Below, piece after piece: positions 1 through 37,823 of a stretch of 37,823 nt of DNA. The position numbers and the translations under genes are program-made. Below the pieces are notes generated by a model. That model was not told the DNA's origin and ran no database searches. It saw only the letters and a program-made list of their open reading frames with translations. The first letter of the stretch is position 1. The number at the start of each line of letters is the position of its first letter. Location of the stretch: assembly GCA_902569865.1 (NCBI GenBank), contig CACFVT010000009.1, positions 1 through 37,823 on the forward strand, given 5' to 3'. The DNA comes from an uncultured Alphaproteobacteria bacterium (GTDB taxonomy: Bacteria > Pseudomonadota > Alphaproteobacteria > HIMB59 > GCA-002718135).

Positions 1-2
1 AA

Positions 3-434
3 GAAATAATTCAGGGTCAGGCAAAAGTTATTAATAGTGATTATATAAAAATTGATGACCAAATAATAATCCTTTATGGAATAGAGGCAATGGAAAGAAA
101 GCAAGTTTGCTATATAGATAATAAAATCTGGCCTTGTTACGATATAACTGTTCGTTTTCTAGAGAGCTTAGTTGATTTAGGTGAAACAAAATGTCAAATT
201 ATAAAAAAAAATAGAATGGGCAGATTGTTTGGAATTTGTGAAGTAATTAATATAAATATTGAACTTAATAGAGAGTTAGTAGAAAAAGGTTATGCTTTAG
301 CAAGAAGAAAACAAACTAAAGATTATGTACAATATGAAAAAATTGCAAAAAAAAATAAATTGGGCATATGGCAAAGTAAATTTATCAAACCCTGGGATTG
401 GAGAAAAAGATATAATGTTCCATCCGATCCGTAA
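3..434 (+). CDS. Staphylococcal nuclease (SNase/thermonuclease)-like domain protein, 5' end beyond window
   Basis: ORF 90..434 extends in frame to the window start (EIIQGQAKVINSDYIKIDDQIIILYGIEAMERK...), matching the SNase N-terminal pattern 'G.A.VIDGDTI.I....I.L.GIDA.E'; C-terminal part 'NRELVEKGYALARR...YEKIAKKNKLGIWQ' is SNase-like. Confidence 0.75.
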   Translation, partial: EIIQGQAKVINSDYIKIDDQIIILYGIEAMERKQVCYIDNKIWPCYDITVRFLESLVDLGETKCQIIKKNRMGRLFGICEVININIELNRELVEKGYALARRKQTKDYVQYEKIAKKNKLGIWQSKFIKPWDWRKRYNVPSDP

Positions 435-1389
435 TATATTTATTTATTTTATATTTATTTTATGTACATTTTATTCTTTAACAGCTTTATCTAATGAAGA
501 ATGTAAGTGGGTTGAAAAAGCGGAAATGCCAACTGCTAGATCTGAATTTAGTACGGTAGTTCATAATGATAAAGTCTATGTTTTAGGAGGAATAAGTAAA
601 ACAGAAGCAATAGCAAATTTTGAAGTTTTTGATCCTAAAACAAATAAATGGGAAATTCTTGAACCAATGATAGAGCCAAATCATCATGGATCTTTAGGGG
701 TAGTTAATGGAAAAATTTATTTAATAGGAGGTTTTGTTGATCTAACATGGAAACATGCAAATGGGATAATATATCAATACGATATTAAAAAAAATTTATG
801 GAAAAAGTATGATGATCTCTCAAGATTAAGAGTAGCTCACACAAGTGAAACTATTGATAATAAAATATATATATTTGGAGGTCATGGATATAAACCAAGT
901 CATGTACTATATTATATACCTGAAGAAAAAAAAATGAGAGAGTTAGAAACTAGGATGCCATCTCCAGCAGATCATATTGCCTCAATTATAAATACTAATG
1001 GAGATATTATAATTTTAGGAGGAAGATTTAGAACAGGTAATCTTAATATGATTAGAATTTACAATTTTAAAGAAAATAAATGGTTTGCTAATGAAGCATT
1101 ACCTTTGAAGACCAGTGGGCATATAGCAGAAATAGTAAAAGATAGAATTTATGTTGTAGGAGGAGAAAATTTAGATAATGATAAAACTTTTAAGGAAAAC
1201 TGGTATTATGATTTTAAAAAAAATAATTGGTATAGATCATTAGATCTTCCTTATGGTCTTCATGGTATGGGATCAGGTGTTATAAATAATGAATTATATA
1301 TTTTTGGAGGTGGAAAAAGTGCAGGCATGGAAACTTTTAACACTCTTCAGAACAAAACTTTAAAATTACAATGTAATGAAAAACTATAA
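415..1389 (+). CDS. Kelch-repeat beta-propeller protein, probably exported
   Basis: Internal ATG at 415 gives a signal-peptide-like N-terminus (MFHPIRNIFIYFIFILCTFYSLTALS); repeated kelch motifs (KVYVLGG, KIYLIGG, KIYIFGG, DIIILGG, RIYVVGG, ELYIFGG). Called ORF start 325 lies inside the SNase gene. Confidence 0.8.
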   Translation: MFHPIRNIFIYFIFILCTFYSLTALSNEECKWVEKAEMPTARSEFSTVVHNDKVYVLGGISKTEAIANFEVFDPKTNKWEILEPMIEPNHHGSLGVVNGKIYLIGGFVDLTWKHANGIIYQYDIKKNLWKKYDDLSRLRVAHTSETIDNKIYIFGGHGYKPSHVLYYIPEEKKMRELETRMPSPADHIASIINTNGDIIILGGRFRTGNLNMIRIYNFKENKWFANEALPLKTSGHIAEIVKDRIYVVGGENLDNDKTFKENWYYDFKKNNWYRSLDLPYGLHGMGSGVINNELYIFGGGKSAGMETFNTLQNKTLKLQCNEKL

Positions 1390-1809
1390 TCCTAATCCAT
1401 TAAATTTTGAATAAAAATTCTTAAACCAAGTTTCAATAGAATTAATTGTTTCGTTAGATGGCATTATTAATTTTTTTCTGGAATCAGCTTTACTAGATTC
1501 ACTTGTAACGTAGCCTTTTTGTACAGCATCATCAATATATTTAAATTCTGTTGTTATAGTTTTTTTACCATCAGTAGCTAAGTGAAGATTAATTGATTCA
1601 AGTAGTTCTTGTTTAGATAAATCTTTATTTTGATAATAATATTTCATTACAGTTAAAATAAAAAGCCAATGTAAGGGCGACTGCTGAAACCAATTAACTA
1701 TATCATCTCTTATTGTTTCTTTTGAAATAGAAGCTATACAAAAGTCCACTAAAAACTTATTCTTTTCAAGATTAACTATTGAGTCCATTGCAAATTGTAA
1801 AATTCTCAT
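1384..1809 (-). CDS. Possible MarR-like winged-helix protein
   Basis: 141 aa ORF; 'SKQELLESINLHLATDGKKTITTEFKYIDDAVQKGYVTSESSKADSRKKLIMPSNETINSIETWF' resembles a wHTH wing followed by a MarR-like 'D.R.K...PS....' segment. Confidence 0.5.
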   Translation of the reverse strand: MRILQFAMDSIVNLEKNKFLVDFCIASISKETIRDDIVNWFQQSPLHWLFILTVMKYYYQNKDLSKQELLESINLHLATDGKKTITTEFKYIDDAVQKGYVTSESSKADSRKKLIMPSNETINSIETWFKNFYSKFNGLGL

Positions 1810-2094
1810 ATAATTTACTACTAAAATTTATACAAAAAAAGAGTTATTAAATAAATATATTAACAAAATTTAATATAAAAAATTACTAGTATTTATATAA
1901 TTTATGTTAAAAAAGCATAATTTTTATAAAAAAGATAAGAAAATAAATAAATTTGTTTCAATTTATTTCTGATAAATTAGCTGATGTTCCCTCAGATGGT
2001 TTTCCGCTAAACATTCTGAAATTACGTTGTCAAATACTACATTGCCAAACAACAAAATTACTTAGCCAATATTTGTCATTTTAAATTTATAAAT

Positions 2095-3450
2095 TTAACA
2101 ATCTAAAGTATTATCTCTTTCCCACTGAGTAATTAGATTAGATTTATTTGATTTTGATTTTCTGAAGCCAATTTTCTTTTCTTTAGATGAATTATACTTT
2201 TTAATTTCTCTATTTTTAAGGGTTATGTATGAATTAATAACATCTTTTCCAAATGCAGACTTCAGCACTTTACTTTTATTTAAATTGTTTAAAGCTTGAT
2301 TTAAACTTAAGGGTAATTTTTTTGCTCCCTTAACTTTATGTGCATCTTCATACATATTTACATTAATAGGTTTACCTGGATTTCTTTTTTTATCTAAGCC
2401 ATCTAATCCTGCAGCAATAATACCAGCTTGTAATAAATAAGGATTAGTTGCGCCATCCATTAATCGTAATTCAAATCTTCCAGAGCCTGGCACACGTATC
2501 ATGTGTGTTCTGTTATTACCAGAATAGGTAATTGTATTAGGAGACCATGTAGCACCTGAATCGGTAACTGGTGCATTAATTCTTTTATAACTATTGATAG
2601 TTGGATTAAACCAAGCAGTTAAAGCTTCAGCCGAGTTCATAATTCCACCCATAAAATGGTATGCAGTTTTTGATAAACCTAATTTATCTTTTTTATCTAA
2701 AAATAAATTTTTACCTTTTTTATTCCAGATTGATAGATGCGCATGACAACCATTTCCAGTTTTATCTATAAAGGGTTTTGGCATAAAGGTAGCTCTTAAA
2801 CCTACTTTTTCCGCTAAAGCTCTAACCATAAATTTAAAAAAAACATGACGGTCAGCTGTTTGTAAACAATCTGAAAAATCCCAATTCATTTCAAATTGTC
2901 CATTTGCATCTTCATGATCATTTTGATATGGTCCCCAACCAAGCATGATCATAGAGTCACATATTCCTCTAATTAAATCATACTGACGCATCAACGCAGA
3001 TTGATCATAGCAAGGTTTATCTGCAATATCTTTTTGATCTGCAATAGAATCACCACTTGGAGAAATTAAAAAATATTCGCATTCAACACCACTTTTTAAG
3101 TGCATATTTTTTTTTGCTAATTTATTAATTTGATTGCGTAACATAACACGAGGAGAAGCATCTACTGGTTTACCATCCATCCATAAATCTGCTGCTAACC
3201 AACCTACATCCATTTGCCATGGGAGTTGTATAAAACTATTTGGATCAGGTATTGCGGCCATATCTGGGTCAGATGGAGACATATCTAAGTACGTAGAAAA
3301 ACCAGCAAATCCTGCACCTTCTTTTTGCATTTCTTTTATAGATCGAGCAGGAACTAATTTAGATCTAAGTACTCCAAAAAAATCTACATAACTTATTAAA
3401 AAGTATTTTATTTTTTTCTTTTTTGCGATCTCCGCTAGATTTATAGCCAT
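2095..3450 (-). CDS. Glutamine synthetase type III / GlnT-like (gamma-glutamyl ligase family)
   Basis: GS fold motifs: VDFFGVLRSK, ECEYFLISPSGD, ANGQFEMNWDFSDCLQTADRHVFFK, FMPKPFIDKTGNGCHAHLSIW, NRTHMIRVPGSGRFELRLMDGATNPYL. Confidence 0.85.
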   Translation of the reverse strand: MAINLAEIAKKKKIKYFLISYVDFFGVLRSKLVPARSIKEMQKEGAGFAGFSTYLDMSPSDPDMAAIPDPNSFIQLPWQMDVGWLAADLWMDGKPVDASPRVMLRNQINKLAKKNMHLKSGVECEYFLISPSGDSIADQKDIADKPCYDQSALMRQYDLIRGICDSMIMLGWGPYQNDHEDANGQFEMNWDFSDCLQTADRHVFFKFMVRALAEKVGLRATFMPKPFIDKTGNGCHAHLSIWNKKGKNLFLDKKDKLGLSKTAYHFMGGIMNSAEALTAWFNPTINSYKRINAPVTDSGATWSPNTITYSGNNRTHMIRVPGSGRFELRLMDGATNPYLLQAGIIAAGLDGLDKKRNPGKPINVNMYEDAHKVKGAKKLPLSLNQALNNLNKSKVLKSAFGKDVINSYITLKNREIKKYNSSKEKKIGFRKSKSNKSNLITQWERDNTLDC

Positions 3451-3568
3451 TTTATCTCCTTCAATATTTAAATAACAGATTATTAAACCTCAAATAATAA
3501 TTAATAAATACATTTTTTATAAAACATTTAATAACTAATCAACAATACTTTTTACTATAAATATCCAA

Positions 3569-4414
3569 ATGAAAGCAATTACATTAAATCTTATAGCATG
3601 GGGAACACTACCCATAATGGACGGTATGGCAAAATATTTAAGTACTGAGATGCATTTTGTAGAAGTTGTATGGGCAAGATATTTTTTTATGGTTGCAATG
3701 AGTCTTCCAATCACATTTTTCTTTTTTAGAAAATATCTTACGTGGCCACATAATTTTTTACTTCAAATGTCTAGAAGTATTTTTTTATTTTTATCAACTA
3801 TTTGTTTTTTTTATGCCATTTCTGTTATTTCTTTAGCAAAATCTCTTACCTTGGCTTTTGTTGCTCCAATCTTTGTTACTATTTTATCTGCTTTGTTATT
3901 AAAAGAAAAAGTTGGGATTCATCGATGGGGAGCAGTATTTGTAGGATTTATTGGAGCACTTATTATTATTCAACCAGGTATTATCAAAATTAACCTAGCA
4001 TCAATAGCCAGTCTTGGAGCGGGAATATCCTATGCATTTTATGTAATTTCAACTAGAAAACTTTCATCTTTTGATAACCCCTATCTAACATTAATATTTA
4101 CTGGTGTATTTGGCGCTATTATAATTAGTGTTATTGTTCCATATTTTTGGACAACTCCAACTATTAATCAATGGCTTTTAATGATTGGTTTAGCAGCTGT
4201 TGGAATGTTTGCTCATTTTTGCTTAATCTTATCATTAAACTATGCTGAAGCATCTAAGCTTGCGCCTTTAGCTTATTTTGAAATAGTTAATAATATTTTA
4301 ATCGGTTATTATTTCTTTGGCGACTTTCCAAACAAATGGTTATGGTTAGGTTTATTTTTTATTGTATCAAGTGGAATTTATATTTCAATAAGAGAAGTAA
4401 AAAAATTAAATTAA
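3569..4414 (+). CDS. EamA/DMT-family transporter
   Basis: About 10 hydrophobic helices; 'LAKSLTLAFVAPIFVTILSALLLKEKVGIHRWGAVFVGFIGALIIIQPG' EamA signature. Confidence 0.85.
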   Translation: MKAITLNLIAWGTLPIMDGMAKYLSTEMHFVEVVWARYFFMVAMSLPITFFFFRKYLTWPHNFLLQMSRSIFLFLSTICFFYAISVISLAKSLTLAFVAPIFVTILSALLLKEKVGIHRWGAVFVGFIGALIIIQPGIIKINLASIASLGAGISYAFYVISTRKLSSFDNPYLTLIFTGVFGAIIISVIVPYFWTTPTINQWLLMIGLAAVGMFAHFCLILSLNYAEASKLAPLAYFEIVNNILIGYYFFGDFPNKWLWLGLFFIVSSGIYISIREVKKLN

Positions 4415-4421
4415 TAAAATA

Positions 4422-5300
4422 ATGAATTTAACAGATAAACAAAAAGGAATTTTTCTATCTTTATTTGGTGTGCTAATTATTACTCCAGATTCTTTATTTA
4501 TACGTCTAATCAATATTCCGTCTTGGGAGTTACTTTTCTATAGAGGATTAATCCCTTACTTTTGTTTATTTATTTTCTTACTCCTTTATTATAAAAAAAA
4601 TTTTCTTCATGCTTTATTAATAACAGGTCTGCCTGGCTTATTATATGCTGCCTTAATTGCATTAGGTAACACTGCATTTGTACTATCCATTCAAAATACA
4701 AATGTTGCAAATACACTAATCATGATTGCATTAACTCCTTTTGCAACTGCCATACTTAGCTCAATTTTTATCAAAGAACACCCCAGTAAAAGAATGTGGT
4801 TAACAATTATTGCTTGTTTTGGGACTATATTATTTATTTTTTACGAGTCTTATCAAGGGGGTCGTCTTTTTGGAGATTTTTTTGGATTGCTAACAGCAAT
4901 TTTTATGGGTGGTGGTGCTGTTGTGATTCGCTATAGTAAGTCATTTGACTTTCTTCCTTCACTTTTAATATCAAAATTATTCACTATTTTAATAGCGTTT
5001 ACATTTATTGACTCATTTCCTGAATCACTTTTAGTTAATTCATATCAATTATTCTTTATTATTATAATGGGCTTATTTCTACTCATCCCATTAGCATGTA
5101 TAACTATTGCCCCAAGATATATTCCAGCATATGAAGTTCAAATATTTTTTATTCTAGAGACTATTCTTGGCCCGATTTGGGTCTGGCTAGTTATTCATGA
5201 ACAACCATCATCAAAAACAATTATTGGAGGAATAATCATCATTTTGATTATTTTTACCCACACTATTTTTGAACTTCGGGAAAATAAAACAATTGAGTAA
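4422..5300 (+). CDS. EamA/DMT-family transporter (second, tandem)
   Basis: About 10 hydrophobic segments; 'NTNVANTLIMIALTPFATAILSSIFIKEHPSKRMWLTIIACFGTILFIF' EamA pattern; 7-bp gap to previous gene. Confidence 0.82.
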   Translation: MNLTDKQKGIFLSLFGVLIITPDSLFIRLINIPSWELLFYRGLIPYFCLFIFLLLYYKKNFLHALLITGLPGLLYAALIALGNTAFVLSIQNTNVANTLIMIALTPFATAILSSIFIKEHPSKRMWLTIIACFGTILFIFYESYQGGRLFGDFFGLLTAIFMGGGAVVIRYSKSFDFLPSLLISKLFTILIAFTFIDSFPESLLVNSYQLFFIIIMGLFLLIPLACITIAPRYIPAYEVQIFFILETILGPIWVWLVIHEQPSSKTIIGGIIIILIIFTHTIFELRENKTIE

Positions 5301-5544
5301 AATAGAAATAAAATTTATTATTCCACAAAAAACTGATCCAAATAAAATAAAAGAAAGAGTAAGAATAAAGTTACCACTATCTATTTTATTAAAAAAATGG
5401 TGTTTCTAAAGTCTGGTCTATAAGGCATAAAAAACACAAAACCATTAAGCCAGTCAAAAAACCTCTTTTATAAAATTTAATCTACTTTTCTTTAATTAAT
5501 TTTATATTTATTTAGTTATATTACACGAAATTATATTTAAATCA

Positions 5545-6561
5545 TTATTCTAACAGATCATTAACTGCTTGATCTAAAGCAGTTTCAAAACCTTTATCAT
5601 TGCCTGGATTAGCAACACAATGCCCCCAGACCGAGTTGTAAGTTCTCAATTCAGCGTTTTTAATATGCTTTGTTTCAAATTCATTATCTTCAGGTGGAAA
5701 ATATAAATCATTACTGCATGGTATAATAATAGTTTTTGCTTTTATATTTTTTAAAGCCTCTATAAAATTACCATTATATTGTTTTCCAATAGAGATATCT
5801 CCTTTTTGCCATGTTAAAAGTTTTGTTAAAAGATTATTTGCATCCCAATTTTTGACGTGATCATTTTCCCAATCAACTAATAATTCTTCCACATTTTGAT
5901 AACCTAAATTTTTATATTTTTGTTCTCTAAAGAATGTTTGTGAAAAAGCCCAGCCTGCATATACTCTACCAAAGGCTTTTAGTCCTCTAACTGGAGGTGA
6001 TGTATAATCACCATTATTCCAGGCAGGATCAGCACAAAGAGCAGCTTTTACACCTTCTAAAAAAACAAAATTATGCTCCGATGTTTTAGCTGAAGCACAA
6101 AAAGGTAAAATAGCATTCACCATATCTGGGTATTGAGCAGCCCATTGATAGGATTGACAGCCTGCCATTGACCATCCAGCAACTAAAGCAATTTTGCTAA
6201 TTTTGAGATGTTCTGTTAATAATTTATATTGGCAAGCAATATTATCAAATAAAGATATTGTTGGAAATTTGGATCCTTTTTGATCTATTTCTGCATTGCT
6301 AGGAGATGTGGATAAACCATTACCAAATAAGTTTACGGATATAATAAAATGCTTTTCTGGATTTATAGCTCTATTAGTCCCAAAGAAACCTTCGTTTCTA
6401 TTATGAGTACCAGTATAAAAAGTAGGTAAAATAATTACATTACTTTTATCTGAATTTAATGAACCGTATGTTTTATATGCAAGTTTAGCTGAAAGTAAAA
6501 TTTCACCTGATAAAAGCTCTACATTGCCAAGGTTATAAATTTCATAGTCAATATTATTCAT
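5545..6561 (-). CDS. Alpha/beta hydrolase, MetX (homoserine O-acetyltransferase)-like
   Basis: 'YKTYGSLNSDKSNVIILPTFYTGTHNR', 'GNGLSTSPSN', nucleophile elbow 'VAGWSMAGCQSYQWAAQYPDMV' typical of the MetX-like subfamily. Confidence 0.75.
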   Translation of the reverse strand: MNNIDYEIYNLGNVELLSGEILLSAKLAYKTYGSLNSDKSNVIILPTFYTGTHNRNEGFFGTNRAINPEKHFIISVNLFGNGLSTSPSNAEIDQKGSKFPTISLFDNIACQYKLLTEHLKISKIALVAGWSMAGCQSYQWAAQYPDMVNAILPFCASAKTSEHNFVFLEGVKAALCADPAWNNGDYTSPPVRGLKAFGRVYAGWAFSQTFFREQKYKNLGYQNVEELLVDWENDHVKNWDANNLLTKLLTWQKGDISIGKQYNGNFIEALKNIKAKTIIIPCSNDLYFPPEDNEFETKHIKNAELRTYNSVWGHCVANPGNDKGFETALDQAVNDLLE

Positions 6562-6591
6562 TTTAATAAAATATAATCTAGTTTATATGTT

Positions 6592-8007
6592 TTAATATAA
6601 CCTTAGATATTCTTTGACTTCCCAATCTGTAACAGCTTGATGATATCTTTCCCATTCATCATTTTTATATTGAACATAGGAATTTAACATCACTTTACCC
6701 ATTACTTTTTCTGCAATTTTATTTTTTTGCAAAGCTTCAGTAGCTTGAAGTAAATTTCTTGGAAGACGTCTTATGCCAAGCTTTTTCATATCTTCAGCTT
6801 TTAAAGCGTAGAGATCAAAATCAGAGGGTTTTCCAGGATCAGTTTTATTTTGAATACCATCTATTGCAGCTGATATAGTCATACCAAGTGCTAAGTAAAC
6901 ATTCATTGTTAAATCAGCCGCACGATTTTCTATACAGTATCTATTTTGAGGTAATCGAAATTGTGCTGAGCGATTATTATGACCATACGTAATATTAGTT
7001 GGTGCCCACGTATGAACTCCACCCTCAAAACCACCTACAGTCGGTACTAACCCATTATATGAATTTACTGTTGGACAAGTAATTGCAGTGATAGCTTCTG
7101 AATGTTCAAGCAATCCACCAACTGCATGCATTGCATCTTGTGACCATTTATCACGATCTTTAAAAACATTTGTATTTTTCTTTATGTCATTAAGTGAAAA
7201 ATTTATATGCCCTCCTGACCGCCAATCACCTATAGTTGGTTTTGGCATGAAGGTGACAAACATATCATGTTTTTTCGCCACTTCTTTTAAAAGTATTTTT
7301 AAAAATACCAATCTATCTGCCATTTGTAGAAGATCAGTATAATGAAAATCTAATTCAAATTGAGAATAAGCACCTTCAGCAACAACATCGTGTAAGTCCC
7401 ATCCTAACTCACCTAAAATATCCATCATTTCTTTTAAAAAATGCATTGAATCTAAAGAATATTCAACATCATAGCCAAATGCTTGTCTTCTTGGTTGAAT
7501 GCCATGAGGGGGATCATTATCTATTGCCTTAACAGGCTCACCTTTTTCGTTGTATTTCATAACAATGAATTCAGGCTCTATGCCTGCAAAACCTTGATAC
7601 CCTTGTTCTTGTTTTTCTTGAATAATTTTTTTAAGAGCTTGTCTTGGACAAACATTGTAGGGAGCACCTTCCCAAAACAAATCAGCAAATATTATAGCTG
7701 TTGTTTTATCCCATGGACAAACATATACAGCATTAAGATCAGGAAGCATTATTTGATCAGGATCAGCTGGTGTTAATTCAGGTACAAAAGATACTGAATG
7801 AACTGCAAATTGGGGACCTTTACCCATACATAAAGCTTCAAAATCACTCATAGGAACAGGTTTTGTTTTTGGGATCCCGTGCATATCAATCCAGCTCGAT
7901 AAAACATATTTAACTCCTGCATCTTCAAGTCTTTTTTTGGCTGATGATATTTCAGGTTTATTTCTTTCTATAGCCTCACTTAAGCTTTCATAATAAATTT
8001 TGCTCAT
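6592..8007 (-). CDS. Glutamine synthetase family protein (GlnT/GSIII-like), second divergent paralog
   Basis: 'GVKYVLSSWIDMHGIPKTKPVPM', 'GIEPEFIVMKYNEKGEP', 'AEGAYSQFELDFHYTDLLQMADRLVFLK', 'TFMPKPTIGDWRSGGHINFSL', 'NNRSAQFRLPQNRYCIENRAADLTMNVYLA'. Confidence 0.83.
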   Translation of the reverse strand: MSKIYYESLSEAIERNKPEISSAKKRLEDAGVKYVLSSWIDMHGIPKTKPVPMSDFEALCMGKGPQFAVHSVSFVPELTPADPDQIMLPDLNAVYVCPWDKTTAIIFADLFWEGAPYNVCPRQALKKIIQEKQEQGYQGFAGIEPEFIVMKYNEKGEPVKAIDNDPPHGIQPRRQAFGYDVEYSLDSMHFLKEMMDILGELGWDLHDVVAEGAYSQFELDFHYTDLLQMADRLVFLKILLKEVAKKHDMFVTFMPKPTIGDWRSGGHINFSLNDIKKNTNVFKDRDKWSQDAMHAVGGLLEHSEAITAITCPTVNSYNGLVPTVGGFEGGVHTWAPTNITYGHNNRSAQFRLPQNRYCIENRAADLTMNVYLALGMTISAAIDGIQNKTDPGKPSDFDLYALKAEDMKKLGIRRLPRNLLQATEALQKNKIAEKVMGKVMLNSYVQYKNDEWERYHQAVTDWEVKEYLRLY

Positions 8008-8030
8008 TAGTTATCCTTACTATAATTTTT

Positions 8031-8429
8031 TTATTCTATACCCATATCTTCAGGATCAATCCCTGGCACATGCGTAAGTCCAGCTTTCTTTTTCCAATCA
8101 TGGGGATAGGCTGCATAGAAAATCACACATATTTCATCACATTCATATGCAATATGATTGTCTTTTGGTATATATAAAACATCCCCTGGATTACAGACAT
8201 ATGATTCTCCATCACAAGTAAGTCTGAATGAACCTTTCATACAATATATAATTTCATCACATGTCAAATCCCATGGCACTGATATTTTGTTTAGAAAATT
8301 TAAACCTCCACACATGGTGTCACTGACTTTTGAGGTTACAAAGGGCTTAATATAAGTTTGACCCGGCTCAAGTGTATGTAATCGGTGTTCTATATCTGAA
8401 AATTTGTATAATTGAGGTTTGTTACCCAT
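8031..8429 (-). CDS. Cupin-domain protein (EutQ-like)
   Basis: 132 aa; 'DEIIYCMKGSFRLTCDGESYVCNPGDVLYIPKDNHIAYECDE' cupin motifs. Confidence 0.75.
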   Translation of the reverse strand: MGNKPQLYKFSDIEHRLHTLEPGQTYIKPFVTSKVSDTMCGGLNFLNKISVPWDLTCDEIIYCMKGSFRLTCDGESYVCNPGDVLYIPKDNHIAYECDEICVIFYAAYPHDWKKKAGLTHVPGIDPEDMGIE

Positions 8430-8442
8430 AATCTACCTTTCT

Positions 8443-8865
8443 TTATGATGTTTGTATTTTTTCGTTTAGTTCTACTTTGTAACCATCCGGATCTTCACAA
8501 AATGCTATTACTCTAGTTCCGTGCTTCATTGGTCCTGGCGGTCTTGTAATTTTTATTCCTGCTGCTGATAAACTTTCACAGGCTTTATATACATCTGGTG
8601 TTTCAACACAAATGTGCCCCCAACCATTACCCTTTTCATAAGGTTCTGCTTGATCCCAATTATAAGTTAATTCTAGAGTTGGGTATTCTGTTTCTGGACC
8701 ATAACCAATAAAAGTATTTGTAAATTTTCCGTCTGGATAATCGGTTTTACGTAAAACTTTCATGCCTAATATGTCACAATAAAATTTTAATGATAATTCA
8801 AGATTTTGAACACGCATCATAGTATGTGCTAGTCTAAAACCAGAGGAAATTTCATTATCTGTCAT
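8443..8865 (-). CDS. Glyoxalase I (lactoylglutathione lyase)-like VOC protein
   Basis: 'RLAHTMMRVQNLELSLKFYCDILGMKVLRKTDYPDGKFTNTFIGYG', 'GWGHICVETPDVYKACESL', 'FCEDPDGYKVEL'. Confidence 0.85.
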   Translation of the reverse strand: MTDNEISSGFRLAHTMMRVQNLELSLKFYCDILGMKVLRKTDYPDGKFTNTFIGYGPETEYPTLELTYNWDQAEPYEKGNGWGHICVETPDVYKACESLSAAGIKITRPPGPMKHGTRVIAFCEDPDGYKVELNEKIQTS

Positions 8866-9946
8866 TTTTTACCTTTTTTATTTTTTTTGTTTTGCTCATA
8901 GATTTAATCATAATTTGTTGAAATGCGCGAACACTATTTTCCCAATGAGGGGATAATAATCCACCTTTCTTAGATACGGGGGATGATCTACCTAATTGAA
9001 GTCTCTCACATATTTCATGATCTTCTTTATGGACTTTCCACCAAAGATCCTTCACACCTTTAATTTGATTTTTTGTAAGGTTATTACCTTCAGTAGTATA
9101 AATAATTCTTTTTTGATGAGTAATGCCAGGTTCCACTGGTAGATTTAAATGGACACCGATTTGTCCAGGATAATATGTCCCGATAATAAAATTTGGAAAT
9201 AAAGATAAGTATTTAGAACTTACCGCCAAGCTGTCTGCAGAAGTGTTTTCATTTTTTAAATCAACAGCACTTCCATAACATCTTCCATCAACTAAAGTAT
9301 AATGATCTTTAAGAGGTTGACTTGTAGTTGTTTTATGAACAAATTGAACATGATAAGGCTCTATAAAATTTTCAATTAAAAATTTCCAATTTGTGTAAAC
9401 TTTTCCAAAGTCTAATGTTGCCACTTGTTTTATTTTTTTTAAATTAAAATCTTTAAGTTGCTTAATTAATGGTGAGGCATATTTTTCAAACGGCAATGCA
9501 TTGTTATTTATATTGATAAAAATCCAATCATTCCAAATTTTAATTCTTATAGATTTTAGACCATTATCTTCATTTTTAAAACCTTTAGGCGTATGATTAT
9601 TAGTTCCTCCAAAGTGAGGCGCTCTAATCAGATTACCATTTAAGTCATATAACCATGCATGATATGGACAGCTTATATATTTTCCAAGATTCTTATTTTG
9701 ATCAACTAATTTTAAACATCGATGACTGCATATATTATGGAATGCAACAATTTCATTATTATTATTTTTTAAAATAAGAATTGGTTTATGGGCAATAGTT
9801 AAGGTAACAGCATCGCCAACAGATTTTAGTTCATGAGCAAAACCAACGAACATCCAATTATCAGAAAATATTCTTTCGCCTTCTTTTATCCAAAAATCAT
9901 TATCAGTATAAGATTCTGATGGAAGTCCTCTAAAAATAGTGCTCAA
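8855..9946 (-). CDS. Rieske non-heme iron oxygenase, alpha subunit
   Basis: Rieske 2Fe-2S ligands 'CSHRC...CPYHAW' and mononuclear Fe motif 'NWKFLIENFIEPYHVQFVH'. Confidence 0.87.
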   Translation of the reverse strand: MSTIFRGLPSESYTDNDFWIKEGERIFSDNWMFVGFAHELKSVGDAVTLTIAHKPILILKNNNNEIVAFHNICSHRCLKLVDQNKNLGKYISCPYHAWLYDLNGNLIRAPHFGGTNNHTPKGFKNEDNGLKSIRIKIWNDWIFININNNALPFEKYASPLIKQLKDFNLKKIKQVATLDFGKVYTNWKFLIENFIEPYHVQFVHKTTTSQPLKDHYTLVDGRCYGSAVDLKNENTSADSLAVSSKYLSLFPNFIIGTYYPGQIGVHLNLPVEPGITHQKRIIYTTEGNNLTKNQIKGVKDLWWKVHKEDHEICERLQLGRSSPVSKKGGLLSPHWENSVRAFQQIMIKSMSKTKKIKKVKNDR

Positions 9947-10159
9947 TTTATTCTCTAATGTTAAAAAATTTCTATGATTAATTTTGAAAATCTTATCATT
10001 ATCAATAAAAAAAAACTATAAAATTAGTGTGTTTAGTAAAAAGTATTGCTGACTAAAGTTTAACTTTCTCCACATCTACTTATTTTGCTCAAATATTAAT
10101 GAATGTCATTCTAAGTATTTTCAACTATAAAAAAATAAATTTTAAAATATAAAAAATAT

Positions 10160-11254
10160 ATGACTAGAGCTGAAATAGATAAGAATAATTGCTTAGTTAT
10201 TTATGAAGATCAATTAAGCAATTATCATTTACACCCTTTATGGCTACGTGAGAGAGTAACTGAACCTGAGTTTTTGGATAGTAATAATTATCAGAGGTTA
10301 TATGAGCCATCTTTAATAACACAAAATATAACAATCAAAAATTTTTCTATAGAGAAAGAAATTTTAAAAATAAAGTTCTCAGATGGAGTTGAAGGATCAT
10401 TTTTATTAAATGTATTAATAAATGAATTAAAGCAAAAGGATATAATTCCTGATAAAAAACCTTGGAAAAATGAATTTGAAAATTTACCGATTTATGATTT
10501 TAAATCTTTAAATGAAGCTAAAGTTTTTCTAAATTTACTATCTGATTTTCAAGAATTAGGTTTTGTAATAGTTAAAAATACATCAGCAGAAGAGGGGACA
10601 GTTATAAAATTTGCTGAAATGTTTGGTCCTGTTAGAACAACAAATTTTGGTAAGCATTTTGATGTGGTCTCAAAACCTAAAGCTAATGATTTAGCTTATA
10701 CAAGTCTAGGCATTAAGGCTCACACAGATAATCCTTATAGAAAACCTATGCCAGGAATTCAAATACTGCATTGTATATCTAATGAAGCAAAAGGTGGAGA
10801 TTCATCTTTGGTTGATGGGTATGCAGTTGCTGAATATTTAAAGATAAATGAGCCAGAAATGTTTGAAATTCTAACAACTACAGATGTGTTATTTAAATTT
10901 GTTGATAAGGATATTATTCTTGAGAATTATGGCAAGTTGATTGAACTTGATCATAATGGAAAATATTTACAAAGCAGATTTAGTGGTAGACTTGATTATG
11001 TTCCGTATTTAAAACCATCACAATTGGAAAAATTTTATTCAGCTCGAAAAAAATTGTTTCATTTATATGAATCAGAAGAGTTTGAGTTAAACTTTCGTTT
11101 AGATAGTGGTATGCTGATGATGTTTGATAACATCCGAGTTTTACATGGAAGAACTGAATATGATGTTAATACTGGTTTTAGACATCTGCAAGGTTGTTAT
11201 ATTGATCACGACTCAACAGAGGGTAAGTTGAGAAGACTAAAGTCTAATTTGTAA
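10160..11254 (+). CDS. Gamma-butyrobetaine hydroxylase/TauD-like Fe(II)/2-oxoglutarate dioxygenase
   Basis: N-terminal GBBH-like segment 'YHLHPLWLRERVTEPEFLD' followed by TauD fold 'AHTDNPYRKPMPGIQILHC' (HxD) and 'MFDNIRVLHGRTEYD...GFRHLQGCYID'. Confidence 0.85.
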   Translation: MTRAEIDKNNCLVIYEDQLSNYHLHPLWLRERVTEPEFLDSNNYQRLYEPSLITQNITIKNFSIEKEILKIKFSDGVEGSFLLNVLINELKQKDIIPDKKPWKNEFENLPIYDFKSLNEAKVFLNLLSDFQELGFVIVKNTSAEEGTVIKFAEMFGPVRTTNFGKHFDVVSKPKANDLAYTSLGIKAHTDNPYRKPMPGIQILHCISNEAKGGDSSLVDGYAVAEYLKINEPEMFEILTTTDVLFKFVDKDIILENYGKLIELDHNGKYLQSRFSGRLDYVPYLKPSQLEKFYSARKKLFHLYESEEFELNFRLDSGMLMMFDNIRVLHGRTEYDVNTGFRHLQGCYIDHDSTEGKLRRLKSNL

Positions 11255-11256
11255 AT

Positions 11257-12429
11257 TTATTTTATTATTGGAATTTCTTTTGGGGCTCTTTTAGTAATTA
11301 ATTCAGCCCCATCTTTGTTAATTATAATATTCTCTTCATGTACAATCATTTTACCAGGGGCATATTCTAATCCAGGCTCAATAGTTAAAACCATATTTTC
11401 TTTTATTACTGTTTTATCTTCATCTCGATGTGACGGCGGTTCAGTTAATTGTAAGCCAAGTCCATGCCCTAATCTTCCTACATTATTTCCTGCAACACTA
11501 ACTTCACTAATAACTTTATTCATTGCGTTAAATACATCAAAAGTAGTAGCTCCTGGAATTGCAGCATTAATGCCTATTTCTGTAGCTTGCCATAAAACTT
11601 CATATACTTTTTCTACTTCACTACTAGCTTTTCCAAATGCAAAGTTTCTATCAAAATCACAAAAATAACCATCGAATGTAGAGCCAGTATCTATAAAGAG
11701 AATATCGCCATCATTTAATATGCGATTTGTCGGTCCGCAGACAATTTGTGATACACCTCCTACACCAGATATACCTGGCATAAACGGAACACTATCAGCT
11801 CCTCTATTAAGTATATCAATTTTTAATTTATTAACTGCTTCTCTTTCAGTGTCACCTATAGCAAGTTTTGAGGGCAGAGAATTATAAGCATCACTTGCAA
11901 CCGAACAAATAAATTTAATTCTTTTAATTTCCTCATCTGTTTTAATCATTCGGATATCCCAAATCGCATCAGAGCCATCAACAAGATTAGTATTAACTGT
12001 TTCCTTTAATTTAAAAAGATCTCTAACAGGCATCCTTATAGCCATTTCTTTCCCAAACTCTGCTCCAATTTGACCAAAAGTTTTTTTAATATTTTCTAAA
12101 GTTGATTTTAATAAAGTAATCCCCTCATCTTCAGGTCGAGGTGAGGGCCAGGATTTGATTTCATCTAGCCATGTTTTTTGAAATTCAGACTCACCAATTT
12201 CTGGAACAATTGCAATGGGTTTACCTGATAGAGGAACAATAACAAACCAAGGTCGTGTTGGGCTCTCCCAAAATTGAGAGTCATATCCAGTAAAGTATCT
12301 AATATTTTGTGGGGTAGTTAATAAGATACCATCTAACTGATAATTATGCATAATTTTTTGAGCTTGAATTAAGCGTTTTTCAAATTCTTTATTTGAAAAG
12401 CCTCTTTCATTATTGATTTTAGTATTCAT
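11257..12429 (-). CDS. M24 family peptidase (Xaa-Pro dipeptidase/creatinase-like)
   Basis: 'LLTTPQNIRYFTGYDSQFW', metal-ligand motifs 'DILFIDTGSTFDGYFCDFDRNFAFG', 'GRLGHGLGLQLTEPPSH', 'MVLTIEPGLEY'. Confidence 0.87.
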   Translation of the reverse strand: MNTKINNERGFSNKEFEKRLIQAQKIMHNYQLDGILLTTPQNIRYFTGYDSQFWESPTRPWFVIVPLSGKPIAIVPEIGESEFQKTWLDEIKSWPSPRPEDEGITLLKSTLENIKKTFGQIGAEFGKEMAIRMPVRDLFKLKETVNTNLVDGSDAIWDIRMIKTDEEIKRIKFICSVASDAYNSLPSKLAIGDTEREAVNKLKIDILNRGADSVPFMPGISGVGGVSQIVCGPTNRILNDGDILFIDTGSTFDGYFCDFDRNFAFGKASSEVEKVYEVLWQATEIGINAAIPGATTFDVFNAMNKVISEVSVAGNNVGRLGHGLGLQLTEPPSHRDEDKTVIKENMVLTIEPGLEYAPGKMIVHEENIIINKDGAELITKRAPKEIPIIK

Positions 12430-12432
12430 TAT

Positions 12433-13908
12433 TTATCGAATGTTAAATGGATCACTTAAAGGTTCAATTGAAGTGCTAATCCATGTAGTTTTTGTATTAG
12501 AATAATCTTTCATTACCTCTAATCCTGACTCTCTACCATACCCACTATTTTTAAATCCACCAAATGGAGCAACTGGAGAAATTAATCGATAAGTATTAAC
12601 AAATACAATTCCTGCTTGAACAGCTTTTGAGACTCTCATTGCTATCCCATTATTTTCAGTAAAAATTCCTGCAGCGAGACCAAAACTATTATCATTCATC
12701 AATTTAATTGCATTTTCTTCATCTTTAAATCTCATTACAGATAATACTGGACCAAATAATTCATTCTCTGCAACAGGCAAATTATGATTAGCACACTCAA
12801 TTATTGTAGGCTCAAAATAATAACCATGTTTAAATTCACTAACCTTATTTCCTCCAGTAATTATTTTACCACCTTGTTCTATTGTTTGTTTAATTTTTTC
12901 TTCAATATTTTCTAATTGGGTTAAAGTAGCGAGTGGTCCTAGTTGAGTTGTAGTTGATAAAGGGTCACCAATTTTAATTTCCTCAACTCTACTTTTTAAT
13001 TCCTCTAGATATTCATTATAAATATCTTCTTGCAAGTAAAGTCTTGAACCAGCAATACAACTTTGGCCACTAGCTCCAAATATACTTGCCATAATTCCAT
13101 TAATTGCATTATCTTTACGAGCATCTTTAAAAACAACCACTGGACTTTTTCCACCAAGCTCTAAAGATATTTGCGATAAATTTTCTGCAGAGTTTCTAAC
13201 AATATGTTTTGCTGTATGGACACCTCCCGTAAATGCTATTTTATTAATTTTTGGATGGGAAGTAAGCAACTTACTACAAGTATCTGCAAAACCAGTTATT
13301 ATATTTACAACACCTTTTGGTATTCCAACTTTATCAATAATTTTAGCAAATTCTAATAATGGAGTAGGGGCAATCTCTGATGCCTTAATAATAATAGTAT
13401 TACCCATTGCTAAAGCTGGAGCAAGTTTGACTGCAGTGAGAAACATTTGTGAGTTCCAAGGTATTATTGCAGCAACAACTCCAACTGGAACTCTGGTGGT
13501 GAATACATGCATATCTTCTTTGTCTATTGGAAGTGTTGAGCCCTCAATTTTATCGACTAATCCAGCATAGTAATAATAATATTCAGCTATATAATTTGCC
13601 TGAAATTTTGTTTCTTTAAATAATTTCCCAGTATCTTTTGTTTCAATCGTTCCAAGTAATTCCGCTTTTTCTTTAAGTTGATCTCCAATCGCTCTTAAAT
13701 AATGTGCTCTTTTACTAGGAAGCATTTTTGACCATTCTCCATAAAAAGCATAATGCGCTGCTTCTACAGCTGCGTTTACTTCATACTCTTCTGCGAGAGA
13801 AATTTCTGCAAATTCCTTTTCAGTTGATGGATCAATAGACTTAAAAGATTTACCAGATTTAGATTCAGTAAATTCTCCGTTGATATAATTTTTAAATTTT
13901 TGCATCAA
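12433..13908 (-). CDS. Aldehyde dehydrogenase
   Basis: 'VAAIIPWNSQMFLTAVKLAPALAMGNTIIIKASE', 'SLELGGKSPVVVFKDA', catalytic Cys 'FGASGQSCIAGSRL', 'NELFGPVLSVMRF'. Confidence 0.92.
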   Translation of the reverse strand: MMQKFKNYINGEFTESKSGKSFKSIDPSTEKEFAEISLAEEYEVNAAVEAAHYAFYGEWSKMLPSKRAHYLRAIGDQLKEKAELLGTIETKDTGKLFKETKFQANYIAEYYYYYAGLVDKIEGSTLPIDKEDMHVFTTRVPVGVVAAIIPWNSQMFLTAVKLAPALAMGNTIIIKASEIAPTPLLEFAKIIDKVGIPKGVVNIITGFADTCSKLLTSHPKINKIAFTGGVHTAKHIVRNSAENLSQISLELGGKSPVVVFKDARKDNAINGIMASIFGASGQSCIAGSRLYLQEDIYNEYLEELKSRVEEIKIGDPLSTTTQLGPLATLTQLENIEEKIKQTIEQGGKIITGGNKVSEFKHGYYFEPTIIECANHNLPVAENELFGPVLSVMRFKDEENAIKLMNDNSFGLAAGIFTENNGIAMRVSKAVQAGIVFVNTYRLISPVAPFGGFKNSGYGRESGLEVMKDYSNTKTTWISTSIEPLSDPFNIR

Positions 13909-14972
13909 ACCTCAAATATATTTTTATTATCATAATATTTGATCATATTTTTTTGCCATTCATCATAGTTGTTTTTATGTATTAGTGACACTGTAAATCC
14001 TCCAAATCCTCCACCTGTTAATCTTGCTCCCTCTGCTCCAGATATTTTTGATCTTTCAACAATCGAATCAACATCTTCAGTTGAGGCTTCAAAATCTTTA
14101 GCATATGATTGATGGCTTTCATTCATTAATTTTCCAAATGATTTAATATCTTTATTTAATATATATTTCTTTGCTTCTAGGACCCTAGCATTTTCGGTAA
14201 TAACATGTCTTGCTCTTTTTAAAATTAATTCATCATTTATTTTATTTTCATCAAATTGCTTTGGTTTAATTGAACCTAGATATTCTGTACCAAGATATTC
14301 TTCAGCTTTCTTCAGTTGGCTATATCTTTCATTATATGCACTATCTCTAAGATTTCTTTGTACCGCAGAGTCAACTAAGCAAAAAACCCAATTATCTGGA
14401 AGGTCTATCAATTCAAATTTCAAACTCAAACAATCTAAGAAGAAAGCTTTTCTATGAATGCCAATTGAGGAAACCATTTGATCCATGATCCCTCCTGAAA
14501 CACCTATATAATCACGTTCAACTTTTTGTGCTAAGATTGCAATATGTTTTTCTGCGTATTCAGTTTTAAAAAAATTATTTAATGTTTTTAAAACAGCAAC
14601 ACAAAGAGCTGATGAGGATGAAATACCGCGACCCATTGGAATAGTTGAGGATATAAAAATATTCAAATGAGTATTAGGTATATGTTTATTTTCATCGTAA
14701 AATACAAATAAACAACCTTTTACATAATCAGCCCATTCGTTATTTTTTGACTTAATAAAATCAGTAAAATTGATTTGTTCATTAAAATGCTCAGAATAAA
14801 CTTGATATTTTTTATTCTCATTTTTCGAAATTTGAATAGTTGTTTTGAAATTCAGAAGAGATGGTAAAACATACCCTCCTGTATAATCAGTATGTTCGCC
14901 AATTAAATTTACTCTTGCATGCGCACTGTTAACAACTGAAAAATCATTATGAAATATATCTTTAAAACCCAT
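13905..14972 (-). CDS. Galactokinase-like GHMP sugar kinase
   Basis: GalK motifs 'HARVNLIGEHTDYTGGYVLP', 'IPMGRGISSSSALCVAVLKTL', 'GVSGGIMDQMVSSIG', 'LTGGGFGGFTVSL'. Confidence 0.85.
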   Translation of the reverse strand: MGFKDIFHNDFSVVNSAHARVNLIGEHTDYTGGYVLPSLLNFKTTIQISKNENKKYQVYSEHFNEQINFTDFIKSKNNEWADYVKGCLFVFYDENKHIPNTHLNIFISSTIPMGRGISSSSALCVAVLKTLNNFFKTEYAEKHIAILAQKVERDYIGVSGGIMDQMVSSIGIHRKAFFLDCLSLKFELIDLPDNWVFCLVDSAVQRNLRDSAYNERYSQLKKAEEYLGTEYLGSIKPKQFDENKINDELILKRARHVITENARVLEAKKYILNKDIKSFGKLMNESHQSYAKDFEASTEDVDSIVERSKISGAEGARLTGGGFGGFTVSLIHKNNYDEWQKNMIKYYDNKNIFEV

Positions 14973-15000
14973 GATAAACTAAATATATAAATTATTGATA

Positions 15001-16863
15001 ATGGAAATACACTTAATTTTTACTAAAAATAATAAATTAAAATTCTCTATTTTAAATAATCAATATCGTCATGGAGATTTTAAAATTTGTTTTTCTCTTG
15101 TTTATTCTATTCAAGAAATTGATGGTGGAATAATTTCAAAAAAAGTTGGCAGATATTATGAAATTCATTCTGAACAAGATGAAGTAATTTTTACACTACA
15201 GGAACCAAGGATAGGCTCTTATAATCTCTCATGTGGTCCAGAGGGATTATTTGTTATAGGAAAAAATAATCAAATTATTGAGTGTGAAATTACTTCTCTT
15301 GAATTTGAAAATCCTATACCGCAAATTTTATATTCTGATGACTATGATAATATATTTGATCCAGTAATCCCGCTTCCTAATATTTTAAAATTAGAAAAAG
15401 AAACTATTCATATTCAAAATTTAGATTTTAAAATATCTCCTGAAGAAAAAGATTTTTTTAAAAATTTTGATTATTTATTACAAGTATCTGATATAAAATT
15501 TAATGTATCAACAGGACATTCTATATTTTTTAAAAAACAAAATTTAAGATCTGAAGAATATAAAATTAACATTAAGACAGATTCAATTTTGATTGAGTAT
15601 GCTGATTATGGAGGAAAGTTTTATTCAATAATAACTCTGATACAGCTTATAAATTTTTATAATACAAATTTACCTCTTGGTATAATTGAAGACAGACCAT
15701 CTTTAAATTGGAGAGGTATGCATTTGGATTGCGCAAGACAATTTTATACAATTGACGAAATAAAAAGACTTATGAACTATATGTGCTTTTTTAAACTAAA
15801 TCGCTTCCATTGGCATTTAACAGATAATGAAGCTTGGAGAGTTGAATTAGATTGTTATCCAAATTTAACTAAAGTGGGTGCTTTCAGAGGCTATGATCAT
15901 ACAATTCCACCTTTCTATGGAACTGGTTATAATAAAACAGGAGGTTATTATTCCCGCAATCAAATCCATGAGTTAATTGAGTATGCAAGACAAAGAAATA
16001 TTGAAATCATGCCAGAGATTGATTTACCAGCGCACTCTTGGACATTGCTTCAAGTTATGCCCGAGTTAAGAGATTCAAGCTCTAATATTATTTCAGAAGA
16101 TGTAGGTAATTATACCGATAATACAATTAATCCTGCAGTAGAGGAGACAAATATTTTTTTAAAAAATATTTTGGAAGAATTAAGTGAAATTTTTTCATTT
16201 AACATAATTCATGTTGGGGTTGATGAAAGACCAAAAGAGTCATGGGAAGGATCGCCCAAAGTAATTGAATATATGAAAAAAAATAACATTGAGTCGTTTG
16301 ATGAATTGCAAGATGATTATATGAATAATATTATTAGTATTTTAAAAAGTTCAAATAAGATAACTGCGGCTTGGAACGAAGCAGCACTACCTCCTCATAA
16401 TGATATAGGCTCTGCTGGTAGCGCAGGAAAAGTTGATAAAAATTGCATTATCTTTGCCTGGGAGCATCCTGATGTCGGATTGATGTCAGCAAAAAAAGGT
16501 TTTAAAACAGTTCTTTGCCCAGGTCACAAAACATACTTTGATATGGCTTACAATAATTCTACTTTTGAAAGAGGAATTTGTTGGGCTGCCACAATAGAAG
16601 TAAAAGAAGTTTTTGATTGGAAGCCTCTTCAAGATTATGAAACTGATGATTTAAAAAATGTACTAGGTATACAAGGTCAACTTTGGTCAGAAACAATAAC
16701 AAATAAAGATTATTTTGATAAAATGATTAATCCTCGCCTAGCTGCACTAGCAGAAATTGCTTGGTGCACAAAAGCAAAAAGATCATGGCATCAGTTTAGA
16801 TCATCATTATTAAATAATTTAGAATATTTATCAAAATTGGGGTGGAAGTTTCATAATTTTTAG
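15001..16863 (+). CDS. GH20 beta-N-acetylhexosaminidase, apparently without a signal peptide
   Basis: 'LNWRGMHLDCARQFYTIDEIKRL', 'NRFHWHLTDNEAWRVELDCYPNLTKVGAFRG', catalytic 'IIHVGVDERPKESW'. Start at ATG 15001; the supplied ORF used TTG 14995. Confidence 0.88.
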   Translation: MEIHLIFTKNNKLKFSILNNQYRHGDFKICFSLVYSIQEIDGGIISKKVGRYYEIHSEQDEVIFTLQEPRIGSYNLSCGPEGLFVIGKNNQIIECEITSLEFENPIPQILYSDDYDNIFDPVIPLPNILKLEKETIHIQNLDFKISPEEKDFFKNFDYLLQVSDIKFNVSTGHSIFFKKQNLRSEEYKINIKTDSILIEYADYGGKFYSIITLIQLINFYNTNLPLGIIEDRPSLNWRGMHLDCARQFYTIDEIKRLMNYMCFFKLNRFHWHLTDNEAWRVELDCYPNLTKVGAFRGYDHTIPPFYGTGYNKTGGYYSRNQIHELIEYARQRNIEIMPEIDLPAHSWTLLQVMPELRDSSSNIISEDVGNYTDNTINPAVEETNIFLKNILEELSEIFSFNIIHVGVDERPKESWEGSPKVIEYMKKNNIESFDELQDDYMNNIISILKSSNKITAAWNEAALPPHNDIGSAGSAGKVDKNCIIFAWEHPDVGLMSAKKGFKTVLCPGHKTYFDMAYNNSTFERGICWAATIEVKEVFDWKPLQDYETDDLKNVLGIQGQLWSETITNKDYFDKMINPRLAALAEIAWCTKAKRSWHQFRSSLLNNLEYLSKLGWKFHNF

Positions 16864-16892
16864 TATTATGATTGATATTTTAGGATGAAAAA

Positions 16893-18041
16893 ATGAAAAT
16901 CGGAGCAGTAGGACTAGGAAACAGAATAGCACACGTTTATCATGAATTATCTCAAATTAATAAAGATGCAGAATTAATTGCCTATGTTGACCCTCTACCA
17001 ATAGGTAGGGAATATGCAGAAAAAAATGAATTTTTTCCCAGAAAAGAATATTCCACATTAAATGAAATGTTATCTAATGAAAAATTAGATCTTCTAATGA
17101 TAGGGTCCCCAAACCATCTTCATCTAGAGCATATAAAAATTGGACTCAATTCAGGTATCAAAATTTTTGCTGAAAAACCAATTGTTGTTAATGAAAATCA
17201 ATCTTTTGAATTAGCAAAGCTGTTAGGTGAGTTTGGCCAAGATCAAGTCTTGGTAGGTTTGGTTTTGAGATATTCCCAGCATGCTAGATCAGTTAGAGAT
17301 TTAATAAATAAAAATGTTTTGGGCAATATTGTTTCTATTGAAGCTTCGGAACATATTATGCCCTGGCACGGTGGTTTTTTTATGCGTAATTGGCGTCGAA
17401 AAGAAAAATTTTCTGGCGGATTTATGTTAGAAAAGTGTTGTCATGATATAGATTTTTATAACATGATAGCAGGATGTAGAGTTAAAAGAGTTGCAAGTTT
17501 TGGAGGCAGAAGTTCATTTATTCCTAAAAATAAACCAAAAGAAAATTTAGAAGAATTTTCAAAATATAATTTGTTTGGATGGGAGGCAAAAGAAAATGTA
17601 TTTGATAGTGATGCTGACATTGTTGATCACCAAGTAGCAATAATTGAATATGAAAATGGAGCGACTTTAGCTTTTCACACAAACATGCGCGTACCCGATG
17701 AGTTTAGACGCTTTGCTGTAATAGGAACAGATGGAATGGTAGAAGGTGATTTTGTTCGAGGTTTTTTAAAAGCACACGATCAACAAAATAATATTATTTT
17801 AGATGAAGATTATGGTGCAGCGTTTGGAATGGTAAAAGGTCATTATGGTGCAGATAATCTTATGTTAAAAGATATTAACCAACATTTAACCAATTCTGAT
17901 AAAATAAATTTACCAGTGGGTGTCAAAGATTGTATTGAGGCAGGTGTTGTTGCTATGAAGTTAGATGAATCAAGAAAGACAGGTAAAATTATTGATTTAA
18001 CATCTAGTTGGAATAGGTTAGACAAGGAAATGAAAAAGTAA
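16893..18041 (+). CDS. Gfo/Idh/MocA family NAD(P)-dependent protein
   Basis: 'MKIGAVGLGNRIAHVYHELSQ' Rossmann start, 'MIGSPNHLHLEHIKIGLNSGIKIFAEKPIVV' EKP motif, 'GGFMLEKCCHDIDFYNMI'. Confidence 0.88.
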   Translation: MKIGAVGLGNRIAHVYHELSQINKDAELIAYVDPLPIGREYAEKNEFFPRKEYSTLNEMLSNEKLDLLMIGSPNHLHLEHIKIGLNSGIKIFAEKPIVVNENQSFELAKLLGEFGQDQVLVGLVLRYSQHARSVRDLINKNVLGNIVSIEASEHIMPWHGGFFMRNWRRKEKFSGGFMLEKCCHDIDFYNMIAGCRVKRVASFGGRSSFIPKNKPKENLEEFSKYNLFGWEAKENVFDSDADIVDHQVAIIEYENGATLAFHTNMRVPDEFRRFAVIGTDGMVEGDFVRGFLKAHDQQNNIILDEDYGAAFGMVKGHYGADNLMLKDINQHLTNSDKINLPVGVKDCIEAGVVAMKLDESRKTGKIIDLTSSWNRLDKEMKK

Positions 18042-18043
18042 TA

Positions 18044-18943
18044 ATGAATAAAAAACTAAGATCTTTTAATTCTCCTACATTTTTAGCTTACGCCCTAATA
18101 GCTCCTGCAGCCATTTATATTCTGTTAATTGTTGCGTGGCCAGTTCTTGAAACAATAAGACTATCTTTTACAAACTCTAGTTTAGCTGGAGAGGATTATG
18201 TTGGTTTTGAAAATTATGAAAAAATGCTCTCAAGTAAAAAATTTAATAAAATCGTTACAAGAACTTTTGTTTGGATGTTTTTCTCAGTAAGTTTGAAGTT
18301 AATTATTGGCTTAATTGGAGCAATTTTATTGAATGCTAACTTAAGAGGCCGATCTATGTTTAGGGTTTTAATAATGCCTCCATGGGTGGTTCCAATTGCT
18401 ATAGGTATGCTTGGATGGCTTTGGCTTTATAATGGTTATTTTGGCATAATTGCTGGCGTAGGAATGCATACAGGAATTTTGGATGGCCCCTTTGGTTTTC
18501 TTGCATATAAACAAAGCGCATTTATTTCTACAATTGTAGCTGACGTATGGGTTGGCACTCCTATGGTAACTGTTTTTTTCTTAGCAGCAATGCAAGGAGT
18601 TCCAAGAGATTTATATGAAGCTGCTTATTGTGATGGTGCTTCAAGATGGGACAGATTTTTTAAAATTACACTTCCTCAAATTACACCTGTTATTATTACT
18701 ATGTCTATATTATCGGCAATTTGGACTTTCAATTCTTTTGAAATAATTTGGATATTGACTGAAGGAGGACCAAGAGGTGCAACAACCACTCTAATTATTG
18801 ATACATATAAGCAGGCACTAGGTAATTATAAGTTTGGAAGAGGTGCCGCAAGAGCAGTTGTTGTAATGATTTTATTAACTTTATTTGCAGGTTTTTACCT
18901 AGCTCTTTTAGCTAGGATTAATAAGAAGATTTCTCATGGATAA
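18044..18943 (+). CDS. Carbohydrate ABC transporter permease (MalF/UgpA type)
   Basis: Multi-TM; EAA loop 'VPRDLYEAAYCDGASRWDRFFKITLPQITPVI'. Confidence 0.9.
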   Translation: MNKKLRSFNSPTFLAYALIAPAAIYILLIVAWPVLETIRLSFTNSSLAGEDYVGFENYEKMLSSKKFNKIVTRTFVWMFFSVSLKLIIGLIGAILLNANLRGRSMFRVLIMPPWVVPIAIGMLGWLWLYNGYFGIIAGVGMHTGILDGPFGFLAYKQSAFISTIVADVWVGTPMVTVFFLAAMQGVPRDLYEAAYCDGASRWDRFFKITLPQITPVIITMSILSAIWTFNSFEIIWILTEGGPRGATTTLIIDTYKQALGNYKFGRGAARAVVVMILLTLFAGFYLALLARINKKISHG

Positions 18944-19775
18944 ATATACATTTTTAGAAAAGTTTTTTATTTATTCGGCAATCTTTATTTTTATGACATT
19001 TATCCTTTTACCCTTTGTAGAAATGTTTTATGCATCTCTTCGCCCATTAGATCATTTATTTAGATCACCTTATCAATTCTATTCAGATGATTTATCATTC
19101 TGGGCTTACAGCGAAATGTGGAACACAGTACCTATGTTAGGAAGATATATATTTAATAGTTTTTTCTTAGCATCATCGGTAGCAATTTTTACTTTACTTT
19201 TTGTTATTCCTGCAGCTTATTCATACGCAAGATTTAATTTTCCATTTAAAAATTCTTCCTTGTATATTTTATTAGCAATTAATATGTTTTCTGGTGCTGT
19301 ACTATTAATCCCTTTATACAAAGTACTAAGAACATTTGGACTTTTGAACAGTTATCAAGCGATGATAGTGCCTGGTGTAGCTTTTTTAATACCTACATCA
19401 ATATGGTTATTAAAATCTTATTTTGAAAAAATACCTGTAGATCTTGAAGAGGCAGCTTTTGTTGATGGCGCTTCTCGAGTTCAAATTTTAAGACATATTA
19501 TAGCACCTCTAAGTACACCAGGATTAGTCGTTGTAGGAATTTATGCTTTCATCGGTGCCTATGCTCAACAATTCTTATTTGCTATAACTTTTAACCAAAA
19601 GAAAGAATATATGCCAATACCTTCAGGATTGTATGAGTTTATTGGATATCAAAGTGTCAAATGGAATGAAATGATGGCAGCCTCATTAGTTGGAATAGCT
19701 CCCGTATTGATTTTATTTATATTTTTACAAAAATATATTGTGGAAGGATTAACTGCTGGAGCAGTTAAAAACTAG
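18936..19775 (+). CDS. Carbohydrate ABC transporter permease (MalG/UgpE type), copy A
   Basis: EAA loop 'IPVDLEEAAFVDGASRVQILRHIIAPLSTPGLVVVGIYAF'; starts inside the end of the preceding permease gene. Confidence 0.9.
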   Translation: MDKYTFLEKFFIYSAIFIFMTFILLPFVEMFYASLRPLDHLFRSPYQFYSDDLSFWAYSEMWNTVPMLGRYIFNSFFLASSVAIFTLLFVIPAAYSYARFNFPFKNSSLYILLAINMFSGAVLLIPLYKVLRTFGLLNSYQAMIVPGVAFLIPTSIWLLKSYFEKIPVDLEEAAFVDGASRVQILRHIIAPLSTPGLVVVGIYAFIGAYAQQFLFAITFNQKKEYMPIPSGLYEFIGYQSVKWNEMMAASLVGIAPVLILFIFLQKYIVEGLTAGAVKN

Positions 19776-19776
19776 A

Positions 19777-20616
19777 TTGGATAAATATAAACTTTACGAA
19801 AAAATAATTTTATATTTTTCAATTACAATTTTTTTAATTTTTATATTACTTCCTTTTGTTGAAATGTTTTATGCATCTCTTCGCCCATTAGATCATTTAT
19901 TTAGATCACCTTATCAATTTTTTTCTGATGACTTATCTTTCTGGGCTTATAGAGAAATGTGGAATACAGTACCAATGCTTCCAAGATATATATTTAATAG
20001 TTTTTTTCTTGCATCAGTTACTTCATTAATTACTCTTTTATTTGTTATTCCCGCTGCTTATTCATACGCAAGATTTAATTTTCCTTTCAAAAATTCTTCC
20101 TTGTATATTTTATTAGCAATTAATATGTTTTCTGGAGCAGTGCTTCTTATTCCTTTATATAAAGTTCTCAGAACTTTTGGATTACTAAATACATATCAGG
20201 CAATGATAGTACCTGGTGTAGCTTTTTTAATTCCAACTGCTATTTGGCTACTAAAATCATATTTTGAAAAAATACCTGTAGATCTTGAAGAGGCAGCTTT
20301 TGTTGACGGCGCTTCTCGAGTTCAAATTTTAAGACATATTATAGCACCTCTAAGTACACCAGGATTAGTCGTTGTAGGAATCTATGCATTCATCGGTGCC
20401 TATGCTCAACAATTCTTATTTGCTATAACTTTTAACCAAAAGAAAGAATATATGCCAATTCCATCCGGATTGTATGAATTTATTGGTTATACTACGGTAA
20501 AATGGAATGAAATGATGGCAGCCTCATTAGTTGGAATAGCCCCTGTTTTAATTGTCTTTTTATTTCTTCAAAAATATATTGTGGAAGGATTAACCTCAGG
20601 AGCGGTAAAAAACTAG
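19777..20616 (+). CDS. Carbohydrate ABC transporter permease (MalG/UgpE type), copy B (tandem duplicate, TTG start)
   Basis: 279 aa, same length as copy A; by hand count about 26 differences of 279 residues. Starts with TTG 2 nt after the copy A stop. Confidence 0.88.
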   Translation: MDKYKLYEKIILYFSITIFLIFILLPFVEMFYASLRPLDHLFRSPYQFFSDDLSFWAYREMWNTVPMLPRYIFNSFFLASVTSLITLLFVIPAAYSYARFNFPFKNSSLYILLAINMFSGAVLLIPLYKVLRTFGLLNTYQAMIVPGVAFLIPTAIWLLKSYFEKIPVDLEEAAFVDGASRVQILRHIIAPLSTPGLVVVGIYAFIGAYAQQFLFAITFNQKKEYMPIPSGLYEFIGYTTVKWNEMMAASLVGIAPVLIVFLFLQKYIVEGLTSGAVKN

Positions 20617-20651
20617 CCTTAAACACTAAAACAACCTTGATCCATATTAGT

Positions 20652-20672
20652 ACTTAATGTTAAGTGTTAAGT
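20652..20672. promoter_or_regulatory. Cluster of ACTTAA/TTAAGT half-sites upstream of the solute-binding protein gene
   Basis: ACTTAA-TG-TTAAGT-G-TTAAGT: an inverted repeat plus a direct repeat, about 15 nt upstream of the ATG at 20689. Confidence 0.3.
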
Positions 20673-20688
20673 AAATAATGGAGGAAAT

Positions 20689-21900
20689 ATGAATTTAAAA
20701 AAACTATCTTCATTTCTTATAATTTCAATATTTTCACTCACTGGTTTTAAATCTTTTGCAGCTGATGTGCATGGGGTTTTTTGCGGTAGTGATCTTAGAC
20801 CTAATTACGTAGAAATAGCTGATGAGTATATGAAAAACAATCCTGGTGTTAATGTAACATTAGAGGCTGTTCCTTGGGGTACTTGTCAGGATAAAGTAAT
20901 AAATCTTGCAATTGCAGGAGATCCAGTTGCATTTTCTTATGTAGGTTCAAGAACTTTAAAAGGTCTTGCAGAGAATGGACATATTTTAGAAACAAATATT
21001 CCTGCTTCTCAACAAGCGATGTATCAACCAGGTATTTTGAATACAGTTACGCATATGGGCAAAACTTGGGGTTTTCCTCACGCGTTTTCAACTAAAGCTC
21101 TTTTCATGAATTGTGGTTTACTAGAGCAAGCAGGTGTTGCTTGTGAAGGACCTCAAACATGGGATGAATTATATTCAATGGCAGAAGCTGTGACAAATAA
21201 TGTTGCTGGAGTTGCTGGTATTGGTTTAGCAGGTAAAGATTTTGATAATACAATGCACCAATTCTTAAACTATCTCTATAGTAATGGAGGGCAAGTTATT
21301 GATCCTTTAACTAATGAGATAACTCTTGATTCATCTAATGCAGTTCAAGCTCTAGAATTTTATGGAAGACTTGCTAACGTAGCTCAAGAAGGTCCATTAG
21401 CTTGGGAGAGATCTCAACTTACTGAACTTTTCAATGATGAAAAAATTGCAATGTACATTAATGGCCCTTGGGGAAGAGGTCAGCATAAGGAAGGATTAAA
21501 TGTAAGTACAGTTAGAATTCCTGCTGGACCACAAGGTAGTCAAGGCACTCTACTAATCACAGATAGTATTGCTGTTTTCAATAATACAGGCGTTGAAGAT
21601 CATGCAATGGCATTAGCAAGTATAATTTCATCAGGTGATTCTCAATACAGCTTAGATACTGATTGGGGTTTAACTCCAATTATGCAGTATCCTCAAATTG
21701 GAAAAGTAGCACCATACAATGAAGATTATTGGATGATGTTTATTGATGCAATCGGTGATGGAGGACCTGAGCCATTATTTGTTGATTACAAAGCATTTCA
21801 AGCTGTTATGAACTCAATGATTCAAGGAGCAATTCTTGAAGAAGGAGATCCTGCAGATTTAGTTGCTGAAGCAGCTGAAGAATTGGAAGAATATAAGTAA
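20689..21900 (+). CDS. Extracellular carbohydrate solute-binding protein (family 1) with signal peptide
   Basis: Signal peptide 'MNLKKLSSFLIISIFSLTGFKSFAA', then 'VPWGTCQDKVINLAIAGDPVAFSYVGSRTLKGLAENGHI', 'EKIAMYINGPWGRGQ'; GGAGG RBS. Confidence 0.9.
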   Translation: MNLKKLSSFLIISIFSLTGFKSFAADVHGVFCGSDLRPNYVEIADEYMKNNPGVNVTLEAVPWGTCQDKVINLAIAGDPVAFSYVGSRTLKGLAENGHILETNIPASQQAMYQPGILNTVTHMGKTWGFPHAFSTKALFMNCGLLEQAGVACEGPQTWDELYSMAEAVTNNVAGVAGIGLAGKDFDNTMHQFLNYLYSNGGQVIDPLTNEITLDSSNAVQALEFYGRLANVAQEGPLAWERSQLTELFNDEKIAMYINGPWGRGQHKEGLNVSTVRIPAGPQGSQGTLLITDSIAVFNNTGVEDHAMALASIISSGDSQYSLDTDWGLTPIMQYPQIGKVAPYNEDYWMMFIDAIGDGGPEPLFVDYKAFQAVMNSMIQGAILEEGDPADLVAEAAEELEEYK

Positions 21901-21913
21901 AATCTTTTTATTA

Positions 21914-21936
21914 TGCTGGGGTTTTTAACCCCAGCA
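21914..21936 (+). terminator. 10-bp stem / 3-nt loop hairpin after the solute-binding protein gene (attenuator or 3'-stabilising stem-loop)
   Basis: TGCTGGGGTT-TTT-AACCCCAGCA, perfect stem 14 nt after the stop codon; no following T-tract, so a classic intrinsic terminator is uncertain. Confidence 0.7.
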
Positions 21937-21952
21937 AATATCTCACAAAAGT

Positions 21953-22681
21953 ATGAGCAGTCTAAGTAAAAAATATTTATCTATAATTAGTAAAATTTTA
22001 GACAAAATCTCAGATGAAGAAGAAAAGAAAATTACAGATTGTGCAAAGATCATTAGAGACTCATATAAAAAAGGAGGTCAGTTATATATTTTTGGAACTG
22101 GACATTCTCGACTTTTAGGTGAAGAAGCTTTTCATAGAGCAGGTGGTTTTGCTGCAGCTTGTCCTATAAGAGATGATAATCTTACTTTTAAAAAAGGTGC
22201 AAAAAAAGCAACTTCATTGGAAAGAACTCCAAATGTTGCTAGAAAAGCTCTTAATAAATATAATATTACAAAAAAAGATATTTTAATGATTGTATCAAAC
22301 TCTGGGGTTAATCACGCTCCAGTAGAAGCTGCAATAATAGCTAAAGAAAAGAACATTAAAACTATTGCTCTAACATCTGTTAAATATTCAAAAAAGGCTC
22401 CACTATCAAAACTTAATAAGAAATTGTATGAAATAGTAGATATTTTTATAGATAATAAAATTCCCCCTGGCGATACAGTTATAAGTGTGAGCAAATTTAG
22501 TGTTGGTCCTGTATCTACAATAACAGGATCTTTCATTTTAAATGCTATATTGATTGAAGTAGCATCAATGTTAAAAACTGAAAAAATTTTTCCTTTTTAT
22601 ATTAGCTCAAATATGCCTAACGCAACTAAAAATAATACTAAACTTGAAAACAAATTTAGAAAACAAAACCCGCATTTATAA
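21953..22681 (+). CDS. SIS-domain protein (UPF0309-like)
   Basis: 'GQLYIFGTGHSRLLGEEAFHRAGGFAAACPI', 'DILMIVSNSGVNHAPVEAAIIAKEKNIKTIALTS'. Confidence 0.8.
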   Translation: MSSLSKKYLSIISKILDKISDEEEKKITDCAKIIRDSYKKGGQLYIFGTGHSRLLGEEAFHRAGGFAAACPIRDDNLTFKKGAKKATSLERTPNVARKALNKYNITKKDILMIVSNSGVNHAPVEAAIIAKEKNIKTIALTSVKYSKKAPLSKLNKKLYEIVDIFIDNKIPPGDTVISVSKFSVGPVSTITGSFILNAILIEVASMLKTEKIFPFYISSNMPNATKNNTKLENKFRKQNPHL

Positions 22682-22738
22682 TATGTTAGTTTAAAAAAAA
22701 ATTTTAATAAATATTTAGGATTAATTATTAGGAATAAC

Positions 22739-23821
22739 ATGAGTAAAATTTCAGGTACTATAGTTAACTATGATTCAACTTTTCAAGCTGAAATTGAGTT
22801 TGATAAATCAATAAATAAAATAAATAAAACCAATCAACTCAATAATAAAAATATTATAATACCTGGTTTTATTGACCTTCATTGTCATGGGGGTGGTGGG
22901 TTTGATACAATGGATGGTAAAGATGCAATAGAGCGGATGTCTAAATATCATTTATCAAAAGGAACAACTTCTTTATTACCTACAACTTGGACGAGTACTT
23001 ATGATCATACTTGCAAATCACTTACTGAATTTAATTCATTGATTAATGAAAATTCAAATATCTTAGGTGTACATTTAGAAGGTCCCTTTATAAATCCCAA
23101 TAAATTAGGTGCTCAGCCACCTAGAGCCTTATTGCCATCTAAAGAATTTATTGAAGGAATTTCAAAATTAGCACCAATTAAAACAATTACATTAGCACCA
23201 GAACTAGATGGTATGAGTGATTTTATACCTTTTTTAATTGAAAAAAATATTAATGTTCAATTTGGTCATTCACTTGCAGACAGTGATTGTTGTGAAAAAT
23301 ATATGAATAAATACAAAGTAAGTTTTACCCATTTATATAATGCTATGTCAGCTAATAATCATAGAAAACCAGGAGTTTTGTCTGCAGCTCTATTAAAAGG
23401 TAAATTTGCTGAAATTATTTGTGATATGAATCATGTAAGTAAAGAGTCAATTCTCATAGCAAAAAAATGTATTCCTGATTTATATGCAATAACTGACTCA
23501 ATAAGTGCATGTGGATTATGCAACGGAGACTATAAATTTGCTGAAGCAGATATCACTAAGACTGATAAAAAAGTTGTAATGAAAGAATCAGGTACTTTGG
23601 CAGGGAGTATAGTTAATATGTATGAAACTTTTTTAAATTTATTAAAAATAAATTTACCTATGGAAGATGTTGTAAAAATGACAAGTTTTTCAGCAGCAAA
23701 ATATTTAAATGATGATACTATCGGCTATATAAAAGAGGGTTATAGATCAAATTTTTTAGTTTTAGATCAAGATTTAAATATTGAAAAAATTTATTTAAAT
23801 GGACATTTAGTTAATGACTAA
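22739..23821 (+). CDS. nagA: N-acetylglucosamine-6-phosphate deacetylase
   Basis: 'GFIDLHCHGGGGFDTMDG', 'GVHLEGPFINPNKLGAQPP', 'QFGHSLAD', 'FTHLYNAMSANNHRKPG', 'YAITDSISACG', 'GTLAGSIVNMYE'. Confidence 0.9.
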   Translation: MSKISGTIVNYDSTFQAEIEFDKSINKINKTNQLNNKNIIIPGFIDLHCHGGGGFDTMDGKDAIERMSKYHLSKGTTSLLPTTWTSTYDHTCKSLTEFNSLINENSNILGVHLEGPFINPNKLGAQPPRALLPSKEFIEGISKLAPIKTITLAPELDGMSDFIPFLIEKNINVQFGHSLADSDCCEKYMNKYKVSFTHLYNAMSANNHRKPGVLSAALLKGKFAEIICDMNHVSKESILIAKKCIPDLYAITDSISACGLCNGDYKFAEADITKTDKKVVMKESGTLAGSIVNMYETFLNLLKINLPMEDVVKMTSFSAAKYLNDDTIGYIKEGYRSNFLVLDQDLNIEKIYLNGHLVND

Positions 23822-24836
23822 TTCTTTAGTCTTAAATGAAGCACTCAGCATACCAAGTGTTATAGGTAAATTTGCTTTTAGTGATAAAAATCCATATCAG
23901 GAAATAACTGATTTGATTAATCAAAAAAAAATAAAATATATTGTTACTATTGCTAGAGGAACTTCAGATTGTGCCGCATTATATAGCTCTTATATTTTTG
24001 CAAAATATCTAGGATTGCCATCTTACAGTATGCCACCATCAATTATTACTTTGGAAAAATCAAAATTTAATTTTTCAGAAGCTTTAGTTATTGTTATTAG
24101 TCAATCAGGTAAAAGTAATGATTTAATTGAGTGTGAAAAAAAATCACAAGAATTTGGCGCCATTACTATGTTAATATCTAATAATGAAAACAGCCCTATT
24201 ATCAATTCTGCTAATTATTTCTTTAATATGTTTGCAGGTGTAGAAAAAAGTGTTGCTGCTACTAAATCATTTGTACAAACTTTATTAATATTAAAAAAAC
24301 TAGTTTTTATTTGCCAAGGAAAACATAAAATTAATGATAATATAAAAATATTGAGTGATACGCTTTTGAAGGATGCAAATAATCAATGGAGTATTAATCT
24401 AGTAGATAATAGTATTAATTCAGGTTTTATACTTGGAAGGGGTGTTGGTTTTGCACTTTCCAACGAGATGTCTCTAAAATTCAAGGAATTATGTCAAGAA
24501 ATGATTGAGCCTTTTAGTAGTGCAGAAGTGATGCATGGACCAAAAAGTCTAATTCAAGATACATTTAAAATTTTTACTTTAAGTATGAATGATAAAAGTG
24601 GTTTAACTGTTCAAAATGACAGTAATGAAATTACAAAATATACAAAACTGGTCTATAATATTTCTTCAGCTAAAGACCAAAGTAAAAATTTTTACTTTCC
24701 TCCAGATCAAATTACAGAATTTGACTCGATAGTTATAATGTCAAAATTTTATCCATGGATTGTTCGCTATACTCAAAATAAAGGACTTGATCCAGATAAG
24801 CCTCGTTATTTAACTAAAGTTACTCAAACTTTTTAA
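23814..24836 (+). CDS. SIS-domain aminosugar-phosphate deaminase/isomerase (NagB-II/AgaS/GlmS-C-like)
   Basis: 'IVTIARGTSDCAALYSSYIFAKYLGLPS', 'LVIVISQSGKSNDLIECEKKSQEFGAIT', 'GVEKSVAATKSFVQTLL', 'GRGVGFALSNEMSLKFKELCQEMIEPFSSAEVMHGPKSLI'. Confidence 0.87.
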   Translation: MTNSLVLNEALSIPSVIGKFAFSDKNPYQEITDLINQKKIKYIVTIARGTSDCAALYSSYIFAKYLGLPSYSMPPSIITLEKSKFNFSEALVIVISQSGKSNDLIECEKKSQEFGAITMLISNNENSPIINSANYFFNMFAGVEKSVAATKSFVQTLLILKKLVFICQGKHKINDNIKILSDTLLKDANNQWSINLVDNSINSGFILGRGVGFALSNEMSLKFKELCQEMIEPFSSAEVMHGPKSLIQDTFKIFTLSMNDKSGLTVQNDSNEITKYTKLVYNISSAKDQSKNFYFPPDQITEFDSIVIMSKFYPWIVRYTQNKGLDPDKPRYLTKVTQTF

Positions 24837-24840
24837 TATT

Positions 24841-26457
24841 TTGGAAAATTTTGACATAGTCCTAGTTGGTGCTGGTTCAGCAGGGTGTATTGTAGCTAAT
24901 CAGATAATTAATAGTACTAATTATAAAGTATTGTTAATAGAGGCTGGACCAAGTGATAACAACTTAACTATCCAAGTACCTCTTGGTTATGGAATGACCT
25001 TTTATCATAAAAAAATGAATTGGAATTTTTATTCAGAAATTCAAAAAAATTTACATAATCGAGAAATTTATTATCCACGTGGTAAGGTTTTAGGAGGTTC
25101 AGGCTCTATTAATGCCATGATCTATGCAAGAGGCTTGCGCTCTGATTTTGAAAATTGGGATTTAAGTAAAGATTGGTCATGGGAGAATATTAAAACAACA
25201 TATGATCAAATAGAATTTGCTGTTAATAATAAGACAAAAAGATTACCTTCTAATAAAATTCCTGTAAATGATATTAGCACACAACATCATTCAATTCTAA
25301 AGAATTTTTTTGATGCATCTAATGATTTTAATTTTACTTTTAATAAACAACTTAAAAGCTCAATTGAAAATCAAGTAGGTAATTATAATGTTAACATATT
25401 TAAAGGTTTTAGAACTTCATCATCTAAAGTATTTTTAAAACCAATAAAAAGCCATCCTAATTTAACTATTTTTACTAAAACAGAAGTTCTAAAATTAAAT
25501 TACAAAAATAAAAAAATAGTAAGCTTAGATATTAAGCATAAAAATAAAATAATTTCTGTGAAACCTAATATTGGAACCATACTTTCTAGTGGCTCCATTA
25601 TGACACCTTATCTGTTATTAAAATCAGGGATAGGAAATGCAAGTGATTTAAAAGAATTGAATTTACCAGTTAATTTACATAGCGCTCATGTTGGTAAAAA
25701 TTTTCAAGATCATTTAGGCTTAGATTATTTGTATAAAACATTCGCTTCGACCTTAAATAAAGATTTAGGTACTTGGGGTGGAAGAATAAAATCAGTTTTA
25801 AAATATCTCTATAATAGGAGCGGACCACTTTCCTTAAGTTTAAATCAAGGTGGAGGATATATTAATTGGAATTCTCTTGATCCACATCCTAATATTCAAC
25901 TATATTTTAATCCATTAACGTATTCAGTTTCATATAAAAATAGAAGACCTTTACTGAATACTGATAAATTTAATGGTTTTATTCTTGGCTTTAATTCATG
26001 CAGACCTAAAAGTTTAGGTGAAGTAAAACTAAAGTCATTTAAAGACAGTTATTTGCCAAGTATTAATCCAAATTATTTAAGTGATGAAAGAGATATTCAC
26101 GATTTGTATGCAACATTTGATTTTATTAGAAAATTTTCCGCAAATAAAAACATAAGCAATATAATTAAATCTCCAGTTAACATTGATCCTCTAATTGCTA
26201 CAGATCATGAATTGCTTGATCACTTTAAGTCTAATGCGACAACGATTTACCACCCGTGTGGAACATGCAGAATGAGTAAAGATATTGGTACGGGCGTAGT
26301 ATCTGATAAATTGAAAGTTCATGGTTTAGATAATTTATGGATAGTTGATGCTTCAATTATGCCAAATATTACATCAGGAAATATTAATGCACCTGTTATG
26401 ATGTTATCACATTTATCTAGCAAAATTATTTTAGAAGAATTAAAACGACAATATTGA
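24841..26457 (+). CDS. GMC family FAD oxidoreductase (choline-dehydrogenase-like)
   Basis: 'FDIVLVGAGSAGCIVANQI', 'YYPRGKVLGGSGSINAMIYARGLRSDFENW', 'TIYHPCGTCRMSKD', 'LWIVDASIMPNITSGNINAPVMM'; TTG start. Confidence 0.9.
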   Translation: MENFDIVLVGAGSAGCIVANQIINSTNYKVLLIEAGPSDNNLTIQVPLGYGMTFYHKKMNWNFYSEIQKNLHNREIYYPRGKVLGGSGSINAMIYARGLRSDFENWDLSKDWSWENIKTTYDQIEFAVNNKTKRLPSNKIPVNDISTQHHSILKNFFDASNDFNFTFNKQLKSSIENQVGNYNVNIFKGFRTSSSKVFLKPIKSHPNLTIFTKTEVLKLNYKNKKIVSLDIKHKNKIISVKPNIGTILSSGSIMTPYLLLKSGIGNASDLKELNLPVNLHSAHVGKNFQDHLGLDYLYKTFASTLNKDLGTWGGRIKSVLKYLYNRSGPLSLSLNQGGGYINWNSLDPHPNIQLYFNPLTYSVSYKNRRPLLNTDKFNGFILGFNSCRPKSLGEVKLKSFKDSYLPSINPNYLSDERDIHDLYATFDFIRKFSANKNISNIIKSPVNIDPLIATDHELLDHFKSNATTIYHPCGTCRMSKDIGTGVVSDKLKVHGLDNLWIVDASIMPNITSGNINAPVMMLSHLSSKIILEELKRQY

Positions 26458-27560
26458 TGAAAATTACAAAATTAGAAACTTTTACCAAACCATTTGTTAG
26501 CTTTGTTAAAACAACTTTAGAAGATGGCTCTGAAGGATATGGTCAAATGTCTACATATCATGCAGATATCACAGCACAAATATTTCATAAACAAGTTGCA
26601 CCTTGGGTTTTAGGTAAATTATGGACTGATTTTGATGATCTAGAAAATTTAGTTTTAGAAAAAGAACATAAATTTCCAGGCTCATATCTATTAAGAGCAA
26701 TTGCTGGTCTGGATACTGCGCTATGGGATTTAAAAGGTAAATTAGAAAATAAACCTGTTACAACTTTGATTGGAGGCAATGCTGGAAGTCTAAAAGTATA
26801 TGGTTCATCAATGAAAAGAGATATTAGTGCTAATGATGAAGCTGAGCGTTTTAAAAAATTATTTCAAGAAAAAGGAATAGATGCTTTTAAATTTAGAATA
26901 GGTGCTGAGTGTGGAAGAGGACTAGATGAATGGGAAGGCAGAACAGAAAATATTGTTAAAACAATAAATAAATCACTTGATAGTTCTGTAAAAAAATTAG
27001 TTGATGCAAATAGTTGTTTTTCATCTGCTCAAGCAATTGAAGTTGGTAAACTTCTAGAAGATAATAACGTGATTCATTTTGAAGAGCCATGTCCGTATTG
27101 GGAGCCAGAACAAACAAAAGAAGTCACAAATGCACTTTCAATTGATGTTACGGGAGGTGAGCAAGATTGCGACATTCGAATATGGAAAGATATGGTAGAG
27201 AGAAAAATTGTAAATATTTTTCAACCTGATGTAATGTATCTTGGTGGATTAACAAGAACTCTTCAAGTTGCAAAAATAATCGAAGAGGGAGGTTTTATAT
27301 GTACTCCTCATGCTGCAAATTTATCATTAGTTACTATGTGTACAATGCATTTATTAACAGCCATACCTAATGCTGGTCCATATTTAGAACTTTCTATTGA
27401 AGGTGAGGATTATTATCCATGGCAACAAGATCTGTTTTTGAATGATCCTTTTGCAGTAGAAAATGGCTGTGTTACTGTTACAGATCAGCCTGGATGGGGA
27501 ATAAATATTAACCCAGAATGGCTCAATAGTGCTGATTATCAAGTTTCAGAAATTAATTAA
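26457..27560 (+). CDS. Enolase-superfamily protein (mandelate racemase/sugar-acid dehydratase-like)
   Basis: 'GSYLLRAIAGLDTALWDLKGKLENKPVTTLIGG', 'AFKFRIG', 'DANSCFS', 'FEEPCPYWE', 'GGEQDCDI', 'FQPDVMYLGGLTRTLQVAKI', 'TPHAANLSL'. ATG 26457 overlaps the previous stop (TGATG). Confidence 0.85.
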   Translation: MKITKLETFTKPFVSFVKTTLEDGSEGYGQMSTYHADITAQIFHKQVAPWVLGKLWTDFDDLENLVLEKEHKFPGSYLLRAIAGLDTALWDLKGKLENKPVTTLIGGNAGSLKVYGSSMKRDISANDEAERFKKLFQEKGIDAFKFRIGAECGRGLDEWEGRTENIVKTINKSLDSSVKKLVDANSCFSSAQAIEVGKLLEDNNVIHFEEPCPYWEPEQTKEVTNALSIDVTGGEQDCDIRIWKDMVERKIVNIFQPDVMYLGGLTRTLQVAKIIEEGGFICTPHAANLSLVTMCTMHLLTAIPNAGPYLELSIEGEDYYPWQQDLFLNDPFAVENGCVTVTDQPGWGININPEWLNSADYQVSEIN

Positions 27561-27602
27561 GTCACCAATGTGCTGTGGCTCAGATATTACTTTTTCAATA
27601 AG

Positions 27603-28385
27603 CTAGAATAAGAATTTATGAATTTTTTCATTTACAACTTTTGATTGCTCAATTGTTGCGCCATGCTTGGCATCTTTAATAATATATAAATCACTATTTT
27701 TGATTTCTTTACTAATTCCCTCACTCATTAAAGGCGTAGAGCCAACTTCATTTTCTCCTGTCATGACTAACGTTGGCATTTTAAAATTACTATATTTAAT
27801 GGAGTATTGATCAGAGTTTACAAAGATTTTATATGCAGGTAAAAAATCTTTATCTTTTTTTCTCTCTAGAAGATTGTAAAAAAAATTATAAACTTGAGGG
27901 TTATTATTCAAATAATTTTCTGAAAACCATCTTTTGATTGAATCGTTAGTTATGCTTTTGCCATTAAGTGCTTCGGCATATCTTTTTTGAACTGTTTCAA
28001 TTTGTTTATTTGATCTTTTGTAGACACTTCCAATTAAAACTAATTTATTTACTTTATCATAAAATTTTTCTGTAAAATGTTGTGCTATAAGTGCTCCAAT
28101 TGAAAATCCAACAATATTAATTTTATTTAATTGTAATTCATTAATTAAATGTAATAGCTGATTACTATAAATATCAAAACTCAAATCTGTGAAACCACAA
28201 CGTGATTGACCATGATTAAGAAGATCATAAAATAAAATTGATTGATTATGAAAGTATTTTTTCTGAGGATACCACATCGTATTGTCCAAACCTACTCCGT
28301 GAATAAAGATAGTGGTTAAAGAATTCTTTATTTCATTAAACTCATAATAATTTCCATGAGAGTCTCTGTGTTTTTTTAAGTTCAT
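27603..28385 (-). CDS. Alpha/beta hydrolase
   Basis: 'TTIFIHGVGLDNTMWYPQ', nucleophile elbow 'NIVGFSIGALIAQHF', 'PTLVMTGENEVGSTP', C-terminal His 'DAKHGATIE'. Confidence 0.83.
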   Translation of the reverse strand: MNLKKHRDSHGNYYEFNEIKNSLTTIFIHGVGLDNTMWYPQKKYFHNQSILFYDLLNHGQSRCGFTDLSFDIYSNQLLHLINELQLNKINIVGFSIGALIAQHFTEKFYDKVNKLVLIGSVYKRSNKQIETVQKRYAEALNGKSITNDSIKRWFSENYLNNNPQVYNFFYNLLERKKDKDFLPAYKIFVNSDQYSIKYSNFKMPTLVMTGENEVGSTPLMSEGISKEIKNSDLYIIKDAKHGATIEQSKVVNEKIHKFLF

Positions 28386-30076
28386 TTAGATCGATGTTTA
28401 AAAGAATCTTTGCGAAAACTATAAAGAGCTTTTGGATCAACATCGATATTAATGATGGCAGGTTTATCACAAATCAAAGCATCAGATACTGCTTGTTTTA
28501 AATCCTCCAGTTTACTAACATGATAACCTTTAGCACCATAGATTTCGGCAAGTTTATGAAAAGGGGGACTTTTAATATCAGCCCCAATATATCTTTCATT
28601 ATAAAAATCTCTTTGGTAGGCTTTTTCTGCACCCCATGATTTGTTATTCATAATAATTGTAATTGTATTAATTTTATGATGAACGGCAGTTGATAATTCA
28701 GATATAGTCATTCCAAATCCACCGTCCCCCATTAAACTAAATACAGGTGAATCTGGTTTTGCTAACTTGATACCTAGGCCTGCTGCAAATGAGAAACCAA
28801 CTAATCCAAAATCTAAAGGTGTAAAAAGTGATTTAGGTTCATAAAAATTAAACTCATCAGTAGCTTGAAGACATAAAGTACCTGCATCTAGTGTTATTGA
28901 AGAATTCTTTGGGATTAAATTTCTTAATTCCCTAAATAATCCTGATGGTTGAATAAGTTTTGAATTTACATCAGCTTTTTCATCTCTTTCTTTATAATAA
29001 TTTATTTTTTCTTTTAAAAATTTTTGCGTCCAATTTTCATTATTAATTTTTAAATCCTTATCTTTTATAAAAGAAATTAAGTTGTGTAAAAATATTTTTG
29101 CATCATTTTTAATTCCTACTTCAACTGGAAAATAACGACCAATTGCAATAGGATCTATATCAACTTGAACAATTTTTGCAGATTGAGAAATATTGTCATA
29201 GGAATAAAAGGTTGAGTTAAATCCAAGCCTTGTCCCTATGGCTAGAATTAAATCTGCATTTTTTACAAGGGAAGAAGCGATTTTATTACCTCTTGGTCCC
29301 ATTTGCCCACTATACAGTGGATATTCAAAAGAAATAACATCTCCGTGACCAGCAGAAGAAACAACAGGTATATTTAATTTTTTTGAAAGTAAAATTACCT
29401 CATCTTGAGTTTGAGAATTTTTAATACCAGCACCACAAATAATAACAGGTTTTGATGAGACTTTAATTAAAGAAATAATTCTCTCTAAATCATCTTGATT
29501 TATTTCTGTATTCTCAATTTTATCCTCAATTTTAAAAGATTCAAATTTTTCTGTTCCTGCAAGTACATCACGAGGAATGTTGACATGAACAGGTCCCCAC
29601 TTCCCATGAGTTGTTAGGTTTAATGCTTTATTTAAATCCCTTGTTATGGATTTAGTATCTTTGATAGAAAATGTTTTTTTTGTAATGGGTTCAAATAATT
29701 TTTGTTGATCAATTTCTTGAAATGAATCTTTACCTTGATGTTCAGAGGCGATTGCTCCAGCTATAGATAATAAAGGTGAGAAAGCAGCTTTTGCTTGAGC
29801 AACACCTGTTACAAGATTCGTTGCACCAGGACCATTTTGACCTGCTATGATAACTCCAGGGTTACCTGATGCTCTCGCAAATGCATCAGCCATATGTGTT
29901 CCAGTGCGCTCATCTCTTACATCAATAAAAGTTATATCATGCTCATCATAAAGGGCATCAAAAAGCTCCATTGTAGCAGATCCAATTAAGCCAAAAACGT
30001 ACTTAATATTATGGGCTTTGAGACATTCAACAACAGCCTTACCACCCGAAATAGGGAGGTGATTTTTTTCACTCAT
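28382..30076 (-). CDS. Thiamine-diphosphate-dependent enzyme (acetolactate synthase/sulfoacetaldehyde acetyltransferase-like)
   Basis: 'YVFGLIGSATMELFDALYDEHDITFIDVRDERTGTHMADAFARASGNPGVIIAGQNGPGATNLVTG', 'VKNADLILAIGTRLGFNST', ThDP motif 'SLMGDGGFGMTISELSTAVHHKINTITIIMNN'. Confidence 0.87.
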   Translation of the reverse strand: MSEKNHLPISGGKAVVECLKAHNIKYVFGLIGSATMELFDALYDEHDITFIDVRDERTGTHMADAFARASGNPGVIIAGQNGPGATNLVTGVAQAKAAFSPLLSIAGAIASEHQGKDSFQEIDQQKLFEPITKKTFSIKDTKSITRDLNKALNLTTHGKWGPVHVNIPRDVLAGTEKFESFKIEDKIENTEINQDDLERIISLIKVSSKPVIICGAGIKNSQTQDEVILLSKKLNIPVVSSAGHGDVISFEYPLYSGQMGPRGNKIASSLVKNADLILAIGTRLGFNSTFYSYDNISQSAKIVQVDIDPIAIGRYFPVEVGIKNDAKIFLHNLISFIKDKDLKINNENWTQKFLKEKINYYKERDEKADVNSKLIQPSGLFRELRNLIPKNSSITLDAGTLCLQATDEFNFYEPKSLFTPLDFGLVGFSFAAGLGIKLAKPDSPVFSLMGDGGFGMTISELSTAVHHKINTITIIMNNKSWGAEKAYQRDFYNERYIGADIKSPPFHKLAEIYGAKGYHVSKLEDLKQAVSDALICDKPAIINIDVDPKALYSFRKDSFKHRSK

Positions 30077-31248
30077 TATGACGCAGCTTTAATCTTACTT
30101 TTTGCTTTACTTTTAAAATGAGGAATTATTTTCTTAGTAAATAATTCTATACTCTTCATACAATCTTCATGTTTAACGCCAGGAAAATTTGACCAAACTT
30201 TTAAATTTTGTAAATTTAATTCTGTTTGCATCTCTTCAATTTTATTTATTACGTAATCAACAGTTCCAAACAACATATTTCTTTCATGTAAAAAATCATA
30301 TGAAAGTAAATCTAATTTATGATCTGTTTTAGGTAGTTCTTCACCTGGATTCATATGAGTTCCAAGCCCTCTCCAGTGACAAACCCAACGCATATAATTA
30401 ACCATTTGCTCTCCAGCTTTTTCTTTTGCTTCTTCCATACTATCAGCAACAAACATATCTCTCACAACACTAATACCTTCTCCTAGTTCAACGTGTCGCT
30501 TTTCTTTTTCTGATTTAGCATTTTTATAAATTTCGAAACGTTTTTTTAGAGATTGAACTGGAGGTATCCACATTATAATACTTATGTCGTTCTTTGCCGC
30601 CCATTCAATAGAACTTGGACTATCAACTACTTGCCATAAGGGAGGATGAGGTTTCTGAACTGGCTGAGGAACAATATTTATTTTTTCCAAAATCTTTGTA
30701 TCTAAATTCATGAATTCAGAGCTAGGCGGGCTCATATCGTGCTCCCACTCAAAATTTGGAGCAGGATAAGTATAAAATTCTCCTTCATGTTGAAAAAACT
30801 TTTCAGTCCAAGCTTTTTTTATAATAGTAAGAGTTTCTTCAAATAATCTAAAATTCTTAGCCTGATCTTTCATGTCAGCATCAGCATTCATATTTAGTGC
30901 TTCTCTTCCATAAATACCTCTCCCGACCCCAGCCTCAACTCTACCGTTAGATAATTGATCTAACAAAGCTATATCTTCAGCAGCACGAATTGGGTTCCAA
31001 AAAGTGATGATTGATGCAGCTTGGCCAATTCGAATATTTTTTGTTCTAGCAGCAATGTCTGAACTTAATAAAATTGGATTAGGACAAATTTCCATACCCT
31101 CGTGACTGAAATGATGTTCAGAAAACCAGATGGAGTCCCAGTCATTTTGATCACAGTAAGTTGCTATTTCTCTGATCTCTTCTAAAATTTGATTATATGT
31201 TTTTTTGTTTCCCCAATTAGTTGAGTTGCAGAAATAGCCAATTTTCAT
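30076..31248 (-). CDS. LLM-class flavin-dependent oxidoreductase (luciferase-like)
   Basis: 'MKIGYFCNSTNWG', 'DSIWFSEHHFSHEGMEICPNPILLSSDIAARTKNIRIGQAASIITFWNPIRAAEDIALLDQLSNGRVEAGVGRG'. Start moved to ATG 31248, preceded by GGGAGG. Confidence 0.9.
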   Translation of the reverse strand: MKIGYFCNSTNWGNKKTYNQILEEIREIATYCDQNDWDSIWFSEHHFSHEGMEICPNPILLSSDIAARTKNIRIGQAASIITFWNPIRAAEDIALLDQLSNGRVEAGVGRGIYGREALNMNADADMKDQAKNFRLFEETLTIIKKAWTEKFFQHEGEFYTYPAPNFEWEHDMSPPSSEFMNLDTKILEKINIVPQPVQKPHPPLWQVVDSPSSIEWAAKNDISIIMWIPPVQSLKKRFEIYKNAKSEKEKRHVELGEGISVVRDMFVADSMEEAKEKAGEQMVNYMRWVCHWRGLGTHMNPGEELPKTDHKLDLLSYDFLHERNMLFGTVDYVINKIEEMQTELNLQNLKVWSNFPGVKHEDCMKSIELFTKKIIPHFKSKAKSKIKAAS

Positions 31249-31395
31249 AATACCTCCCAATATGAAGGCGACCTATCCCACTTCCGTATGATGACGACGA
31301 GTTATGTATCGCTATATAATTCGTATTATAAATTTATAAAATTTCAATAAAAAACGTCCAAATCTAAAAAAAAACTATAAAAACTATACTCATTT

Positions 31396-32055
31396 ATGAT
31401 TAAAAATATCATTTTTGATTTTGATGGAGTGCTTGTAGATAGTGAGATTTTAGCAGCAAAAGCTTTCGCTAAATATATGAAAAAATATGACATTGAAATA
31501 GATGAAAATGAATTTGCAAATTTTGCAGGTAAAAAAACTGTTCAAGTAATAGACATTTTATCACAAAAATATTCAATTAAAGATCAAGAAAAATTTTTTA
31601 CTGATATTATGGAAATAGCTTCATATATTTATAAAAATGAATTAACTGCTGTTGAAGGAGCTTGTAACTTTTTACACAACACAAAGCTTAGCTTATATAT
31701 TGGATCTAATAGCACTAAAGATAGAATAATATCTGGATTGCATAAAGTAGAATTTAATAAGTATTTTAAACCTGATAAAATATATTCATTTGATATAGTG
31801 GGAAAAGCTAAACCTGATCCTGATATTTATTTAAAAGCCATTGTAGTTAATAATCTTAATAAAAATGAAACTATAATTATTGAAGATAGTTTAGTGGGGG
31901 TTAAGGCAGGTGTTAATGCAGGCGTTAAAGTAATTGGTCTTACAGCAGGAGGTCATTGGCATGAGGGTAGAGATGAAAAAGAATTGCTTGATGCTGGCGC
32001 GTTTACTGTTACAAATGATTATATAAAAGTGCAAGAAATAATAGAAAACAATTAA
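31396..32055 (+). CDS. HAD-superfamily hydrolase (beta-phosphoglucomutase/sugar phosphatase-like)
   Basis: 'IIFDFDGVLVDSEILAAKAF', 'LYIGSNSTKDRI', 'GKAKPDPDIYLKA', 'TIIIEDSLVGVKAGVNAGVKVIGLTAGG'. Confidence 0.87.
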   Translation: MIKNIIFDFDGVLVDSEILAAKAFAKYMKKYDIEIDENEFANFAGKKTVQVIDILSQKYSIKDQEKFFTDIMEIASYIYKNELTAVEGACNFLHNTKLSLYIGSNSTKDRIISGLHKVEFNKYFKPDKIYSFDIVGKAKPDPDIYLKAIVVNNLNKNETIIIEDSLVGVKAGVNAGVKVIGLTAGGHWHEGRDEKELLDAGAFTVTNDYIKVQEIIENN

Positions 32056-32056
32056 T

Positions 32057-32515
32057 ATGGGACCAGCAGTTAAAGGAAATCCTCTTATTATATTTGTTAT
32101 CTTACTGGTCGTTTCTTATATCATTGGAGAATTTATTATACCAAAGTATGCATTATTAAATTTATTGAATTTAGTTGGTATAATAGGATTAATTATAAGC
32201 TTGGCTATATTTTTTACTTCTTTAAATTTATTTAATTCATATAAAGAAAACCCTATACCTCAGGCCAATACAAAACGTATAATAAAGACAGGTATATTCG
32301 CATACTGTAGGAATCCTATGTACTTAGCTTTCATCTCTTTTCAATTTAGCATGTTTTTAACTTTTGAAAATGTAGCAAATCTTTTAAGTGCAATAGGTCT
32401 ATTTATTTGGATTAATCATTATGTTATTCCTATTGAAGAGAATTACTTGCGGGAAAAATTTGGAGATGAGTATGACAGATATTTCCATGCTGTAAAAAAA
32501 TGGATGTTTATTTAG
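32057..32515 (+). CDS. Isoprenylcysteine carboxyl methyltransferase (ICMT/PEMT)-like membrane protein
   Basis: 'TKRIIKTGIFAYCRNPMYLAFISFQFSMFL', 'PIEENYLREKFGDEYDRYFHAVKKWM'. Confidence 0.83.
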   Translation: MGPAVKGNPLIIFVILLVVSYIIGEFIIPKYALLNLLNLVGIIGLIISLAIFFTSLNLFNSYKENPIPQANTKRIIKTGIFAYCRNPMYLAFISFQFSMFLTFENVANLLSAIGLFIWINHYVIPIEENYLREKFGDEYDRYFHAVKKWMFI

Positions 32516-32519
32516 TTTG

Positions 32520-33392
32520 CTAAAATTTATCAGATTTAAATAATAACTTTTTTATTTTTTGATTACTATTTATCTTTATTAAAATATCTGCTTGATTTGG
32601 CATGGTTAGCATCATCCATTTGGTTAACTTTTCATAATGTTGAATAAATTCTTTTAATTTTTCTTTGTTCATAATATCTTTATTATCAGAGTTAGGTGCA
32701 TTCCTTTTTTCTTGTGCATGCCTCCATTTAAGAACATATTTAAAAGAAGGTGCTTTGATATATATTTTTTTATCAAATAAAGAAAAAACACTTTTATATT
32801 CATTTCTTAAAAGAGAATTATAGTATTTTCTCCAGTTTGTATTTTTATCATAGGTATTTTCTAAACTATTAATGTTTTTGAAAAGGTATTGATTAGCAAT
32901 TGGCACAGAACCACAACACCAACCCTCTAATAATAATATCTGAGCATTATGAATAACTTTTCTTTTTTTTGAAATATCATCTTTTAATTTATTAAATATA
33001 GGGGTGCTAATTGGAAAATTCTGATTTTGAAATTGATTTATATGATATTTTAGCGCTTTTATATCATGTGTGCCTGGCACACCACGTGTCAGAAGAAGTG
33101 GATGTATTTTTTTTGATAATTTTAGTCTTTGATTTTTACATAAATAATAATCATCAATACTGAGCAACATGACTTTCTTTGTATAATATTTTTCGATAAC
33201 TAATTTCAATAATTTAGCTAAAGTAGATTTTCCTGAACCTTGAGATCCTGAAAGAATAAATTTATTATTCTTTGAGTAATAAATATTATTGATTATTGGA
33301 ATAATATATTGTGATATATATTTTTTTGGAAAATTTTTATTCGTTAATTTCCTTAACTCTTCTTGAATAAATATATCGATATTAAGTTTCAT
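32520..33392 (-). CDS. P-loop kinase, D-glycerate 3-kinase-like
   Basis: Walker A 'LSGSQGSGKSTLAKLL', 'LLSIDDYYLCKNQRLKLSKKIHPLLLTRGVPGTHDIKAL', 'ILLLEGWCCG'. Confidence 0.78.
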   Translation of the reverse strand: MKLNIDIFIQEELRKLTNKNFPKKYISQYIIPIINNIYYSKNNKFILSGSQGSGKSTLAKLLKLVIEKYYTKKVMLLSIDDYYLCKNQRLKLSKKIHPLLLTRGVPGTHDIKALKYHINQFQNQNFPISTPIFNKLKDDISKKRKVIHNAQILLLEGWCCGSVPIANQYLFKNINSLENTYDKNTNWRKYYNSLLRNEYKSVFSLFDKKIYIKAPSFKYVLKWRHAQEKRNAPNSDNKDIMNKEKLKEFIQHYEKLTKWMMLTMPNQADILIKINSNQKIKKLLFKSDKF

Positions 33393-33442
33393 AAATATAA
33401 TGAATTTTCGTAATTATTAATTTATACAACAAATTTAGTTTT

Positions 33443-34036
33443 ATGAAATTTCTTTTTGATCTAGGTGGCGTATTTTTTGATTGGGATCCTAATCATTATT
33501 TTAAGGATATTTTTGATAAGGCTGATGAAAGAAAATACTTTTTAACTGAAGTATGTAATAATGAATGGAATGTTAAACAGGATGCAGGCAGAACTATAAA
33601 AGAGGCGGAATCTGAATTAATTCCTAAATTTCCTCATTATGAAAAAGAAATTAAAATGTATTACAAGAATCATCGTAAAATGATTAGAGGCACTTTTGAT
33701 TTATCTATAAAAATATTAAAAAAACTAAAAAAAGAACACTATGAATGTTTTGTTTTATCTAATTGGTCAGCAGAAACTTTTGCTGGGATGACTGATGATT
33801 ATCCTTTTTTAAAATTATTTGACGGACTTCTTATTTCCGGAGAAGATAAATTAATGAAACCAGATTCAGCTATTTACGAGCTAGCAATCAATCGTTTTAA
33901 TTTAAATCCTAATGAAACTATATTTATTGATGATAAACTGGAAAATATTCAAGCGGCACAAAATTTAAATTTACTTACTATTCATCTAACTGATCCGAAT
34001 AAAATAGAATATGAGGTAAATAAATTTTTAATTTAA
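33443..34036 (+). CDS. HAD-superfamily hydrolase (YihX-like)
   Basis: 'FLFDLGGVFFDWDPNHYF', 'ECFVLSNWSAETF', 'LMKPDSAIYELAINRFNLNPNETIFIDDKLENIQAAQNLN'. Confidence 0.85.
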   Translation: MKFLFDLGGVFFDWDPNHYFKDIFDKADERKYFLTEVCNNEWNVKQDAGRTIKEAESELIPKFPHYEKEIKMYYKNHRKMIRGTFDLSIKILKKLKKEHYECFVLSNWSAETFAGMTDDYPFLKLFDGLLISGEDKLMKPDSAIYELAINRFNLNPNETIFIDDKLENIQAAQNLNLLTIHLTDPNKIEYEVNKFLI

Positions 34037-34041
34037 TTTTT

Positions 34042-35202
34042 ATGAGCTTTAACAAACAAATATATGATATTTTTATTATTGGTGGTGGTATTAATGGGGC
34101 AGGTATAGCTAGAGATGCTGCTGGTAGAGGATTAAAAGTTTTTTTAGCAGAAAAAAATAAAGTGGGATCTGCTACTTCTTCATGGTCTTCAAAATTGATA
34201 CATGGTGGATTAAGATATCTTGAAAACTATGAGTTTAAATTAGTTAAAGAATCATTAAAAGAAAGAGAAGTCATTACAAGTATTGCCCCAACCATTACAA
34301 AACCTCTCCCTTTTGTTATTCCACATTCAAAAAAATTAAGATCGAAATTATTAATTAGATTGGGTTTATTTTTATATGATAATCTTGGAGGCAAAACAAA
34401 AATACCAAAATCATCAAAAATAAATTTTAATAAAAAATATAGTAATATTTTGAAATCACATTTTAAAGTTGGTTTTCAATACTATGATGTTCAGGTCGAT
34501 GATAAAAAACTTGTAGAGATGAATATTGAGGATGCAAAGAAAATGGGTGCTCATATTGTAGAAAATAGAAAAGTTATAAATGCAAATAGATCAAAAAAAG
34601 GTTGGGAAATTCTTCTTGATAATGATGAGGTAGTTAATTCTAAGATTTTAATTAATGCAGCTGGTCCCTGGATTAATGAGATAGTGAATAATGTAATTAA
34701 AGCTAATAAAAATAAATCAATTCGATTAGTGAAAGGAAGTCATATAATTATTAAAAAATTATATGATCAAGAAGTTGCATTTACATTGCAAAATGATGAT
34801 AATAGAATAGTTTTTGTAATTCCTTATAAGAATGTTTATTCTCTGATTGGTACCACTGAAGTGGATGTAAACTCTCCTGATAATCCTAAAATTTCAAATG
34901 GAGAAATAATTTATTTAATTAATACAATTAATAATCATTTTATTAAGCAAATTTCAGAAAAAGATATACTAGATACATTTTCAGGCATTAGACCATTAAT
35001 TGAGAATTTTAAAGATGCTTCAAAAGTTACAAGAGACTATGTATTTGATTTAAACCTTGAAAATAAAAACTCACCTTTACTAAATATATATGGAGGTAAG
35101 TTAACTACATATAGAAAATTGTCTGAGAACGTAATTGAAGAACTTACTCCTTATTTATCAATAAAAAATTCTAAGAACTGGACAGACACTAAAGCATTAT
35201 AA
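34042..35202 (+). CDS. glpD: FAD-dependent glycerol-3-phosphate dehydrogenase (GlpD-like), C-terminal domain missing
   Basis: 'DIFIIGGGINGAGIARDAAGRGLKVFLAEKNKVGSATSSWSSKLIHGGLRYLENYEFKLVKESLKEREVI', 'LNIYGGKLTTYRKLSENVIEELTPYL', ends '...NWTDTKAL*' where canonical GlpD continues '..LPGG'. Confidence 0.85.
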   Translation: MSFNKQIYDIFIIGGGINGAGIARDAAGRGLKVFLAEKNKVGSATSSWSSKLIHGGLRYLENYEFKLVKESLKEREVITSIAPTITKPLPFVIPHSKKLRSKLLIRLGLFLYDNLGGKTKIPKSSKINFNKKYSNILKSHFKVGFQYYDVQVDDKKLVEMNIEDAKKMGAHIVENRKVINANRSKKGWEILLDNDEVVNSKILINAAGPWINEIVNNVIKANKNKSIRLVKGSHIIIKKLYDQEVAFTLQNDDNRIVFVIPYKNVYSLIGTTEVDVNSPDNPKISNGEIIYLINTINNHFIKQISEKDILDTFSGIRPLIENFKDASKVTRDYVFDLNLENKNSPLLNIYGGKLTTYRKLSENVIEELTPYLSIKNSKNWTDTKAL

Positions 35203-35203
35203 A

Positions 35204-35266
35204 AAGTATTCCTCATGCACAATCTTCTCATTTATGAGAGCAGAGAAGTTTACAAGAGGAATACTT
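35204..35266 (+). repeat. Inverted repeat with nested hairpin downstream of glpD
   Basis: Perfect 11-bp arms AAGTATTCCTC (35204-35214) / GAGGAATACTT (35256-35266); nested CTTCTC (35224-35229)/GAGAAG (35243-35248), or alternative TCTCAT-TT-ATGAGA (35226-35239). Confidence 0.85.
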
Positions 35267-35284
35267 CTTATAGGAGGAAATAAT

Positions 35285-35314
35285 ATGAAACTCTCTGCTC
35301 TATTAATATTATAA
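35285..35314 (+). other. Orphan 9-codon ORF (MKLSALLIL) with strong Shine-Dalgarno; leader peptide or remnant gene start
   Basis: AGGAGG at 35272-35277, 7 nt before ATG 35285; ORF MKLSALLIL-stop. Confidence 0.4.
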
Positions 35315-35398
35315 ATTATTAACAAATATTAACTATTCTTCTCCAAAACGCTTTGGAAAATCCCCCATTTTATGAGACATTAATAATTTTCGATTCTA

Positions 35399-36505
35399 CT
35401 ATCTAAAAGCTTGTTGTGAGCTATCAAATAAATGGCAATGAGAAGCTGAAAAACCAACTTTAACTGTATCTCCTACTTTAATATTTGAATCACCCTCGGT
35501 TTCGACAACTAGAGGTTCACCTTCTTTTTCTAGATAAAGGAATGTTCCTGATCCTAATTTTTCAACAACAAAAACTTTACTCTCCCAACTTCCATCACCA
35601 TCTTGATTAACAATTAGGTGTTCAGGACGAATACCTAATTGTACTGAATCACCTTCAGAGGCTGATGCTGAAGTTTTTGGAATACTGATTTTTGAAGATC
35701 CCATTAAATCTACTTCCGTCTTATCAATACTTTTACTTGTTATTTTAGTAGAGATAAAATTCATTTTAGGAGATCCAATAAATCCTCCTACAAATAAATT
35801 ATTTGGATCATTGTATAAATCCATAGGTGATCCTTTTTGTGAAACGATACCCTCATCAAGAACAACAATATCATTTGCTAGAGTCATTGCTTCAGTTTGA
35901 TCATGTGTTACATATATCATAGTTGCATTTAGTTGATCGTGCAGTTTTGCTAACTCAACACGCATTTGAACACGAAGTGCAGCATCTAGATTTGATAAAG
36001 GTTCATCAAATAAGAACACTTTTGGTTTACGAGTTATAGCTCTTCCAATAGCAACCCTTTGTCTTTGTCCACCTGATAATTGTTTAGGCTTTCTATGTAA
36101 GTAATCTTCAATTTGAAGTATTCTTGCTGCCTCTTGAACACGTTCATTAATTTCATCTTTTGATCTTTTCTCTAATTTTAGACCAAATGCCATATTATCG
36201 AAAACTGTCATGTGTGGGTATAAGGCATATGATTGGAAAACCATTGCAATGTTTCTTTGTTTTGGTGGTAGATCATTAACTACCTGACCATCAATAGAAA
36301 TAGTTCCTGAATTAATATCTTCTAATCCTGCAATCATTCTCAGCATAGTTGATTTACCACAACCTGATGGTCCAACTAAAACAGTAAAAGATTGACTTTT
36401 TATATCAAGAGATACGTCTTTAATAACATGCACATCTCCATAGTACTTATTAACTGTATTAATATTTATATCTGCCACTTCATCCTCCTTTGAGCGATCT
36501 TTCAA
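35399..36505 (-). CDS. Carbohydrate ABC transporter ATP-binding protein (UgpC/MalK/MsmK type)
   Basis: Walker A 'GPSGCGKST', Q-loop 'MVFQSYALYPHMTVFDN', signature 'LSGGQRQRVAIGRA', Walker B 'VFLFDEPLSNLD', H-loop 'YVTHDQTEAMTLA', C-terminal TOBE-like region with 'LGIRPEHL'. Confidence 0.93.
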   Translation of the reverse strand: MKDRSKEDEVADININTVNKYYGDVHVIKDVSLDIKSQSFTVLVGPSGCGKSTMLRMIAGLEDINSGTISIDGQVVNDLPPKQRNIAMVFQSYALYPHMTVFDNMAFGLKLEKRSKDEINERVQEAARILQIEDYLHRKPKQLSGGQRQRVAIGRAITRKPKVFLFDEPLSNLDAALRVQMRVELAKLHDQLNATMIYVTHDQTEAMTLANDIVVLDEGIVSQKGSPMDLYNDPNNLFVGGFIGSPKMNFISTKITSKSIDKTEVDLMGSSKISIPKTSASASEGDSVQLGIRPEHLIVNQDGDGSWESKVFVVEKLGSGTFLYLEKEGEPLVVETEGDSNIKVGDTVKVGFSASHCHLFDSSQQAFR

Positions 36506-36550
36506 GTGTTAAAGATATTTTTTAGGGGAATATAAGATTAATTGCAAGGG

Positions 36551-37774
36551 CTATTTTAGATATCCAAGATATTCGTTTTGAAACTCTAGCATTGCATTTA
36601 ATAGTTTTTCTGCTGATTTAGCATTATCTACAACTGGATCAGCTAACATTGCTAAATATGCGCTATGTTTAGATTTATTTAGAACTGCATCAGTTGTTAA
36701 TTGTATAGTTCCTGTCTGGTTGTTAAGCAGCGCCCCAAACGTTGATGGATAATTTTTAAGTTCAATTCCTGATACTCCCTCTTTATTTAATATACCTGGA
36801 ACCTCGACAACAATCCCATTTGGGACCTGTGAAATATAATTTTTATTAGGAACATTAACAGCGGACTCTTCGATATTACTGTCATTTAATATTGCTTCTA
36901 TAATAGGCACTATCCTTTCTTGGTTTTTTGATTCTTCTTTATCAAAAAATTGATTATATGAAGAGTCATCTTCATAAAATGAAAGACACCTTTTTTTATA
37001 GTTATCATAAAAATCAATGATCGCTTCATGATCGGCAACACTGTAAGCCCATTGTAAGTATTCTCCAAGGTGACTATCTGTTGTTATTGGTAAATATCCA
37101 TATTGTTTATATAACTCAAAGAACACACCTCTTTCTGCACCTGGTTTTGATGGGTGACCTTCATGCTCATTTACAAGATTGGAATAATAATCATAAAATT
37201 TTTGTTTAATAATAGGATAGCCATCCTTTCCAGTATCTTTATATTTAGCTTCAAGAAGAATACTAAAATGATTTAAACCACCAGCTTTGATTTCTATGTT
37301 GGAAAAATCAGTCTCCATGATCATTGGTAATTGGCGTTCCATAGAAGCAATCTCATGACACAGACCTGTGAATTTTAAATCTGGATACTTTGTTGTAACT
37401 GCATGACAAATTCTTTGCATAGGATTTGAATAATTAAATACAAATGCATCAGGACAAATTTGAATAATATCATCACAGATTTCTATAATAACTGGAGCTA
37501 TCCTAAGAGAATGAAATAATCCACCTGGACCACCGTTTTCTCCATATATTTGTTTAATACCGTACTGAAGTGGCAGCTTCCAATCTTGATCCCATAGGTC
37601 AAATCTTTTACCTATTTCAATAGATATTATGCAAAAAGTAGCATCTTTTAAAGCTTCTTTTCTATTTGTTGTTGCAACAATGCTGAAATTTACTCCTAGT
37701 TTTTCTTTATACTTGTTAGCAATTTCTTCAGTGTTAATTAGAGTTATTGGATGAAGTTTTTTGGAAGAGATACC
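36551..37774 (-). CDS. GH4 family NAD-dependent glycosidase (alpha-glucosidase/alpha-galactosidase-like), 5' end apparently disrupted or frameshifted
   Basis: ORF start 37420 is internal: in-frame coding continues upstream (ITLINTEEIANKYKEKLGVNFSIVATTNRKEALKDATFCIISIE...NGGPGGLFHSLRIAPVIIEICDDIIQICPDAFVFNYSNPMQRICHAV...TGLCHEIASMERQ...AGGLNHFSILLEA) to a stop at 37775-37777 with no start codon between. Confidence 0.78.
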   Translation of the reverse strand, partial: GISSKKLHPITLINTEEIANKYKEKLGVNFSIVATTNRKEALKDATFCIISIEIGKRFDLWDQDWKLPLQYGIKQIYGENGGPGGLFHSLRIAPVIIEICDDIIQICPDAFVFNYSNPMQRICHAVTTKYPDLKFTGLCHEIASMERQLPMIMETDFSNIEIKAGGLNHFSILLEAKYKDTGKDGYPIIKQKFYDYYSNLVNEHEGHPSKPGAERGVFFELYKQYGYLPITTDSHLGEYLQWAYSVADHEAIIDFYDNYKKRCLSFYEDDSSYNQFFDKEESKNQERIVPIIEAILNDSNIEESAVNVPNKNYISQVPNGIVVEVPGILNKEGVSGIELKNYPSTFGALLNNQTGTIQLTTDAVLNKSKHSAYLAMLADPVVDNAKSAEKLLNAMLEFQNEYLGYLK

Positions 37775-37823
37775 TTACTAGCAATAATTATTGCTTCTCT
37801 TGTTGTGCCCTTGCAAATGTCCT

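Follow-up and report, generated by a model that had tools for sequence, protein, structure and literature searches.

In the genome of a marine alphaproteobacterium of the HIMB59/AEGEAN-169 type, obtained from a single cell, two tandem MalG-type permease genes have been homogenised along part of their length. Judged from sequence comparison, the near identity of the two copies over codons 164-227 is not explained by constraint and is attributed to paralog-to-paralog gene conversion. The history that we consider very probable would have begun with a single tandem duplication of a MalG-type gene before the present two-copy species separated. Short stretches, mainly codons 22-66 and 146-228, would then have undergone repeated ectopic gene conversion, and in the lineage of the window (the whole stretch of 37,823 nucleotides analysed here) approximately 200 bp (19419-19618) would have been overwritten once this lineage had parted from its closest sampled relatives, with copy 2 as the most likely donor and copy 1 as the recipient. 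Crossing over in the same regions would occasionally have led to the loss of one copy, with a hybrid left behind. The islands at approximately codons 1-21, 69-92, 106-145 and 231-279 would mostly have been spared conversion, selection probably keeps the copy-specific residues apart, above all QS/TT at 239-240, and the two permeases are likely to pair, as alternatives, with the same MalF, SBP and ATPase. Of this history, conversion and its recurrence, the single origin and the hybrids are shown by the sequences, while the donor, selection and the alternative transporters are inferred.

The mechanism itself is already known, and the locus is a new, well-resolved and unusually clear bacterial case of it. 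Ectopic conversion between duplicate bacterial genes has been described for the Salmonella tuf genes (PMC5485169), and 26 long-lasting prokaryotic cases have been reported (PMC6053082). Like the window pair, tuf-type pairs contain tracts in which paralogs are closer than orthologs through copying. However, tuf-type pairs are similar throughout, while the window pair is homogenised in parts only and copy-specific islands persist. The words "transporter" and "permease" are absent from the main text of PMC6053082, and the titles and abstracts listed by a search of open-access papers included no bacterial report of conversion between ABC permeases. Animals offer well-described examples of partial concerted evolution in which functional islands persist; a well-sampled case for a bacterial transporter was not found in the literature searched.

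Two tandem MalG-type genes with patchy divergence

The end of the MalF-type ORF and the start of copy 1 overlap by 8 nt, and the two copies (Table 1), 279 aa each, are in gap-free register with a spacing of 841 nt. The protein identity of about 90% given in the initial annotation was measured as 252/279 residues (253/280 with the stop), at a nucleotide identity of 85.6% and with 74 nt as the longest identical run. The BPD_transp_1 domain (38.8 and 49.7 bits for the two permeases against a Pfam cut-off of 26.4), the EAA loop and the MalG/SugB fold place both products among the MalG-type (CUT1-like) ABC permeases. The fold was recognised by Foldseek (SugB, E 1.8e-10; MalG, E 1.6e-8) from an alignment-based AlphaFold model with a pLDDT of 77.5, which was used only for helix borders and the fold search; a single-sequence model (pLDDT 50) was too poor and was set aside. 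Assignment to the maltose MalG proper was rejected, the scores against the NCBIfam equivalog NF008231 being 111.6 and 114.0 bits with a cut-off of 261. The window copies share the fold, the Pfam family, the EAA loop and the P3 position with the MalG and SugB permeases of known systems (2r6g_G, 7cad_B). Those systems have one MalG-type subunit, whereas in the window a single MalF gene is followed by two MalG-type copies in tandem.

The TTG start of copy 2 is probably real, since no in-frame ATG was found before residue 30. At 19776-19779 this TTG, a start codon kept in 44/44 pairs, stands one base past the copy 1 stop. Coupled and possibly weaker translation of copy 2 is suggested by a TTG start adjoining the stop of copy 1.

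Table 1. Features of the permease locus and its surroundings in the window (nucleotide positions).
Feature	Position	Strand	Evidence
Operon: GH20, Gfo/Idh/MocA, MalF, MalG1, MalG2, SBP, SIS, NagA, NagB-II-like, GMC oxidoreductase, MR/MLE enolase	14995-27560	+	ORFs, Pfam, NCBIfam
MalF-type permease	18044-18943	+	ORF, Pfam BPD_transp_1; best NCBIfam matches UgpA/MalF, below cut-off
MalG-type permease copy 1, ATG start	18936-19775	+	ORF, Pfam, NCBIfam, sequence and fold match to SugB/MalG
Short identical block (0/59 vs 19861-19919), in the hot region of codons 22-66	19020-19078	+	Pair comparison
Residue 69, start of TM2: G (copy 1) or P (copy 2, 19981-19983)	19140-19142	+	43/44 per copy type
Converted tract, copy 1, codons 162-228, includes the EAA loop	19419-19618	+	Hardly any silent difference from copy 2
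EAA loop (ATPase contact), copy 1; copy 2 equivalent 20290-20349	19449-19508	+	Sequence EAAFVDGASRVQILRHIIAP, aligned to MalG EAA region
Q239 S240, copy 1, periplasmic loop P3; T T in copy 2 (20491-20496)	19650-19655	+	Fixed in 44/44 pairs
MalG-type permease copy 2, TTG start, 1 nt past the copy 1 stop	19777-20616	+	ORF, Pfam; TTG in 44/44 pairs, junction conserved
Matching tract in copy 2	20260-20459	+	Block tree and nearest-row search
MalK-type ATPase outside the operon, a candidate shared subunit	35399-36505	-	Pfam ABC_tran, TOBE_2, OB_MalK

The initial annotation described the divergence between the copies as patchy, and its counts were reproduced exactly: 3 differences in 199 positions at 19420-19618, none in the 59-nt block and 22/100 at 19320-19419. 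Codons 1-26 hold the 11 residue differences that it had noted, with the start codon as an additional one, and the EAA loop (EEAAFVDGASRVQILRHIIAP, codons 171-191) indeed lies within the conserved block. Uniform dS, which would have spoken against conversion, was not observed. Degenerate codons for the same residue differ between the copies at 63/240 positions, and these silent differences are clumped beyond chance in a permutation test (sum of squared run lengths, p = 1.5e-4; longest run, p = 0.03). The block has 3/63 silent differences vs 60/177 in the rest of the gene (Fisher p = 1.5e-6, for a block picked after the data had been seen). The 59-nt block was dropped as independent evidence because the closest relative's orthologs are near-identical there too (0/18 and 2/18 silent).

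Gene conversion in the window lineage and in its relatives

The evidence consists of assemblies, for the relatives mostly single-cell ones. Searching 102 genomes of the genus with the block gave matches in 75, with two matches in 47 of those. At the same locus relatives carry either one or two copies, a point that the initial annotation had marked for checking: the complete loci comprise 44 tandem pairs, that of the window among them, and 22 single copies, and a few more are cut by contig ends, such as L111, a two-copy locus whose contig ends within copy 2. The spacing is 841 nt in all complete pairs except L090 (842), copy 1 starts with ATG and copy 2 with TTG in 44/44, and one base separates the copy 1 stop from the TTG at the junctions inspected. 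Near its 3' end, copy 1 of L090 has a frameshift with an early stop (a pseudogene or an assembly error). Because the spacing, the 1-nt junction and the TTG start are common to pairs across species, one shared duplication is indicated; by this sequence evidence it is old, of single origin, predates the tract and is common to several species.

Against the 3/63 silent codons at which the window copies differ in codons 164-227, copy 1 of the window differs from the copy 1 of relatives at 21-25/63 (p 6e-5 or less) and copy 2 from their copy 2 at 12-23/63 (p 0.025 to 1.3e-5). For copies 1 and 2, respectively, the counts are 25/63 and 23/63 with L068, 21/63 and 15/63 with L069 (same genome as G011), and 21/63 and 12/63 with L070. 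Outside the block the pattern is reversed, with 60/177 silent differences between the window paralogs vs 17-40 of about 200 between orthologs. That the tract is specific to the window lineage is borne out by codons 181-200, where silent differences between paralogs number 0/20 in the window vs 12/20 in G011. Silent-site constraint, through RNA structure, an overlapping signal or codon use, could be thought to hold the block identical, since the conserved EAA loop and TM5 fall within it. Orthologs contradict this explanation, which was rejected as having a negligible probability: same-type copies differ across species at 12-25/63 silent codons in the block, and paralogs within other genomes differ there at up to 14 of the 20 codons compared at a time. 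The view that protein constraint alone is insufficient for near-zero silent change is thus upheld.

In the tree of the islands, copy 1 of the window groups with the copy 1 sequences and copy 2 with the copy 2 sequences, the copy types being largely separated across species, and sisterhood of the two window copies is rejected (p = 1.6e-16). In the block tree, copy 1 of the window joins its own copy 2 together with copy 2 of L068-L070, but with the short 192-nt block alone a copy-1 clade including it was not rejected (AU test, p = 0.09). The columns for block and islands were picked after the divergence maps had been seen. Trees of such transporter genes should be read with caution, as they mix copies. 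Among the 102 genomes, the nearest sequence to the copy 1 block of the window is its copy 2 block (99%) and the next is at 94%; of the remaining rows, copy 2 of L070 and that of L069 come closest. Copy 2 is suggested as the likely donor of the shared tract onto copy 1, since the shared block sequence has a copy-2-like ancestry in the block tree, but copy 2 is itself divergent in the block.

The block sequence may originally have been acquired from a different lineage, given that both window copies are rather far from their nearest orthologs there; copy 2 differs from L140 at 15/192 positions in the block and at 11/240 outside. It is nevertheless improbable that the tract was recently replaced in both copies by homologous DNA of another species, with no copying between them. 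Exchange of the whole cassette between species (see below) would favour such import, as would the greater distance from orthologs of the block in both window copies than of neighbouring parts of copy 2. However, one donor tract would have to hit the same stretch twice, a single import followed by copy-to-copy transfer is simpler, and a closer donor was not found among the 102 genomes.

The initial reading as gene conversion is supported not only by the ortholog comparison and the conflict between trees, but also by recurrence across lineages. Tracts of their own without silent differences are present in L073 (codons 3-236), L072 (158-235), L106 (146-228) and L124 (189-225), and many further pairs have no silent differences within codons 22-66. 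Copies merged by reads or by amplification chimeras are a very unlikely source of these patterns. The assemblies are indeed of the single-cell, short-read type, contigs of several relatives break within the repeat, and the identical run of approximately 700 nt in L073 might be collapsed by short reads. On the other hand, identical runs in the window do not exceed 74 nt and three differences lie inside the tract, 44 assemblies show two copies joined in the same way, and the tracts vary between lineages.

Three single-copy loci that fall within the two-copy group are hybrids with a copy 1 5' part and a copy 2 3' part, as expected from deletion between two repeats. The switch lies around codons 161-172 in L110, around 208-237 in L113 and between 12 and 69 in L117, so the breakpoints fall mostly within regions that also convert. 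In effect, the dozens of single-cell genomes are replicates of a natural experiment on a single 840-bp gene pair.

Divergent islands and copy-specific residues

The mean ratio of paralog to ortholog silent divergence is about 0.5 in codons 31-60, 151-180 and 211-225 (0.45-0.52 in 31-60 and 151-180) and 1.2-1.6 in codons 61-90, 106-150, 196-210 and 226-240 (1.17-1.25 in 106-150). A conversion model with uniform initiation implies that most conversion occurs mid-gene (PMC5485169), and the observed profile departs from this prediction in that codons 106-150, which are mid-gene, are high. The islands hold copy-specific residues at 12, 69, 82-83, 139, 239, 240 and 274. Those at 12, 69, 82-83 and 139 are near-fixed between copy types, the TM2 helix starting at 68 in the alignment-based model, and residue 274 (A in copy 1, S in copy 2) is different in 43/43 intact pairs. 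Positions 239-240 align by alignment count with Gln256-Asn257 of Escherichia coli MalG, which lie in P3, the loop that joins TM5 to TM6. P3, the substrate-delivering scoop loop, reaches into the binding protein's sugar site (PMC8660799, PMC11414716). In L073, codons 3-236 are without differences between the copies, yet 239 and 240 differ.

Fixed silent differences between copy types number zero anywhere in the gene. Because the amino acid differences at 239, 240 and 274 are fixed without a single fixed silent one, selection that keeps the copies distinct at 239-240 and 274 is suggested. The islands, as distinct from conversion itself, might instead be unselected leftovers of edge effects and divergence-blocked recombination, a serious possibility to which we give somewhat less than an even chance. 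Repeat ends are expected to convert least, homology being needed on both sides, divergence suppresses pairing, and residues 69 and 82-83 have been converted in L073, L076, L078, L109 and L112. Leftovers of this kind account poorly, however, for the high silent divergence kept by mid-gene codons 106-150 against the uniform-initiation model (PMC5485169), and for the fixation of 239-240 in all pairs without any fixed silent difference.

Divergence peaks kept by selection despite conversion are known from the human red/green opsin and RHCE/RHD type of gene pair (PMC3924837), which, like the window pair, consists of nearby paralogs with mostly low divergence and peaks at the differing residues. For the opsin residues the function is known, whereas a functional role of the residues in the bacterial ABC permeases is inferred here. 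The GOT1p1/GOT1p2 genes of the copepod Tigriopus (PMC3728101) also form a mosaic of converted and diverged parts across lineages; unlike the bacterial pair, they encode eukaryotic enzymes, and the comparison was between populations of a single species.

Some functional divergence of the two permeases would be implied by the selection suggested above. It is possible, though less likely than not, that they form alternative transporters sharing MalF, SBP and ATPase and differing at the periplasmic entrance (69, 139 and P3 239-240), in which case selection would separate those residues, conversion would unify the ATPase-coupling core, and the pair would be a bacterial counterpart of the red/green opsins that is passed from species to species as a single cassette. 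The tracts, the hybrids and the fixed residues together single out two or three positions for functional testing.

Operon context and cassette exchange

The GH20 gene at the start of the operon encodes a hexosaminidase (Pfam), NagA scores above its NCBIfam cut-off and the NagB-II match is below its own. As these GH20, NagA and NagB-type genes adjoin the transporter, import of GlcNAc or chito-oligosaccharides is suggested. The SBP itself matches the generic SBP_bac_1 (Pfam) and is far below the cut-off of the NgcE model. No ATPase gene was found within the operon. Past the NagA/NagB-type genes the operon continues with a GMC oxidoreductase and an MR/MLE enolase (24841-27560), which suggests an added oxidative sugar route. 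An abundance of sugar ABC transporters is a known trait of the HIMB59/AEGEAN-169 group (PMC10308909, PMC11366302).

Between L041 (two copies) and L059 (one copy) the compared neighbours are 90-99% identical and MalF only 71% and SBP 75%. Between L041 and L052, Gfo, MalF and SBP are 94-98% and other genes 58-80% identical. In the part corresponding to 18044-21900 vs its flanks, L041, L051, L052, L059 and L061 display opposite similarity patterns for cassette and flanks. These opposite patterns indicate that species have exchanged the transporter cassette (MalF, the MalG pair, SBP and sometimes Gfo). For HIMB59 and Pelagibacterales, a transporter operon has been documented to pass laterally between the two (PMC12416821). 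A search for plasmids gave only a weak Rhizobium match. Swapping of whole transporter cassettes between species of an abundant marine group calls for caution in its own right.

The upstream part of L053 (genome G001) is 97-100% identical to the window, and its downstream part is 59-85% identical to the window yet 87-97% to L052/L039. A recombination breakpoint in L053 is placed by sequence similarity just past SBP, between SBP and SIS. In L040 (6693-7358), L051 (9223-9930), L054 and L057, a distant SIS gene (42-52%) on the opposite strand takes the place of the one that follows SBP.
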